A DNA stretch of 64,000 nt from Lacimicrobium sp. SS2-24 (GTDB lineage: Bacteria > Pseudomonadota > Gammaproteobacteria > Enterobacterales > Alteromonadaceae), in NCBI RefSeq assembly GCF_002201535.1, contig NZ_NIWW01000001.1:310001-374000 (forward strand). The letters run 5' to 3'. Position numbers and translations under genes: made by a program. Of this stretch, positions 1-64,000 are shown in pieces. Positions within the stretch are counted from its first letter, which is position 1, and every line of letters begins with the position of its first letter. The notes under the pieces were generated by a model that was not told where the DNA came from, made no database searches, and saw nothing but the letters and a program-made list of their open reading frames with translations.

Positions 1-56
1 TGAGTTTGTGTCAGAGTATGGCGCTATTTCTTAACCACTACATGCAAGGTAAATCA

Positions 57-770
57 ATGAGTGAAAAAATTGTCCCTGTGGATCACGCCCATCACGCTAA
101 GCTGAAAGTCGACAATAAAGCGATGCATACACTGTTCAGCAATGATCACGTCATTCCCGTGCTGGTTCGCGAATTTGTGGGTGTGGCAGCACAGTTCCCC
201 ATCGTGTTTGTGCGCAATGAAAACAGTCAACAACTTCACGCTGTGGCCATGATGGGGCTAAAGCGGGGCGAAAACCTTTATTGTCAGGACGATAAATGGT
301 CAGCACTTTACCTGCCACAATCTATGCGCAACGCGCCCTTCTCCATCGGTCCCAAAAGTGAAGGAGCTGAAGAACTCGCCGTGTGCATTGATGAAAATCA
401 CCCTCTGGTAGGGACGGACAAAGAATTTGCCTTGTATGATGAACAAGGAGAGCAAACAGAGTTTTTGCAGGCGAGATCGAAAGCCATTGCATCCTATATT
501 AACGATACGCAGCAAACGATGAAGTTTATTGCTTTGCTGGAACAACACGATTTGCTGAGTCCCCGTGATATGCAGATTAAGATGAACAACGGCGAGGAAC
601 TCACCATCGGTGGGATCCTCGGAATTGATGAAGAAAAACTCAGTCAACTTGATACAGAAGTGTTTAACACGCTTCGCCAGCAAGGATTGTTGGCACCCAT
701 TTATGCTCAGTTATTCTCAATGCAGCAAATTCACCGTCTTACGGCGCTCTATATGCAAAAGCATGGTTAA
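57..770 (+). CDS. sapC: SapC family protein
   Basis: The product is about 237 residues and resembles the SapC family, named after a protein linked to surface-layer proteins. Its biochemical role is not established. I chose the ATG at 57 because AAGGT lies about 7 bases upstream and the product then begins MSEKIVPVD; the reading frame is open further upstream, to about position 6, but without a good ribosome site. No signal peptide or membrane segment is visible. In Alteromonadales such genes often sit beside TonB-dependent receptor and sugar-uptake loci, which fits the GlcNAc operon that follows on the same strand. A hairpin terminator right after it suggests it ends a separate transcript that began to the left of the window. 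Confidence 0.8.
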   Translation: MSEKIVPVDHAHHAKLKVDNKAMHTLFSNDHVIPVLVREFVGVAAQFPIVFVRNENSQQLHAVAMMGLKRGENLYCQDDKWSALYLPQSMRNAPFSIGPKSEGAEELAVCIDENHPLVGTDKEFALYDEQGEQTEFLQARSKAIASYINDTQQTMKFIALLEQHDLLSPRDMQIKMNNGEELTIGGILGIDEEKLSQLDTEVFNTLRQQGLLAPIYAQLFSMQQIHRLTALYMQKHG

Positions 771-785
771 CGCTATGTTCTGAAC

Positions 786-810
786 AGGGAGTATCCTGCT
801 CCCTTTTTTT
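786..810 (+). terminator. Rho-independent terminator after sapC
   Basis: AGGGAG (786-791) pairs with CTCCCT (799-804) around a 7-base loop and runs directly into seven T residues (804-810). It lies 16 bases after the sapC stop, so it separates sapC from the nag operon. Confidence 0.8.
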
Positions 811-880
811 CTGCTCTTCTTGCTCGTATTCACATAAATTACCACAAAGCCTTTGCATATTTTAAAAGCTTTGTTAACAT

Positions 881-900
881 AAATGACAGCGCTGTCATTT
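881..900. promoter_or_regulatory. NagR-type operator, distal site
   Basis: AAATGACAGCGCTGTCATTT is a perfect 20-bp palindrome. Its core has the form of sites assigned to NagR, the LacI-family GlcNAc repressor of Shewanella and Alteromonadales. It lies about 227 bp upstream of nagK. The stretch 771-1126 has no gene; it holds the sapC terminator, this site and a second copy at 1033-1052. The nagR gene itself is not in the window. Confidence 0.75.
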
Positions 901-1032
901 AACCTTAAGAAGTGCACTAAATGTGTCCAGAACGATGCGGCATCTCTAATGATTAAGCTCACGAAACAGCAGCGCAGTATGACGAGAAAGCAAAAAGAAC
1001 ATAATGGTCTTCCCGTTTTGTTTTGCCAGTCG

Positions 1033-1052
1033 TAATGACAACGCTGTCATTA
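1033..1052. promoter_or_regulatory. NagR-type operator, proximal site
   Basis: TAATGACAACGCTGTCATTA shares AATGACA and CGCTGTCATT with the distal site and is palindromic apart from one central pair. It ends 74 bp before the nagK start, where a repressor could block the promoter. Centre-to-centre distance to the distal site is 152 bp, compatible with looping by a dimer of dimers (inference). Confidence 0.75.
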
Positions 1053-1126
1053 TCCTGTTATGGTAAGCAACTCTGGTAGATACCTGAAGCATCACTTAGT
1101 CAGCTTCAGTACGTAAAGGGTAATCT

Positions 1127-2023
1127 ATGATAAACCAGCAGAAATACTTCCTGGGTGTAGACGGCGGCGGTAGCAAGTGCCGGGTCTTATTGACCAATGA
1201 GCTTGGTGAAGCACTGGGTGAAGGAATTTCCGGCCCGGCTAACCCTAACCAGGGTTTGGACCAGGCCATAAACTCTATTCTGTCTGCCACTGAACAGGCG
1301 CTGAAACAGGCCGACCTTCCATCCCATTGCATTGATAAAATTCATGCGGGTGTTGGGCTGGCTGGCGTTAATCTGCCAAAGTATCGAAGAATGCTGGAGC
1401 AATGGGATCATCCTTTTGCACAAATGCATATCACCACTGATCTGGAAATTGCCTGTCTGGGTGCCCACGACGGTGAGGACGGCGCGGTGATCATCTCGGG
1501 TACGGGTTCGGTTGGTATGGTCTGTAACAAGGGTACACAACATGCCTTTGGGGGCTATGGTTTTAGTGTCGGAGACCAGGGCAGCGGTGCCTGGATTGGT
1601 CATCAGGCCGTGATTCAGTGCCTGCTCGCACTCGATGGCCTCAGACCCCGTTCAGAACTCGTGGACAAGCTCCTGAGTTTTACCCAGTGTGCTGATACCC
1701 AGCAGCTCGCCGAGAAAATGGCTAACCTGCCCCCTTCAGCCTATGCCCGACTGGCTCCATTGGTCATTGCTCAGGCCGAATCACAAAAAGATGCAATAGC
1801 ACTGGATATTCTTATGTCAGCCGCGGACTATATCAACCAGTTGTCGAGAAAGCTGCTGTCATTTCATCCGCCCCGACTGGCGATGATAGGAGGACTGGCT
1901 GAGCCCATCAGAAGTTGGTTGGCAGAAGACGTCAAGCCTCATATACAGGAGGCTATCCATAGTCCTGAAGTCGGCGCCATTTTGTATATTAAACAAAAAT
2001 CTGTAATAAGTGAGAACGTGTAA
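1127..2023 (+). CDS. nagK: N-acetylglucosamine kinase NagK (BadF/BadG family)
   Basis: A 298-residue kinase of the ASKHA fold that would phosphorylate imported GlcNAc to GlcNAc-6-phosphate in the cytoplasm. Visible motifs are the phosphate-1 loop DGGGS (12-16), the likely catalytic Asp105 in TTDLE, the second phosphate loop GTGS (125-128) and a glycine-rich segment at about 142-158. AAAGGG sits 6 bases before the ATG. It is the first gene of the operon and its stop overlaps the next start by one base (TAATG), implying translational coupling. It belongs to the BadF/BadG ATPase group rather than the E. coli ROK-type NagK, the arrangement known from Shewanella. Regulation is probably by NagR through the two upstream operators. 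Confidence 0.92.
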   Translation: MINQQKYFLGVDGGGSKCRVLLTNELGEALGEGISGPANPNQGLDQAINSILSATEQALKQADLPSHCIDKIHAGVGLAGVNLPKYRRMLEQWDHPFAQMHITTDLEIACLGAHDGEDGAVIISGTGSVGMVCNKGTQHAFGGYGFSVGDQGSGAWIGHQAVIQCLLALDGLRPRSELVDKLLSFTQCADTQQLAEKMANLPPSAYARLAPLVIAQAESQKDAIALDILMSAADYINQLSRKLLSFHPPRLAMIGGLAEPIRSWLAEDVKPHIQEAIHSPEVGAILYIKQKSVISENV

Positions 2024-3021
2024 TGTCCACCACTCTGATGGCTTTGGAAGCCACACAAACTCCGCAACGTATTCAAACTCAGTTGAAAGAAAACCGCCAG
2101 GCATGTGCTGAACTGGGCAAAAAGATTAGGGATTTTGACCCGGCATTGGTGCTGATGGTTGGCAGAGGCTCGTCGGATCATGCTGGCGTGTTTGCCAAAT
2201 ACCTGATCGAGGTCGAGACCGGCACCCCGGTTACGGCATCGGCCCCCTCTGTGGCCAGCGTGTATGGTAAATCCCTCAAGCTTGAACGGGCATTGGTGAT
2301 TGTGATTTCTCAATCCGGTCGCAGCCCCGACATACTGGCGCAGGCGGAGTCTGCAAAAAACGCCGGTGCACTGGTTGTGGCACTGGTTAACGATATCAGC
2401 TCCCCCTTGGCTCAGTGTGTTGACATGGTATTGCCACTCAATGCAGGTGAAGAGAAAGCCGTTGCCGCGACAAAAAGTTATCTATGCACGCTCAGTGCGT
2501 TGTTGCAAATGGTGGCCTACTGGAAAGAGGATGCGTCTTTGATTGAGGCTCTCGATGGATTGCCTGCCCAGCTGCAGCAGAGCATCGAATCACCGGCACA
2601 ACTTAGCGTCGATTTTATTCGTGATTTGCGTCACTGTGTGGTGCTAGGAAGAGGCTTTGGTTATGCCATTGGACGTGAGATTGCCTTAAAGCTCAAAGAA
2701 GTGTGTAGCGTACATGCCGAGGCATTTTCCAGCGCAGAGTTTCTACATGGCCCGGTGACTCTGGTTGAAAAAAAGCTGGCAGTGATTGATATCACTATTG
2801 ACGATGAATCCTTTGAGTCTCATCGCCAGCAAATAAGCGAAGTAACGCGCCGCGGAGCAAAGGTTACTGGCTTCTCTCAACCGGTCAGGACCATGCATCC
2901 AAGGTTAGCACCGCTGAGCCTACTGCAACGCTTTTATCTGGATGTTGAAAAGGTCGCCCTGCAATTGGGATATAACCCCGATGCACCGGCTGGCTTAAAT
3001 AAAGTTACTCAGACACTGTAG
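2023..3021 (+). CDS. nagB-II: Glucosamine-6-phosphate deaminase NagB-II (SIS type)
   Basis: A 332-residue protein with two SIS sugar-phosphate isomerase domains, related to the isomerase half of GlmS but lacking the glutaminase domain. The first domain shows GRGSSDH (47-53), SQSGRSPD (96-103) and a serine/lysine segment AVAATKSY (146-153); the second begins near residue 208. Such proteins in Shewanella are the alternative deaminase that converts GlcN-6-P to fructose-6-P plus ammonia, replacing classical NagB. Its position between nagK and nagA supports that role over AgaS (galactosamine). The start overlaps the nagK stop, and nagA follows within a few bases. Confidence 0.9.
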   Translation: MSTTLMALEATQTPQRIQTQLKENRQACAELGKKIRDFDPALVLMVGRGSSDHAGVFAKYLIEVETGTPVTASAPSVASVYGKSLKLERALVIVISQSGRSPDILAQAESAKNAGALVVALVNDISSPLAQCVDMVLPLNAGEEKAVAATKSYLCTLSALLQMVAYWKEDASLIEALDGLPAQLQQSIESPAQLSVDFIRDLRHCVVLGRGFGYAIGREIALKLKEVCSVHAEAFSSAEFLHGPVTLVEKKLAVIDITIDDESFESHRQQISEVTRRGAKVTGFSQPVRTMHPRLAPLSLLQRFYLDVEKVALQLGYNPDAPAGLNKVTQTL

Positions 3022-3029
3022 GTGTGATG

Positions 3030-4163
3030 ATGTTGATTACCTATCAGGCAAAACATTTCTTTGACGGTGATACGATGCATGAAAATGCCACGGTTACTGT
3101 CAAAGACAACCGAGTGCACTCCCTGGCACCGCAACCCGGAGCGAAGGTTATCGAACTAGATGGCCTGCTTGCTCCGGGTTTTATCGATGTACAGGTTAAT
3201 GGCGGTGGTGGTGCATTGTTTAACACCGAGACCAATATCGAGGGGCTGCGCACGATCAGCAAGGCCCACAGTCAGTTTGGTACAACGGCCATGACACCCA
3301 CACTGATTACTGATGATATTACACGCATAAGCATGGCTGCAGATGCCATGGCCGAGGCATTAGCGCAAAGGCTTCCCGGTGTGATAGGCATTCATTTTGA
3401 AGGTCCTCACCTGAGCACTCCCAAAAAAGGCATTCACCGGGAAAAGTTTATCCGCGCTATCAGTGATGCTGAACTGGCGCAATTTTGTCGACAGGATCTG
3501 GGCAAAGTCATTGTTACGCTGGCACCAGAAAACGTGCCGCCTGATATTATCGCCGAGCTGGTCAGACAGGGCGTAAAGGTCTGTCTTGGCCACACTAATG
3601 CCGATGCCGATACCACTTTAAAAGCTCTGGAGGCCGGTGCCACAGGGTTCACTCATTTGTATAACGCCATGTCGCCGCTTACAAGTCGTGCACCCGGTGT
3701 GGTGGGTGCGGCCTTGGCTGATGATGAAAGCTACGCGGGTCTGATTGTGGACTTATACCATGTTCATCCAATCAGTGCCCGGGCAGCCATTCGGGCTAAA
3801 GGTAAAAACCGCATCATGCTGGTTACTGATGCAATGGCCCATGTGGGCTCCAATGTCAGCGAACTCCCCTTCTTCGATACCCGAATTGTCAGAGAGGGTG
3901 ACAAACTGACTATTCCTGGCGGCACGCTGGCCGGTTCAGCCCTGGATATGGCCAGTGCAGTGAGAAACAGCCACCTTCAACTGGGGCTGCCGCTCAACGA
4001 TTGTCTGCAAATGGCCGCGCTGACGCCAGCTGCGTATTTAGGGCTCGATCATAAGATGGGTAAGTTACAACCTGGTTACCAGGCGGACATGGTGCTTTTA
4101 GATAAGCACCTTGAGGTGAGCAACTGCTGGATAGCAGGCAATACCTGCTTCAGCGCAGAATAA
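3030..4163 (+). CDS. nagA: N-acetylglucosamine-6-phosphate deacetylase
   Basis: About 377 residues of the amidohydrolase superfamily, removing acetate from GlcNAc-6-P. Seen in order: GFIDVQVNGGGG near residue 50, HFEGPHLS with the metal-binding Glu, CLGHTNAD, THLYNAMS and LVTDAMAHVG with the catalytic Asp. As in E. coli NagA, the first HxH metal motif of other amidohydrolases is replaced (VQVNG), which fits a single-metal enzyme. Three starts are possible (GTG 3024, ATG 3027, ATG 3030); I chose 3030 because it gives the best spacing to AGGT and matches the usual N-terminus. Its product feeds the deaminase encoded just upstream. Confidence 0.93.
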   Translation: MLITYQAKHFFDGDTMHENATVTVKDNRVHSLAPQPGAKVIELDGLLAPGFIDVQVNGGGGALFNTETNIEGLRTISKAHSQFGTTAMTPTLITDDITRISMAADAMAEALAQRLPGVIGIHFEGPHLSTPKKGIHREKFIRAISDAELAQFCRQDLGKVIVTLAPENVPPDIIAELVRQGVKVCLGHTNADADTTLKALEAGATGFTHLYNAMSPLTSRAPGVVGAALADDESYAGLIVDLYHVHPISARAAIRAKGKNRIMLVTDAMAHVGSNVSELPFFDTRIVREGDKLTIPGGTLAGSALDMASAVRNSHLQLGLPLNDCLQMAALTPAAYLGLDHKMGKLQPGYQADMVLLDKHLEVSNCWIAGNTCFSAE

Positions 4164-4198
4164 CAAAAACAACCCGACACTATTAAAAGGTATTTTTT

Positions 4199-5530
4199 AT
4201 GGCTACAGCAGAAACCACAAGTAATCCGACTGCCAGTAATAGCAGCCTGGTGCCCATGATGATCATTGGTACGCTGTTTTTTATTTTTGGCTTTGTCACC
4301 TGGCTAAACGGCGCCCTTATCCCGTTTTTGCAGATTGTGTGCGATCTTACGGAGACGCAATCTCTGTTTGTCGCCTTTGCCTTTTATATTGCCTATACCG
4401 TGATGGCACTGCCGATGGCCTGGTTATTGGAACGCACCGGATATAAAAATGGCATGTCTCTTGGCCTGGTGATGATCGCCGCAGGGAGTCTGGTGTTTAT
4501 TCCAGCCGCCTGGTCACAGGAATTCGCCGTATTTTTGCTTGCGCAGTTTATTGTTGGTACCGGACTGACCATACTACAAACCGCATCCAACCCCTACATA
4601 GTGCATATTGGTCCGCAGGAAAGTGCAGCAGCACGGATTTCTGTCATGGGGCTGCTAAATAAAGGCGCCGGCATTGTTGCGCCAATCGTGTTTACGGCAT
4701 TGGTGTTGGGAGAATTCTCTGATGTCACTGCAAAATCGGTTGCTGCTATGGCACCCGCTGAACGGGCGGCACAAATTGATGCACTGGCGAATGGTTTAAT
4801 TCTGCCTTATCTGGGGATGGCAATCGCATTGCTGGTGTTAGCCTTGGCGATGAAGTTCTCGTCTTTGCCGGATCTTGATATTGAAGAAGGCGATGAGGAA
4901 ACGAGCGCAAGTAACAGTGAAAAAACCTCCATTTTGCAATTTCCACAATTGGTGCTCGGTGCCCTCGCCTTGTTTGTCTACGTGGGTGTAGAAGTCATCG
5001 CAGGTGACACTATTGGCCTGTTTGGCTCTAAGCTGGGTGTCGCCAATGCGACGTCCCTCACCTCCTACACCATGGCCTTTATGGTGCTGGGGTACCTGTT
5101 GGGGCTGGTGTTGATTCCTCGCTACCTCAAACAGGAACAAGCTTTGATGCTGTCGGCTATTGGCGGTATTGCCTTGTCACTGGCAGTGGTGTTTTCCAGT
5201 GCCGAGAGTCAATGGTTAAGCGCCATGTTGTGGGGCTGGATGGGGTTACCCACCTTGCCAAATACGGTGGCGTTTGTGGCATTGCTTGGCTTTGCCAATG
5301 CGCTGGTATGGCCTGCTGTCTGGCCACTGGCCTTGTCGGGGCTGGGCAAGTTTACCGCGCGCGGTGCAGCATTACTGATTATGGGCATTGCCGGAGGTGC
5401 CGTTTTGCCGCTTATTTATGGGCTCATATCTGATGCGAGCAACAATCAGCAGGCTTATCTGATGATGATTCCCTGCTATCTCTATATTCTGCATTTTGCC
5501 CTTGTCGGCCATAAAAAACGCAGCTGGTGA
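4199..5530 (+). CDS. nagP: GlcNAc permease NagP (MFS, FucP-like)
   Basis: A 443-residue polytopic inner-membrane protein with about 12 hydrophobic segments, of the FucP/glucose-galactose branch of the major facilitator superfamily. The N-terminal helix FFIFGFVTWLNGALIPFLQ is typical of that branch, and a charged loop rich in Asp, Glu and Ser at about 225-240 separates the two halves. In Shewanella and relatives NagP imports GlcNAc by proton symport, replacing the PTS. This agrees with a separate cytoplasmic kinase (nagK) in the same operon. AAAAGG lies about 8 bases before the ATG. Confidence 0.9.
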   Translation: MATAETTSNPTASNSSLVPMMIIGTLFFIFGFVTWLNGALIPFLQIVCDLTETQSLFVAFAFYIAYTVMALPMAWLLERTGYKNGMSLGLVMIAAGSLVFIPAAWSQEFAVFLLAQFIVGTGLTILQTASNPYIVHIGPQESAAARISVMGLLNKGAGIVAPIVFTALVLGEFSDVTAKSVAAMAPAERAAQIDALANGLILPYLGMAIALLVLALAMKFSSLPDLDIEEGDEETSASNSEKTSILQFPQLVLGALALFVYVGVEVIAGDTIGLFGSKLGVANATSLTSYTMAFMVLGYLLGLVLIPRYLKQEQALMLSAIGGIALSLAVVFSSAESQWLSAMLWGWMGLPTLPNTVAFVALLGFANALVWPAVWPLALSGLGKFTARGAALLIMGIAGGAVLPLIYGLISDASNNQQAYLMMIPCYLYILHFALVGHKKRSW

Positions 5531-5540
5531 GGAGCAGATA

Positions 5541-6626
5541 ATGCAACGTGAAATCAGTCTGGATATATTCCGAGGTCTGACACTGGCTGCCATGATTCTG
5601 GTCAACACTCCGGGCTCATGGGGTGCCGTGTACTGGCCTCTGTTACACGCAATGTGGCACGGCCTGACACCAACCGATCTGGTCTTCCCGTTCTTTTTGT
5701 TTATTGTTGGTGCGGCCATGTTTCATTCCATGAGTCGACTACCTAAAGGTCATATTCCGTGGCTGAAAATCTTTAAACGCACCGCGCTGTTGTTTCTGAT
5801 TGGCTTGTTGCTGAGTATTTATCCCTTTGATGAATCGCCAAGTGAGTGGCGTATTATGGGTGTTTTACAGCGTATCGCTCTTTGTTACTGCCTAGCCTCA
5901 TTATTGATACTGAGTATTGGTAATAAAACGGCGCTATGGCTGACCTGTGGTCTGATATTGCTGGGCTATTACCTGATAATGATGACGGCTTCTGAGCCCT
6001 GGGCGCTGGAGTCTAATCTGGCCAGGCAGTTTGACCTCTTCGTATTGGGCGCGAACCACCTGTATACAGGTTTTGGTGTTGCTTTTGACCCAGAAGGGTT
6101 GCTCTCTACCTTACCGGCCACGGTTACAGTGTTAACCGGCTACCTTACCAGCGCCATGTTAAGCCGCTGCACCACCAATCCCGAAAAGCTAATACGACTA
6201 TCCGCAATGGGCATTCTGGCGTTACTGGCGGGACTCGTCTTTCATCAGTGGATGCCGATTAATAAGCCTTTATGGACTTCCAGTTATGTATTGGTATGCA
6301 GCGGTTTTGCCTGGTTGCTGCTGGCTTTGATTATATTTGTCTATGACATACAGAACTGGAAGAAACCGTTACACTGGGCGCAGGTATATGGTAGCAACCC
6401 CCTGTTTATTTACGTGCTGTCCTCATTGTTTGCTACCACCATGGGGCAGGTGTTGCGCTTTAATATTGATGGTGAAATGACCAGTGCGTATCGCTTAGGC
6501 TATACATTGCTTAACCAGTTTCTGTCACCCTACAATGCCTCCCTGGCGTTTGCTTTGATCGTGGTTGGGCTGTTCTATTTGCTCAGTGCCTGGCTGTTTA
6601 AGCGTCAGATCTTTATTAAGCTGTAA
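5541..6626 (+). CDS. nagX: NagX, membrane protein of the HGSNAT/DUF5009 group
   Basis: About 361 residues with roughly ten membrane helices, resembling the acyltransferase-like proteins related to human heparan-alpha-glucosaminide N-acetyltransferase. The start REISLDIFRGLTLAAMILVN and the motif PTDLVFPFFLFIVG are characteristic. NagX accompanies NagP in many GlcNAc regulons, and a role in uptake or processing of amino sugars or chito-oligosaccharides has been proposed; no reaction is established. I chose ATG 5541 because GAGGAG lies just upstream and the gene then begins 10 bases after nagP. It is the last gene of the operon, followed by a strong hairpin. Confidence 0.85.
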   Translation: MQREISLDIFRGLTLAAMILVNTPGSWGAVYWPLLHAMWHGLTPTDLVFPFFLFIVGAAMFHSMSRLPKGHIPWLKIFKRTALLFLIGLLLSIYPFDESPSEWRIMGVLQRIALCYCLASLLILSIGNKTALWLTCGLILLGYYLIMMTASEPWALESNLARQFDLFVLGANHLYTGFGVAFDPEGLLSTLPATVTVLTGYLTSAMLSRCTTNPEKLIRLSAMGILALLAGLVFHQWMPINKPLWTSSYVLVCSGFAWLLLALIIFVYDIQNWKKPLHWAQVYGSNPLFIYVLSSLFATTMGQVLRFNIDGEMTSAYRLGYTLLNQFLSPYNASLAFALIVVGLFYLLSAWLFKRQIFIKL

Positions 6627-6632
6627 ATACCA

Positions 6633-6660
6633 GGGAGCAGCCCCACATTGGTCTGCTCCC
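6633..6660 (+). terminator. Hairpin after nagX, probable end of nag operon
   Basis: GGGAGCAG (6633-6640) pairs perfectly with CTGCTCCC (6653-6660) over a 12-base loop, starting 7 bases after the nagX stop. The following sequence is only weakly T-rich, so it may stabilise the 3' end rather than terminate by itself. Confidence 0.55.
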
Positions 6661-6859
6661 ACCCTTCATTGTGCACAATTTGTGTGTTGCCTCTGCTATC
6701 TTTTAGCCAGAACATTTCTCGTGCCTTGTGGACATCCATTTTCTGAAAACGCCCCTGTCTCTCATCGCAGCCTTTTAAAGACAGGTTCGGAATTTTCACT
6801 GATACTGACCATGACAAAGCATATACTCTGGCTTCATGCTTAGCGACAGGCAGGTTTTG

Positions 6860-7627
6860 ATGAACAAGCAGGATTACAAAAAACACCTCAGGCAACTACA
6901 ACAGGAACTGATTCATTTGCAACAGTGGGTCGCCGAGACGGGTCAGAAACTGGTGGTGGTTTTTGAAGGGCGCGACGCAGCAGGCAAAGGCGGTGCAATT
7001 AAAGCCATCAGCGAAAGGCTTAATCCACGCATTGTGCGAACGGTCGCGCTCGGGAAACCCTCTGACAAAGAGCGCCAGCAGTGGTATTTCCAGCGTTACG
7101 TTGAGCATCTCCCCGCGGCGGGGGAAATGGTGTTGTTTGATCGCAGCTGGTACAACCGGGCTGGCGTTGAGAAAGTCATGGGATTTTGTACCGACAACGA
7201 ATATCAGGAGTTCCTGCGGGCCTGCCCCGAGTTCGAGCGAATGTTAATTCGCTCTGGGATGTTTTTGGTAAAGTACTGGTTTAGTGTATCGGCAGATGTT
7301 CAGGAATTGCGCTTTAAAGAGCGCCTTAACAACCCGCTGAAACGCTGGAAATTTTCAGACATGGACCTGATATCTCGTCGTCGCTGGCGTGAATACAGTG
7401 TTGCCCGTAACCAGATGTTTGCCTATACAGACACGCCGGAGAGTCCCTGGTATGTGATTGACAGTAATGAAGACAAAACGGCCCGCTTAAACTGTATGGC
7501 TCATTTGCTTTCATTGTTGCCCTATCAACCTGTGCCCTTTCCTGAGGTGACACTCCCGGACATCAGTGAATCACATCGTGACATTGCTCTTCCCGAAAAT
7601 ATTAAGCGCGTGCCGCCTAAGTTTTAG
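6860..7627 (+). CDS. ppk2: Polyphosphate kinase 2 family protein
   Basis: A 255-residue P-loop kinase that transfers phosphate between polyphosphate and nucleotides. It shows the PPK2 Walker A GRDAAGKGG (37-45), the FDRSWYNR segment with Walker B Asp (93-100), and the lid region around RWKFSDMDLISRRRW. One PPK2 domain and this length suggest the class I type (ADP or GDP to triphosphate), but nucleotide preference cannot be read safely. I prefer ATG 6860 to 6836 because AGGCAGG lies just upstream. It seems to be a stand-alone gene, with 233 bp of non-coding sequence after nagX. Confidence 0.9.
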   Translation: MNKQDYKKHLRQLQQELIHLQQWVAETGQKLVVVFEGRDAAGKGGAIKAISERLNPRIVRTVALGKPSDKERQQWYFQRYVEHLPAAGEMVLFDRSWYNRAGVEKVMGFCTDNEYQEFLRACPEFERMLIRSGMFLVKYWFSVSADVQELRFKERLNNPLKRWKFSDMDLISRRRWREYSVARNQMFAYTDTPESPWYVIDSNEDKTARLNCMAHLLSLLPYQPVPFPEVTLPDISESHRDIALPENIKRVPPKF

Positions 7628-7803
7628 TCCATACCAGTAAGAAACAAACCTAGAGTGTAAAGCCCGTTAAGTGAGACGCTGTTTTTAGGCTGATACAGGA
7701 GTCCCATTTTGTCCCCGTCTGCAGTGGTTTTAACACAATGATGTGGCTGACGGGTCGAGTCTCTGCTTTACTGACTAAGTGATTAATTTCAACAAGGCAG
7801 AAA

Positions 7804-8178
7804 ATGATGAATACAAATCCCGTAGGATGGTTTGAAATACCCGTAACAGATATCAACCGGGCGAAGGCGTTTTATGCCGCAGCTTTTGATATGGCCTTTG
7901 AGATGCTCGAAATGGGCCCGTGTCAGATGGCCATGTTCCCATTTAACCACGAGCAACCGGGGTGTAGCGGTGCGCTGGTAAAAGGACCAGACTATGAGCC
8001 TGCTAAAGGGGGCATACAAATCTATTTTATGTGCGAAGAGGTCACTGCACAGTTAGCCAGAATTGAAGAGTCAGGTGGTCAGGTGATTCAGGAAAAGCTA
8101 GAGATCGGTGAGCATGGCTTTATTGGACTGTTCAAAGACTGTGAGGGAAATACGCTGGGGCTGCACTCCAGACAATAG
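7804..8178 (+). CDS. VOC family protein (glyoxalase/bleomycin-resistance fold)
   Basis: A 124-residue single-domain protein of the vicinal-oxygen-chelate fold. It begins NPVGWFEIPVTDINRAKAFY, the usual first beta-strand and helix, and ends with the strand GLFKDCEGNTLGLHS. These proteins bind metals and act as dioxygenases, isomerases or resistance factors; the substrate cannot be deduced. AAGG lies 6 bases before the ATG at 7804. The 177 bp between ppk2 and this gene shows no terminator or clear regulatory motif. Confidence 0.85.
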   Translation: MMNTNPVGWFEIPVTDINRAKAFYAAAFDMAFEMLEMGPCQMAMFPFNHEQPGCSGALVKGPDYEPAKGGIQIYFMCEEVTAQLARIEESGGQVIQEKLEIGEHGFIGLFKDCEGNTLGLHSRQ

Positions 8179-8267
8179 AATCTGTTCGCTCCTGAGATGG
8201 TATTCCTTCCTGCTCTTGCACTGTGCAGGCACTATTAACTATGCTGGTGACATTCTGTTAAACCATC

Positions 8268-9545
8268 ATGTTGTGGGGCACATTGCCAGACTATATCTAT
8301 AATTCATCTTTCGTCTTACTCGGTATTTCGCTGGCCATTGGCCTGTTGATTGGTATCGAGCGAGGTTGGAAGCAACGAACCGCCAATGAAGGTCATCGCA
8401 TAGCCGGCCTTCGCACTTACGGTTTAACCGGATTAGCCGGTGGCTGTAGTGCCATCATGCAACCCTTTGTGGGACAACTAACCATAGGATTATTGTTCCT
8501 TGGCTTTGCGCTGGCTGTCAGTATGGCTTACCTGCGTGGTAAACAACATTCCGAAGATGCCAGTATCACCAGCCTGGTCAGTTTGTTACTGACCTATATG
8601 CTGGGCATGTTAGCAGCATTTGAACAGATTGAACTGGCGGCATCCGCCGCCATTATCACCGCCTTGCTGCTGCGCTACAAAGAACTTCTGCATGGCTGGT
8701 TACGCCAGTTAGAAGACCATGAGCTCAAAGCCGGCCTGCAACTGCTGCTCATCTCCATTGTGCTGCTGCCGGTCTTACCCGATCAGGGTTATGGTCCCTG
8801 GCAGGTTCTCAACCCTTATGAAATCTGGTGGATGGTGGTATTGATCGCCGGGATTTCCTTCGTTGGCTATTTCGCCATGAAATTTGCTGGCACCGACAAA
8901 GGCATCATTTTAACCGCGCTGAGTGCCGGTCTGGCTTCTTCAACCGCACTGACTTTGCATTTTTCCAGACTAGCCAGAGAACAAACATCACTACAACGTC
9001 AGCTGAGCGCGGGTATTCTAATCGCCTGTGGCACCATGTTCCCCCGGGTGGTACTGATTGCCACGTTAATCAATCCGGCACTGCTGTCATTATTGTGGTG
9101 GCCAATGGCGGTGATGATGCTGGTCATTCTGCTCAGTGCCGGGTTGCTGTGGAAAACCCGCGCAGTACAACAGCCAGCCTCTCTGACACGGCTTCTTAAT
9201 CCCCTGGCGCTTCAGTCTGCGGTGTTATTCGGCGGATTGTTAATGGTGATTTTATTATTAGGGCAGTGGATGCGTGAACTCTTTGGTGACACGGGCATTT
9301 ATGCCCTGGCACTGGTATCGGGTATTGCTGATGTGGATCCGATTAACCTGACGCTGGCCAGAATGAGTCTGGACAATACCACGCTGACGGTCGCTGTCAG
9401 CGGCATAGTCATCGCTGCGTGCAGTAATTCACTGGTAAAAGCAATAATGGCGGTATCCATTGCCGGCAAAGCCATGCTGTTTCATGTGCTGCTACCCTTG
9501 TTGGGCGCCATCAGTTGTGGCCTCTTAAGTCTGTTGATGGTGTAA
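8268..9545 (+). CDS. MgtC/SapB family membrane protein with DUF4010 domain
   Basis: A 425-residue inner-membrane protein with about 12 hydrophobic helices. The N-terminal third is MgtC-like (LLIGIERGWKQR after the first helix, then GLRTYGLTGLAGG), and the rest matches the DUF4010 domain typical of longer members. The MgtC superfamily is linked to magnesium homeostasis and acid or phosphate stress, but the function of the long form is unknown. The ATG at 8268 has a poor ribosome site; a TTG at 8283 with GTGGGG upstream is an alternative that shortens the protein by five residues. It converges on ygiQ. Confidence 0.85.
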   Translation: MLWGTLPDYIYNSSFVLLGISLAIGLLIGIERGWKQRTANEGHRIAGLRTYGLTGLAGGCSAIMQPFVGQLTIGLLFLGFALAVSMAYLRGKQHSEDASITSLVSLLLTYMLGMLAAFEQIELAASAAIITALLLRYKELLHGWLRQLEDHELKAGLQLLLISIVLLPVLPDQGYGPWQVLNPYEIWWMVVLIAGISFVGYFAMKFAGTDKGIILTALSAGLASSTALTLHFSRLAREQTSLQRQLSAGILIACGTMFPRVVLIATLINPALLSLLWWPMAVMMLVILLSAGLLWKTRAVQQPASLTRLLNPLALQSAVLFGGLLMVILLLGQWMRELFGDTGIYALALVSGIADVDPINLTLARMSLDNTTLTVAVSGIVIAACSNSLVKAIMAVSIAGKAMLFHVLLPLLGAISCGLLSLLMV

Positions 9546-9595
9546 TCCTGTAAGGCAAACAGAGCGACTCACTGAGGCTATATATCGACGCTAAA

Positions 9596-9624
9596 ACCCG
9601 GGAAAGCGACATACTTTCCCGGGT
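9596..9624 (-). terminator. Terminator between DUF4010 gene and ygiQ
   Basis: ACCCGGGAAAG (9596-9606) pairs perfectly with CTTTCCCGGGT (9614-9624) over a 7-base loop. On the minus strand it continues into TTTTAG, so it serves ygiQ best, and it may also stop the converging plus-strand gene. Confidence 0.85.
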
Positions 9625-9641
9625 ATAGGTTTATGAGAACC

Positions 9642-11831
9642 TTATGGCTTCGGGACTCTGCTGGTATTCTTGGCCGTGCGGCGTTTCTTCTGCCATCTGG
9701 GCTGAGGCGGCAAGCCGGTATGTTTGGTTAATGCGCGCTCGCCACGGCCGGGTTTCTGGGCCTTCTGACGTTTTTCATCGACGCTTTCTGGGGGTACCAG
9801 GTGTTGTGGTCCCCGCCCTATCAAATCCTCACGTCCCATTTTTTTCAGTGCCTCGCGGATCTGGGCAAAATTCTTAGGATCATGATAACGCAGCATGGCT
9901 TTATGCAAACGTCGCTGAATCTCACCTTTCGCTGCAGGTACGGTTTCACTGTCCTTGGTCACTTTTTTCAGTGAATTAACCCCTGTATGGTACATCGTAG
10001 TGGCGCTGGCCATGGGCGACGGATAAAAGTTCTGTACCTGATCCAGCTTGAAACGATTTTCTTTCAGCCAGATCGCCAGCGCCAGCATGTCTTCATCGGT
10101 TGTGCCCGGGTGCGAAGCGATAAAATAGGGGATCAGATACTGCTTCTTACCCGCTTCGGCAGAATACTTATCAAACAGCTCTTTAAAGCGGTAGTAACTG
10201 CCCATACCGGGCTTCATCATTTTTGACAGCGGGCCTTCTTCTGTATGCTCAGGTGCAATTTTCAGGTATCCGCCCACGTGGTGGCGCGCCAGCTCCTCAA
10301 CATAGCGAGGATCTTCCACGGCCAGGTCATAACGCACCCCTGAGGCGATCAGAATCTTTTTGATCCCTTTAAGCTCTCTCGCCCGTCGATATAAGTTAAT
10401 CGTCGGGGTATGGTCGGTGTCCATATGGGCACAGATTGAGGGGTAAACGCAAGAGGGCCGTCGGCAGGTCGCCTCTGCTTTGGGGCTGCGGCATTTCAAC
10501 CTGTACATATTGGCAGTGGGGCCACCCAAATCTGAAATAACCCCGGTAAAACCCGGTACTTTGTCGCGAATGTCTTCGATTTCACGAATGATTGAGTCTT
10601 CTGAGCGGCTTTGTATGATGCGCCCTTCGTGCTCAGTAATAGAACAAAATGAACAGCCTCCATAGCAGCCACGCATAATGTTTACCGAGAAACGAATCAT
10701 CTCATAGGCAGGGATCTTTGCATCCCCATACACAGGATGAGGTACGCGCTGATAGGGCAAATCAAATACGGCGTCCATCTCTTCTGTTTCCAGCGGCATG
10801 GCCGGCGGATTGATCCAGATATGTCTGTCACCGTGACGCTGCATCAGTGCTCTTGCACAGCCAGGATTGGTTTCCTGGTGCAGAATGCGTGAAGTATGTG
10901 CGTATAGAGGTTTATTCGCAGAGACCGTCTCAAAGGCGGGCAACTTGACGTAAACCTTTTCCCAGGGTTTGCGGCGTGTATCTGGTTGTACGACCACCGG
11001 CTTGGCCTGTGCAGACGTATCGCTATCGCCCTGGGCCTTCTTATCGTCACAGTCAGAGATGGTTTGATAAGGACTCGGGATCGGGTCTATTTTTCCGGGT
11101 CGGTCTAATTGGGTAGAGTCCACACCCTGCCACTCTTCAAGCGCCTGCTTTACGATAATGGCCGTGCCGCGCACATCACGAATATCGGATATGGCTTCTC
11201 CGGCAGCAAGACGATGCGTGACTTCAATCAGAGGACGTTCCGCATTTCCATACATCAACATGTCAGCTTTGGCATCAAATAACACCGACCGGCGTACTTT
11301 TTCAGACCAGTAGTCATAATGGGCTATGCGCCTGAGGCTCGCTTCGATACCACCAATGATCAGTGGTACGTCTTTGTAGGCTTCGCGACACCGTTGAGCA
11401 TACACGGTCACCGCCCTATCCGGGCGTTTACCCCCAACATTGCCGGGTGTGTAGGCATCATCGTGACGCAGCTTTTTGTCCGCAGTATACCGATTAATCA
11501 TCGAGTCCATGTTACCTGCGGTAACGCCAAAATAGAGGTTAGGTTTACCCAATGCCATAAACGCGTCTTTACTGCGCCAGTCGGGCTGCGCAATAATGCC
11601 TACCCTAAAACCATGAGACTCCAGCACACGGCCAATAACGGCCATGCCAAAGCTGGGATGATCCACATAGGCATCGCCCGTTACCAGAATGATATCGCAG
11701 CTATCCCACCCCAACTCATCCATCTCTGCGCGACTCATTGGCAGAAAAGGCGCTGTGCCATAGCAATGGGCCCAGTACTTAGGGTAAGAGAACAGCGAGC
11801 GTTCGGCTTTAATCGTAGCGGTTACATTCAT
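9642..11831 (-). CDS. ygiQ: YgiQ family radical SAM protein
   Basis: A 729-residue member of the UPF0313/YgiQ family. The N-terminal region (from about residue 15) carries the family-specific domain, and the radical SAM iron-sulfur motif CYGGCSFC lies near residue 390, followed by [15 protein letters not shown] further Cys cluster ([15 protein letters not shown]) around 455-470 may bind another cofactor. The C-terminus is basic and low in complexity, as usual for the family. The reaction is unknown. It appears to be transcribed alone, ending in the hairpin at 9596-9624. Confidence 0.93.
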
Positions 11832-11926
11832 ATATGGGGCAGCACCTGAAGAAGTAGAAGGCGAAAAACGCTGCGCAGTATACCTGATTTCACCTGATTA
11901 TTTGTAGAAATATTAACCAAACATTG

Positions 11927-12946
11927 TCAGAGTCGATTAAACGCCGCAAGCGGATGGGTGGTGGTGATTCGCATGCTGACCCGCTGCCCCGGCGCCAGTT
12001 GTTGTTCATGATTCACCCGGACTCGCAGTTCAATATCCTTGTCTTCCAGTTGCACAGCATAAAAGCGTGCGCCCCCTTCATATCTGACCCACTTTATGTA
12101 GCCCTCTCCTTTTTCATCCTGATGCACACTTAAATCATCTGGACGCAACAGTAAGTCAATGTTGTCACAGGCTTCATTGATGGGAATAGCTGGAGCCTCA
12201 CCTAATGTGGTCATAGCTATTTTCTTATCTGCTGACAAACGACCTGGCAAAAAACTCGCTTCCCCGAGGAAGCGGGCAACGAAACGGTCTGAAGGCTCTG
12301 AGAAACACCGTTCTGGCGTGTCCAGTTGATGCAATCTTCCGCCTTTTAGCACGCCAATTCTGTCACCAACAGAGAGCGCCTCTTCCTGATCATGTGTCAC
12401 CCAAATTGCGGGTACGCCTGCTTTTTTTAGTGCGTCTCGTATTTCCCATCTCAGGCTGTCTTTGAGTGCAGCATCCAGATTTGACAGGGGTTCATCTAAC
12501 AGAACACATTGGGGATCGTGCGCAAGTGTACGAGCCAGCGCCACACGTTGCTTTTGCCCTCCTGACAGCGTGGCGGGCCAGGCATGGCGATGTGCATCTA
12601 ATCCCAGTAAACGTATCCAGTGTTCTGCCCGATCGCGACGTTTGAGTTTAAAATAAATGTTCTGCTCGACACTTAGATGTGGAAACAAAGCGAAATCCTG
12701 GAAAACCATTCCCAGTTGGCGCTTCTCGGGTGGAATCAGCTGTTTTGCGGTGGCGCGCCAGTTTGCTAGGGAAATCGTCCCGGCGTGTATCGGCACCAAT
12801 CCGGCAAGGACGTTTAAGATGGTCGTTTTACCGCACCCGGTGGGACCTACCAGCATCAGTATTTCGTCTTTTTCGAGGCTGAAACTGACGTCACTGACCA
12901 CCTGATGCTCGCCGTAATAAACGGCTAAATTACTAACATCTAACAT
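11927..12946 (-). CDS. fbpC: Ferric iron ABC transporter, ATP-binding protein
   Basis: A 339-residue ATPase. Motifs: Walker A GPTGCGKT (34-41), Q-loop in VFQDFALFPHL, signature LSGGQKQR (127-134), Walker B CVLLDEP, H-loop in WVTHDQEEAL, and a C-terminal TOBE-like regulatory part (about 240-339). This layout is that of FbpC/AfuC/PotA-type subunits. The assignment to iron rests on its operon partners and on the Fur box upstream of the operon. It follows the permease gene by 14 bases and is the last gene of the operon. No clear terminator follows. Confidence 0.88.
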   Translation of the reverse strand: MLDVSNLAVYYGEHQVVSDVSFSLEKDEILMLVGPTGCGKTTILNVLAGLVPIHAGTISLANWRATAKQLIPPEKRQLGMVFQDFALFPHLSVEQNIYFKLKRRDRAEHWIRLLGLDAHRHAWPATLSGGQKQRVALARTLAHDPQCVLLDEPLSNLDAALKDSLRWEIRDALKKAGVPAIWVTHDQEEALSVGDRIGVLKGGRLHQLDTPERCFSEPSDRFVARFLGEASFLPGRLSADKKIAMTTLGEAPAIPINEACDNIDLLLRPDDLSVHQDEKGEGYIKWVRYEGGARFYAVQLEDKDIELRVRVNHEQQLAPGQRVSMRITTTHPLAAFNRL

Positions 12947-12960
12947 ATGACCACCTATCC

Positions 12961-14472
12961 TTAAGGATCTGACAGTTCGATTTCGGCACGACGCTCACCC
13001 GATAGCATGAGCATGAGTATCAGCACCGACATCAGAATAAGTAACAATCCGGGTATGGCGGCATGACCAAAATAGCCGGCTTCGTATACCCGCCATAAAT
13101 ACGTGGCCAGTGTCTCAAATCCGGTAGGGCCTAACATCAGCGTTGCAGGAAGTTCACGCATTGCTTCCAAAAAAACCAGCGCAGCGCCGGCAACAATGCC
13201 GCGCACTGTCAGCGGCAGAGTAATGCGCCTGAAGGTCTCCGCTGGGCGTGCGCCAAGTAAACGAGCTGCGCTGACCAGACTCGGATCCAGACGTTCCGAG
13301 GCGGTTCTCACGGCACCGACAGCCAGCGGTAAAAAACGCAATACATAGGCGATGACAAGCAGCCCCAGCGTTTGATAAAGCCAGGGCAATTGCAAACCGA
13401 CATACACCAGTGCCGTACCCATAACAATTCCCGGCACCCCAAAGCCAAGATAGGTAATACGTTCCATTACCCTGCCGGATTTTGAGCGTATCGCAGCATG
13501 CGCTACTGGAATGGCCAGCAACACCGCGACCGCGGCGGCAAGCAACGAGGCATAAGCTGAATTAAAGGCGTATTGTAGCTCAAAGTTGCCGCTGCCCTCA
13601 CGCCACAGCCACAGGCTGAAAACGGATAAAGGTAGCATAATCGCCAGGATCAGCACCGGCAAAAAAGCACTCACCATTACCGCCCGCTGCCATCTTCCCG
13701 GCCAGAGTCGTAATGGTCGTCCGGGCATTTCTTTAGTGCCTGTCACCCTCGACTCGATAAACACTAACAGCGCGACAATACACAGTAACTGCAGTGACAA
13801 CATGGCTGCCTGGCTTAAACCAAAGGCGTTATATTCCACGTATATCACACGGGTAAAGGTGTCCACTTGCATGATGGCCGGTGTGCCAAAATCAGATAAC
13901 GCATACAGGGCAGCCAACAAGGCACCCGCTGCAATGCCCCGAGTCACTCTGGGCAGCACCACACTAAAAAGACAGCCTGGCAATGACATACCGAGTGTTC
14001 GCGCTGCATTAACCTGACTGGCATCCAGACTGCGTAATGCGCTGCGCGTGGTTAACAAGACAAAGGGATAGGTATAGAGGGTCATCACCATAACAGCACC
14101 GGGCATGCCTCTGACCGCAGGCAGCGACAGTCCCAGGGCATTGTCGATTTCACCACCAGGGCCAAACGCTGCATAGAGTGTAAAGGCACCAATATAACTA
14201 GGCATAGCCAGCGGCGCAGTCAGTAACACCAACCAGGTTTTACGCAACGGCGTTTCTACATAGGCGGTAAACAGGGCCAGAGGCACACCAATCAGTGTCG
14301 CACCCAGCGCGGTCAGTGACATCAGAGTGAGTGTGTTAATCATCACTCTGATATTATGCGGATCAAAAACTTGCGCAGACTCAGAGGCGAGCACCGCCAA
14401 CACGATAATCGGCCCTATCGCCAGTGCGGCAATCAGTGCACTGGGAAGATATGACAGGGGAATGGTCTTCAT
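12961..14472 (-). CDS. fbpB: Ferric iron ABC transporter, fused permease
   Basis: A 503-residue inner-membrane permease with about 12 helices, made of two homologous binding-protein-dependent transport domains in one chain, as in FbpB. Each half has an EAA-type loop: AARTLGMSLPGCLFSVVLPRV in the first and AARLLGARPAETFRRITLPL in the second. It would form the channel for iron brought by FbpA and driven by FbpC. Its ATG overlaps the fbpA stop by four bases (ATGA), indicating coupled translation. A thiamine or other substrate cannot be excluded from the permease alone. Confidence 0.88.
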   Translation of the reverse strand: MKTIPLSYLPSALIAALAIGPIIVLAVLASESAQVFDPHNIRVMINTLTLMSLTALGATLIGVPLALFTAYVETPLRKTWLVLLTAPLAMPSYIGAFTLYAAFGPGGEIDNALGLSLPAVRGMPGAVMVMTLYTYPFVLLTTRSALRSLDASQVNAARTLGMSLPGCLFSVVLPRVTRGIAAGALLAALYALSDFGTPAIMQVDTFTRVIYVEYNAFGLSQAAMLSLQLLCIVALLVFIESRVTGTKEMPGRPLRLWPGRWQRAVMVSAFLPVLILAIMLPLSVFSLWLWREGSGNFELQYAFNSAYASLLAAAVAVLLAIPVAHAAIRSKSGRVMERITYLGFGVPGIVMGTALVYVGLQLPWLYQTLGLLVIAYVLRFLPLAVGAVRTASERLDPSLVSAARLLGARPAETFRRITLPLTVRGIVAGAALVFLEAMRELPATLMLGPTGFETLATYLWRVYEAGYFGHAAIPGLLLILMSVLILMLMLSGERRAEIELSDP

Positions 14473-15503
14473 AACACTCCGACATCCCGCATCATATCTA
14501 AGGTAGGACGTAAATCAGCGAGTTGGGTAAGATCCAGTTTTGGCGGCGACATGCTGGATAAGCCTGGCAAACCCGCTGGCATAGAAACGCCATTGACCAG
14601 TGGAATTTCATAGGCTTCGGAGGCAAGATAAGACTGCACTTCCTGCGTTAACAGGTAACGAATAAAGTTAACTGCCGTGCTATTTTCACTCAAACATACG
14701 ATGCCGGAGGCATTAACCAGACACCCTGCATCGTTCTTCGTAAAGGCAAGTTCTATATTCGCCTGTGGTTTTCCGGCTTTAAGACGCAGACTGTAATAAT
14801 GGTTAGCTAAACCCAGGTCCACTTCTCCCCGTTCTACAGCCATTACCACGCCGAGCTCGCCGGCATAACTGGTAGAGCGAGCTTTCATTGCACTAAGCCA
14901 ATCAGCGGTCTGCTGTTCGCCGTTGAGTAAGCGCATGGCGGTCACAAACGACTGAAAAGACGCATAGGCGGGTGCCCAGCCTATAGACAGTTGGCTGTCA
15001 GCCAGTGCCATAATGCTATCAGGGATGGCACTGGCAGCAATGCGTTGTGGGTTGTACGGTAAAGTACGAATACGCCCCGTGACTGGCGCCCACTGAGGAT
15101 ACTGAAACCCTGCCTTAAGTTGCGACGTCAGTTCTGGCGGCAAGGATTTTGCCAGACCGTTTGCCGTCACCAGCCCAATGGCACCAGAATCTACTGCCCA
15201 GAACAGATCAGCCCGCCGAACACCGGCCCTGGCTTCTGCCACAAGCGTATTAGCCAGTGCAGCAGTGGCGCCCCGGCGTACACGTAAATCCAAGTCAGGG
15301 TTCCTATCTCGGATCGCATCCAGGACCTTTTCATATAACCCCCCTTCTCCCCGACCCAGGTACAGGGTCAGTTCACCGGTTAATGACGGTAGTTGCTCCA
15401 CTGAAAGGGCCATGCGCTGATCGCTCTGAAATGCGCGTGCCCAGGGCGTCGCTGTGAGAAAACTGGCAGCGGCTATACCCTGAATAAAGGATCTGCGATG
15501 CAC
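14469..15503 (-). CDS. fbpA: Iron(III) ABC transporter substrate-binding protein, Tat-type signal
   Basis: A 344-residue exported binding protein. The N-terminus HRRSFIQGIAAASFLTA has a twin-arginine followed by a hydrophobic stretch and probable cleavage after ARA (about residue 24), so Tat export is likely. The paired Tyr236-Tyr237 in NHYYSLR matches the tyrosines that bind ferric iron in FbpA/FutA proteins, which argues for iron as ligand. The start codon is GTG at 15503, directly after the TAA of the preceding gene, with AGGGA about 10 bases upstream. The gene is second in a Fur-type operon. Confidence 0.88.
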   Translation of the reverse strand: MHRRSFIQGIAAASFLTATPWARAFQSDQRMALSVEQLPSLTGELTLYLGRGEGGLYEKVLDAIRDRNPDLDLRVRRGATAALANTLVAEARAGVRRADLFWAVDSGAIGLVTANGLAKSLPPELTSQLKAGFQYPQWAPVTGRIRTLPYNPQRIAASAIPDSIMALADSQLSIGWAPAYASFQSFVTAMRLLNGEQQTADWLSAMKARSTSYAGELGVVMAVERGEVDLGLANHYYSLRLKAGKPQANIELAFTKNDAGCLVNASGIVCLSENSTAVNFIRYLLTQEVQSYLASEAYEIPLVNGVSMPAGLPGLSSMSPPKLDLTQLADLRPTLDMMRDVGVL

Positions 15504-16313
15504 TTAAAATACGTCCCTGGTGCTCTTTTCAGCCTTGTTGAGTAAGCCTTGTGCCTGATTAAGCTTGGTCTGCATCTGCGTCACAATTTGACGAATGATG
15601 GTAATGTCAGCCTGTTCTTTGAGAGCCACGGGTAAGGTCACATTGAAATCTTTTTCCAGCCCTTCTACCAGCGATGCATCCTGTTCTATGAGTTGCCCTT
15701 CCAGACCTTCAAACAGATTCAGGTAAGTGCTATGCACAATATCAATAGCCTGTTGAGGCAGTTTTTCCGCCGCTTTGGCCACAACACGGTCTAAACGGTG
15801 GTTAATTTCAGTAATGGTCTGACTGGCAGTACCCGGGCTGTTTTCCTTACCGGCTTGCGCGAGCTTACCCTGCTGCTGATATTGAGCCGCCAGCTTAACC
15901 GCACCTAACGCCTGCCACAGACTCGTTTCAAAAAGCCTTTGTTGCTGACGCACCTGTTGTAGCGCTTTACCTTTTTCTATTGCATCTTTGACACCGAATA
16001 AACCCTGCCAAATCAAGGCATAAACCGGCACATAGCTGGTTTCGATGGCGGCATGAAAATCAACGGCTTCCCAGTAATCGATCAGAACATCGGATTGCAC
16101 TCCCTGTTTGCCTTTGTCGGCATAGGTTGCAATAACCTCATCCACCTGACGGATCAGCATGTCGACTTCTTCGCTGTAGTGAGGAATATGTTGTTGCAGT
16201 TGATGGACATGCTCACCAATAGGGCCATTTGCGTAAACAGATGTCGACGCCACTGCCAGGCCCATTGCGATGCCCGCCACCATACGTTGACTGGTTTTAT
16301 AGATGCGCTGCAT
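15504..16313 (-). CDS. Exported helical protein of unknown function, first gene of iron operon
   Basis: A 269-residue protein I do not recognise. A signal peptide is visible (basic QRIYKTSQR, hydrophobic core MVAGIAMGLAVASTSV, probable cleavage after YANG or nearby). The mature protein is predicted helical and rich in Gln, Glu and Lys, with no cysteine. Its mature N-terminus is His-rich (EHVHQLQQHIPHY), and a conserved-looking segment YWEAVDFHAAIETSY lies near residues 85-100. It abuts fbpA with no gap and is the gene nearest the Fur box, so it is probably co-expressed with the ferric transporter. A periplasmic iron-handling role is inference from position and histidines only. Confidence 0.75.
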   Translation of the reverse strand: MQRIYKTSQRMVAGIAMGLAVASTSVYANGPIGEHVHQLQQHIPHYSEEVDMLIRQVDEVIATYADKGKQGVQSDVLIDYWEAVDFHAAIETSYVPVYALIWQGLFGVKDAIEKGKALQQVRQQQRLFETSLWQALGAVKLAAQYQQQGKLAQAGKENSPGTASQTITEINHRLDRVVAKAAEKLPQQAIDIVHSTYLNLFEGLEGQLIEQDASLVEGLEKDFNVTLPVALKEQADITIIRQIVTQMQTKLNQAQGLLNKAEKSTRDVF

Positions 16314-16341
16314 AGTTAGCCTTTGTCTAGTATAAAGAAGT

Positions 16342-16360
16342 GCAAATGATACTTATTATC
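16342..16360. promoter_or_regulatory. Fur box upstream of the iron operon
   Basis: GCAAATGATACTTATTATC matches the 19-bp Fur consensus GATAATGATAATCATTATC at 15 positions. It ends 29 bp upstream of the first gene of the minus-strand iron operon, where bound Fur would cover the promoter. Confidence 0.8.
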
Positions 16361-16443
16361 AGCAAAGAATGAAAGTCCCCCAATGTGGGTACCAGGGCCT
16401 AGTGACCATAAAGAAGAGTCAGCATCTTCTGCCATTCAATAAA

Positions 16444-16475
16444 AAAAGGGAAACGCCACGGTTTGCGTTTCCCTT
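16444..16475 (-). terminator. Rho-independent terminator after ppsA
   Basis: AAAGGGAAACGC (16444-16455) pairs with GCGTTTCCCTTT (16464-16475), a perfect 12-bp stem with an 8-base loop. On the minus strand it runs into a T tract, so it ends the ppsA message. Confidence 0.9.
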
Positions 16476-16530
16476 TATTGTTCAGTTCGTTCTCAGCTGA
16501 CGAACCATCAGCCTGCGTGGTTGTGCCCCA

Positions 16531-18906
16531 TCAGTCCTGGTGCTGCTCTGCCAGGTAAAGCCAGGTGTCGATGACGGTGTCCGGATTAAGCGACACACTG
16601 TCGATTCCCTGCTCCACCAGCCAGGCCGCAAGATCTTCATGGTCTGATGGTCCCTGACCGCAGATACCGACATATTTACCGCGCGCTTTGGCAGCCTTAA
16701 TCGCCATGGCTAACAAGATTTTAACCGCTTCATTACGCTCGTCGAATAGATGAGCAATCACGCCCGAATCCCGATCCAGTCCGAGTGTGAGCTGCGTCAA
16801 ATCGTTCGAGCCGATAGAAAAGCCATCAAAAATATCCAGGAATTGATCGGCTAACAGCGCATTGGACGGTAATTCACACATCATGATGACACGCAATCCA
16901 TTTTCACCCTGTCTGAGCCCCTGCTCTTCGAGTAGCTCAATCACCTTGCGTCCCTCTTCGAGGGTTCTGACAAAGGGGATCATAATCTCCACGTTGGTCA
17001 GGTCCATCTGGTTGCGTACCCGCTTGATGGCTTCACATTCCAGCGCAAAACAATCACGGAAATCTTCGGAGATATAACGACTTGCACCACGGAAACCCAA
17101 CATCGGGTTTTCTTCGTGGGGCTCATATTGGTATCCGCCCACCAGGTTAAAGTATTCGTTAGACTTGAAGTCTGACATGCGCACGATCACTTTCTCAGGC
17201 GAGAATGCGGCACCGATAGTGGCAATACCTTCTACGAGTTTTTCAACATAGAACTCAACCGGCGAGCTGTAGCCTGCCATTAAATCATCGATTTCGGCTT
17301 TGACATCATCGGGTTGTTGGTCGTAGTTCAGCAACGCTTTGGGATGTACGCCAATCATACGGTTGATAATAAACTCAAGACGGGCAAGGCCCACCCCGGC
17401 ATGAGGCAACCGGGCAAAGTCAAAGGCCCGATCCGGGTTACCCACGTTCATCATGACTTTTAGCTTCATATCAGGCATGGCATCAATGCGCGACGTCACC
17501 ACATCGAAATCCAGCACATCGCCATAGATATAACCGGTATCCCCTTCTGCGCAGGAAACAGTGACTTTGTCACCGTTCTGGATTTGTGCCGTGGCATCAC
17601 CACAGCCGACCACTGCCGGAATACCCAGCTCTCTGGCGATGATTGCTGCATGACAGGTGCGTCCACCACGATTAGTTACAATGGCAGAGGCCTTTTTCAT
17701 GATCGGCTCCCAGTCAGGATCCGTCATGTCGGTAACAAGCACATCACCGGGCTGAATTTTATTCATTTCATCAATAGAGCCAAGTACTTTGGCTTCACCG
17801 CTACCGATTTTATGTCCGATGGCGCGACCTTCGCAGACTATGTTAGCTTCGCCTTTGAGCTGAAAACGCTCTATGCTTTGCGCGTCGTCACGGCTGCGCA
17901 CCGTTTCAGGGCGTGCCTGTACGATATAGAGTTTCCCGTCAGTACCATCTTTTGCCCATTCAATGTCCATGGGCCGCTGGTAATGCTTCTCAATGATTTG
18001 CGCCTGCTTGGCTAATTCCATCACTTCCTGATCATTGAGTGAGAACCGATGACTGTCAGCAGCATCAACATCAACAATGTCCACCTGTTTACCGTGACTG
18101 GCATCGTCTGAGTAGATCATTTTCTTCAGTTTGCTGCCCAGATTTCGACGCACAACGGCGGGTTTGCCTTTTTCAAGGGTTGGCTTGTGGACATAGAATT
18201 CGTCTGGATTCACCGCCCCCTGTACCACCATTTCGCCGAGGCCGAAAGATGAGGTGATAAACACCACATCTTCGAAACCCGATTCGGTGTCAATGGTAAA
18301 CATGACGCCGGAGGACGCGCAATCAGAGCGCACCATGCGCTGAATGCCAGCCGATAACGCCACGCCTTTGTGATCGTATCCCTGGTGAACACGATAGGAA
18401 ATCGCTCGATCATTAAATAAAGAGGCATACACATGCTTAATCGCAATCAGCACATTGTCGTAACCCTTTACATTAAGAAAAGTTTCTTGCTGACCGGCAA
18501 AAGACGCATCGGGCATATCTTCGGCTGTCGCAGAAGAGCGTACCGCAAACGAGGCCTCACCGCCTGCTTCTTGCTGGAGTTGGTCGAACGCTGCCTGGAT
18601 GGCGGCTTCGAGTTCGGGCTGGAAGGGCGTGTCGATAATCCACTGACGTATCTCTGCGCCCGCTTTGGTCAGCGCATCCACATCATCCACATCCAGAGCA
18701 TCCAGGGTTTCATGGATACGCGCATCCAGCCCACTTTGTTCGAGAAATTCGTTAAACGCCTCAGCGGTAGTCGCAAATCCTCCCGGCACCATGACACCGG
18801 CATTGGCCAGATTGGAAATCATTTCACCCAGAGAGGCATTTTTGCCCCCCACTCTATCCACATCATGCATGCCTAACTGCTGATACCACAAGACGTATTT
18901 CTGCAC
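16531..18906 (-). CDS. ppsA: Phosphoenolpyruvate synthase
   Basis: A 791-residue enzyme (E. coli PpsA is 792) converting pyruvate, ATP and water to PEP, AMP and phosphate. It has the N-terminal ATP-grasp domain ([31 protein letters not shown]), the swivelling domain with the phosphorylatable His in [21 protein letters not shown] near residue 420, and the C-terminal PEP/pyruvate barrel ending CGQGPSDH. The start is a GTG at 18906: AGGAG lies 8 bases upstream, and the length and N-terminus ([11 protein letters not shown]) then match the family. It is divergent from its regulator gene ppsR, 147 bp away, and important for gluconeogenic growth. Confidence 0.95.
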
Positions 18907-19053
18907 CGCTAGCTCTCCTGAATATATCCGTGAATTCAAAGCCAATGAGATAACAACTGACTTTTATCGCTGGGGATTTTAGAATGCGGGTAATAACAAA
19001 GTAAAATTTTATTTGTTTTCGTAATAAATTTACAACATTGTTAAGGAATTGTT

Positions 19054-19866
19054 TTGCGCACTGCCTACTATATATCAGATGGAACCGCGATAACCTCAGA
19101 AGTGTTTGGTCATGCGTTATTGTCCCTTTTCCCTACCGAATTCAATCATATCACCATTCCCTTTGTGGAAACGTCGGAACATGCAGAACGCGTAAACGCG
19201 CAAATCGCCAAAACTTTTAGTGACAGCAGTGAACGTCCTTTGGTGTTTTATACCATCGTTAATTCTGATGTCCGTGAAATTATTTCAAACTCCGTGGGCA
19301 TTAATTACAATTTCCTCGACCAGTTTGTGGCGCCATTGGAAAAAATACTGGGTATTCCGGCCAAACCGGAAAAACATCGTACCCACAGCATTCATGAAAA
19401 GACCTATGATATTCGTATTGAAGCGGTCAACTATGCACTGGCAAACGATGATGGCAGTAATACGGACAATTATGATGAGGCGGATATCATTTTAGTGGGA
19501 GTATCACGCTCGGGTAAGACACCGACCAGCCTTTATTTGGCATTACAGTATGGTATCAAAGCGGCTAACTATCCATTCACAGAAGAAGATATGGGCGATA
19601 TGCTGAAACTGCCTGCAAAATTGCGCCGTTTTAAACAAAAACTATTTGGCCTGACCATCAATCCTGAACGTTTACATCAGATTCGATCTGAGCGCAGGGC
19701 TAACAGCAAATATGCCTCTATGCGTCAATGCCGTATGGAATTGCGGGAAGTGGAAAATCTGTATCGCAGAGAATGTATTCCGTTTTTGAACAGTACAAAG
19801 TATTCCATTGAAGAGATTTCAGCAAAAATTCTGGCAGAGACCGGACTGCAGCGTAAAAAATACTGA
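19054..19866 (+). CDS. ppsR: PEP synthase regulatory kinase/phosphotransferase (PSRP)
   Basis: A 270-residue DUF299-family protein. It inactivates PpsA by ADP-dependent phosphorylation of a threonine next to the catalytic His and reactivates it by a phosphate-dependent reaction. The P-loop GVSRSGKTP lies at 149-157, and the N-terminus RTAYYISDGTAITSEVFGHAL is typical. The start is TTG at 19054, supported by AAGGA 6 bases upstream; no in-frame ATG gives a full family N-terminus. Being divergent from ppsA across a short gap is the common arrangement and supports the assignment. Confidence 0.93.
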   Translation: MRTAYYISDGTAITSEVFGHALLSLFPTEFNHITIPFVETSEHAERVNAQIAKTFSDSSERPLVFYTIVNSDVREIISNSVGINYNFLDQFVAPLEKILGIPAKPEKHRTHSIHEKTYDIRIEAVNYALANDDGSNTDNYDEADIILVGVSRSGKTPTSLYLALQYGIKAANYPFTEEDMGDMLKLPAKLRRFKQKLFGLTINPERLHQIRSERRANSKYASMRQCRMELREVENLYRRECIPFLNSTKYSIEEISAKILAETGLQRKKY

Positions 19867-20011
19867 TAATCCGAGGTGAAAATGGTACACAAAGGCAATG
19901 TAAGGTGGCAGTGGACGCCGGGTATTCGCGCCTTAAGTGGCAAAGATACTCGCCTGTTACATACAAAAATACGCAACAGGCCCAGCGCGGGTCAATAAGC
20001 AAAGGCCGATG

Positions 20012-21025
20012 ATGTTATACCGACTGAAAAATGATTTTCGACTCTCTATCATCACGCTGCTGAGTGTCTGCGCCATTGTCGGTATTACGCCCTTTGCGGT
20101 GTATCGCCTGATTAACGGCGACCAGTTAGCCGCCATTGTCGATACCCTTATTTTACTCAGTATTTGCAGTGTCATGGCATATGCCTGGATGTCCGGGGAT
20201 ACCCGTCGCAGCGGCGTTATTATGGCAGTGGTAGTATGCTGCGGTGGCCTGGTAGTGGTGAGTCTGCAACACATTATCGGGTTGTTCTGGCTGTACCCAT
20301 GTTTTATCACCAGTTTTTTCCTGACCTCCTCCCGGTTAGCTGTGCTAATCAATGGTCTGGCATTATTTACCCTTGGGGTGTTCAAGGTGGGTAATATCCC
20401 ATCAGAACAACTCGTCTCGTTCATTACCACCGCGATCGTGGTCAGTGCTTGTGCCTATGTGTTTTCTCGTCGCAATGAGTCTCAGCGACGTCGCCTGGAA
20501 CAGCTGGCGACGCTGGATCCTCTCACCGGTGTTAAAAATCGTCGCGCCATGGAGGAAGAGTTACATAAGGCTGTACTAAACCTGCAGCGCCATCAGATTC
20601 AATACGGGCTGGCGATCATCGATTTAGATCATTTTAAAGCGATTAATGACGAGCATGGACATGCCGAGGGTGACCAGGTTCTGATTAAATGTGTGGATAT
20701 CATCACTGACCAGATCAGACAGTCAGATCAGCTTTTCCGCTTTGGTGGCGAAGAGTTTGTGTTGCTGCTGCCAGGAACTGATGAGTCCGGGCTGATTTCT
20801 GTCACGCAAAACCTGCTTGAGGTGATCAGAGAACAATTACAAAGCCCCTCTGCCAGAGTAACAGCGTCCTTTGGCCTGGCCTGCCTTGGGGCCAAGGAAA
20901 ATGCTGATGACTGGATGGCGCGCGCCGACAGCGCGCTTTATCAGGCGAAAGAAAACGGCCGCGACCAGGTGGTGATGGCGGACTCTGCGTCACACCATCC
21001 ACAAAAAGATACCGCCGTGGCGTAA
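20012..21025 (+). CDS. Membrane diguanylate cyclase (GGDEF)
   Basis: About 337 residues: roughly six membrane helices in the first 150 residues, a short basic linker, then a GGDEF domain. The active motif is GGEEF (245-249), an active variant, and the inhibitory I-site RQSD (236-239) sits exactly five residues before it, so product inhibition by c-di-GMP is expected. No EAL domain is present. The ATG at 20012 has AAAGG upstream; ATG 20009 and an upstream ATG at 19937 are alternatives. The membrane part is not a named sensor domain that I recognise. It converges closely on aroF (7 bp between stops). Confidence 0.88.
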   Translation: MLYRLKNDFRLSIITLLSVCAIVGITPFAVYRLINGDQLAAIVDTLILLSICSVMAYAWMSGDTRRSGVIMAVVVCCGGLVVVSLQHIIGLFWLYPCFITSFFLTSSRLAVLINGLALFTLGVFKVGNIPSEQLVSFITTAIVVSACAYVFSRRNESQRRRLEQLATLDPLTGVKNRRAMEEELHKAVLNLQRHQIQYGLAIIDLDHFKAINDEHGHAEGDQVLIKCVDIITDQIRQSDQLFRFGGEEFVLLLPGTDESGLISVTQNLLEVIREQLQSPSARVTASFGLACLGAKENADDWMARADSALYQAKENGRDQVVMADSASHHPQKDTAVA

Positions 21026-21032
21026 CCGCCGG

Positions 21033-22373
21033 TTAGGCTTTGAGGTGATCAGCCACCAGAAAAGCCAGTTCCAACACCTGATCGGCGTTCAGCCTTGGGT
21101 CACACTGTGTCTGATAACACTCAGCCAGGTCCGATTCGCTAATCTTGTAAGCGCCCCCGGTACACTCAGTGACATGCTGTCCGGTCATTTCAAGGTGAAT
21201 ACCCCCTGCATGGGTGCCCTCACTCTGATGAGCCTGGAAAAACTGACGTATTTCGCGCAATATGGCATCAAAATTACGGGTCTTATAACCACTTGAGGCT
21301 TTAACCGTATTACCGTGCATGGGATCTGAGCTCCATACCACTTTACGTCCCTCCTGCTTTACCCGGCGCAGCAACTTGGGCAGTTTGTCAGCAAGATTGT
21401 CGGCGCCCATTCGGGTAATCAGCGTCAGGCGGCCTGCTTCATTATCAGGGTTGAGTGCATCGATTAAACGGATAAGTTCATCTTCCTGCATGCCGGGACC
21501 AATCTTGACCCCCACAGGGTTATGAATACCCCGGAAGAACTCAACGTGGGCATGATCAAGCTGTCGCGTTCGCTCCCCAATCCACAACATGTGTGCAGAG
21601 CAGTTGTACCATTTTCCGGTCAGGGTATCGTTGCGGGTCAGCGCCTGTTCATAATTGAGTAAAAGTGCCTCGTGTGACGTAAACAAACTGGTTTCATGGA
21701 GCGCTGAATTGTTGCTGGAATTAATCCCCACCACTTCCATAAAAGAAAGTGCATCCTGAATGCGCTGGGCCATATCCTGATACCGCTCTTTGAGCGGATT
21801 GTTCTCAACAAAAGCCATATTCCAGCGATTCACCTGATGAAGATCCGCCAGTCCACCCTGCGCGAAAGCCCGCAGCAGGTTTAATGTGGCCGCAGAGCGG
21901 TGGTATGCTTCAATCATTCGTTCCGGATTGGGCTGACGTGCCTCATCAGTGAACGCAAAGTCATTGATGATATCTCCCCGGTAACTGGGTAAGGCCACGC
22001 CATCAATGGTTTCCATATCGCTGGAGCGAGGCTTGGCGTATTGACCAGCCATGCGTGCAACTTTGGTTACCGGGCAGCGCCCTGCAAAGGTCAGCACGAT
22101 GGCCATTTGCAGAATAACTTTAAAGGTGTCTCGGATCTTTGGCGCGTTAAACTCATCAAAGGACTCGGCGCAATCTCCCCCTTGCAGCAAAAAACCCTTT
22201 CCTTCAGCCACGTCTCCAAGCTGACGGAACAGTTCACGGGCTTCGGCAGCAAACACCAGAGGTGGATATTTGGCCAACCGCGCTTCGGCATTTTGCAGTT
22301 GTTGCTGATCTTGATAGGTGGGTTGTTGTTGAATAGGCAGCTTGCGCCAGCTATCAGGTTGCCACTGAGTCAC
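21033..22373 (-). CDS. aroF: Class II 3-deoxy-7-phosphoheptulonate synthase
   Basis: A 446-residue plant-type (class II) DAHP synthase, making DAHP from PEP and erythrose-4-phosphate as the first step of the shikimate pathway. Recognisable segments are [17 protein letters not shown] at the start, [11 protein letters not shown], the metal/PEP region [27 protein letters not shown] and the final [15 protein letters not shown]. It is unrelated in sequence to E. coli AroF/G/H; the symbol is used for function only. It seems to be a single gene: aroA, further along at 40-42 kb, serves the same pathway but is unlinked. Confidence 0.93.
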
Positions 22374-22466
22374 GTCAATTCCTTAAATGCGTTGATTATT
22401 CCAAAACGATATGAATTCTGCTCAAAGCAGAGTCTGAAACTTACGGTTTCTGAAAGAAAATTTCAA

Positions 22467-23204
22467 TTAGAGATAAGTCTGAATTAGGCGATTTTGTTCT
22501 GTATCGGCAACAATGCGCACATTACAGGCAAACACTTCGCTCAGTCGAGCTTCGGTCAGTACCGCGTTAGGCACATCGTCTGCCGTGAGTTTTCCTTCGT
22601 GCATCAACCAGATGCGGTTGGCATATCGTTCAGCCAGGTTAAGCTGATGATGGCTCATGATGAGCATATTTCCCTTTCTTACCAGTTCATTGAGCAAAAT
22701 ACACAGTCGGTGTTGATGGGAAAAATCTAACCCCTGTACCGGTTCATCCAGCAAAATCAGCGCTTTTCCGTCGTCTATGGCCGGCCAGATTTGCATCAGA
22801 CAGCGGGCAATCTGTACCCGTCGTTGTTCTCCACCGGAGAGCTCATTTAGCGGACGATGCAGGAACTGCGTGATATCCAGAGCCTGTTCCAGCTCATCTG
22901 GCAGTGGGCGCGTATCGCAAAAAAAGCTCAGGCTTTCTTCTACGGTCAGCGCAAAAACACTGCGATGGGTTTGTTCCATCAGGCAGCGACAGGTTGCAAG
23001 TTCTGCCGTAGAGTAATGGTAAAGGTTTCTGCCTTCGAGCCAGATAGTGCCCTGCTGCGCAGTGATAAGCCCGGCAATCAGGTTTAACAGACTGGATTTG
23101 CCGGAACCGTTAGGACCCAGAAGATGAATCGCATCCCCTGGAACCACATCCAGGCTGACCTGTTTTATCCGTTGGGGAAGCGAGAGCCCCTCAATCCTTA
23201 ACAT
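22467..23204 (-). CDS. btuD: Vitamin B12 ABC transporter ATPase
   Basis: A 245-residue ABC ATPase with Walker A GPNGSGKS (30-37), signature LSGGEQRR (122-129), Walker B ALILLDEP and the H-loop His in IMSHH. The similarity and its coupling to a FecCD-type permease two bases upstream point to BtuD; other metal-chelate ATPases of this group are possible. It is the last of three minus-strand genes. The periplasmic partner btuF is not in this window. Confidence 0.85.
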   Translation of the reverse strand: MLRIEGLSLPQRIKQVSLDVVPGDAIHLLGPNGSGKSSLLNLIAGLITAQQGTIWLEGRNLYHYSTAELATCRCLMEQTHRSVFALTVEESLSFFCDTRPLPDELEQALDITQFLHRPLNELSGGEQRRVQIARCLMQIWPAIDDGKALILLDEPVQGLDFSHQHRLCILLNELVRKGNMLIMSHHQLNLAERYANRIWLMHEGKLTADDVPNAVLTEARLSEVFACNVRIVADTEQNRLIQTYL

Positions 23205-23206
23205 GG

Positions 23207-24163
23207 TTATCGTGCCGCCAGTTTAATCACAGAATAGAGAAATACCGGCCCACCCAGCGTCGCCGTCAGCATCGACACCGGTACGGCGACACCGCCAAAC
23301 AGATCAGAGACCAGAATGACCAGCAACATGAGTATGGCCCCCAGCAAAGCCGATGCGGGGAGAATAAAACGGTTGTCAAAACCGAATACATTGCGCAGTA
23401 AATGAGGCACCAAAAGCCCGACAAAGGCGATTGAACCTGCTAGGGATACGGCAACGCCAACTAAAAAGGCACTCACGAGCAGCATTCTGGGATAAAAGCG
23501 GACGATATCCAGGCCCGCCAATTGAGCGCTGCGTTGCCCCATATACAGCCAGTTTAACGCCCGTCCCTGAATGATCACCACGCCCAGTGCCAGGCAAACC
23601 GGCAGCAATGCCAGCAACACCAGCTGCAGGCTGGCCTGATGAAGACTGCCCAGCAACCAGAACGTCAGGTTTCTCAGTGACTGAGCATCAGAAAAGAAAT
23701 ACAGCCACGCAATAATCCCACCGCTGAGTGTAGATATCGCAATGCCAGCCAAGATCACGCCACTTCCAGACACCAGACTCAGCCGTCTTGCCAGTACATA
23801 TATCAACAGTGTCGAGAGCAGCGCGCCAATAAAACTGAACAAAGGGAGGCCGTACTCCAGTAAGACAGCGCTGAGACTGCCTCCGATGAGCAGATAAATG
23901 GCTGCAAACAGGCTTGCACCACTGCTAATACCAATGATGCCGGGGTCTGCCAGGGGGTTGCGCAGCATTACCTGTAATAAGGCCGAGCTGGTTGCCAGAC
24001 TCGCCCCCACCATCATGGCGCATAGTACCAGGGGTAAGCGCAACTGCAGCAAAATTTGCCGGTCTACCTGCTCGGAAAACTGAAGATCACGGAGCAGGAC
24101 AAAGACAGCAAGGGTAAGCAATATCAATGACAACAGACTGAGCAGTCTGGTGCGGTAAAACAT
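23207..24163 (-). CDS. btuC: Vitamin B12 ABC transporter permease
   Basis: A 318-residue inner-membrane protein of the FecCD/BtuC family with about ten helices. Typical segments are RLPLVLCAMMVGASLATSSALLQVMLRNPLADPGIIGISSGA near residues 45-85 and SIAFVGLLVPHLLR near 245. The start ATG overlaps the stop of the phosphatase gene upstream. It would carry cobalamin across the inner membrane with BtuD. Cobalamin specificity rests on similarity only, because no B12 riboswitch and no btuF are seen next to it. Confidence 0.85.
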   Translation of the reverse strand: MFYRTRLLSLLSLILLTLAVFVLLRDLQFSEQVDRQILLQLRLPLVLCAMMVGASLATSSALLQVMLRNPLADPGIIGISSGASLFAAIYLLIGGSLSAVLLEYGLPLFSFIGALLSTLLIYVLARRLSLVSGSGVILAGIAISTLSGGIIAWLYFFSDAQSLRNLTFWLLGSLHQASLQLVLLALLPVCLALGVVIIQGRALNWLYMGQRSAQLAGLDIVRFYPRMLLVSAFLVGVAVSLAGSIAFVGLLVPHLLRNVFGFDNRFILPASALLGAILMLLVILVSDLFGGVAVPVSMLTATLGGPVFLYSVIKLAAR

Positions 24164-24639
24164 CAGGGTGCAGAGCTCTTCATTTTTCGGATCAGGCCGT
24201 CACATCCCTGCTCCACTAAATCTAACACCAACTCAAAACCGCGACGACCACCATAGTAGGGATCGGGCACTTCAATTTGTTCGTGACCGGCATACTCGAG
24301 AAACAGTTGAATTTTATGCTGGTACTCTTCAGGACAGCGCGCCAGCAGATCATCCTGATTGGACTGATCCATAGCCAGAATCAAATCATACTGCGCAAAA
24401 TCTTCCTCACTCACCGGTCTTGAACGCTGTCCCTTAAAGCTGTACCCACGCTTTTCTCCGGCCTCACAGGTGCGCCGATCAGGAAGGCTGCCAGCGTGAA
24501 ACCCCGATGTGCCGGCTGAATCAACACGCACCTTTAGCGCCGTTTTAGCCACCTTGTGCTTGAAAATCGCATGGGCTGTCGGTGATCGGCACAGATTACC
24601 AAGACAAACAAATAAAACCGAAAACTCACCCTGAGACAT
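24163..24639 (-). CDS. Low-molecular-weight protein tyrosine phosphatase
   Basis: A 158-residue cytoplasmic phosphatase. The active-site loop C12-LGNLC-R18-S is near the N-terminus (VLFVCLGNLCRSPTA), and the general-acid Asp lies in DPYYGG near residue 120, both as required by the family. The E. coli counterparts Wzb and Etp act on tyrosine kinases of capsule synthesis; no such kinase is nearby. Its stop overlaps the btuC start, so it is probably co-transcribed with btuCD, although a functional link is not obvious. Confidence 0.9.
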   Translation of the reverse strand: MSQGEFSVLFVCLGNLCRSPTAHAIFKHKVAKTALKVRVDSAGTSGFHAGSLPDRRTCEAGEKRGYSFKGQRSRPVSEEDFAQYDLILAMDQSNQDDLLARCPEEYQHKIQLFLEYAGHEQIEVPDPYYGGRRGFELVLDLVEQGCDGLIRKMKSSAP

Positions 24640-24718
24640 GCCTGATTCCCGCGCTAAAAAAGGGGCTCTACTATGTCAGAATTACTCTGCCAGTCAAGCC
24701 GCGCCTGTCGCTATAGTA

Positions 24719-25576
24719 TTACGCTTTGTGTTGTAACGCCTGGATGCGTTTTTCCAGCGGAGGATGGCTGCGAAACAGCTCTGCCACCGCCGACTTGCCG
24801 CGAATACCAAAGGCCATCATGGTACCGTCGAGTTGCGATTCCTGGCTGTATTTTAGTCGTTGCAAGGCGGCAATCATTTTATTGCGTCCTACTAATGCGG
24901 CAGAACCTGAATCAGCGCGGTATTCGCGGTAGCGACTAAAGGCCATAACAATAATACTGGCGAGAATGCCAAAAACCATTTCAAGAATAAAAACGGTAGC
25001 CATATAAGCAAAGAATCCGCCTTGATTATTATTGCCGCGTAGCGCATTGGCCACAACGCGGGCCAGGAAGATCACAAAGGTATTCACCACCCCTTGTAAT
25101 AAGGTCATGGTGACCATGTCTCCATTGGCGATATGGCTGATTTCATGTGCCAGTACGCCTTCAATTTCGTCCTGGCGCATGTTCTCAAGCAGCCCAGTGG
25201 ATACCGCTACCAGGGCATTGTTTCGGTTGGCCCCGGTAGCAAAGGCGTTCATGTCAGCAGAGCGATAAATTGCCACTTCAGGCATTCCAATGCCGGCTTG
25301 TTCCGAGAGTCTGGCGATGGTATCGACGAGCCATTTTTCAGTGCTGTTGACCGGCTCTGCAATGACATGAGCACCAACAGAACGTTTAGCAATCCATTTG
25401 GACATCAGCAAAGATATAAAAGCGCCGCCAAAGCCAAAGATGCTGGCAAAGACCAATAAACCACCATTACCTTGCATGGTCAGCCCAAACAGCGGCAAAA
25501 CCAGGTTAAGTACAATACCGAGAACCAGAACAACGGCTAAGTTGGTAGCAATAAACAGCAGTACACGTTTCATCAT
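24719..25576 (-). CDS. htpX: Membrane-bound zinc protease HtpX
   Basis: A 285-residue M48-family protease of inner-membrane quality control. It has two N-terminal membrane helices (to about residue 55), the zinc motif HEISH (144-148), two further hydrophobic segments (about 155-175 and 190-210) and the third zinc ligand Glu in [11 protein letters not shown]. The length matches E. coli HtpX. The ATG at 25576 is preceded by GGAG at a spacing of 5; the in-frame GTG at 25582 is less likely. It appears monocistronic. In E. coli htpX is under CpxR and heat-shock control; no clear site was identified here. Confidence 0.93.
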
Positions 25577-25750
25577 CAACACTCCAATGACATTTCTGGA
25601 CTAATATTGGGCCCTGGGACCGCCTTTTCAAATGTTTAAACTGTGAGCAAATATTTCGCCATAGCATTTAATGGCCGCGCTCGTGCCTGACTTATAGCAG
25701 CACGGCGGGTATACTCAAACTCTTTTTTATGGTGTACACAGGAAAGTTTC

Positions 25751-26443
25751 ATGCAGCTTCTCATGCTTAGCAGCTCCAAAGAGGGAAACAGCGAATTTTT
25801 ACAAACCGCCCGGCCGATGATTGAGCGTCATCTAGACGGTATCCAGAATGTGCTTTTTATTCCCTATGCGGGGGTTACCCTTGACTGGGATGACTACACT
25901 AAAAAAGTGCAGCAGGCGCTGCCGAAACTCCAGGTCACAGGTATTCATGAGCATGAAGATGGGGAAGCTGCCCTCAGTCAAGCCAGCGCAATTGTCACCG
26001 GTGGTGGCAACACTTTTCATCTGCTTAATGAGCTGTATCAACGTCAATTGATTGAACCACTTCGAACACAGGTATCAAACGGTGTGCCTTATATTGGCTG
26101 GAGTGCCGGGGCCAACATTTGTGGCAATAGTATCCGCACCACCAATGACATGCCCATTGTTGCCCCGCCAAGTTTTGAGGCCTTAAATTTGGTGCCCTTT
26201 CAGATTAACCCCCATTACAGCGATTATCAGCCCCCCGGCTTTAATGGTGAAACCCGCGCTCAGCGCTTAGCTGAATTTATGGTACTGGAACCACACATGC
26301 CCATCGTAGGTATTCGTGAAGGCGGAGCCTTAGTGAGGCAAAATGACCGCCTGACCCTGGCGGGCGTCCACCCTGCTGTGGTATTTCAGGGGGGACATCA
26401 ACGGGACGTGCAGCCGGGCGACGATCTTTCTGATTTACTCTAA
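25751..26443 (+). CDS. pepE: Dipeptidase E
   Basis: A 230-residue serine peptidase of family S51, cleaving dipeptides with an N-terminal aspartate. The nucleophile is Ser118 in GWSAGAN, the catalytic His lies in NPHYSDY (about 156) and the Glu in VGIREGGAL. The N-terminal segment MQLLMLSSSKEGN is typical. AGGAAAG lies 6-10 bases before the ATG. The next gene, upp, begins 16 bases downstream with its own AAGGAG, so the two may share a transcript. Confidence 0.92.
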   Translation: MQLLMLSSSKEGNSEFLQTARPMIERHLDGIQNVLFIPYAGVTLDWDDYTKKVQQALPKLQVTGIHEHEDGEAALSQASAIVTGGGNTFHLLNELYQRQLIEPLRTQVSNGVPYIGWSAGANICGNSIRTTNDMPIVAPPSFEALNLVPFQINPHYSDYQPPGFNGETRAQRLAEFMVLEPHMPIVGIREGGALVRQNDRLTLAGVHPAVVFQGGHQRDVQPGDDLSDLL

Positions 26444-26459
26444 TACTTAAGGAGTCATC

Positions 26460-27086
26460 ATGTCAGTCACTGAAATCAATCATCCACTGGTCAAGCATAA
26501 AGTCGGATTGCTGCGAAAAGATGGCATCAGTACCCGTGAGTTTCGTCAGTTGGCCAGTGAAATTGGCAGTTTATTGACCTATGAGGCAACTGCTGACCTG
26601 GCTTTGGAAAAAACCCCTATCCGCTGCTGGAGTGGAGATATTCAGGTCGATCAGATTCAGGGTAAAAAAGTGACCATCGTGCCCATTTTACGGGCAGGTC
26701 TGGGCATGCTCGATGGGGTACTGGAACTCATCCCTAACGCCAGAATCAGCGTGGTGGGAATGTATAGAGATGAGACCACGCTAAAGCCGGTATCTTATTT
26801 TCAGAAACTGAGTGCTGACCTCGATCAGCGCCTGGCCATTATCGTCGACCCGATGCTGGCGACCGGGGGTTCCATGATCGCCACCATAGACTTACTCAAA
26901 CAACATGGCGCCACGTCCATTAAGGCGCTGGTACTAGTTGCCGCCCCTGAAGGCATTCAGGCATTACAACGTGCACATCCTGATGTGGAACTGTATACCG
27001 CAGCTATCGATGAGTGTTTAAACGAACGGGGCTACATCCTGCCTGGCCTTGGTGATGCCGGTGACAAACTGTTTGGCACTAAGTAA
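26460..27086 (+). CDS. upp: Uracil phosphoribosyltransferase
   Basis: A 208-residue salvage enzyme making UMP from uracil and PRPP, the same length as E. coli Upp. The PRPP loop is [11 protein letters not shown] near residues 130-140, and the uracil-binding C-terminus is [25 protein letters not shown] lies just before the ATG. No uracil permease (uraA) follows, unlike the enterobacterial upp-uraA operon; the next gene is bioD on the opposite strand. Confidence 0.95.
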
Positions 27087-27142
27087 GCCTTAGCAGGGAT
27101 GCAAATCAACACAATGGCGCTCACCGAAGGCATGATAAAACC

Positions 27143-27814
27143 TTAGAACAACGGGGTTAAATCAAGGTATTGCTGTGATGATTCAGGATCATTAAGACGT
27201 GGGATATAGCCTAAAAAGGGAGCCTGGATACGCTGTTTAAGGCTCTCCAGGTTGGTCTCAATGTGTGGCATATCCAGTTCCACCTGATTGGCAACCCATC
27301 CTGCCAGATTCAGACCGTCAGCAGCAATGGCTTCACAGGTTAACAGCGCATGGTTAAGACAACCCAGGCGCATACCCACGACAAGAATCACATCTATCTT
27401 TTCTGCTTTGACAAAATCAGAGAGATAATCGTCATCGCCAAGGGGCAACCTCCACCCGCCTGCCCCTTCCGTAAACAGGTAATCTGCGCCGAGTTGCTTG
27501 AGTTTATGATAGTGTTCGGTGAGACGCTTCAGAGAAATCACCTGCCCCTGCTCTTTTGCCGCAATATGCGGCGCAATGGCAGGTAAAAAAGTAAAGGGGT
27601 TCACCTGCTCATAGGTAAGGGCGAGCGTTGATGCCGCCTGAAGCGTCAACGCATCTGCATTGCGCAAGCCATCCTCTGTCTCTTCGCTACCGGAGGCCAC
27701 AGGTTTAAAACCAATGGTCTGAAAACGTCGATAAGCAAGCTGATGCAACATGGTTGCTGTGACAAAGGTCTTGCCGACTTCGGTATCGGTGCCGGTAACG
27801 AAAAAGCTTTTCAT
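27143..27814 (-). CDS. bioD: Dethiobiotin synthetase
   Basis: A 223-residue P-loop enzyme that closes the ureido ring of dethiobiotin from diaminopelargonate, CO2 and ATP. The ATP loop TGTDTEVGKT is at 7-16; the phosphate/Mg Glu lies in FTEGAGGWRLPL (about 114-125). It is the last gene of bioBFCD, 9 bases after bioC. It converges on upp. Confidence 0.93.
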   Translation of the reverse strand: MKSFFVTGTDTEVGKTFVTATMLHQLAYRRFQTIGFKPVASGSEETEDGLRNADALTLQAASTLALTYEQVNPFTFLPAIAPHIAAKEQGQVISLKRLTEHYHKLKQLGADYLFTEGAGGWRLPLGDDDYLSDFVKAEKIDVILVVGMRLGCLNHALLTCEAIAADGLNLAGWVANQVELDMPHIETNLESLKQRIQAPFLGYIPRLNDPESSQQYLDLTPLF

Positions 27815-27823
27815 AAGTTATTA

Positions 27824-28606
27824 TTATTCCGTTTGTTTTTGTATTTCCAAGAAAGTTACCTGATAGCTCAGCGGTAAGCCTTTATCTTGTGCAAAATGTT
27901 CACTGTAGCATGCCTGAAGGCGTTGTAATTGTTTACGAGATAACCGCTGCTTTGGATGATTTACCAATACGCCTGCACCGACGTCTTTAATCGAATGCAG
28001 GACGGCAAAGATATCCGTATGCCAGCTGGTAAAACACTTTTCTGTTACGCCAGCGTCAAACCCTGCCGCAATGGCAGCGGTGCACATGCTGTGACTATCC
28101 TCAAAGCTGTTAACATGAGCAGGTTCAGCGAGCTGCAACCAACTTTGATTAAGCTCTGCTAATGACCCCTTAGCCATAATTGCCAGCACCCCCCTGGCCC
28201 CGGGCTTCATCACCCGGTAAAGCTCCTGCATGACCTTCTCAAGAGGTTGGCACCACTGCAGTGCCATTGAAGAAAAGACGCCATCAATAGTGCTATCGGC
28301 CAGGGGCAGGTTTTCTGCATCCGCCACCTCAAAGTGCAGGTTATTGAAGGGGTAACGCTGCCGTGCAACATTGACCATACCCGCGGCGATATCCACACCG
28401 ATAACCCGGGTAGCCTGTTGCGCCAGCTGTGCGCTGATTCTGCCTGTTCCGCAACCAAGATCCATGACCCATTTCTTTGCGGGTGAGAACAGACTCATTG
28501 CATGGCTGGCAATGTCCCGCTGAATTCCGGCAACGTGGTCATAGTCTTCGGCCGCTTTGCTGAACTGGCGTGCAATACGTTGTTTGAGCTCTGCTTCATT
28601 GTACAT
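27824..28606 (-). CDS. bioC: Malonyl-ACP O-methyltransferase BioC
   Basis: A 260-residue SAM-dependent methyltransferase that methylates malonyl-ACP to start pimeloyl synthesis. Motif I is VMDLGCGTGRIS near residue 50, and the N-terminus has the BioC-type AAEDYDHVAGIQRDIA. The start overlaps the bioF end by 11 bases, indicating coupling. The esterase partner bioH, which ends this route, is not in the operon and must lie elsewhere. Confidence 0.92.
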   Translation of the reverse strand: MYNEAELKQRIARQFSKAAEDYDHVAGIQRDIASHAMSLFSPAKKWVMDLGCGTGRISAQLAQQATRVIGVDIAAGMVNVARQRYPFNNLHFEVADAENLPLADSTIDGVFSSMALQWCQPLEKVMQELYRVMKPGARGVLAIMAKGSLAELNQSWLQLAEPAHVNSFEDSHSMCTAAIAAGFDAGVTEKCFTSWHTDIFAVLHSIKDVGAGVLVNHPKQRLSRKQLQRLQACYSEHFAQDKGLPLSYQVTFLEIQKQTE

Positions 28607-29765
28607 GTGTCATGCCTTTTTCTATGGCACTGACCAACAGACGTATTGTCTTTGCATCATGCGCAGTGGTAAGCGTTACGCGTAACCTGGCGCTACCTTC
28701 GGCAACCGTTGGCGTGCGTATCGCTCCAACCCAAAACCCTTCATTTTTTATGTATTCTGCCACTGCCATTGTTTTATCGGACGGCCCGATAATCACCGGC
28801 TGAATGGCGGTTTCAGAGTCACTGACGGGCAAACCACAGGCTGTGCTTAACTGACGAAATAACCGAATATTTTCATTAAGACGATCCCTGCGCCACTGTT
28901 CCTTATTAAGTAGTTTGAGACTGGCCAATGTGATCTCGGCCATCAGCGGTGACATGGCGGTCGAGTAGATATAGTGCCTGGCAAAATTAACCAGATAGTC
29001 ATATATCTGAGTATTCGTCGCGATAAACGCGCCACTGGTGGCTGCCGCTTTACCAAAGGTTGCCATTAGCAGTGGCAACGCGGTTTGCGTTAACTGATGA
29101 GCTTGTGCAGTGCCGCCACCCTGCTCTCCTAAAACGCCAAAGCCATGAGCATCATCAAGCATCAACATGGCGCCATGTTGATTGCACATTTTAGCCAGGT
29201 CTTTACTCGGTGCCTGGTCACCGTCCATGCTGAACACGCCCTCGCTTAGCACTAAGACATCCTCGCTTTGCTGAGCACGAGTCAATAACCGGCTCAGATG
29301 TTGTGTGTCATTATGAGAGAAGCGCTTGAGTCTCGCCTTACTGGCTAACGCACCATCCAGCATGGAGGCATGACTTAACCGGTCAGCCAGAACCACCCCA
29401 CCGTGGCGCATTAAGGCCTGAATCACAGCGTGGTTGGCACTGAATCCTGAATTAAACAGCAGAACCCTGTCCCGATTAAGCAGTTGTGCTAAGTGGTCTT
29501 GCAGGCGCTGATGGCTGGCGGTATAGCCCGTTACCAGGGGGGAGGCCCCACTGCCAGGGGCAGCGACTTCAACGGCATCGATAACATGCTGTCGAAGCGC
29601 CTGTTGCTGGCCGATACCCAAATAATCATTGGAGGCGAAGTTATAATACCAGCGACCTGCGATCTGTATTCGGATCCCATCTTGTTTTTCTATCAGCGCT
29701 TGTTCACGATACAAATCGCGCGTTGCCCGTTCTGCCAGATCGTTGGCAATAAATTCAAAGCTCAT
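28596..29765 (-). CDS. bioF: 8-amino-7-oxononanoate synthase
   Basis: A 389-residue PLP enzyme condensing pimeloyl-ACP with alanine. The PLP lysine lies in ATFGKAAATSGAF (about residue 240), preceded by the Asp/His pair of LMLDDAHGFGVLG; the N-terminal NFASNDYLGIG is typical. It follows bioB by 49 bases and overlaps bioC by 11 bases. The length matches E. coli BioF (384). Confidence 0.95.
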   Translation of the reverse strand: MSFEFIANDLAERATRDLYREQALIEKQDGIRIQIAGRWYYNFASNDYLGIGQQQALRQHVIDAVEVAAPGSGASPLVTGYTASHQRLQDHLAQLLNRDRVLLFNSGFSANHAVIQALMRHGGVVLADRLSHASMLDGALASKARLKRFSHNDTQHLSRLLTRAQQSEDVLVLSEGVFSMDGDQAPSKDLAKMCNQHGAMLMLDDAHGFGVLGEQGGGTAQAHQLTQTALPLLMATFGKAAATSGAFIATNTQIYDYLVNFARHYIYSTAMSPLMAEITLASLKLLNKEQWRRDRLNENIRLFRQLSTACGLPVSDSETAIQPVIIGPSDKTMAVAEYIKNEGFWVGAIRTPTVAEGSARLRVTLTTAHDAKTIRLLVSAIEKGMTHVQ

Positions 29766-29814
29766 GGTTAATCCGGCAAATATGTTGTGGACTATCGACT
29801 GCGGCGGACTCTAT

Positions 29815-30864
29815 TTACACACTTGCATCATAAAATAACGTATCAGTTTGCTTGTCATGTAAGGCGTCTTTCAGCACCGCTTCATGGGCTTCATCAGAAT
29901 ATTCACGGCGTCGTTCGGTATTGATTCCGAGCTTTTTAAATAACCGTACGTCGGAATCCTCTTCAGGGTTGGAGGTTGTCAGCAGCTTGCAACCGTAAAA
30001 AATTGAATTGGCCCCGGCAAAGAAACACAGCGCCTGCATCTGCTCGTTCATGGCTTCCCTACCCGCTGAGAGGCGCACATGGCTCTTGGGCATCATAATG
30101 CGCGCCACGGCAATGGTACGAATAAATTCGAATTGGTCCAAATCCTCAACCTGATCTAAGGGCGTCCCCTCGACCTTGACCAACATGTTAATCGGCACGC
30201 TTTCAGGCTGTGGTTCAAGGTTGGCCAACTGGGCTAACAATCCGGCCCGATCATTCGCGCTTTCCCCCATACCAACGATGCCACCAGAACACACATTCAT
30301 ACCCGCGGAACGCACATTATTGAGTGTATCCAGACGGTCCTGATAGGTTCGGGTACTGATGATCTCGCCGTAAAATTCCTCTGATGTATCGAGGTTGTGA
30401 TTATAGTAATCCAGTCCCGCGTCTTTGAGCATCATCGCCTGTTCCCTGCTCAGCATACCCAGCGTCATGCAGGTTTCCAGACCCAGCGCTTTGACCCCTT
30501 TAATCATCTCTATGACATACGGCATATCCCTGTCTTTGGGATTGCGCCATGCTGCGCCCATACAGAAACGAGTGGATCCAGCCTGACGGGCTTCTCTGGC
30601 ACGCTCAAGTACCTTTTCTACTTCCATCAACCGTTCTTTTTCCAGGCCGGTGTCATAGCGAGCACTTTGCGGGCAATACTTGCAGTCTTCCGGGCAGGCT
30701 CCTGTTTTGATGGACAACAACGTGCTGACCTGCACCTCATTGGGATTGAAGTGCTGGCGGTGCACCATTTGCGCCTTGAACAGCAGATCGTTAAATGGCA
30801 ACGCAAACAATTCACGTACCTGTTCTTTATTCCAGTCGTGGCGGATTTCTGCTGACACCTGCAT
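29815..30864 (-). CDS. bioB: Biotin synthase
   Basis: A 349-residue radical SAM enzyme inserting sulfur into dethiobiotin. The 4Fe-4S cysteines are Cys57, Cys61 and Cys64 in [10 protein letters not shown], and the 2Fe-2S ligands are represented by [13 protein letters not shown] and the arginine in HVRLSAGRE. It is the first gene of the minus-strand operon bioBFCD. It is divergent from bioA, with a BirA-like operator in the 104-bp gap. Confidence 0.96.
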
Positions 30865-30918
30865 GGGGTTTCCTTTACTTCGAAATTTAGCTCCAGTAGT
30901 CTATGCGCGGACCCTGAG

Positions 30919-30951
30919 TTGTCAACCTGTTTCAGATTTATAACTTTACAT
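30919..30951. promoter_or_regulatory. BirA-type biotin operator between bioB and bioA
   Basis: TTGTCAACC (30919-30927) and ACTTTACAT (30943-30951) form two inverted half-sites 15 bases apart. The BirA consensus is TTGTAAACC and GGTTTACAA with a 14-16 base gap; the left half matches 8 of 9, the right half 6 of 9. The site lies in the shared promoter region of the two divergent biotin transcripts, as in E. coli. Confidence 0.6.
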
Positions 30952-30968
30952 CTGGTTAAATTATCATC

Positions 30969-32237
30969 ATGGATACCGCATTCGATCAACGCCATATCTG
31001 GCACCCCTACACGTCAGCAATCAATCCACTACCTTGTTATCCGGTTGCTCGCGCGGATGGCGTGTATCTGCAACTTGAAAGCGGTGAACGGCTGATTGAT
31101 GGCATGGCGTCCTGGTGGGCGGCCATTCATGGCTATAATCATGCCGCTTTGAATCAGGCCGCACATGAACAAATCGACACCATGGCCCATGTGATGTTTG
31201 GAGGGCTCACCCACGCCCCTGCCATCGAGTTGTGTAAGAAGTTGGTTGCGATGACACCTGAGGGGCTGGAGCGCGTGTTTCTGGCCGATTCAGGCTCGGT
31301 ATCCGTTGAGGTAGCGATGAAAATGGCCCTACAGTTCTGGGCCTGCCAGGGCAACCGTCAGAAAAGGCGCTTTTTGAGCCCGCGCAATGGTTATCATGGC
31401 GATACCTTTGCCGCCATGTCAGTTTGCGATCCCGTTAATGGCATGCACAGCTTGTTTAGCGACGCACTCAGTCCGCAGATTTTTGCCCCGGCACCGCAGA
31501 CCCGTTTCAATCAGCTTTGGAATGAAGATGACATCGCGCCATTGGCTGAACTGATGGAGCAACATCATCATGATATTGCCGCATTAATCCTCGAACCCGT
31601 GGTTCAGGGTGCCGGCGGCATGCGAATTTATCACCCGGAATATTTGCGCCGTTGTCGTCAGCTTTGTGATGAGTACGATATCCTGTTGATTTGCGATGAA
31701 ATTGCCACCGGGTTTGGCCGAACCGGTAAGCTGTTTGCCTGTGAACATGCCGATATCAGTCCTGATATACTTTGCCTGGGTAAGGCACTGACCGGTGGCT
31801 ACATGACTCTGGCGGCAACGCTGTGCAGTGAAGATGTTGCCATGGGAGTCTGTCAGGGCAGCCCAGGCGTGTTTATGCACGGGCCAACATATATGGGTAA
31901 CCCACTCGCGTGCGCGGTAGCCAATGCCAGCCTTGACATCATTATGCAGGGACAATGGCAGCGTCAGGTCGGGCAGATCGAAGCGCAGCTTAAAAAAGAA
32001 CTGTTACCACTGATCAAGCTCGACGCTGTTACCGATACCAGAGTGTTAGGTGCTATTGGCGTTGTAGAAACGCATACAGCGGTAGATGTTGCCCGTATTC
32101 AGCAACATTTTGTCCAACAAGGCGTGTGGATAAGGCCATTTGGTAAACTGGTGTATATTATGCCGCCCTACATTATCTCACAAGCACAACTCAACCAGCT
32201 CATTGGGGCGATAAAAAGCGCGTTGCAACACGCCTGA
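30969..32237 (+). CDS. bioA: Adenosylmethionine-8-amino-7-oxononanoate aminotransferase
   Basis: A 422-residue PLP aminotransferase converting KAPA to diaminopelargonate with SAM as amino donor. The PLP lysine is Lys272 in CLGKALTGGYM, the cofactor Asp lies in LLICDEIATGFGRTG, and the N-terminus has HIWHPYTS and the SWWAAIHGYNH motif. It is divergent from bioB and probably regulated with it by BirA. All biotin ring genes are thus present; bioH is missing here. Confidence 0.95.
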   Translation: MDTAFDQRHIWHPYTSAINPLPCYPVARADGVYLQLESGERLIDGMASWWAAIHGYNHAALNQAAHEQIDTMAHVMFGGLTHAPAIELCKKLVAMTPEGLERVFLADSGSVSVEVAMKMALQFWACQGNRQKRRFLSPRNGYHGDTFAAMSVCDPVNGMHSLFSDALSPQIFAPAPQTRFNQLWNEDDIAPLAELMEQHHHDIAALILEPVVQGAGGMRIYHPEYLRRCRQLCDEYDILLICDEIATGFGRTGKLFACEHADISPDILCLGKALTGGYMTLAATLCSEDVAMGVCQGSPGVFMHGPTYMGNPLACAVANASLDIIMQGQWQRQVGQIEAQLKKELLPLIKLDAVTDTRVLGAIGVVETHTAVDVARIQQHFVQQGVWIRPFGKLVYIMPPYIISQAQLNQLIGAIKSALQHA

Positions 32238-32271
32238 AGCCATCAGGACATCGTGCTAATGGCCGTTCCGG

Positions 32272-32658
32272 TTAGATAAATTCCCACAACAACCAGATCA
32301 GACTGATGAGGGTGCCGGCAAAAAGAAAAAACAGGTTCAGCCACAACCCATCATTGCGGCGCCGCGCCCGCTTGGCCCGTAAATACAGAGCCAGGCCGCT
32401 TAGAAGAAAGCAACTGGTGAGCAGCAACAGCAGTATGAGAGTCATCGGCGCATCCCAGACATCCCTGCTCTCAACGTTTTTATAATCGAAGAAGCCTGGA
32501 GACAGTTCCGGTCTTGCATAATGAAACACGAGCATGGCAACCACAAACAGGCACCAGCCGAGAATGACCCCGACCGTTAAAGTGCGGTACAATGCATCCT
32601 GCTTTGCTGGGGTTTGTCGGCGGTCGGTGCCATCCCAGTGTTTATTGTCTTTATTCAT
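32272..32658 (-). CDS. Small membrane protein of unknown function
   Basis: A 128-residue protein I do not recognise. A hydrophilic N-terminus (MNKDNKHWDGTDRRQT) is followed by three hydrophobic segments at about 26-46, 70-92 and 106-126, with a basic loop YLRAKRARRRNDG between the last two, so that loop is probably cytoplasmic. It is a good coding frame between converging bioA and divergent asnS, without operon partners. A conserved family in related genera is likely but cannot be checked here. Confidence 0.7.
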   Translation of the reverse strand: MNKDNKHWDGTDRRQTPAKQDALYRTLTVGVILGWCLFVVAMLVFHYARPELSPGFFDYKNVESRDVWDAPMTLILLLLLTSCFLLSGLALYLRAKRARRRNDGLWLNLFFLFAGTLISLIWLLWEFI

Positions 32659-32851
32659 GGTTTATTTTTGCTTGAGTCTGCCTGCCAGCCAAGTAAGATG
32701 ACACCCCTTATCGGCAGCACTCATTCAGGCTGTGAGGTGTCGATATCCTGAATAGACCAAAATAGCATCATTTGCTAAATTTTTTCGAATTTTCAATTAA
32801 TTGTAGAACATATTAGCAGGATCCCGGGCCGGGATTCTACGGAGAGGTTAG

Positions 32852-34249
32852 ATGGCGCATACCCCAGTAGTTGATATTCTTACAGGCCAACATGCACAAG
32901 GTGCAACGGTAACGGTTAAAGGTTGGGTTCGCACCCGCCGTGACTCGAAAGCCGGATTGTCTTTTATCGCCCTGCATGATGGCAGTTGCTTCGATCCGGT
33001 TCAGGTCATTGCCCTCAATAGCCTTGAAAATTATCAACAGATTCAGAAACTCACTACAGGATGTTCCATATCGGTACGCGGTGTCGTGAAAGCGTCTGAG
33101 GGACAGGGCCAGGCTGTGGAAATCGAAGCAGACAGCGTGGACGTACTGGGCTGGGTGGAAAACCCTGATAGCTACCCTATGGCGGCAAAACGTCACAGTG
33201 TCGAGTTTTTACGTGAACATGCCCACTTACGCCCTCGCACCAATGTCATTGGTGCCGTAACCCGGATTCGCAACTGCTTGTCCCAGGCCATTCACCGTTT
33301 CTTCCACGAACGAGGCTATTTCTGGATCAGTACCCCCATCGTCACCGCAAGTGATTGTGAGGGGGCTGGAGAAATGTTCAGGGTCTCAACCCTCGACATG
33401 CTTAATCTCCCCAAAAACGACAAGGGAGAGGTAGATTACGGACAGGACTTTTTCGGTAAAGAAGCGTTTCTGACCGTTTCCGGCCAGCTTAACGTAGAAA
33501 CCTATGCCTGTGCCATGTCTAAAGTATATACCTTCGGTCCCACCTTCCGTGCTGAAAACTCTAATACCAGTCGCCACCTGGCAGAGTTCTGGATGATTGA
33601 ACCGGAAGTCGCCTTTGCGGACCTGAATGATGTCGCTCAGCTGGCTGAGGACATGCTCAAATATGTGTTTAAGGCCGTACTCGAAGAGCGAGCTGATGAC
33701 ATGGCCTTCTTTGCTCAGCGCATTAATAAAGATGCCATCAGCCGACTTGAGAAAGTCATCGACCAGGACTTCGTGCGTATGGATTACACCGATGCCATCG
33801 ATATCCTGCAAAAATCCGGCAAAACCTTCGAATTCCCAGTCGCCTGGGGAGTCGATCTGTCATCGGAGCATGAGCGCTATCTCGCCGAAGAGCACGTGGG
33901 TGCACCGATCATCATGCAGAACTATCCAAAAGACATTAAAGCCTTCTATATGCGTATTAATGATGACAACAAAACCGTTGCGGCCATGGATGTACTCGCG
34001 CCGGGTATTGGTGAAATCATAGGTGGCTCACAGCGTGAAGAGCGTCTTGATGTGTTTGATTGGCGCCTGGAAGAGATGGGGCTGGATAAAGAGGATTACA
34101 GCTGGTACCGCGATCTGCGCCGCTATGGCACGGTACCCCACTCTGGCTTTGGTCTGGGTTTTGAGCGTTTGGTCGCTTATGTTACCGGCATGCAGAATGT
34201 GCGCGATGTGATCCCCTTCCCCCGCACACCCGGTAGCGCCAACTACTAG
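32852..34249 (+). CDS. asnS: Asparaginyl-tRNA synthetase
   Basis: A 465-residue class IIb aminoacyl-tRNA synthetase, close to the 466 residues of E. coli AsnS. It has an N-terminal OB-fold anticodon-binding domain (about 1-105), class II motif 2 in [25 protein letters not shown] and motif 3 in [23 protein letters not shown] lies before the ATG. The specificity follows the AsnS-type motif 2 and the length; AspRS would be longer. It is followed by a strong terminator. Confidence 0.97.
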
Positions 34250-34270
34250 AAAGATACACTCAGTACAACA

Positions 34271-34298
34271 AAAAACGGGCCCCTGGCCCGTTTTTTTT
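34271..34298 (+). terminator. Rho-independent terminator after asnS
   Basis: ACGGGC (34275-34280) pairs with GCCCGT (34286-34291) over a 5-base loop, with flanking A residues able to extend the stem, followed by eight T residues. Confidence 0.92.
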
Positions 34299-34425
34299 AT
34301 CCTAAATTTTTCTTTAACCAGTTTGTTGAGACTCAAGAGAAGATGAGTAAAAGTTGTTTTTCACAGCTTAGCGAAATCGTGTTGAAAGAGAACACTTAAC
34401 ATCAACCCGGGCAAGCGAGCCTGAG

Positions 34426-34980
34426 CTACTCGCTCCAGAATTCAAAGAATTGACTTGGATCCGGCACAGGTTTGGGTAAGGGTTGAGTGACCGGCGAGCC
34501 TAAATACAAAAAGCCCATAATTTCATCTTGTTCTGCAACATTGAGGGCCTTTTTCACTTCTTCATTCTGTGCATAACTCCCCGTGCGCCAGATACCTGAA
34601 AATCCCTGTGCAACGGCAGCCATTTGCATGGCATGCACTGCACACGCTGTTGAAGCCACCTGCTCTATCCATGGCACTTTATCGTGCTCTTTATGGTGGC
34701 ATATCGCGACAATCAGCATGGGGGCACGAAGCGGTAACTGCGATGCCCGTTCGATATCTTTTTCCGACATATCCGTATTAATAGCCGCCAACTCAAAGAC
34801 TTCACCCAGTCTTTTCAATCCTTTTCCCTGACAGACAATAAACCGCCAGGGTTTGAGTGACATATGGTCTGGCGCTCTCAAGGCTGCCTGCATGATGTTG
34901 TCGAGGCTTTCACCGGTTGGAGCAGGATCTTGCAGTCTCGGCTGAGACGAGCGATTGAGTAATAAATCCAAAGCTTGCAT
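34426..34980 (-). CDS. ydjA: YdjA-like NAD(P)H nitroreductase
   Basis: A 184-residue FMN-dependent nitroreductase-fold protein. It aligns over its whole length with E. coli YdjA: LLLNRSSQPRL, the APDHMSLKPWRF flavin-phosphate segment, AVHAMQMAAVAQGFSGIWRTG and GFLYLGSP. The minimal size is typical for this branch, which lacks extra substrate-binding helices. The physiological substrate is unknown. It converges on asnS and has no operon partner. Confidence 0.9.
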   Translation of the reverse strand: MQALDLLLNRSSQPRLQDPAPTGESLDNIMQAALRAPDHMSLKPWRFIVCQGKGLKRLGEVFELAAINTDMSEKDIERASQLPLRAPMLIVAICHHKEHDKVPWIEQVASTACAVHAMQMAAVAQGFSGIWRTGSYAQNEEVKKALNVAEQDEIMGFLYLGSPVTQPLPKPVPDPSQFFEFWSE

Positions 34981-35056
34981 AAAATGGATACCAGTATTCA
35001 GATTGGTGTGTTCTACACTAAAAATGCCACTTCATCCGCCTGGAGTAAACCGGTAA

Positions 35057-35239
35057 ATGACAAAAGCAGAGAGATCAGCCCAACGCGGTAAATTACAACA
35101 GTTGTTTGATAATGCCGGGCTTAAACGCAATGAAAATACGGCCCGGCTAATTAAAGCTTACGCCGAAGACGATCCTAAGCGCATTGCCAGGCTAATTCAG
35201 GCCTGGCTGAAAGAAGATGAGAAAAAAGCACGACCTTAG
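35057..35239 (+). CDS. Small basic protein of unknown function (60 aa)
   Basis: A 60-residue, very charged protein (about 30 percent Lys/Arg plus many Glu/Asp), predicted to be helical throughout. The second half, [30 protein letters not shown], has two similar amphipathic helices ([11 protein letters not shown] and [11 protein letters not shown]). GGAG lies about 12 bases upstream of the ATG and CGGTAA directly before it. Its last four bases overlap the end of pyrF on the opposite strand. The internal repeat favours a real gene. Function unknown; I see no DNA-binding signature. Confidence 0.65.
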
Positions 35240-35934
35240 CCCATTAACGACTGATTAATGTTACTCAATGCCTTCGCCGGATCGGCTGCCTGAGTGATAG
35301 GTCGGCCTATGACCATATAATCCACTCCCGCATGAAGTGCCTGCTCGGGCGTCATTACCCGCTGCTGATCGCCCAAGGCTGCGCCCTGAGGTCGGATTCC
35401 TGGTGTGACTAACTTAAACGACGAACCAAAACGTTGCTTCAGTGCCTTCGCTTCCTGGGCTGAACATACCACACCATCTAGTCCGGCCTGGTTTGTCAGG
35501 GTCGCCAGATGATTTACCTGATCAGCGGGTGAGCGTGAAATGCCAATCTCAGACAAATCGTCTGCCGACATACTGGTAAGTACAGTCACGGCAATCAGCA
35601 ATGGGCGCTGCTCACCAAATTCCTGTAAAGCCTGAAGGCTGGTTTGCATCATTTTCGTGCCGCCACTGGCATGTACATTTATCATCCACACCCCCAATTC
35701 TGCCGCGGCACAACAGGCTTTTGCTACCGTAGTCGGGATATCGTGAAACTTCAGATCTAAAAATACGTCAAAATCACGGGAAACCAGTTGTTTGACAAAG
35801 TCAGGGCCAAAATACGTAAACATTTCTTTGCCTACCTTCAAACGACAGGTTGTGGGGTCGACACTATCAGCAAAGCTGAGCGCTTTATGCTCAGAATCAA
35901 AATCTAATGCCACCACTACTTTTGCATCTTTCAT
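35236..35934 (-). CDS. pyrF: Orotidine-5'-phosphate decarboxylase
   Basis: A 232-residue TIM-barrel enzyme making UMP from OMP. The catalytic Lys/Asp network is visible: Asp11, Lys33 and Asp60-Lys62-Asp65 in [12 protein letters not shown]. The phosphate loop is VTPGIRPQG. It starts on the base after the lapB stop, so it is translated from the lapA-lapB-pyrF message, the same gene order as in E. coli. Confidence 0.96.
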
Positions 35935-37104
35935 CTATTCTCCGTCCAAGCCTTTGATAGGCTTCACAACCCCCCATTTTTTGCAGGATGGGCATAACCA
36001 ATGAATTTTGCGGCCGGAAAAACCGCAGGAAACACAACGATACTTAGGCCGTTGTTCAATTTGTTCGTGGATCAGCTCTTGCAACATCCCCAGACTGATG
36101 TCCACCTGTTGCCCACCATCGTGCTCACGGTACTGGGAAATCAGTGTTTCGAAGCCTTTCATGGTGGGTTTCTCTCGCAATTGTCTGAGCAGGAACTCGG
36201 ACGCCTCCGCCGTCTGCCCTTTTCTTGCCAACAGTCTTGAACGCGCCAGGTAGGCCGTAGCACATTGCTGATAATACGCTTCCAGCATGGCTTCCAGAGC
36301 ACTATAGTCGTCACACTGCTGTGCACACTCCTCCATCAGTGGTACCGCCTCACTGAGCCAGGTAATATCGCGTACAGGTACCTGCTGTAAATAATTCTGG
36401 GCTTGTGCATAGTCTTGTTGTTCGATCGCCATTTTCCCCAACGTCAACCAGGGACGTACGGCGTGCTCATCGGACAAAATGGCTTTTTGCAGACACTTTT
36501 CAGCTTCTTTATAGCCTTGCTTCTTTAAGTGAACTTCTGCCTGCTCACAATAAAAATGCGATACCCGCTCACATAGTTCCAGACTGTCGCCGTGGCAATC
36601 GACCATCTTCTCGGCCAGTTCAATGGCCCTCTCCCACTCCTTGGTGCTTTGATAAATATTAAACAGTTGTTGCTGGGCATCCAGAAAATACTTGTCACTG
36701 TCGAGCAATTGTAAAAAGACGGCTTCAGCGCGTTCTAAAAAGCCCGCCAGCAGATAATCTCTGCCTAATTCTTTGAGGGCCTGCTGTTTTTGCGCCTCGG
36801 AGAGCTGTTCCTTGTCCACCAGGTTTTGATGGACGCGGATAGCCCGATCGAGCTCACCCCGATGGCGAAAGAAGTTGCCCATCGCAATGTGTGTCTCCAC
36901 TGTGTCGCTGTCCACGTTGATCATTTTCATCAAGGTATCAACCGCTTTATCAGGCTGATCGGACAGCAAGAAATTGAGACCACGATAATAATGGCGGGAG
37001 AGAATACTGGACTGTTTTCGTTGCGCCTGGCGCACACTGTTGCGTCCCATGACCCAGCCATATCCTGCGGCAACGGGCAGAAGGAGGAAAAGAAGCTCAA
37101 GCAT
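35935..37104 (-). CDS. lapB: LPS assembly protein LapB (YciM)
   Basis: A 389-residue inner-membrane-anchored protein. An N-terminal membrane helix (LELLFLLLPVAAGYGWVMG) is followed by about nine TPR units (50-350) and a C-terminal rubredoxin-type metal knuckle, CVSCG...CPSCKKWG (about 357-375). In E. coli it controls FtsH-dependent turnover of LpxC and so balances LPS against phospholipid synthesis. It follows lapA by five bases, matching the conserved pair. Confidence 0.94.
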   Translation of the reverse strand: MLELLFLLLPVAAGYGWVMGRNSVRQAQRKQSSILSRHYYRGLNFLLSDQPDKAVDTLMKMINVDSDTVETHIAMGNFFRHRGELDRAIRVHQNLVDKEQLSEAQKQQALKELGRDYLLAGFLERAEAVFLQLLDSDKYFLDAQQQLFNIYQSTKEWERAIELAEKMVDCHGDSLELCERVSHFYCEQAEVHLKKQGYKEAEKCLQKAILSDEHAVRPWLTLGKMAIEQQDYAQAQNYLQQVPVRDITWLSEAVPLMEECAQQCDDYSALEAMLEAYYQQCATAYLARSRLLARKGQTAEASEFLLRQLREKPTMKGFETLISQYREHDGGQQVDISLGMLQELIHEQIEQRPKYRCVSCGFSGRKIHWLCPSCKKWGVVKPIKGLDGE

Positions 37105-37109
37105 TGAGC

Positions 37110-37364
37110 TCAGGCTCCCGGAGAAGCTTGGGTCACTTTGCTACGCCGGCGCGCCCTGATGCGATAACTGATAAACCATAACGCCCCGATGATCAGGCTC
37201 AGCAGGATACCGCTGACCAAACAAATGGCCATTAATACCGATAAAGGAAGTGTGCTTTGTGCAATCAGATAATTAACCTGAACCAGTTGTTCATTTTGTG
37301 CGCCTACCGCCAACGCCAGCAGGAACACCAACAAAGCAAGCAATAACGCCAGTATCAGTTTCAA
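37110..37364 (-). CDS. lapA: LPS assembly protein LapA (YciS, DUF1049)
   Basis: An 84-residue inner-membrane protein with two hydrophobic helices (about 2-22 and 40-65) and a basic C-terminal tail (RIRARRRSKV). Length and position directly before lapB match LapA of E. coli, the partner of LapB at the LPS assembly site. It is separated from ihfB by a strong terminator, so lapA-lapB-pyrF should have their own promoter in the 135-bp gap at 37365-37499. Confidence 0.9.
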   Translation of the reverse strand: MKLILALLLALLVFLLALAVGAQNEQLVQVNYLIAQSTLPLSVLMAICLVSGILLSLIIGALWFISYRIRARRRSKVTQASPGA

Positions 37365-37460
37365 GGGGAACTCCAGCAGACCACATAAAACGGCAGAACA
37401 TTTTATGCAGTATAAAAAATAGAGATTTGATTATACCAATGAATTGCAAAGAAAAAAAAA

Positions 37461-37482
37461 CGGCATTCTGAAAAGAATGCCG
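37461..37482 (-). terminator. Bidirectional-looking terminator after ihfB
   Basis: CGGCATTC (37461-37468) pairs with GAATGCCG (37475-37482) over a 6-base loop. On the minus strand it runs into nine T residues, ending the ihfB message before lapA. Confidence 0.92.
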
Positions 37483-37499
37483 TTTTTATTCAATATCTA

Positions 37500-37790
37500 T
37501 TAATGGCTCATACCATCATTGACTCGTTCCCTGAGTTCTTTACCCGGTTTAAAATGTGGAACGTACTTACCATCCAGTTTAACAGTTTCACCTGTTTTAG
37601 GGTTTCTGCCCACGCGGGGTGCCCGATAATGCAGAGAGAAACTACCAAATCCGCGGATCTCGATGCGCTCTCCTTTTTGCAGAGTCTGCGCCATCTGTTC
37701 CAGCATTTCCTTTATTGCCAGCTCAACATCCTTAGCAGGAATATGTTGAGACTGTTCGGCCAGTCTTTCGATTAATTCCGATTTGGTCAT
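37500..37790 (-). CDS. ihfB: Integration host factor subunit beta
   Basis: A 96-residue DNA-bending protein of the HU/IHF family. It starts [13 protein letters not shown] and has the beta-arm motif [31 protein letters not shown], with the intercalating proline in GRNPKTG. I chose ATG 37790 because it gives the E. coli-like N-terminus; an upstream in-frame start at 37850 would add 20 residues unlike the family. It lies just after rpsA, the classical rpsA-ihfB order. Confidence 0.96.
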
Positions 37791-37867
37791 GGCAACCTCG
37801 TTGTCCTGGTAAAGCCCTACAGTTACCGATGAAGTCAGAGGGGAGACCAAAACGGTCTCCCGTTCTG

Positions 37868-39541
37868 TTACTCTTCGCCTTTGGCTGCTTTAAAGGCTTC
37901 TGCCATTGCGCTGCCAAAGCCACCATCGTCCTGTTGGTTCACTTTTTCAATCGCTTCTTTCTCTTCCGCCTGATCTTTTGCCTTCACAGACAAACTCACA
38001 ACACGGTTTTTGCGATCTACACCAACGAACTTGGCTTCAATGTCTTCACCGACATTTACCACTTCAGAAGCATCTTCTACACGGTCACGCATCAAATCAG
38101 CTGCGCGGATGTAACCTTCAACTTCTTCAGCCAGCTCAACTGTTACGCCTTTGGCGTCTACAGCGGTAACCTTACCAACAACGATAGCACCTTTCTTGTT
38201 ATCTGTCAGATACTTATTGAAAGGATCTTCTTCGATTTGCTTAACGCCAAGAGAGATACGCTCACGCTCTGGATCAACCTGCAGTACGATGGCAGAAATT
38301 TCATCACCTTTCTTGAATTCACGTACTGCTTCTTCTCCGGTCTTGTTCCAGGAGATATCAGACAGGTGAACCAGACCATCGATGCCGCCATCCAGACCAA
38401 TGAAGATACCGAAGTCAGTGATAGACTTGATCTTACCTGACACTTTGTCGCCTTTGTTGTGCGACTTAGCAAACTCTTCCCAAGGATTAGGTTTACATTG
38501 TTTCAGGCCAAGTGAAATACGGCGACGTTCTTCGTCGATTTCCAGAACCATAACTTCAACGGTGTCACCAAGATTGACCACCTTAGAGGGGTGAATGTTC
38601 TTGTTGGTCCAATCCATTTCTGAAACGTGAACCAGACCTTCAACACCGTCTTCAATCTCAACGAAACAACCGTAGTCAGTCAGATTAGTCACCTGACCGC
38701 TCAGGCGAGTACCTTCCGGATAACGATCTGCAATTTCTGTCCATGGATCGCTGCCCATTTGCTTCATGCCCAGAGACACGCGCGATTTTTCGCGATCAAA
38801 CTTAAGGACCTTAACCTGAATCTCATCACCTACGTTAACGATCTCGCTGGGGTGTTTAACACGCTTCCAGGCCATATCGGTGATGTGCAACAGACCGTCT
38901 ACACCACCCAGATCAACGAACGCACCGTAGTCTGTCAGGTTCTTAACAATACCTTTAACTTCCAGACCTTCTTCGAGGTTGGCCAGCAACTGCTCACGCT
39001 CAGCACTGTTTTCAGCTTCGATAACAGCGCGACGGGAAACCACAACGTTATTACGCTTGGCATCCAGTTTAATAACTTTAAATTCGAGTTCCTTGCCTTC
39101 CAGGTGAGTGGTGTCACGCACTGGACGAACATCAACCAAAGAACCAGGCAAGAAGGCGCGTACGGCATTCACTTCAACCGTAAAGCCACCTTTGACCTTA
39201 CCATTGATCACACCAATGATAGTGGCCTTTTCATCATAAGCTTTTTCTAACTCAACCCAGGCTTCATGACGCTTGGCTTTTTCGCGAGACAGGATGGTTT
39301 CACCAAAGCCGTCTTCCACCGCATCCAGTGCCACATCAACGGTATCGCCCACTGCGATTTCCAGGTTGCCTTCAGCATTTTTAAACTGCTCGGCAGGGAT
39401 GGCACTTTCAGACTTAAGACCCGCATCGACCAGAACAATATCTTTATCGATCGCAACAACAGTACCTTTTACGATGGCACCAGGACGGGTTTCAAGTTGT
39501 TTTAAACTTTCTTCAAAAAGTTGAGCAAAATTTTCAGTCAT
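37868..39541 (-). CDS. rpsA: 30S ribosomal protein S1
   Basis: 557 residues, the same length as E. coli S1, composed of six S1 RNA-binding repeats. The first two are divergent and bind the ribosome; the later four show the repeated [20 protein letters not shown]-type strand pattern. It binds mRNA leaders during initiation. The gene lies between cmk and ihfB as in E. coli. Strongly biased codon use makes long open frames on the opposite strand, which are not genes. Confidence 0.97.
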
Positions 39542-39645
39542 AATTTGATTAATTTACATATTGACATCCACTCAGCACTCCCGCTAATGTGGGGTTGTTC
39601 GTATTGGCTCGTACCTTCCTGGCCCCGAGCAGCTTTTCCATTTCG

Positions 39646-40326
39646 CTACTGTTTATGAATTTTACTTTCTACAAAATCCATAACAGTATCAAGCACTTGC
39701 TCTACCGTCATTTGCGTAGAGTCAACCACTAATGCATCTTCAGCCGCCTTTAAAGGCGCGACCGAACGGTTCATATCCCGCTCATCACGCGCTTTTATGT
39801 CGGTCAAAAGGCGGTCAATGCTAACATCGCGCCCCTTATCTTTCAACTGCTTGTAGCGTCGCTTCGCCCTCTCCTCGGCGGATGCGGTAAGAAAGACTTT
39901 TGCTTCTGCATTAGGGAATACCACCGTTCCCATATCTCGTCCATCTGCCACTAATCCTGGCGACTCTTTAAACGCTCTCTGACGACGTAATAATGCTTCT
40001 CTGACACGAGGTAAAGAGGCCACCTGGGATGCCAGTGCCCCCACTTCTTCACTACGAATACTGTCGCTGACATCTTCGCCTTCAAGAATAATGCGGGTAT
40101 GTCCATCCTGGATGTCGAAGTTGACGTCTAACCCGGAGGCAAGCGGAACAAGCCCAAGTTCATCCTGGGTATCGATCTGGTGATGCACAGAGGCCACGGC
40201 TAACACACGGTAAATGGCACCGCTGTCGAGAAAGTGCCAGCCGAGCCGTGCTGCGAGCAGTGCACTGACAGTGCCTTTTCCCGCTCCACTCGGTCCGTCG
40301 ATCGTTATGACAGCTGCTGATTGCAT
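39646..40326 (-). CDS. cmk: Cytidylate kinase
   Basis: A 226-residue (d)CMP kinase. The P-loop is [14 protein letters not shown] near residue 8-21, and the CMP-binding region includes [10 protein letters not shown] and the lid arginines in [16 protein letters not shown] chose ATG 40326 because GGAGAAG lies just upstream and the N-terminus then matches the family; the frame continues up to 40365 without support. It precedes rpsA by 104 bp. Confidence 0.96.
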
Positions 40327-40460
40327 CTCTTCTCCAATATCAGTCCTGGCTAAAAACGCGCGCAATTATACGCCTTAACCAGGGATAAGCAATTTAAGTG
40401 GGAAATAGGTTGGCTAAACGGGACAATCTAGCCGGCCCCGCTAACCAAACTGAGAGCAAT

Positions 40461-41744
40461 TCAACGCTGGCAGACCCGAGCGAATTGTTCGAAGTAATCC
40501 GGAAAGGTTTTTGCCGTGCATCCTGGATCATTAATCACAACGGCTGTATCTCCCAGTGCAACCAGAGAAAAACACATGGCAATCCGATGATCATTGTATG
40601 TATCGATACAGGCTTCGTGTAACTTGGCTGGCGGGGTGATCTCTATAAAGTCCTGTCCTTCCACAACATGGGCACCCACTTTTCTTAATTCGGTGGCCAT
40701 CGCATGCAGGCGATCGGTTTCTTTTACACGCCAGTTGTAGATATTGCGAATCGCAGTGGTGCCTTGCGCAAAAAGCGCAGTGGTGGCGATGGTCATGGCC
40801 GCATCGGGAATGGCGTTCATATCCATATCGACTGCGTTCAACTCACCACGCTCTACCTCTATGGAGGCTGCATTCCATGTGATCCGTGCACCCATCGCCT
40901 CGAGCACCCTGGCAAAGTTCTTATCGCCCTGAATACTGTCTCTGCCAATACCCGTGACACGCACTTTCCCACCCTTTATTGCTGCTGCGGCGAGGAAGTA
41001 AGAGGCCGATGACGCATCCCCCTCAACTAAAAAGTGCCCGGGTGAACGGTAGGTTTGTCCCGCGGCGATCACAAATCGTTGATGATCATGATTTTCTACC
41101 TGTACACCAAATTTCGCCATGGTATCTAAGGTAATATCAATGTAGGGCTTTGATACCAACTCCCCGATAATATCGATCTGCACCTCGCCTTTGAGCAGTG
41201 GAGCCGCCATCAGCACGGCTGTCAAAAACTGACTGGAGACACTGCCGTCCACTTGAATCGTCCCACCTGACAAGGATTTACCTTTAATCAGAAGCGGTGG
41301 AAAGCCATCGTTTTTAAGACATTGAATATCCGCGCCCAGTGCAATTAATGCATCGGTAAGCGCACCGATAGGCCGCTCTTCCATGCGCGGTTCGCCGGTC
41401 AGTTCAAACACGCCCTGAGAAACAGCCAGGGCTGCCGCCAGAGGACGCATTGCCGTACCAGCATTCCCCAGGAACAAGGTTTGAGGTTGAGACACATTAA
41501 ATGCACCTCCCAGTCCTTGCACACGGCACTCAGTCTTATCATCACTCAGTTGATAACTGACACCCAACTGGCTCAGTGCCTTTAACATATGACGAATGTC
41601 TTCACTGTCGAGCAAATTAGTCAGCAATGTCTCGCCTTGAGCCAGTGCTGCTAACAGTAATGCCCGATTGGATAAACTTTTGGAACCTGGCAGGTTAATT
41701 TCACCGTCGATGCTGGCGACGGGTTCAAGTCTGAGTTGCTCCAT
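40461..41744 (-). CDS. aroA: 3-phosphoshikimate 1-carboxyvinyltransferase (EPSP synthase)
   Basis: A 427-residue enzyme, the same length as E. coli AroA, joining shikimate-3-phosphate and PEP. Visible: [18 protein letters not shown] (active Lys22), [15 protein letters not shown] (PEP/inhibitor loop with Gly96-type residue), and [17 protein letters not shown]. The glycine and alanine arrangement is that of the sensitive class I form. Its start overlaps the serC stop by one base (TGATG), the conserved serC-aroA mixed-function operon. Confidence 0.96.
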
Positions 41745-42829
41745 CAGCCCATCCTTTTTTCAAAGTCGGTCATAAAATCAACCAACGCCCGCACACCCTC
41801 TAAAGGCATGGCATTGTAAATACTTGCCCGCATCCCCCCTACACTCCGATGCCCCGCCAGGGCAGTCAATCCGGCTTGTTCGGCTTGTTGCAAAAAGACG
41901 TTGTCCAGTGCAGGGTCCTGCAACTGGAACGGAACATTCATTTTTGAGCGGTAAGAAGCGTGGATCCGGTTGATATAAAAACCCGACTCGTCGATACATT
42001 GGTACAACAGTGCGGCTTTAGCATCATTGCGACGCTGCATCTCGCTTACCCCACCTTCTGCTTTAAGCCATTTGAAGACCAGACCTGCCAGGTACCAGGC
42101 AAAAGTAGGCGGTGTATTGAACATCGAGCCCTGCTCGGCTTGCAGCTGATAGTCAAATATTGACGGGGTGTCTTTCCTGGCTTTACCTAACAGCGCGTCA
42201 TTGACAATTACGACAGAAAGTCCGGAAGGCCCAATATTTTTCTGCGCACCAGCGTAAATGACTCCAAAACGCGACACATCTACCGGCGATGACAAAATGG
42301 TAGACGACATATCTGCCACAATAGGAACATCCCCGGTTTGTGGTATGTCGTTAATCGCGATGCCATCCACCGTTTCATTGGGACAATAGTGAAAATACGC
42401 TGCGGCCGGATTAAGACGCCACTTATCGGGATCCGGCATCTGAATGACGCCGTCCAGGGTTTCAGCTTCCGCCACCTGAGAAGGTTGCAGATATTTTTCC
42501 GCTTCCTTGATGGCAGCGGCTGACCATGAACCCGATACCAGGTAGTCGGCCGACTGGCCTTCACCACTTAAGTTCATGGGCACCGCAGAGAACTGTCCGC
42601 GGCCTCCTCCGTGAGTAAAAAGCACCCGATAATTGTCCGGGATACTGAGCAACTCACGCAAATCTGACTCGGCCTGTTGCGCTAACTCCACAAACGCTTT
42701 GCTGCGATGACTGAGTTCCATTACAGAACAACCATGACCCTGCCAGTCCAGTAATTCTGCCTGGGCCTGGGCCATAACCGGGGCCGGCAACATAGCGGGA
42801 CCGGCACAAAAATTAAACACCTTACTCAT
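41744..42829 (-). CDS. serC: Phosphoserine aminotransferase
   Basis: A 361-residue class V PLP aminotransferase for serine and pyridoxine synthesis. It starts [12 protein letters not shown], has [13 protein letters not shown], and the PLP lysine in [13 protein letters not shown] (about residue 197). The length equals E. coli SerC (362). Translationally coupled to aroA. It is preceded on the same strand by gyrA, from which a strong hairpin separates it. Confidence 0.96.
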
Positions 42830-42847
42830 TCATACTCTCACAACAAC

Positions 42848-42875
42848 AAACGAGCGGCCTATCGACCGCTCGTTT
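42848..42875 (-). terminator. Terminator between gyrA and serC
   Basis: AAACGAGCGG (42848-42857) pairs perfectly with CCGCTCGTTT (42866-42875) over an 8-base loop. On the minus strand the stem is followed by a T-rich TTTGTTGTTG. A second, smaller hairpin (TCAGGTG 42923-42929 with CACCTGA 42939-42945) lies closer to the gyrA stop. Confidence 0.75.
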
Positions 42876-42960
42876 TAATCAGACTAAAGAGGACATAACC
42901 TTCTTACTGAGGTCTTTTATGATCAGGTGAAAATACCGCACCTGACATGCATCCTCCGGC

Positions 42961-45648
42961 TCAATCTTCTGTCGTTATTGCGCCGTCATTATCGGTATTG
43001 GCATCCGAGATGCTGGACTCGTGTTCCTGCACACCTTCTTCTTCAGCGAGGGCATCAGAGGCATCAACCTCTTCAATCCGCTGTAGTCCGACCACGTGCT
43101 CATTTTCACCCGTACGGATCAACCTGACACCCTGGGTGTTACGGCCAACCGTAGAGACTTCGGATACCCGGGTACGTACCAATGTACCCTGATCACTGAT
43201 AAGCATGATCTCATCTGTCTCGTCAACCTGTACAGCACCCACAACAGCGCCATTTCGTTCCGAAACTTTGATTGATACCACGCCCTGAGTGGCTCGGCTT
43301 TTCGCCGGATAATCATCCAGTGGCGTGCGTTTACCGAAACCGTTTTCTGTCACGGTCAATACCGCACCATCCCCTTGGGGCACAATCAGGGATACCACTT
43401 TCTGATTATCCTGCAGACGAATGCCACGTACACCGGTTGCTGTGCGCCCCATTGGCCGCAAGGCCAGAATTTCTTCACCTGTTTCAGGATCAATTTTCAC
43501 CTCACCGGTCTCTGAATCCCGAGCTTTTTCGTTAAAGCGCACCACTTTGCCCGCATCGGAGAACAGCATGATATCACTTTGCCCGTCAGTCAGTGCGACA
43601 CCTATCAATTCGTCACCTTCGTTCAAATTGACGGCAATAATACCGCTGGCGCGCGGACGGGAATATTGACTCAGTTCAGTTTTCTTAACCGTACCAAAGG
43701 CGGTTGCCATCAATACATAGCGATCATCCACAAATTCACTGATTGGCATCATCGCTGTGATGCGTTCATTTTCTTCCAGTGGCAGGATGTTGACAATTGG
43801 CCGGCCTCTGGCGTTACGTCCTGCCAATGGCAGACGATAGGTCTTAATCCAGTAAAGTCGCCCGCGGGTGGAGAAACAAAGGATATAGTCGTGTGTATTG
43901 GCTACCAACAACTTGTTAATGAAGTCTTCATCTTTCATCTTCGTGGCTGACTTGCCTTTGCCGCCCCGCTTCTGTGCTTCATAGTCGGCCAGGCGCTGAT
44001 ACTTCACATAACCTTCATGAGACAAGGTAACCACGACATCTTCACGTTCGATCAGATCTTCGATATCAATGTCATGACTGGCCGCAGTAATTTCTGTACG
44101 GCGTTCATCACCGTACTCATCGCGGATTTTTTCCAGCTCTTCACGAATCACTTCCATCAGGCGTTCTGGACTGGCAAGGATATGCATTAATTCAGCAATC
44201 TGTTCCAGTAACTCTTTGTATTCGGCCAGAATTTTATCGTGTTCCAGGCCTGTAAGCTTATGCAGACGCAATTCCAGAATGGCCTGTGCCTGGGCTTCCG
44301 TTAAATAGTACTGACCATCACGAATACCGAATTCAGGCTCTAACCAGTCAGGCCTTGCTGCATCCACGCCGGCTCTCTCAAGCATATCGGCCACGTCACC
44401 CAGAGCCCAACCTTGTGCAACCAGCGAGGCCTTTGCATCTGCCGGGCTTTGGGACGCTTTGATCAAAGCTATAACCGGGTCGATGTTTGCCAATGCAACC
44501 GCGAGACCTTCAAGGATATGAGCACGATCTCTTGCCTTGCGCAGTTCGAAAACAGTTCTGCGGGTCACCACTTCACGACGATGCAGGACAAACGCTTCAA
44601 GTATTTCTTTGAGATTAAATATCTTCGGCTGGGTGTTATCCAGCGCCACCATGTTAATGCCAAACACAGTCTGTAACTGGGTCTGAGCATACAGGTGGTT
44701 AAGCAATACTTCGGCTGATTCGTTACGCTTCACCTCTACCACGATGCGCATACCATCTTTGTCAGATTCATCGCGCAGCGCAGAAATCCCTTCGATTTTC
44801 TTTTCTTTAACCAGTTCGGCAATCTTTTCTATCAACCTTGCCTTGTTAACCTGGTAGGGTATTTCATTGATAATGATGGTTTCTTTACCATTATCTTCGG
44901 TTTCTATCTCTGCCTTGGCCCGAAGATAGATACGACCGCGACCCGTGCGATAAGCTTCCTCAATACCCTTGCGTCCGCTGATCATTGCTGCAGTGGGGAA
45001 ATCAGGGCCGGGAATATACTGCATCAGCTCTTCAATGCTGATGTCCGGATTATTAATCAGTGCAATACAACCCGTAATCACTTCCGTAAGGTTGTGAGGA
45101 GGGATATTTGTTGCCATCCCAACCGCAATACCAGAGGAGCCATTCACCAAAAGATTGGGCACTTTGGTCGGTAAGACTTCTGGAATCTGTTCGGTACCGT
45201 CATAGTTGGGCACAAAATTAACCGTTTCTTTTTCCAGATCGGCTAACAATTCATGTGAAATTTTGGCCATACGAACTTCGGTATAACGCATGGCAGCAGC
45301 AGAGTCGCCATCCACTGAACCAAAGTTACCCTGACCATCGACCAACATGTAGCGCAAGGAGAAAGGCTGGGCCATTCGCACTATGGTGTCATATACCGCC
45401 GAATCACCATGTGGGTGATATTTACCTATTACATCACCGACGACCCTGGCGGACTTTTTATACGGCTTGTTGAAGTCGTTTTTCAGCTCATTCATGGCAA
45501 ACAGTACACGCCGGTGTACTGGTTTGAGACCATCGCGGACGTCAGGCAAGGCACGCCCTACAATGACGCTCATGGCATAATCCAGATAACTGCTTTTCAG
45601 TTCATCTTCTATATTAATGGGGAGAATTTCTTTGGCGCGATCAGTCAT
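42961..45648 (-). CDS. gyrA: DNA gyrase subunit A
   Basis: An 895-residue type II topoisomerase subunit, slightly longer than the 875 of E. coli. The active-site tyrosine is Tyr122 in [10 protein letters not shown]. The quinolone-resistance region reads GDSAVYD (81-87), with the susceptible-type Ser83 and Asp87. The C-terminal domain has the GyrA box in the form QKRGGKG (E. coli QRRGGKG) near residue 560, then beta-pinwheel blades and an acidic tail ([21 protein letters not shown]). It is divergent from ubiG. Confidence 0.97.
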
Positions 45649-45877
45649 ATACAGCCCTGTTCCCTTTTTTATAATCTACATCTTCCGGTCTCAATATCGG
45701 CCATAGCCGTTAACGGGCACCGGTAAATTTTTTGGTTTCGTTTAGGGTTTTGGTAGCCGTCAATAGTACCACCTAAATTTACAAATAAATAGCCGCTGAT
45801 TGCTCATTCAGCCCTATCTATGCCAGTGGCAGATGTTTATACTGATGTCCTTATTTTTTTAGCCGAAAGAGCATGCG

Positions 45878-46621
45878 ATGTTGCAACAAGATGCCCCTTC
45901 AACCAACCACTCAGCGAATGTGGATCAACAGGAAATCGATAAGTTTTCAGCCCTCGCCAGTCGCTGGTGGGATCGGGACGGCGAATTCAAGCCATTGCAT
46001 CAGATTAACCCCTTGCGTCTTGATTACATTAGTCAGAACAGTCATGGCTTGTTCGAAAAACGTGTGCTTGATGTGGGCTGCGGTGGTGGCATTCTGGCCG
46101 AGAGTATGGCGCAGCAGGGAGCTAAGGTCACCGGCATAGATATGGCGCAGGATGCGCTGGAAGTCGCGCGTCTGCACGGTTTGGAAAGCGGGGTTGAGGT
46201 AACGTATCAACTTTGCACCGTTGAGGACTTCGCGGCACAGCAACCGGCACAGTTTGACGTGGTCACCTGCATGGAAATGCTCGAACATGTGCCTGATCCC
46301 GAATCCGTTGTAAAAGCCTGTGCCAAATTAGTCAAGCCTGGCGGACAGGTGTTTTTTTCGACCTTAAACCGCAACATCAAGTCCTATCTGATGGCGATTA
46401 TAGGTGCAGAATACGTGCTCAATCTGGTGCCCAAAGGGACTCATCAACACAGCAAATTTATTCGTCCCAGTGAACTGATTGGCTGGCTCGATGATACGGC
46501 CCTGTTGTGTCGCGATATTCAGGGTTTGCACCTCAACCCACTGGGGGGGGATTATTATCTGTCTGATAAGAATGTCGATGTAAATTACCTTTTGAACTGC
46601 ATCCGGCCCGAGCATGACTGA
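45878..46621 (+). CDS. ubiG: Ubiquinone biosynthesis O-methyltransferase
   Basis: A 247-residue SAM methyltransferase performing both O-methylations of ubiquinone synthesis. Motif I is [16 protein letters not shown] near residue 63; the N-terminal [14 protein letters not shown] and the later [11 protein letters not shown] are typical of UbiG. It overlaps gph by eight bases. The divergent gyrA-ubiG order is conserved in gammaproteobacteria. Confidence 0.95.
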
Positions 46622-47279
46622 TATCATCTCCCCCAAAGCGATGCTGTTCGACCTCGATGGCACCTTGCTGGATACGGCCAGAGACATGGGCAATGCTCTG
46701 AATAAAATGTTAGCGCAGTATGCGTTGCCGTTACGTGAATACGATGAATATCGACCCATCGCCTCTCACGGCGCCAAAGGAATGTTAGCGCTGGGTTTTG
46801 GTAATACTCTGGCCGATTTCTCTTATGACACGCTCAGGGCAGAATTTTTATCTCACTATGAACAGCAACTGCAGCACCATACCTGTTTATTTAACGGCGT
46901 CAGACAGGTGATTGAGGGGTTGCACAGTGCCAATTTGCCCTGGGGCATTGTTACCAATAAGCCCGGTTATCTGACTACCAACCTGCTATCCCATTACCCG
47001 GAATTGCGTCAGGCGCATATTATCATCAGTGGCGATACCCTGCCCCAGCGTAAACCCCACCCGGCTCAGTTGGTAAAAGCACAACAACATATTGGCGTGG
47101 CGGCAGAACAGATCTGGTACGTGGGCGACGCTGAGCGGGATATTCAGGCAGCGCGGGCTGCAACAATGGTGCCTGTACTGGCTGAATATGGCTATATTTG
47201 CCCCAGTGAAGGCCCCGAGCACTGGGATACGGCATTACGTATTCAGAGCCCGGACGCTCTGCTTGAGTACCTGAACTGA
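46614..47279 (+). CDS. gph: Phosphoglycolate phosphatase-type HAD hydrolase
   Basis: A 221-residue HAD-superfamily phosphatase with motif [11 protein letters not shown] (about 11-20), motif II VTNKPG and motif [15 protein letters not shown]. In Pseudomonas the ubiG-linked homologue MupP acts in murein recycling on MurNAc-6-phosphate, so MupP function is possible; in this position annotation often reads Gph. The sequence does not decide. It overlaps ubiG by eight bases and so is translated with it. Confidence 0.88.
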
Positions 47280-47486
47280 ATTTGCTTGCCTGTTGCTTAA
47301 GAGGAAGCGTTTTGTCAGGGGCATAGATCGTATTTTTATAGCGCCAACCTTTTTTGGATTTAAATATTTTATGAGTCAAATATCTGATTTTCAGCTATTG
47401 CATTCCTGAGCATCCCTTGCTGTTAGCCACTATTCAGTGAGTCGCTACTAACCTCTTTTCACCCTGGTGTCTGAATGCCCAATAAA

Positions 47487-47502
47487 ACACCAGATATTGG
47501 GT
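47487..47502. promoter_or_regulatory. NrdR box 1 upstream of nrdA
   Basis: ACACCAGATATTGGGT matches the NrdR consensus acaCwAtATaTwGtgt at 13 of 16 positions. The 363-bp gene-free stretch 47280-47642 holds this box and its partner; nothing else clear was seen. Confidence 0.7.
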
Positions 47503-47518
47503 TGCATATCATCAAAAA

Positions 47519-47534
47519 CCTCACTATCTTGTGT
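47519..47534. promoter_or_regulatory. NrdR box 2 upstream of nrdA
   Basis: CCTCACTATCTTGTGT matches the NrdR consensus at 12 of 16 positions. It starts 32 bases after box 1, three helical turns on, which is the usual spacing of paired NrdR boxes before ribonucleotide reductase genes. It ends 108 bp before the nrdA start. Confidence 0.65.
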
Positions 47535-47642
47535 CCTGTTGAGAAGCGGTTGTGACCATTTTTCAACATAAATTCCTCCGTACAGCAGTATATCGCTGTG
47601 CCTAGAGTGCGCTAAACAGATAACAACAAGACGGCTACTGGC

Positions 47643-49961
47643 ATGAATAATACGCTTCTCGTTACCAAACGCTCTGGCGAACAAGAGCACCTTGATCTGG
47701 ACAAAATTCACAAAGTCATCACCTGGGCTGCCAAAGGATTACAGAACGTATCTGTGTCTCAGGTAGAGATAAAGGCACATATCCAGTTTTATGATGGCAT
47801 CAAAACCTCAGATATCCATGAAACACTGATCAAGTCAGCCGCGGATCTGATCGCCAAAGAAAGCCCCGACTACCAATATCTGGCGGCCAGACTGGCAATC
47901 TTCCATCTGCGTAAAAAAGCCTATGGTCAATTTGAACCGCCTGCGTTGTACCAGCATGTGGCGAAAATGGTCGACATGGGCAAATATGACCATCACTTAC
48001 TGGAAGATTACACCCAGGCCGAGTTTGAGCAGATGGATGAGTATCTGGATCATTGGCGGGATATGGATTTCAGTTATGCTGCGGTGAAGCAGTTAGAAGG
48101 CAAATACCTTGTTCAGAACCGGGTAACCGGCGAAATCTACGAAAGCGCACAGTTTCTGTATATTCTGGTAGCGGCGTGTCTGTTTGCCAATTATCCAAAA
48201 GAAACGCGGATGGACTACATCAAACGTTTCTATGATGCCGTCTCCAAATTTAAAATATCGCTGCCTACCCCAATCATGTCCGGTGTGCGCACCCCTACCC
48301 GTCAATTCAGCTCCTGTGTTTTGATTGAATGCGGGGACAGCCTTGATTCGATTAACGCCACGGCCAGTGCCATCGTTAAATATGTCAGCCAACGTGCAGG
48401 CATCGGTATCAACGCTGGTCGAATTCGCGCTCTGGGTAGCCCCATTCGCGGTGGTGAAGCCTTTCATACGGGCTGTCTGCCTTTTTACAAGTATTTCCAG
48501 ACTGCCGTAAAGAGTTGTTCTCAAGGTGGCGTTCGTGGTGGTGCTGCAACCTTGTTTTATCCCCTCTGGCACCTGGAAGTGGAGTCATTGCTGGTATTAA
48601 AAAATAATCGGGGCGTTGAAGAGAATCGCGTCAGACATCTCGATTATGGTGTGCAATTTAACAAGCTCATGTATCAGCGTTTGATCAAGGATGAACATAT
48701 CACGCTGTTCAGTCCGTCAGATGTACCTGGATTATATGATGCGTTTTTCGCCGATCAGGATAAATTCGAGCAGTTGTACATCAAGTATGAGCAGGACCCG
48801 GGCATCCGTAAAAAGCAGATTAAAGCGGTGGAACTGTTTAGTCTGTTTATGCAGGAGCGCGCCAGCACAGGCCGGATTTATTTACAGAATGTGGATCATT
48901 GCAACACGCACAGCCCGTTTGATCCGCAGGTTGCCCCTGTACGTCAGAGCAATCTGTGTCTGGAGATCGCGCTGCCGACCAAGCCCCTTGAACATGTCAA
49001 TGACGAGAACGGCGAGATTGCCCTGTGTACCCTTTCTGCCTTTAATCTCGGCGCCATTGAGAGCCTGGATGAGCTCGAAGAAATGGCTGAGCTTGCCGTG
49101 CGCGCCCTCGACAGTTTGCTGGATTATCAGGATTACCCGGTTCCGGCCGCATACAATGCGACAATGGGTCGTCGGACGCTGGGGGTCGGTGTCATTAACT
49201 TTGCCTACTACCTGGCCAAGCATGGAGTACGTTACTCTGATGGCAGCGCCAATGGACTCGTTCACCGTACATTTGAAGCCATTCAGTACTATTTATTAAA
49301 AGCCTCAAACAATCTGGCAAAAGAGAAAGGTGCGTGTCCGAAATTTAACGAAACCACTTATGCCAAAGGCGTTATGCCCATCGACAGCTATAAGAAAGAT
49401 CTCGATGGGGTTTGCAATGAGCCATTGCAATATGACTGGGATGGCTTAAGAGAGGCGATTCAGCAACATGGCCTGCGCAACAGTACACTGTCGGCGCTGA
49501 TGCCATCAGAAACCTCATCGCAGATCTCCAATGCCACCAATGGTATTGAACCGCCCAGAGGCCATATCAGTATCAAGTCGAGTAAAGACGGCGTACTGAA
49601 ACAGGTCGTGCCAGAGTATGAGCGCCTGAAAAATCAGTATGAGTTGTTATGGGACATTCCATCGAATGACGGATACCTGCAGCTGGTGGCCATTATGCAG
49701 AAGTTTGTTGATCAAACGATCTCAGCCAATACCAGCTATGACCCGGGCAAATACGATGGCGGCAAAGTCCCCATGAAACTGCTGCTCAAAGACTTGTTAA
49801 CAGCCTACAAACTGGGCGTAAAAACGCTGTATTACCATAACACCCGTGATGGTGCCTCCGACACCCAGGGTGAGATGGTTGCGAAAAAAGCAGAGCGCCC
49901 TGCGGTAGAAGCTGTAATTGAAGAAGATGACGATTGCGCAGGCGGTGCCTGTAAGATTTAA
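47643..49961 (+). CDS. nrdA: Ribonucleotide reductase class Ia, alpha subunit
   Basis: A 772-residue catalytic subunit (E. coli NrdA is 761). An N-terminal ATP-cone (about 5-95, starting LLVTKRSGEQEHLDLDKIH) suggests dATP feedback control. The active site shows QFSSCVLIECGDS with the redox Cys, the NLCLEI segment with the thiyl-radical Cys in the family pattern, and the C-terminal shuttle pair CAGGAC at the end (ending CKI as in E. coli). It is the first gene of nrdA-nrdB-yfaE and is probably repressed by NrdR. Confidence 0.97.
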   Translation: MNNTLLVTKRSGEQEHLDLDKIHKVITWAAKGLQNVSVSQVEIKAHIQFYDGIKTSDIHETLIKSAADLIAKESPDYQYLAARLAIFHLRKKAYGQFEPPALYQHVAKMVDMGKYDHHLLEDYTQAEFEQMDEYLDHWRDMDFSYAAVKQLEGKYLVQNRVTGEIYESAQFLYILVAACLFANYPKETRMDYIKRFYDAVSKFKISLPTPIMSGVRTPTRQFSSCVLIECGDSLDSINATASAIVKYVSQRAGIGINAGRIRALGSPIRGGEAFHTGCLPFYKYFQTAVKSCSQGGVRGGAATLFYPLWHLEVESLLVLKNNRGVEENRVRHLDYGVQFNKLMYQRLIKDEHITLFSPSDVPGLYDAFFADQDKFEQLYIKYEQDPGIRKKQIKAVELFSLFMQERASTGRIYLQNVDHCNTHSPFDPQVAPVRQSNLCLEIALPTKPLEHVNDENGEIALCTLSAFNLGAIESLDELEEMAELAVRALDSLLDYQDYPVPAAYNATMGRRTLGVGVINFAYYLAKHGVRYSDGSANGLVHRTFEAIQYYLLKASNNLAKEKGACPKFNETTYAKGVMPIDSYKKDLDGVCNEPLQYDWDGLREAIQQHGLRNSTLSALMPSETSSQISNATNGIEPPRGHISIKSSKDGVLKQVVPEYERLKNQYELLWDIPSNDGYLQLVAIMQKFVDQTISANTSYDPGKYDGGKVPMKLLLKDLLTAYKLGVKTLYYHNTRDGASDTQGEMVAKKAERPAVEAVIEEDDDCAGGACKI

Positions 49962-49974
49962 CCTCTATCCGTGG

Positions 49975-50007
49975 TTGGCAGTCCCTGTCTCAGATAGGGA
50001 CTGCCAA
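49975..50007 (+). other. Perfect 12-bp hairpin between nrdA and nrdB
   Basis: TTGGCAGTCCCT (49975-49986) pairs without mismatch with AGGGACTGCCAA (49996-50007) across a 9-base loop. No T tract follows, so it is unlikely to be a full terminator. It sits inside the 78-base gap, where it could slow decay of nrdA mRNA, be processed, or partly attenuate nrdB. Confidence 0.75.
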
Positions 50008-50039
50008 TGAAATATCAGCATCACTAAATCGAACAATCA

Positions 50040-51170
50040 ATGAAATACACCACGTTTAACCAGCAAGTATCCAATCCGCTGACAGAGCCTATGTTCTTCG
50101 GCAATCCGGTCAATGTTGCCCGTTATGACCAGCAAAAACACAGTATTTTTGAGAAGTTAATTGAGAAGCAGATTTCATTCTTCTGGCGTCCCGAAGAAGT
50201 GGATGTCAGCAAAGACCGGGTCGACTTCCAAAAACTGACCGATCCTGAAAAGCATATTTTCATTTCTAATCTTAAATACCAGACATTGCTGGACTCTGTT
50301 CAGGGACGCAGTCCGAATATCGCGTTTCTACCTATCGTTTCGTTACCCGAACTGGAAACCTGGATAGAAACCTGGTCGTTTTTTGAGACCATACACTCCC
50401 GTTCATATACCCATATTCTGCGTAACTTGTTTTCTGATCCCAGCGATGTCTTTGAAGATATCGTGCTCAATGAAGAAATAAAGTTGCGTGCATCCGATAT
50501 CTCCCGCTACTACGATGACTTGATTTTTGCCACGCAGCTTTGGCAGACACAAGGGGAAGGCCGTCATCATGTTGATGGACAGGATTATCTGATCAATCAA
50601 CGTGAACTGAAGAAAAAGCTTTATTTGTGCATGAACTCAGTGAATGCACTCGAAGCCATTCGTTTCTACGTGTCTTTTGCCTGTACTTTTGCCTTTGCCG
50701 AGCGCGAAATGATGGAAGGTAATTCGAAAATCATCCGTCTCATTGCCCGTGACGAAAACCTGCACCTGACATCAACGCAGCACATTCTCAATCTGTGGGC
50801 GAAAGGCAAGGATGACCCTGAGATGCAGGAAGTGGCCGAGGAATGCCATGACCAGGCCAGAGATATTTTCATTAAAGCGGTAGAACAAGAGAAAAAGTGG
50901 GCCAGTTATCTGTTCCAGCACGGCTCTATGATTGGGCTTAACAAAGACATCCTGTGCCAGTATGTAGAGTTTATCGCTACCCATAGAATGTCCGCTATTG
51001 GCATGGAGTCTCCTTTTGAGGTGACCACCAATCCACTGCCATGGATGAATAACTATCTGAACTCTGACAATGTTCAGGTGGCGCCGCAGGAATCAGAGAT
51101 CAGTTCTTACCTGGTGGGTCAGATAGACAGCGAAGTAAATGCGGATGACTTCGGAGATTTCGATCTCTGA
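50040..51170 (+). CDS. nrdB: Ribonucleotide reductase class Ia, beta subunit
   Basis: A 376-residue radical-generating subunit, equal in size to E. coli NrdB. The di-iron ligands and tyrosyl radical are visible in [15 protein letters not shown] (Glu, His and Tyr) and [15 protein letters not shown] (Glu and His). The C-terminus, DDFGDFDL, is the tail that binds NrdA. No strong ribosome-binding site is evident before the ATG. The following yfaE begins at its stop. Confidence 0.97.
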
Positions 51171-51174
51171 GGTC

Positions 51175-51447
51175 ATGGATAAAGTCTGTAACACCTTTCA
51201 GGTCAGTGTGGAAAATGTCACACCTTCCCTGCCTTGTACCAATGAATGTACCTTGTTAGAAAGCCTCGAGTCTCATAAGCTCGAGGTGCACTCTCATTGC
51301 CGCGAGGGCTTCTGTGGTGCCTGTCGAACCAAACTCATCAGTGGCACTGTGGATTATGTTACCGATCCGCTGGCCTATATTGATGACGACGAAATATTAC
51401 CCTGCTGCTGTATCCCCACTTCCAATCTGGTGATTAAACCCGGCTAG
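51175..51447 (+). CDS. yfaE: 2Fe-2S ferredoxin YfaE (NrdB cofactor maintenance)
   Basis: A 90-residue plant-type ferredoxin. The cluster cysteines are in CREGFCGACRTKL and the later ILPCCC. E. coli YfaE reduces the di-iron site of NrdB to restore its radical, and the gene is always found with nrdAB. I chose ATG 51175, four bases after the nrdB stop; the frame also permits ATG 51139 or 51145 overlapping nrdB, which would add an unlike N-terminus. Confidence 0.9.
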   Translation: MDKVCNTFQVSVENVTPSLPCTNECTLLESLESHKLEVHSHCREGFCGACRTKLISGTVDYVTDPLAYIDDDEILPCCCIPTSNLVIKPG

Positions 51448-51458
51448 CGGTGTATTTA

Positions 51459-52253
51459 CTACTGGTATTGGCGCGGCCGCTTCACCTCTATGGTATCGAT
51501 ATAGCCGTGCCAGGTGGCGTAGCCAATCAGTGGCATGAGTATGATAAATCCGGCGAAACCCGTTACAAACCCAATCCCAACACTGGTTGCAATGATCCCG
51601 GCCCATATCAGCATCGGCACTTTGTTAGTCCATACCGCATGCATACTGGTCAGCACCGCTGTCGCCAAATCCACCCGACGCTCCATGAGTGTGGGTTGGG
51701 TAAAGGCACTGATAAAAAACACCAGCAACGTAAAGCCCATACCAATCACCGTGCCCAATGCCAGAAATGGCAACAAATTCTCAAAGTTTTCGTCCAGATA
51801 TGGGGGGTACAGTGCATGTATTATCGATGCAATACGTAACCAGAAGATCATCAGCATGACCAGTAACAACCCGAAACCCCACTCGTTCACGGCATTGCGT
51901 TTTACCGCTTTAATACTGTGCCACAAGCTGGGTTGATGGCCCTTTTCCAGTTCCCAACTAATGTCATACAAGGCTGCAGCCAGGAACGGCCCGATTAACA
52001 TGAAACAGACAATAGAAGGCAGAATAACGAGGTGCCAACCGGTTAGCGTCACCAGATAAGTAATGAGCCAGGGAATGGCCGCAAAAATTAAACCATAAAA
52101 GGCTGTTAACACAGGCGCTCTAGTCACATCCCGCCAGCCCAGTACCAACCACTTCACAGGGTCGCCGGCAGCTAGCTTCCTGCAAGGAATGACTCGGGCT
52201 ATGCCGCTCTGTGTCATCGGGGTTTGAGGCGCCTGTTTAAAGGACTCTGACAT
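51459..52253 (-). CDS. DUF2189 family membrane protein
   Basis: About 264 residues with six hydrophobic segments, resembling the DUF2189 family of predicted integral membrane proteins with no known function. An N-terminal cytoplasmic part (about 1-45, ending KLAAGDPVKWLVLGWRDV) precedes the helices. I chose ATG 52253, with GGAG five bases upstream, over the GTG at 52259. It converges on yfaE and stands alone, so context gives no clue to function. Confidence 0.85.
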   Translation of the reverse strand: MSESFKQAPQTPMTQSGIARVIPCRKLAAGDPVKWLVLGWRDVTRAPVLTAFYGLIFAAIPWLITYLVTLTGWHLVILPSIVCFMLIGPFLAAALYDISWELEKGHQPSLWHSIKAVKRNAVNEWGFGLLLVMLMIFWLRIASIIHALYPPYLDENFENLLPFLALGTVIGMGFTLLVFFISAFTQPTLMERRVDLATAVLTSMHAVWTNKVPMLIWAGIIATSVGIGFVTGFAGFIILMPLIGYATWHGYIDTIEVKRPRQYQ

Positions 52254-52458
52254 CGTCACTCCGGAATATTTGACTGATATAATGACTTTACGCCAAGAAT
52301 AACCAAAGGGGTCAATATATAATCAATTATTATTAAAAATCTGCCCACCAAATACGGAAGCTATATCAAAATGCCATGCATATAGACAAAGATCTTCTTG
52401 CCACACACCAGAGCCCGGTAATACCCTGTAGGCCTTATTTTCACGACCTGATTGCTAG

Positions 52459-53682
52459 ATGAGACAGATTGTAAAATCCAGTAAACTCAATGACGTATGT
52501 TATGACATTCGTGGACCGGTGCTAACCGAAGCAAAACGCCTCGAAGATGAGGGACATCGGGTACTGAAACTCAATATCGGTAACCCCGCACCTTTTGGAT
52601 TTGAAGCCCCGGACGATATATTAAAGGATGTCATCCGTAACCTTCCGACAGCGCAGGGCTATGGGGATGCACAGGGCATCTACTCAGCCCGGGTGGCGGT
52701 GATGCAGTATTACCAGCAACAGGGCATCACCAATATCGACATTGAAGATGTGTATATTGGTAATGGCGTCAGCGAACTGATTGTTATGGCCATGCAGGCA
52801 CTGCTGAACACCCATGACGAAGTCCTTATTCCAAGCCCCGACTATCCTTTGTGGACCGCAGCGGTCAGTCTGTCATCCGGAACCCCTGTGCACTATCAAT
52901 GTGATGAACAGGCCGGGTGGTTTCCTGATATTAATGATATCAAAGCAAAAATTACCGCCAATACACGTGCCATCGTACTCATCAATCCCAATAATCCCAC
53001 CGGAGCGGTATATTCCCGCGAACTGTTGTTACAGGTAATCGAGCTGGCACGACAGCATAATCTGGTGATATTCAGTGATGAGATTTACGATAAAATTCTC
53101 TACGATGAAGCCAAGCATCAGTGTATTGCCGCACTCGCCGATGATGTGTTCTTTGTGACGCTGAGCGGATTGTCAAAGAATTATCGTGTAGCCGGTTTTC
53201 GGGTAGGCTGGATGCTGATCAGCGGCAATAAAAAATTAGGCCGTAGCTATATGCAAGGTCTAACTCTGCTCAGCTCCATGCGTATGTGTGCCAACGTTCC
53301 ATGTCAGCATGCCTTACAGACCGCATTAGGTGGATATCAGAGTATCAATGATTTAGTGCGCGCAGACGGACGCTTGCGATTGCAGCGTGATATTGCGTGG
53401 CGCATGTTGGATCAGATACCGGGTATTTCATGCGTTAAACCTAAAGGCGCCATGTATTGTTTTGCAAAGGTGGATGAGCGCAAATTTTCGATTCAGGATG
53501 ACGAACTAATGGTGCTGGACTTGTTACGTCAGGAAAAAGTGTTGTTGGTGCATGGTCGGGCCTTTAACCTCAAACAAGGGTGTTATTTTCGCCTGGTGTT
53601 TTTACCGCATACGGATCAGCTTCATAGCGCGCTGAATAAAATTGAACGCTTCTTTACCCATTATCAGCAGAGGCAACTGTAG
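52459..53682 (+). CDS. alaA: Glutamate-pyruvate (alanine) aminotransferase AlaA
   Basis: A 407-residue class I/II PLP aminotransferase aligning end to end with E. coli AlaA/YfbQ (405). Conserved pieces: [11 protein letters not shown]-type start, [46 protein letters not shown] and the PLP lysine in [17 protein letters not shown]. It makes alanine from pyruvate. It overlaps the yfbR GTG start (TAGTG), and the alaA-yfbR order is the same as in E. coli. Confidence 0.95.
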
Positions 53683-54278
53683 TGAAACCTCAATCCAGCC
53701 ATTTTTTCGCCCATTTATCGAGAATGAAGCTGATTAATCGTTGGCCATTGATGCGCAACGTCAGTACAGAGAATGTACAGGAGCACAGCCTGCAAGTGGC
53801 GATGGTGGCCCACGCCCTGGCACTGATTCGCAATAAATACTTTGGTGGCAATTTGGATCCTTACCGCATTGCGACACTGGCGATGTTTCATGATGTCTCA
53901 GAAGTACTGACCGGCGACCTGCCAACACCGGTGAAATACTTTAATCCGGCAATCAGTAAGGAATATAAAAAGATAGAGACTATCGCCGAACAGAAGCTGC
54001 TGGATATGACACCGGATGCCTTTCGTGATGATTACGCTGAATTAATTGATCATCACCGCCACAGTGAACCGGAGCGTTTTATTATCAAAGCGGCAGATGT
54101 CATTTGTGCCTATTTAAAGACACTTGAAGAGCTGGCCGCTGGCAACCATGAATTTGAACTGGCTAAAAAACGGCTGGATAGAATTCTCAGTGATTATCAG
54201 TCCGATGAAGTGAATTATTTCATTCAGGCCTATGTGCCGAGCTTTTCACTGAGTCTGGATGAAATTACACAGGAATAA
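53682..54278 (+). CDS. yfbR: 5'-deoxynucleotidase YfbR
   Basis: A 198-residue HD-domain phosphatase that dephosphorylates dNMPs. The metal residues are seen in [34 protein letters not shown] and the later Asp in [12 protein letters not shown]. The start is GTG at 53682, overlapping the alaA stop by one base, so translation is coupled. It precedes dgt by two bases: both act on deoxynucleotide pools. Confidence 0.94.
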
Positions 54279-54280
54279 AC

Positions 54281-55609
54281 ATGATACGAGCTCCCTGGCT
54301 AGCCCGACAGCATCCACAACCTGAACGTCAGGGAGATCAACGTAGCGCTTTTCAACGTGACAAAGCACGTATTTTGCATTCTGCCGCATTCCGGCGATTG
54401 CAGGCCAAAACACAGGTTTTAGGTGTAGGAGGCAATGACTTTCATCGTACCCGCCTCACCCACTCTCTGGAAGCGGCACAAATCGGTACTGGCATTGCCT
54501 CACAATTGCAGCAGAAGTTCCCTCAACTGGCCGATGCGCTGAAACTGAGCGACCCTCTGATTGAAGCCCTTTGCCTTGCTCATGACATCGGGCATCCGCC
54601 ATTTGGTCATGGCGGCGAAGCGGCCCTGAACTACATGATGCGGGATCACGGTGGTTTTGAAGGAAATGGGCAGACTTTCCGAATCCTTACCAAGCTCGAA
54701 CTCTATACCGCCGATGCCGGGATGAACCTTTGCAGGCGCACCCTGCTCGGCCTGATAAAATATCCCGGACTCCTTGACCAACTTCAAAAGTGCCCCACGC
54801 CTCAGCCGACAGGAGAGACACTCAAACTTAATCAGTGGTATCCGGCCAAAGGGTTATTTAGTGATGATGCCAGCGTTTTTGAGTGGTTACTCGAGCCCCT
54901 CAGTGACAATGACAAGAGCTTATTTACACAGATAGAACAACGCGATTCTGAACACAGCAAAACCCGTTACAAATCCTTTGATTGTTCAATTATGGAATTG
55001 GCAGACGACATTGCCTATAGTATCCACGATCTTGAGGACGCAATTGTCAGTGGGATGGTCAACAAAGAAGAATTTACCACTCTGGTTTCTGAGCCTATCG
55101 CCGCCCTTCAACTGACAAATCTGAGTGAATTACTTCCACTTCTGACTGAGAAGTTATTCAGTGCACGTCATTATGATCGCAAAGACGCCATAGGTGCTTT
55201 GGTTAACAGCTTTATCACAGCGGTCGACATCCGACGTTTAGCGGTCCCATTTGACGAACCCCTGTTGCAATACAATGCGGTGCTCACCGAAGATGTTGCC
55301 TTAGCCCTGAGCCTGTTCAAAAAATTTGTATACGACAAGGTTATCCAATCACACGACGTACAAATGATGGAGTTTAAAGGACAGCAACTGGTGATGGCAC
55401 TGTTTTCAGCGTTAAGCTCTGACCCAATGCGTTTGCTCCCCGAAAACACCAAAACACGCTGGCTCGAAGCTCATCAGCAGGGCCAAAACATGCGTGTTAT
55501 CGCAGATTATATCGCTGGTATGACCGATGAATACGCCTCCAGGTTGTATAACCAGCTGTTCTTACCCAAAAGTACTTTGGGCTTTAGTCACACCACCCTT
55601 CCCTACTAA
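54281..55609 (+). CDS. dgt: dGTP triphosphohydrolase-like dNTPase
   Basis: A 442-residue HD-domain enzyme hydrolysing dNTPs to deoxynucleoside and triphosphate. The HD metal site is formed by THSLEAAQIGTGIA (about 66-79), LAHDIGHPPFGHGGEAAL (about 98-115) and the later Asp in ELADDIAYSIHDLEDA. It is shorter than E. coli Dgt (505) and belongs to the dGTPase-like branch, so substrate preference may be broader. Its position after yfbR suggests a small operon for dNTP balance. Confidence 0.9.
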   Translation: MIRAPWLARQHPQPERQGDQRSAFQRDKARILHSAAFRRLQAKTQVLGVGGNDFHRTRLTHSLEAAQIGTGIASQLQQKFPQLADALKLSDPLIEALCLAHDIGHPPFGHGGEAALNYMMRDHGGFEGNGQTFRILTKLELYTADAGMNLCRRTLLGLIKYPGLLDQLQKCPTPQPTGETLKLNQWYPAKGLFSDDASVFEWLLEPLSDNDKSLFTQIEQRDSEHSKTRYKSFDCSIMELADDIAYSIHDLEDAIVSGMVNKEEFTTLVSEPIAALQLTNLSELLPLLTEKLFSARHYDRKDAIGALVNSFITAVDIRRLAVPFDEPLLQYNAVLTEDVALALSLFKKFVYDKVIQSHDVQMMEFKGQQLVMALFSALSSDPMRLLPENTKTRWLEAHQQGQNMRVIADYIAGMTDEYASRLYNQLFLPKSTLGFSHTTLPY

Positions 55610-55754
55610 AGCAGTCTGTTGCCAGACTCTGGATAACGAATAACGCCGGTAACGCGTAACCCAAGTCTCTGTTTTTTTGTCTAAAACCTCAACTCAAATT
55701 GACGTTTAAACCGATCAAAACCCGGTCTAAAAGCGGTAATAAAAAAACACTTGC

Positions 55755-55770
55755 ATGTTTATATATACAG
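55755..55770. promoter_or_regulatory. LexA (SOS) box 1 upstream of sulA
   Basis: ATGTTTATATATACAG fits CTGT-N8-ACAG at seven of eight core positions. It is near-inverted relative to box 2: both contain CTGTATATATAAACA when read outward. Confidence 0.7.
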
Positions 55771-55773
55771 TAC

Positions 55774-55793
55774 TACTGTTTATACAACCACTG
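55774..55793. promoter_or_regulatory. Possible weak LexA box between boxes 1 and 2
   Basis: TACTGTTTATACAACCACTG matches the 20-bp E. coli LexA consensus at 15 positions, but its right core (CCAC for ACAG) is poor. It overlaps box 2 by a few bases. It may be a relic or a low-affinity site. Confidence 0.4.
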
Positions 55794-55806
55794 TATATAT
55801 AAACAA
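55791..55806. promoter_or_regulatory. LexA (SOS) box 2 upstream of sulA
   Basis: CTGTATATATAAACAA fits CTGT-N8-ACAG at seven of eight core positions and the extended consensus at 16 of 20. It reaches to within 10 bases of the sulA start and overlaps its ribosome-binding site. Confidence 0.8.
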
Positions 55807-55815
55807 GGTATCGAC

Positions 55816-56196
55816 ATGGCTGGTATTACTGCTCTTTCACAAAACACCCTGAATTCCGGGTTAGTTGACCTCTCACTGAGTCATGATGACATGATGGAGT
55901 GGACTGACCGGTTCAAATCAGGTCGCCGGTGGGTATACCTGTTGTCTAATCAACTGTGCTTTAAACAAGCGGGTCATAAGATTCATCTTCCAAATCCAGG
56001 TAAGGAAACCCTGCTCCTTTGGCTGGAAAAAATTATTCTGGGTGGTCAGGCCGCGGTCCTATTCGTTGATAATCTTGAACTCGACGAAGTTCGCCGGACC
56101 CGGTTACAACAGGTTTGCCGTAAAATGGATGTGCTGCTGGTCAATCTTCGCGACAAACCTGCGGATGCCAACACATTGGTGTATGGGCCGTGGTAA
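55816..56196 (+). CDS. sulA: Cell division inhibitor SulA
   Basis: A 126-residue, RecA-fold-like protein that binds FtsZ and stops division during the SOS response. Matching segments are DRFKSGRRWVYLLSNQ, LLLWLEKIILGGQAAVLFVDNLELDE and MDVLLVNLR. It is shorter than E. coli SulA (169), mainly at the N-terminus, as in other marine gammaproteobacteria. I chose ATG 55816 because AAGG lies 7 bases upstream; an in-frame start at 55699 would lie inside the LexA-box promoter. Expression is expected to be LexA-controlled. Confidence 0.88.
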   Translation: MAGITALSQNTLNSGLVDLSLSHDDMMEWTDRFKSGRRWVYLLSNQLCFKQAGHKIHLPNPGKETLLLWLEKIILGGQAAVLFVDNLELDEVRRTRLQQVCRKMDVLLVNLRDKPADANTLVYGPW

Positions 56197-56229
56197 ACTA
56201 GCGCTTTAGCGTATTAAAACCTAATTCAA

Positions 56230-56709
56230 ATGAGTGACTATTGTGACTGCGGCATGCCGCTTCCCTACTCGGATTGCTGTGGATTATTACATCAGAGCAA
56301 GACGGTGGCAGATTCAGCTGAGCAGCTAATGCGCTCAAGGTATACGGCTTTTGCGCGCCAAAATGTTGATTATATTCTTAAAACTCAGACAACATTGCCG
56401 GAAAAAGCGTCGCGGCTGGAGTTGGAGCGGGATTTATCTACCATAAAATGGTTAAGGCTTGAGGTCATCTCCTATACCAGCGTTTCTCAGACACAGGCAC
56501 AGGTTGAGTTTTGTGCGTACGCAATGGACTCGTCAGGTTCCCATAAGCAGCTTGTCCGGCATCATGAAATCTCTTTATTTTGTCTCGCTGAAAAGGGTTG
56601 GTTGTATGAAAGTGGCAAGATCCAGGCCGATTCCGGTGAGCTGAAATGGCAACGTAATGCTCCCTGTGTCTGTGGTAGCGGGCGTAAATTTAAACGATGC
56701 TGTGCTTAA
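56230..56709 (+). CDS. ychJ: YchJ-like protein with two SEC-C motifs
   Basis: A 159-residue protein of the UPF0225/YchJ family. It has a SEC-C zinc knuckle at each end: CDCGMPLPYSDCC (5-17) and CVCGSGRKFKRCC at the C-terminus, with a central NTF2-like domain (MRSRYTAFARQNVDYILKT). Such motifs also occur in SecA. Its role is unknown. It starts 33 bases after sulA, but whether it shares the SOS promoter cannot be told. Confidence 0.9.
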   Translation: MSDYCDCGMPLPYSDCCGLLHQSKTVADSAEQLMRSRYTAFARQNVDYILKTQTTLPEKASRLELERDLSTIKWLRLEVISYTSVSQTQAQVEFCAYAMDSSGSHKQLVRHHEISLFCLAEKGWLYESGKIQADSGELKWQRNAPCVCGSGRKFKRCCA

Positions 56710-56718
56710 ACTGTCGGG

Positions 56719-57186
56719 TCAGGCAGCCTGGTATTGACGTGCTTTATCGATAACCTCAAGTAAATTGGTCTCATCAACCTGCAAAGGCTCAACGCTTCCT
56801 CCTTTTAACTTCTGACGACATGACCAGCTGGTATTTTCCACCACCTCATCATCGAGTCTTTTATTGTCGTTAAAGACCGATAACGGGCTCGGGTGCAAGC
56901 AATGCCAGAGCCTCGCAGAAGCCAGTTGCTGCTGATTTACATACTGAGCATGTTGAGCTTCAAACTCCCAGTGCTGGGTTTCTGCTTTTAGGGGGATCTC
57001 TGGTGCTTTGTCTAAATGTGACTGGCTTTCAGCCCAATGCTGTTCTTTCGATGCCTCCAGACGAGGCCTGTCAAGCAGGTTGTCCTGCAACATGGCCAGC
57101 AGCAACGCAAAGTTCGCTCCGTTACCCTGGCTGGCAGCTTTGCTCAGACTGCTGTTTAGCTCAAAATCCAGTACAACAGGTTGCAT
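56719..57186 (-). CDS. VC2046/SO_2500-like conserved protein
   Basis: A 155-residue cytoplasmic protein. It starts MQPVVLDFELNSSLSKAASQGNGANFALLLAMLQDNLLDRP, resembling the VC2046/SO_2500 group of Vibrio and Shewanella, whose function is unknown. I chose ATG 57186 because GGGAT lies just upstream; the frame is open to 57213. No known domain, transmembrane helix or signal peptide is seen. It is divergent from the response-regulator gene; 160 bp separate the starts. Confidence 0.75.
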   Translation of the reverse strand: MQPVVLDFELNSSLSKAASQGNGANFALLLAMLQDNLLDRPRLEASKEQHWAESQSHLDKAPEIPLKAETQHWEFEAQHAQYVNQQQLASARLWHCLHPSPLSVFNDNKRLDDEVVENTSWSCRQKLKGGSVEPLQVDETNLLEVIDKARQYQAA

Positions 57187-57346
57187 AAGATCCCAAAAAA
57201 AATACCTACACAATCGTTATCGTCATGTCCCTGCAATACTTAATCAGAACCTGGTTCACATCGCGCCCTACAGCCCTTGCTTTCATCTACAGATTCAAAG
57301 AAGATGGCATAAGTATCTGATATTCAATAGACGTTGTTACTTTTTC

Positions 57347-58999
57347 ATGGCCTCCCTGTCTTATCACAATAAACGTGTTCTGGTTGTAGACGACCAACGC
57401 CCTTTTTTGATCTTGTTGCGTGGTATTATGAACAACCTTGGCGCACAGTCTGTGGTGGTGGTGCAAAATGGCGAATCCGCTATCGCTGCCTGTCGACATG
57501 AAAAGTTCGACATTATTATCTCTGACCTTCATTTGGGCAGCGATAAGAAAAATGGCTATCAATTGTTAGAAGAACTCAGAATCCGCAAACTGATCCGCCC
57601 CACTACCGTGTACATTATGGTAAGTGCCGACAGTGACCGGCCTATGGTTTTAGGCAGTATTGAAAAGCAACCCGATGATTATCTGATAAAGCCTTTTTCC
57701 CAGGCTCAGCTTCACAACCGTATCGCCAAAGCGCACCATAAGAGACTGACATTACGACATGTGTACGAAAAAGCGATGAACGGCGACAACGATGGCGCCA
57801 TTGCTGCGTGTCGTGCACTCATCAGTGACAATAAAAAATACAGCCGCGCTTGTGCTGCTGTGCTCATCGATTTGCTGTGGCGCGAACAGCGCTATGCTGA
57901 GGCGCTCAATCTGCTTGAGTCACTCTCTCAGTCAAAGGCCCTCCCCTGGGTGACCATTGCCCTGGCAAGAACACATTTATTAATGAACGACACCAAAAAA
58001 GCCATGTATTTCGCCCGCAAGATTTGTATGCAGCGGCTGTTTATGGTGGATGGTCTGGACTTACTCGCACAGGCGCATATGCAAAGCGAATCTCTTGAAG
58101 AGGCCCTCGACTCCATCCAAAAAGCATTAGCGATGGCGCCTTACTCACTGACCCGACAGTTTCTGGGTTGCGAAATTGCCAGGCTGGCGGGTGACTACGA
58201 GATGGCTAAAAACTGCTGCCAGGCGATTTTGGAACAGAGTAAGAAGTCTGTTCATCGCAGCGTTTTACATCTGTGTAATTACGTACGCAGTATCTTAGAT
58301 GCCGCCGAGAAAGCCGAAGACAAACGACAGAAAAACAAGTTTCAGCAAGAGGCAATGTTGGTCTTGCAGCGCAATCGCAATGACGAGTTACTGACCCGTA
58401 CCAAAGAGGCGTTCGATTACGGCGTATATGAAGATTTGGTGGGTGCTCGCATTAACTTTATCGATGGTAAGCTGATCGAAGCGAAACGTCTGCTCAATGA
58501 AACGCAGTATCAATTGCGTAAAAAGTTTGATCATTACCCGATGACTCTGGCCCCGGATTCCATCGATCTGATGTGTGATTTAGGCGAATATGAAGAGCTT
58601 GGGGATCTGCTCGAACAACTCAAGGACAGCGATATTCAACTGGATACCAACCTCAAATATCTCATCGATAAAACCGAAGACCGCACTAATAAGGTTAAGC
58701 AGCAGTATAATAAACACAACCGGGATGGCCTGAAAAAGTATTCTCAGGGGCAATACCAGGCGGCGTATGACGCCTTCATAGCAGCTCAGGAGCTGGCACC
58801 TATGAATACGGGTGTGGCCCTTAATTTATTGCAATGCCTGCTAAAATTACAGGAAAAAGCCGCCAAACCTGATCTCACTCTGCTGGCTAAATGTCGGCAG
58901 ACATTCAGGATGCTCGACGGAATGCGATTGTCTGACTCCCATCAGGCCAAATTTAATAGCATCAGGGATGATGTAAAACACTATCTGGAGCGTACATGA
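57347..58999 (+). CDS. Response regulator with TPR-type helical repeats
   Basis: About 550 residues. Residues 8-125 form a receiver domain with acidic pair Asp15-Asp16, phosphorylation site Asp60 (IIISDLHLG), Ser93 and Lys115 (LIKPF), all present. The rest (about 135-550) is helical and TPR-like (for example AYDAFIAAQELAPMNTGVALNLLQ near the end). No output DNA-binding or enzymatic domain is seen, so it probably signals through protein contacts. ATG 57347 starts MASLSYHNKRVLVVDD; the frame is open upstream to 57008 but lies antisense to the neighbour. No partner kinase is nearby. Confidence 0.88.
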   Translation: MASLSYHNKRVLVVDDQRPFLILLRGIMNNLGAQSVVVVQNGESAIAACRHEKFDIIISDLHLGSDKKNGYQLLEELRIRKLIRPTTVYIMVSADSDRPMVLGSIEKQPDDYLIKPFSQAQLHNRIAKAHHKRLTLRHVYEKAMNGDNDGAIAACRALISDNKKYSRACAAVLIDLLWREQRYAEALNLLESLSQSKALPWVTIALARTHLLMNDTKKAMYFARKICMQRLFMVDGLDLLAQAHMQSESLEEALDSIQKALAMAPYSLTRQFLGCEIARLAGDYEMAKNCCQAILEQSKKSVHRSVLHLCNYVRSILDAAEKAEDKRQKNKFQQEAMLVLQRNRNDELLTRTKEAFDYGVYEDLVGARINFIDGKLIEAKRLLNETQYQLRKKFDHYPMTLAPDSIDLMCDLGEYEELGDLLEQLKDSDIQLDTNLKYLIDKTEDRTNKVKQQYNKHNRDGLKKYSQGQYQAAYDAFIAAQELAPMNTGVALNLLQCLLKLQEKAAKPDLTLLAKCRQTFRMLDGMRLSDSHQAKFNSIRDDVKHYLERT

Positions 59000-59271
59000 A
59001 ACGATTTTTAGCCGTGTCCTCAATCCTGCCTATGTTAACGGCCTGCATGAGCACAGAGAACCCCTGTGAAAGAGTCTTAGAGGTAAAGCAGCAGGAGCAA
59101 CAGTGCGCTGAATGGCGAAAAGTGATGATGGATAAGAATCACCCTCAACAAGCTCTGACAGCCAAAAAACGCTACGAAGAAGCCTGTCTGGACTTGCGTT
59201 ATTATCGTGACCAGTACGATACCATCTGCAAAGGTGATGAGACCCCTATCGGGGAAAGACGAAAAAATTAA
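58996..59271 (+). CDS. Small Cys-containing lipoprotein
   Basis: A 91-residue protein with a lipoprotein signal: MKRFLAVSSILPMLTAC, lipobox LTAC with Cys17. The mature part is charged and helical and has four more cysteines (CERVL, QQCAEW, EACLD, TICKG), evenly spread, possibly forming two disulfides. The ATG overlaps the response-regulator stop by four bases (ATGA), so the two are translated together. I do not recognise the family. Confidence 0.75.
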   Translation: MKRFLAVSSILPMLTACMSTENPCERVLEVKQQEQQCAEWRKVMMDKNHPQQALTAKKRYEEACLDLRYYRDQYDTICKGDETPIGERRKN

Positions 59272-59294
59272 GAGGATTATCCACTTTCCATACA

Positions 59295-59326
59295 GGATGC
59301 GACAACCCGTTAAGGTTATCGCATCC
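59295..59326. terminator. Hairpin between converging lipoprotein and pirin genes
   Basis: GGATGCGA (59295-59302) pairs with TCGCATCC (59319-59326), extended by AACC/GGTT past one mismatch. Neither side has a T tract, so terminator function for the converging genes is uncertain. Confidence 0.5.
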
Positions 59327-59340
59327 AGATCTGACATAGA

Positions 59341-60177
59341 TTATTGTCTTTGTACCAGCTTTCCCTGCTGGTAGTCCTTTAGCGCTTGCTCTATTTCTGC
59401 TCGAGTGTTCATCACAAATGGACCGTACTGCTCCACCGGCTCATTGATTGGCTCCCCGGCGACCAGTATCAGCCGGGCATGCTCCTGCAACAGGATTTCC
59501 ACCTGGTTTCCTTCGCCCAACACCCCAATTTCGCCGCGTTTTAATGTGGTAGCGCCAATGCTGACCTGCCCTTCATAGCAGTACACAAAAGCACTGTGTC
59601 CCGAGTCAGTGGGCAGTGTGATCGGCTCACAATCGGCACTATGGACATCTAAAAACAATGGTTTAACGGCCTGAGTTGTGACCGCACCGCTGACACCATC
59701 TAACTCGCCGGCAAGCACACGAATACGGATACCATCACCTTTAGACAGCTCAGGAACTTGTGCAGAGGGAATATCCTGATATCCCGGTGCTGACATTTTT
59801 TCCGATGCGGGTAAGTTTACCCAAAGTTGAAAGCCACGCATTTCACCCTCTGTCTGTTTCGGCATCTCTTCATGGATGATGCCACTGCCTGCATTCATCC
59901 ATTGCAACCCCCCATCTTCAATCAGCCCCTCGTTACCGACAGAATCCTTATGACCCATTTTACCTTTGAGCATATAAGTTACGGTCTGAAAACCTCGGTG
60001 CGGGTGTGGCGGAAATCCAGCCAGATAGTCACCGGGCACATCTGAGCCAAACTCATCTAACAGCAGAAAAGGGTCGAGACGTGTCAGTCCGGGTTGTCCG
60101 ATAATTCGTGTTAACGCAACACCCGCCCCATCACTGGTTTTCATCCCCCGTGCTTTACGCATGATTGTTCTGTTCAT
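59341..60177 (-). CDS. Pirin family protein
   Basis: A 278-residue bicupin. The metal-binding residues of the N-terminal cupin are in GFPPHPHRGFQTVTYML and SGIIHEEMP. Some pirins, such as E. coli YhhW, have quercetinase activity; the substrate here is unknown. It ends a three-base-spaced pair with the glutathionyl-hydroquinone reductase gene upstream, so both may act on quinone-like or phenolic compounds (inference). Confidence 0.92.
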   Translation of the reverse strand: MNRTIMRKARGMKTSDGAGVALTRIIGQPGLTRLDPFLLLDEFGSDVPGDYLAGFPPHPHRGFQTVTYMLKGKMGHKDSVGNEGLIEDGGLQWMNAGSGIIHEEMPKQTEGEMRGFQLWVNLPASEKMSAPGYQDIPSAQVPELSKGDGIRIRVLAGELDGVSGAVTTQAVKPLFLDVHSADCEPITLPTDSGHSAFVYCYEGQVSIGATTLKRGEIGVLGEGNQVEILLQEHARLILVAGEPINEPVEQYGPFVMNTRAEIEQALKDYQQGKLVQRQ

Positions 60178-60179
60178 TG

Positions 60180-61136
60180 TCAGGCTCCTCTTCCGTGAGG
60201 TTGTTTAAAGTTCAGCTCAGGGCCTTTTGGAACCACTCTGGTTGGATTAATGGTCTTATGGCTGAAGTAATAATGGCGTTTAATATGATCAAGATTTACG
60301 GTCTCAGCGATACCAGGGTACTGATAGAGCTCACGCAAATAACCACTGAGATGTTCGTAATCCGCAATACGGCGAACGTTACATTTGAAGTGCCCGACAT
60401 ACACCGCATCAAAGCGAATTAATGTGGTAAACAGGCGCCAGTCGGCTTCAGTGATTTGATTTCCAGCAAGGTACCGTTGCCCCGAAAGTCTCTCTTCCAG
60501 GCGATCAAGTTCAGCGAAAAGTTCGTCAACGGCTTCCTCATAAGCTTCCTGCGTCGTTGCAAAACCTGCCTTGTAAACCCCGTTATTGATGTTGTTGTAC
60601 ACCGTTTCATTAATATCATCTATTTGAGATTTCAGGTGCTTGGGGTAAAAGTCCAGCGTATTGCCCGTTAGCGAATCAAATGCTGAATTAAATATGCGGA
60701 TAATCTCGGCAGATTCATTGTTCACTATGGTCTCGGTCTGTTTATCCCACAAAACAGGGACGGTGACCCTGCCTGAATAATCCCCCACTGCAGTTGTGTA
60801 GAGTTGATGCATATATTGATGTCCATACACCGCATCGTCCGTTGCATCCGGATAGCCACCAAACTCCCAGCCATTTTCAAGCATATCGGGACTCACTACG
60901 GACACCGAAATGTGGGTCTCCAGTTGCTTTAGCTTTCTGAATATCAGAGTCCGATGTGCCCAGGGACAGGCTAGTGATACATAAAGATGGTAACGCCCTG
61001 ATTCGGGTTTAAACTTGCTGTCAGCACTGCTGGAAATCCAATCCCGAAAGCGTGCCGCATCCCGCTCAAAGCGCCCTCCTGATTTTTTTGTGTCATACCA
61101 CTTGTCATGCCACTGACCATCTATCAGCAAACCCAT
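60180..61136 (-). CDS. yqjG: Glutathionyl-hydroquinone reductase (YqjG type)
   Basis: A 318-residue Xi-class glutathione transferase that reduces glutathionyl-hydroquinones. The active Cys57 is in the motif ACPWAHRTLIF, and the N-terminal GGRFERDAARFRDWIS and the C-terminal domain LSGQRYLAGNQITEADWRLFTTLIRFD are characteristic. It lies two bases before pirin on the same strand. The 91 bp upstream show no clear site. Confidence 0.92.
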   Translation of the reverse strand: MGLLIDGQWHDKWYDTKKSGGRFERDAARFRDWISSSADSKFKPESGRYHLYVSLACPWAHRTLIFRKLKQLETHISVSVVSPDMLENGWEFGGYPDATDDAVYGHQYMHQLYTTAVGDYSGRVTVPVLWDKQTETIVNNESAEIIRIFNSAFDSLTGNTLDFYPKHLKSQIDDINETVYNNINNGVYKAGFATTQEAYEEAVDELFAELDRLEERLSGQRYLAGNQITEADWRLFTTLIRFDAVYVGHFKCNVRRIADYEHLSGYLRELYQYPGIAETVNLDHIKRHYYFSHKTINPTRVVPKGPELNFKQPHGRGA

Positions 61137-61227
61137 AAGGCTCTCCTGTTGAATTAATCGACAGCCGCATTAAAGCAGTTAACTAAAGTGATTAATATTG
61201 CAATAAATACTCATCATCATTCTAATT

Positions 61228-62424
61228 TTACGAAAGTTTATCGACTACCGCTTCTGCAATGGGCAGTGCTGAGGTGGCGGCGGGCGACGGTGCATTGCCC
61301 AGGTGCAGAGAGCGTTCAGTCGTCACAAATCTAAAGTCATGCAGCAATTCTCCCTGCTGACTGACTGCCTGCGCTCGGATACCACTTCGGTAGGGCTTGA
61401 GATCAGCTAGCTGTAGCTGTGGGCAGTATCGCTGTGCCTTGTCAAGGTAAGCGCGTTTATTTAACGAACCATACATCTCACTGATGCCACTGCGCCAATA
61501 CTGGCTGAGTAACTTCCACAGCCCCGGGTAGCTTAAGGTTTGGCTCAGTTCTGCAGCATTGATTGAGCGCCAGCTGTAGGCTTCTCGTGCCAGGGCCAGT
61601 ACAGCATTAGGTCCAACAGTGACAGAGCCATCGATCATTCTTGTCAGGTGCACGCCCAAAAAAGGTAATTCGGGATCAGGCACCGGATAAATCAGGTGAC
61701 GAATGATGTCATTATGCTGTGAATCGAGTCTGAAATATTCACCGCGAAAAGGAATGATACGAAAATCAGGTTCCAGCCCCTGGAGTCGGATCAAATTGTC
61801 TGCATAAAGTCCGGCACAGTTAACAAATCCATCGCTCCTGAAATGTTGCTCTCCACAACGCAGACGGATGCCCTGTCCATTTTCTTCCAATGCCGTGACC
61901 TTATGGTTATAAAAAATTTGTGCGCCAGCCGATTGCGCCAGTCCCAGTAAAGTGCGGGTAATGGCGGTGTAGTCAGTAATACCTGTCTGGGCAACATAGA
62001 TGGCCGCCTTGCCGCGTATCGCGTTTTCTTCTTTTGCTAACTGTCGCTCATCCAGCACGACGGGCGAAAGCTGATTCTGCTGACACCTGTGATACAGGGT
62101 ATTCAGTCTCTCCTCCTCTTTATCGTCGGTGGCCACAATCAGCTTTCCACACTGCAAAAAGGGCAGATTATAACGCCGGCAAAATGCCAGCGTTCGCTCC
62201 AGCCCCTCTCTGCAGTAGCGGGCTTTGAGGCTACCCGGTTGATAATAGACACCGGCGTGAATCACGCCTGAATTACGTCCTGTCTGATGCTGAGCTGCCT
62301 GCAGTTCTTTCTCAACTATTGCCACACGTTTTCCAGGATGACGCTCGAGGTATATGTGGGCGCAGGCAGCGCCCAGTATGCCGGCTCCGGCAATAATCAA
62401 GTCAAAGTGTTGTTCTGTGCTCAT
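61228..62424 (-). CDS. lhgO: L-2-hydroxyglutarate oxidase
   Basis: A 398-residue FAD enzyme of the DAO family, oxidising L-2-hydroxyglutarate to 2-oxoglutarate. It has the FAD loop IIAGAGILGAACAHIYLE (about 9-26), QTGRNSGVIHAGVYYQPGSLKARYC and FRGEYFRL, matching E. coli LhgO/YgaF. The start overlaps the stop of the lipoprotein gene upstream by four bases. The csiD/gab genes that accompany it in E. coli are absent here. Confidence 0.92.
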   Translation of the reverse strand: MSTEQHFDLIIAGAGILGAACAHIYLERHPGKRVAIVEKELQAAQHQTGRNSGVIHAGVYYQPGSLKARYCREGLERTLAFCRRYNLPFLQCGKLIVATDDKEEERLNTLYHRCQQNQLSPVVLDERQLAKEENAIRGKAAIYVAQTGITDYTAITRTLLGLAQSAGAQIFYNHKVTALEENGQGIRLRCGEQHFRSDGFVNCAGLYADNLIRLQGLEPDFRIIPFRGEYFRLDSQHNDIIRHLIYPVPDPELPFLGVHLTRMIDGSVTVGPNAVLALAREAYSWRSINAAELSQTLSYPGLWKLLSQYWRSGISEMYGSLNKRAYLDKAQRYCPQLQLADLKPYRSGIRAQAVSQQGELLHDFRFVTTERSLHLGNAPSPAATSALPIAEAVVDKLS

Positions 62425-63251
62425 GATGGTCCAATCAAATTGTCCAACTGCTGAATAAGGTTATTGATTTCACGATTAAGGTGCGCCCGTTGTCGAGAGG
62501 TCAGGCTGCGGTTAAGCTCATGCAGCATTTTTGCATAGACGCCACGATTATGCGCCGCTTGTTGCTGATATTGAACTGATTCGAATTGCTGAGGGCGGGT
62601 AAGCACATCATTCAATTGTGTGCGCCACGGGTTACCATCCTGTCGTTCAAGCAGCACAGAACGCGCCGCGTCCTGCCACGTCCGCCGGTAAGCCATCCAG
62701 GCATCGAAATTATCGGTTAACTGTTGTACATGGGCAGTGATCAGATGTTGCTGATATTCCGTTAAGGGGCCAATCCAGCGCTTCACGTCGTCTATTCTCT
62801 CCTCAACACGCTCATCATTTTCCTCCCGATAGTGCCGCTTCTCACGTTTCTCGTTACGCGCTTGTAATGCAACAAATAGAGACTGAATTTGCTCATCTGT
62901 AAGGGTTAACGCAAGATCACTGATATCATCGCTCAGGGTCTCAATCAGCCGCAACCAATGCGCACGTCCTTTATCAAACTCCACCATCCATTGTGCCTCG
63001 GTTAATGGTGCTTCGTTTATCCGGGCCTGCAAATCAATCAGATGGCGCCGATAGCTGTCCAGCTCCTGGTTGCGGTGCCATTTCAGCCATTTTCCCATGT
63101 ATTGGTCAAATACCCGCTTTTGCGCCGTATTGAGCTCTACATAATCATCAATATACCAATGCACCAGCCAATCCAGATTATTGTATACAAAGCCAGTGGA
63201 ACACCCCGCTAAACTGATGGTGAGAACCACGCCGAGTAGAAACTTTTTCAT
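62421..63251 (-). CDS. DUF6279 family lipoprotein
   Basis: A 276-residue predicted lipoprotein: MKKFLLGVVLTISLAGC with lipobox LAGC and Cys17. The mature protein is helical with a charged central part (NEKREKRHYREENDERVEERIDDVKRW at about 132-158). It starts FVYNNLDWLVHWYIDDYVELNTAQK, typical of the DUF6279 group; function unknown. It precedes lhgO and overlaps it by four bases, which suggests co-expression without showing a shared task. Confidence 0.85.
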   Translation of the reverse strand: MKKFLLGVVLTISLAGCSTGFVYNNLDWLVHWYIDDYVELNTAQKRVFDQYMGKWLKWHRNQELDSYRRHLIDLQARINEAPLTEAQWMVEFDKGRAHWLRLIETLSDDISDLALTLTDEQIQSLFVALQARNEKREKRHYREENDERVEERIDDVKRWIGPLTEYQQHLITAHVQQLTDNFDAWMAYRRTWQDAARSVLLERQDGNPWRTQLNDVLTRPQQFESVQYQQQAAHNRGVYAKMLHELNRSLTSRQRAHLNREINNLIQQLDNLIGPS

Positions 63252-63357
63252 CTGACTACCTGATACTTTAATTTGCCTGTTATCTTATACCCTCAGATTT
63301 ACAGAATTGATCGTTACCTGTCTAATCAGAAACGAAATACCAGCATCAGGAAGCGCT

Positions 63358-64000
63358 ATGAAAAGAATTGCCTTGTTAACCTCAGGTGGCGATGCCCCTG
63401 GAATGAATGCTGCTATCCGCGCCATCGTTCTGGCCTGTCACTATGAGGGCATTGTGCCGCTTGGTTATCGACATGGTTTTAACGGGTTACTGGAACAAGA
63501 ATACCGTGTTCTTGAGACGGAAGATGTGTACAACATTATCCAACGTGGCGGAACGATTCTTAAAAGTGCTCGCTGTCAGGCCTTTACTACTGAACAGGGT
63601 GCTCGCACCGCCGCCCGCAATCTCGATGAGGCCAATGTAGATGGCTTGATTATTATCGGGGGAGATGGCTCCTTCCATGGTGCCGAGCACCTGTCTAAAT
63701 ATTGGCAAGGCAAGATTGTCGGACTGCCTGGTACCATCGACAATGATATCAATGGTACGGATGCCACCATTGGCTACTACACCGCTATTGATACGGCTTT
63801 AGAGAGTATCGATAAAGTACGTGATACGGCGGATGCGTTTGAGCGCATTTTTTTAATAGAAGTGATGGGAAGGCACGCCGGGTTCATCGGTCTGAGTGCC
63901 GCGGTATGCTCAGGTGCAGAACAGGTCCTGCTGCCTGAGCTTTATGCGGATGCGCCGCCTGAGCTGGAAATCCTCGCGGAACACATCAAACGGGCTCAGA
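63358..64000 (+). CDS. pfkA: 6-phosphofructokinase, 5' part
   Basis: The first 214 residues of an ATP-dependent phosphofructokinase; the gene continues past the window. It starts MKRIALLTSGGDAPGMNAAIRA (ATP loop), then GGDGSFHGAEHL, the catalytic Asp in LPGTIDNDINGTD and VMGRHAGFIG. AGGA lies before the ATG. Its role is the phosphorylation of fructose-6-phosphate, which is also the product of the nag pathway at the other end of the window. Confidence 0.95.
   Translation, partial: MKRIALLTSGGDAPGMNAAIRAIVLACHYEGIVPLGYRHGFNGLLEQEYRVLETEDVYNIIQRGGTILKSARCQAFTTEQGARTAARNLDEANVDGLIIIGGDGSFHGAEHLSKYWQGKIVGLPGTIDNDINGTDATIGYYTAIDTALESIDKVRDTADAFERIFLIEVMGRHAGFIGLSAAVCSGAEQVLLPELYADAPPELEILAEHIKRAQ

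Follow-up and report, generated by a model that had tools for sequence, protein, structure and literature searches.

Gene Organization of the Locus

The window analyzed here is a 64,000-nt stretch of the genome of Lacimicrobium sp. SS2-24 (assembly GCF_002201535.1, contig NZ_NIWW01000001.1, positions 310,001–374,000 of the forward strand), and positions given without a locus name refer to this window. Its minus strand carries a unit of four genes, the first of which (15504–16313; hereafter X) encodes a predicted exported helical protein and is followed by genes for an FbpA-like ferric-iron-binding protein (14469–15503), an FbpB-like permease with two BPD_transp_1 stretches (12961–14472), and an FbpC-like ABC ATPase with a TOBE_2 domain (11927–12946). 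The stop codon of X abuts the GTG start of the FbpA-like gene with a gap of 0 (TTT-TAA-GTG), in agreement with an earlier sequence-only reading of this DNA, which had noted that X and fbpA adjoin without a gap. Elsewhere on the same strand, two ORFs (22467–24163) resemble a BtuD-type ATPase and a BtuC-type permease, by sequence reading only.

At E ≤ 0.001, the FbpA-like protein has 28 matches among PDB sequences, the best with E = 7.4e-47; of these, 27 have names of the iron-binding or iron-transport type, including SfuA, YfuA, HitA, and FbpA, and the last is named “Extracellular solute-binding protein, family 1.” Its NHYY pair is present in all 67 distinct related ORFs. The label “ferric” for the transporter rests on this binding protein, since none of the three transporter genes had an NCBIfam model over cut-off among the matches listed, including the permease and ATPase equivalogs, and the best NCBIfam scores went to models for phosphonate, molybdate, and further members of this superfamily. 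The FbpA-like protein has a twin-arginine type start (RRSFIQG), and RRx[FL], which we take to be the Tat motif, occurs near the start in 66 of the 67 distinct ORFs; the Pfam TAT_signal model matched the window's protein at only E 0.32. This type of FbpA seems to be exported by Tat and, as the start of X is Sec-like, the two partners would use different export routes.

A palindromic Fur-box-like site (16342–16360) lies 29 nt ahead of the start codon of X and matches what we take to be the Fur consensus at 15/19 positions on the plus strand and 14/19 on the minus strand, which agrees with the earlier placement of X nearest to a Fur box. Among the regions upstream of X homologues, 43 of 49 contain a site of at least 13/19, compared with 9.7% of 9,800 random windows from the same loci, although the 49 regions include close relatives and some of the control windows may overlap the sites. 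The remaining six regions score below 13/19, and the values for single loci are often 0.05 to 0.3.

Sequence and Predicted Structure of Protein X

Protein X consists of 269 residues, has no cysteine, and contains the segment YWEAVDFHAAIETSY, all as first reported. A hydrophobic stretch near its N-terminus is followed by SVYA|NG, in which A28 is kept in 55 of 57 aligned X sequences (this alignment includes near-copies, among them one identical pair), and residues 1–28 (16230–16313, minus strand) probably form a Sec signal peptide. The export previously claimed for X can thus be retained as a Sec-like start, read from sequence only. The description of X as histidine-rich, together with the argument built on a cluster of histidines, proved to be wrong. 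Histidine accounts for 7 of the 269 residues (2.6%), and of the four histidines at positions 35, 37, 42, and 45 only H35 is conserved (55/57), with His found at position 37 in one sequence and at position 42 in 23. The invariant histidine is H87 (57/57), located within the segment WEAVDFHAAIE.

The AlphaFold2 model of X is all-helical (mean pLDDT 81.2, pTM 0.49), in line with the helical protein expected earlier, and the predicted helices can be read as two bundles, although the placement of these bundles is unsure because of the low pTM. A Foldseek search of the model against solved structures returned nothing under E 0.58, and the family profile had no significant match among the PDB sequences. 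VIA-align retrieved common helical bundles (PsbQ, the NarX sensor, and vinculin) with Z ≤ 12.4, a value that falls under the level its own note sets for helical bundles. Structure prediction, one of the checks proposed for X, agreed with the helical character but gave a low pTM and no matching solved structure. Designed DARPin constructs were the best matches in a single-sequence phmmer search of the PDB (best E 3.6e-06, residues 69–117 of X), but these matches disappeared when the family profile was used and were probably due to chance.

Distribution of X and Linkage with FbpABC

X stays below the cut-off of every Pfam and NCBIfam model. Weak matches (YfcL, DUF948, and others) vary by member, and at E 0.1 each is confined to at most 5 of the 22 diverse members compared, so that the proposed profile search brought up no known family of unrelated function above the curated cut-offs. 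A protein search identified X homologues in 4 of 40 genomes (counting the window's own; one of the four is weak), and scanning the collection of named genomes with a sequence pattern gave 24 X loci, whose carriers include Lacimicrobium, Pleionea, Methylophaga, Thalassotalea, Halioglobus, and Kangiellaceae. When 395 genomes from the same taxonomic family were searched with the X profile, 68 gave a match, 56 of them with a full-length copy and 12 with weak matches only. Samples at the class level (369 genomes) and phylum level (299 genomes, a small sample for the groups other than Gammaproteobacteria) yielded nine and five full-length copies, respectively; there is partial overlap among the samples. 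All full-length copies found are from Gammaproteobacteria. The homologues share 29–64% identity and nearly all occupy the same genomic place; the conservation of both protein and place at this level of identity is more than chance. One of the two other sampled genomes of the same genus (G001) has neither X nor this FbpA type at the thresholds used. No printed description of the X gene was found in searches of an open-licence library, and this is weak evidence for the absence of one.

The linkage of X with genes for a ferric transporter is near-total. The FbpA gene follows X directly in 21 of the 24 named loci, and the other three (L025, L026, and L027) are orphans. A permease and an ATPase are also visible in 19 of the 21 linked loci, with the ATPase of L012 cut by the contig end; the contig ends after FbpA in L007 and L022. 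In the family sample, FbpA was detected at E ≤ 1e-60 in 55 genomes, and X lies beside it in all 55, on the same contig and strand, the matched edges being 2 to 22 nt apart; the 56th full-length copy (G344) is an orphan. FbpA also adjoins X in 9/9 full-length copies of the class-level sample and 5/5 of the phylum-level sample. The co-occurrence with fbpABC that had been put forward as a check was thus found, and relatives show the opposite of an absence of linkage to iron genes. At one locus (L023:6805-9348), the binding protein and the permease are in one frame, which is probably a frameshift in this metagenome-assembled genome (MAG) rather than a true fusion, as the binding protein appears altered at its end.

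Homology of X to the Periplasmic Module of FTR1

The X profile gave 15 weak matches in the family sample, all over the C-terminal part of X. Fourteen of these coincide with an FTR1 permease (PF03239) found independently, and the fifteenth is a 203-aa frame without one. An FTR1 set was compiled of 29 long proteins from 31 loci (including L004), with the short L058 and L059 dropped; it includes several near-identical sequences. In hhalign comparisons, X aligned with the periplasmic parts of FTR1 at P 2.2e-06 when the cytochrome c insert of the latter was kept, and at P 3.4e-10 over 183 columns, spanning both helical parts, when the insert was removed (global P 1.2e-11). The addition of eight divergent X members yielded P 2.1e-11. 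The whole-length score of 70.8 compares with maxima of 26.3 and 29.6 among 200 shuffles each of single columns and blocks of seven, and with 15.7 for the reversed profile. Taken separately, the N-terminal half scored 31.4 (shuffle maxima 18.9 and 23.8; P 4.6e-05) and the C-terminal half 49.2 (shuffle maxima 18.9 and 26.2). On these profile comparisons, both halves of X are related to the FTR1 module, the N-terminal half more weakly; the two halves of X compared with each other gave P 0.0036.

Judged by its profile, X is homologous to the FTR1 periplasmic module as a free-standing protein that lacks the cytochrome c insert (P 3.4e-10, above); FTR1 periplasmic parts had been suggested earlier for comparison. 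X is related to the long FTR1 permeases (those aligned have the cytochrome c insert) over both helical parts, has the motif spacing described below in common with them, and aligns with them as far as its C-terminal VF, just ahead of the FTR1 membrane part. In contrast to these permeases, X lacks both a membrane part and cytochrome c and is encoded next to an ABC transporter. Neither a PF03239 match nor REGLE motifs were found in X, and the CxxCH of the insert is missing from this cysteine-free protein. In 51 of the 56 family genomes that carry X, FTR1 does not pass the cut-off, and X is therefore independent of FTR1. The idea that X is an accessory of FTR1 was rejected, as FTR1 passes the cut-off in 5 of 56 genomes with X and 69 of 339 others (Fisher p 0.043, with relatedness ignored). 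Among the FTR1-type ORFs, L148, L149, and L153 have no CxxCH and carry a FEVFE variant near the start; L153 is a PF03239 match. These ORFs represent a heme-free long permease form, and in two of their genomes the X profile matches the ORF at two places.

The conserved residues common to X and FTR1 include the motif Y-x3-FE-x2-E-x14-E, which occurs with the same spacing in all 57 X and all 29 FTR1 sequences. In X it corresponds to Y197-x3-F201-E202-x2-E205-x14-E220 (15654–15725, minus strand) and is a candidate iron site. The motif was also found in 8 of 11 further long ORFs of weak matches, and among the loci collected it is carried by 137 of 641 ORFs of at least 200 aa (copies included). Of these 137, a pattern assigned 133 to X or FTR1, and the other four are read as FTR1-type (L097 and L098) and X (L013 and L033). 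Within the segment W81–E91 (16041–16073, minus strand), which aligns with EYxEMxEF of FTR1, W81, H87, and E91 are invariant (57/57) and E82 is kept in 56 of 57 sequences; E82 aligns with the second Glu of EYxEMxEF, which is present in 29/29 FTR1 sequences. The C-terminal V268-F269 (15507–15512, minus strand) is found in 54 of 57 X sequences and lies opposite the FTR1 position preceding the first membrane helix, which is F in 28 of 29 sequences and W in one.

Orphan X Genes

Four X genes are orphans, namely those of the three named loci and G344. All four lack both glycines of FEGxEG and the C-terminal VF but retain E202 and E205; G344 has D in place of E220. Each is preceded by a Fur-type site of 14/19 or 15/19. 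No FbpA was detected at E 1e-5 in two of the four orphan genomes (completeness is not stated for three of the four), and the other two have only distant matches (E 2e-21 and 9e-14). The G344 orphan (L138:6031-6840) is divergent from genes that, as named from their sequences, appear to be of suf/iscR type, and its Fur-type site is near-identical to that of the window. A tree places at least two separate losses of linkage, with well-supported branches forcing both changes. We read the losses in the orphans, four cases in two events, as suggestive of a relaxed constraint on a transporter-facing surface.

Proposed Role and Alternative Explanations

Our preferred reading, held with moderate confidence, is that X handles iron in the periplasm as a fourth subunit of an FbpABC-type ferric importer and is homologous to the FTR1 module. 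X would leave the cytoplasm via Sec, fold into two helical bundles, and bind iron through E202, E205, and E220, perhaps with the participation of E82, H87, E91, and conserved tyrosines. The subunit of FbpABC that binds Fe(III) is FbpA (PMC8891985), and X would hand over iron as Fe(III) to FbpA with its NHYY pair, after which FbpBC would import it. The VF tail, whose FTR1 counterpart connects the module to the first membrane helix, may dock X on the transporter. The sequence-only reading had already proposed an undescribed periplasmic iron helper for FbpABC. This proposal is partly supported, by the lack of an unrelated family and by the linkage, and it gains independent support from the homology of X to the FTR1 periplasmic module, but its histidine argument does not stand.

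The orphans bear on two other explanations. X could be a periplasmic iron buffer, sensor, or protective protein that is merely co-regulated with FbpABC and hands over no iron, as X persists in the four orphans with a Fur-type site (14–15/19) but no linked transporter, two of their genomes have no FbpA at E 1e-5 and two have distant ones only, and one orphan adjoins suf/iscR-type genes. Such a role is unlikely, however, as X adjoins FbpA in 55 of 55 genomes and it is precisely the orphans that have lost the tail and the two glycines, both of which suggest that X touches the transporter. The same losses could instead suggest that X serves in docking or assembly of the transporter, retaining the helical scaffold of FTR1 but binding no metal, because the tail and the FEGxEG glycines, besides acidic residues, track the presence of the transporter. 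This is distinctly less probable, given that E202, E205, H87, and E91 are invariant (57/57) and that E202 and E205 stay in the four orphans.

Two further explanations concern the kind of iron protein that X represents, and both are very improbable. EfeO/EfeM and the imelysins (M75) resemble X in being periplasmic and helical with an iron-uptake context, and the imelysins are described as having two four-helix bundles (PMC3143127; PMC9174327). For the X model, whose pTM is 0.49, EfeM (7q1g) was at Foldseek rank 17 with E 2.4 and was not among the 50 VIA-align matches listed. Against X being a divergent member of this family, which had been listed among those to be checked, there is no Pfam M75 match, and hhalign of X against five M75 sequences, drawn from eight loci, gave P 0.2. 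The motif also differs, as the X segment has HxxxE and not GxHxxE. Some bacterial FbpABC systems carry ferrisiderophores (PMC8891985), and X might accordingly bind a ferric chelate such as a siderophore or citrate, not free iron, but there is no sign of a ligand pocket in X, and its FTR1 relatives are iron permeases.

The preferred reading of X as an iron-handling subunit has a more specific form, which is possible but doubtful. X may make FbpABC an oxidase-coupled ferrous-iron importer. In this form, the FTR1 periplasmic module, separated from its permease and heme, would act both as a non-heme ferroxidase and as a metallochaperone supplying FbpA with Fe(III), its C-terminal tail being docked on FbpB at the point where FTR1 continues into the membrane. 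Ftr1p and EfeU are oxidase-dependent iron transporters (PMC9174327). If the ferroxidase reading were true, it would mean that two unrelated superfamilies of iron transport have exchanged a domain.

FbpABC and FTR1 are well known as separate bacterial iron-uptake routes, and the feature described here is an FbpABC-type transporter with what appears to be a fourth periplasmic subunit of the FTR1-module kind. The encoding of a relative of the FTR1 module together with another type of iron pump suggests that elements of two iron-uptake machineries were brought together. With the periplasmic part of one route beside the other route, the module would be a portable iron-handling unit. As X is predicted to be soluble, without heme or membrane helices, the role of the FTR1 module could be tested on the purified protein. 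The proposed role would also provide a function-based name for a gene that is nameless in Pfam and NCBIfam and recurs in several groups of Gammaproteobacteria.

Comparison with Other Iron Uptake Systems

The three downstream genes resemble those of FbpABC, SfuABC, and HitABC, and the binding protein matches ferric-binding proteins in the PDB; in contrast to these systems, the unit described here is headed by a fourth conserved periplasmic gene. No description of such a fourth subunit was found in the open-licence literature. FetP/P19, located beside the FTR1-type permease FetM, is likewise described as a periplasmic iron protein working for an importer of iron (PMC10783030). P19 differs in serving an FTR1 permease, and the searches with the X family brought up no resemblance to it. 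HbpS of Streptomyces is extracytoplasmic and is described as binding Fe(II) by D/ExxE motifs, which are named for Ftr1p too, with oxidation to Fe(III) (PMC3754957). HbpS is octameric, and its likeness to X lies in the motif only.

Two divergent members of the X family (L093 and L095) have His/Asp/Glu-rich stretches between the helical halves (DMHSDHGREESEAHG; DDHGHDEP), which are perhaps a metal-binding linker.
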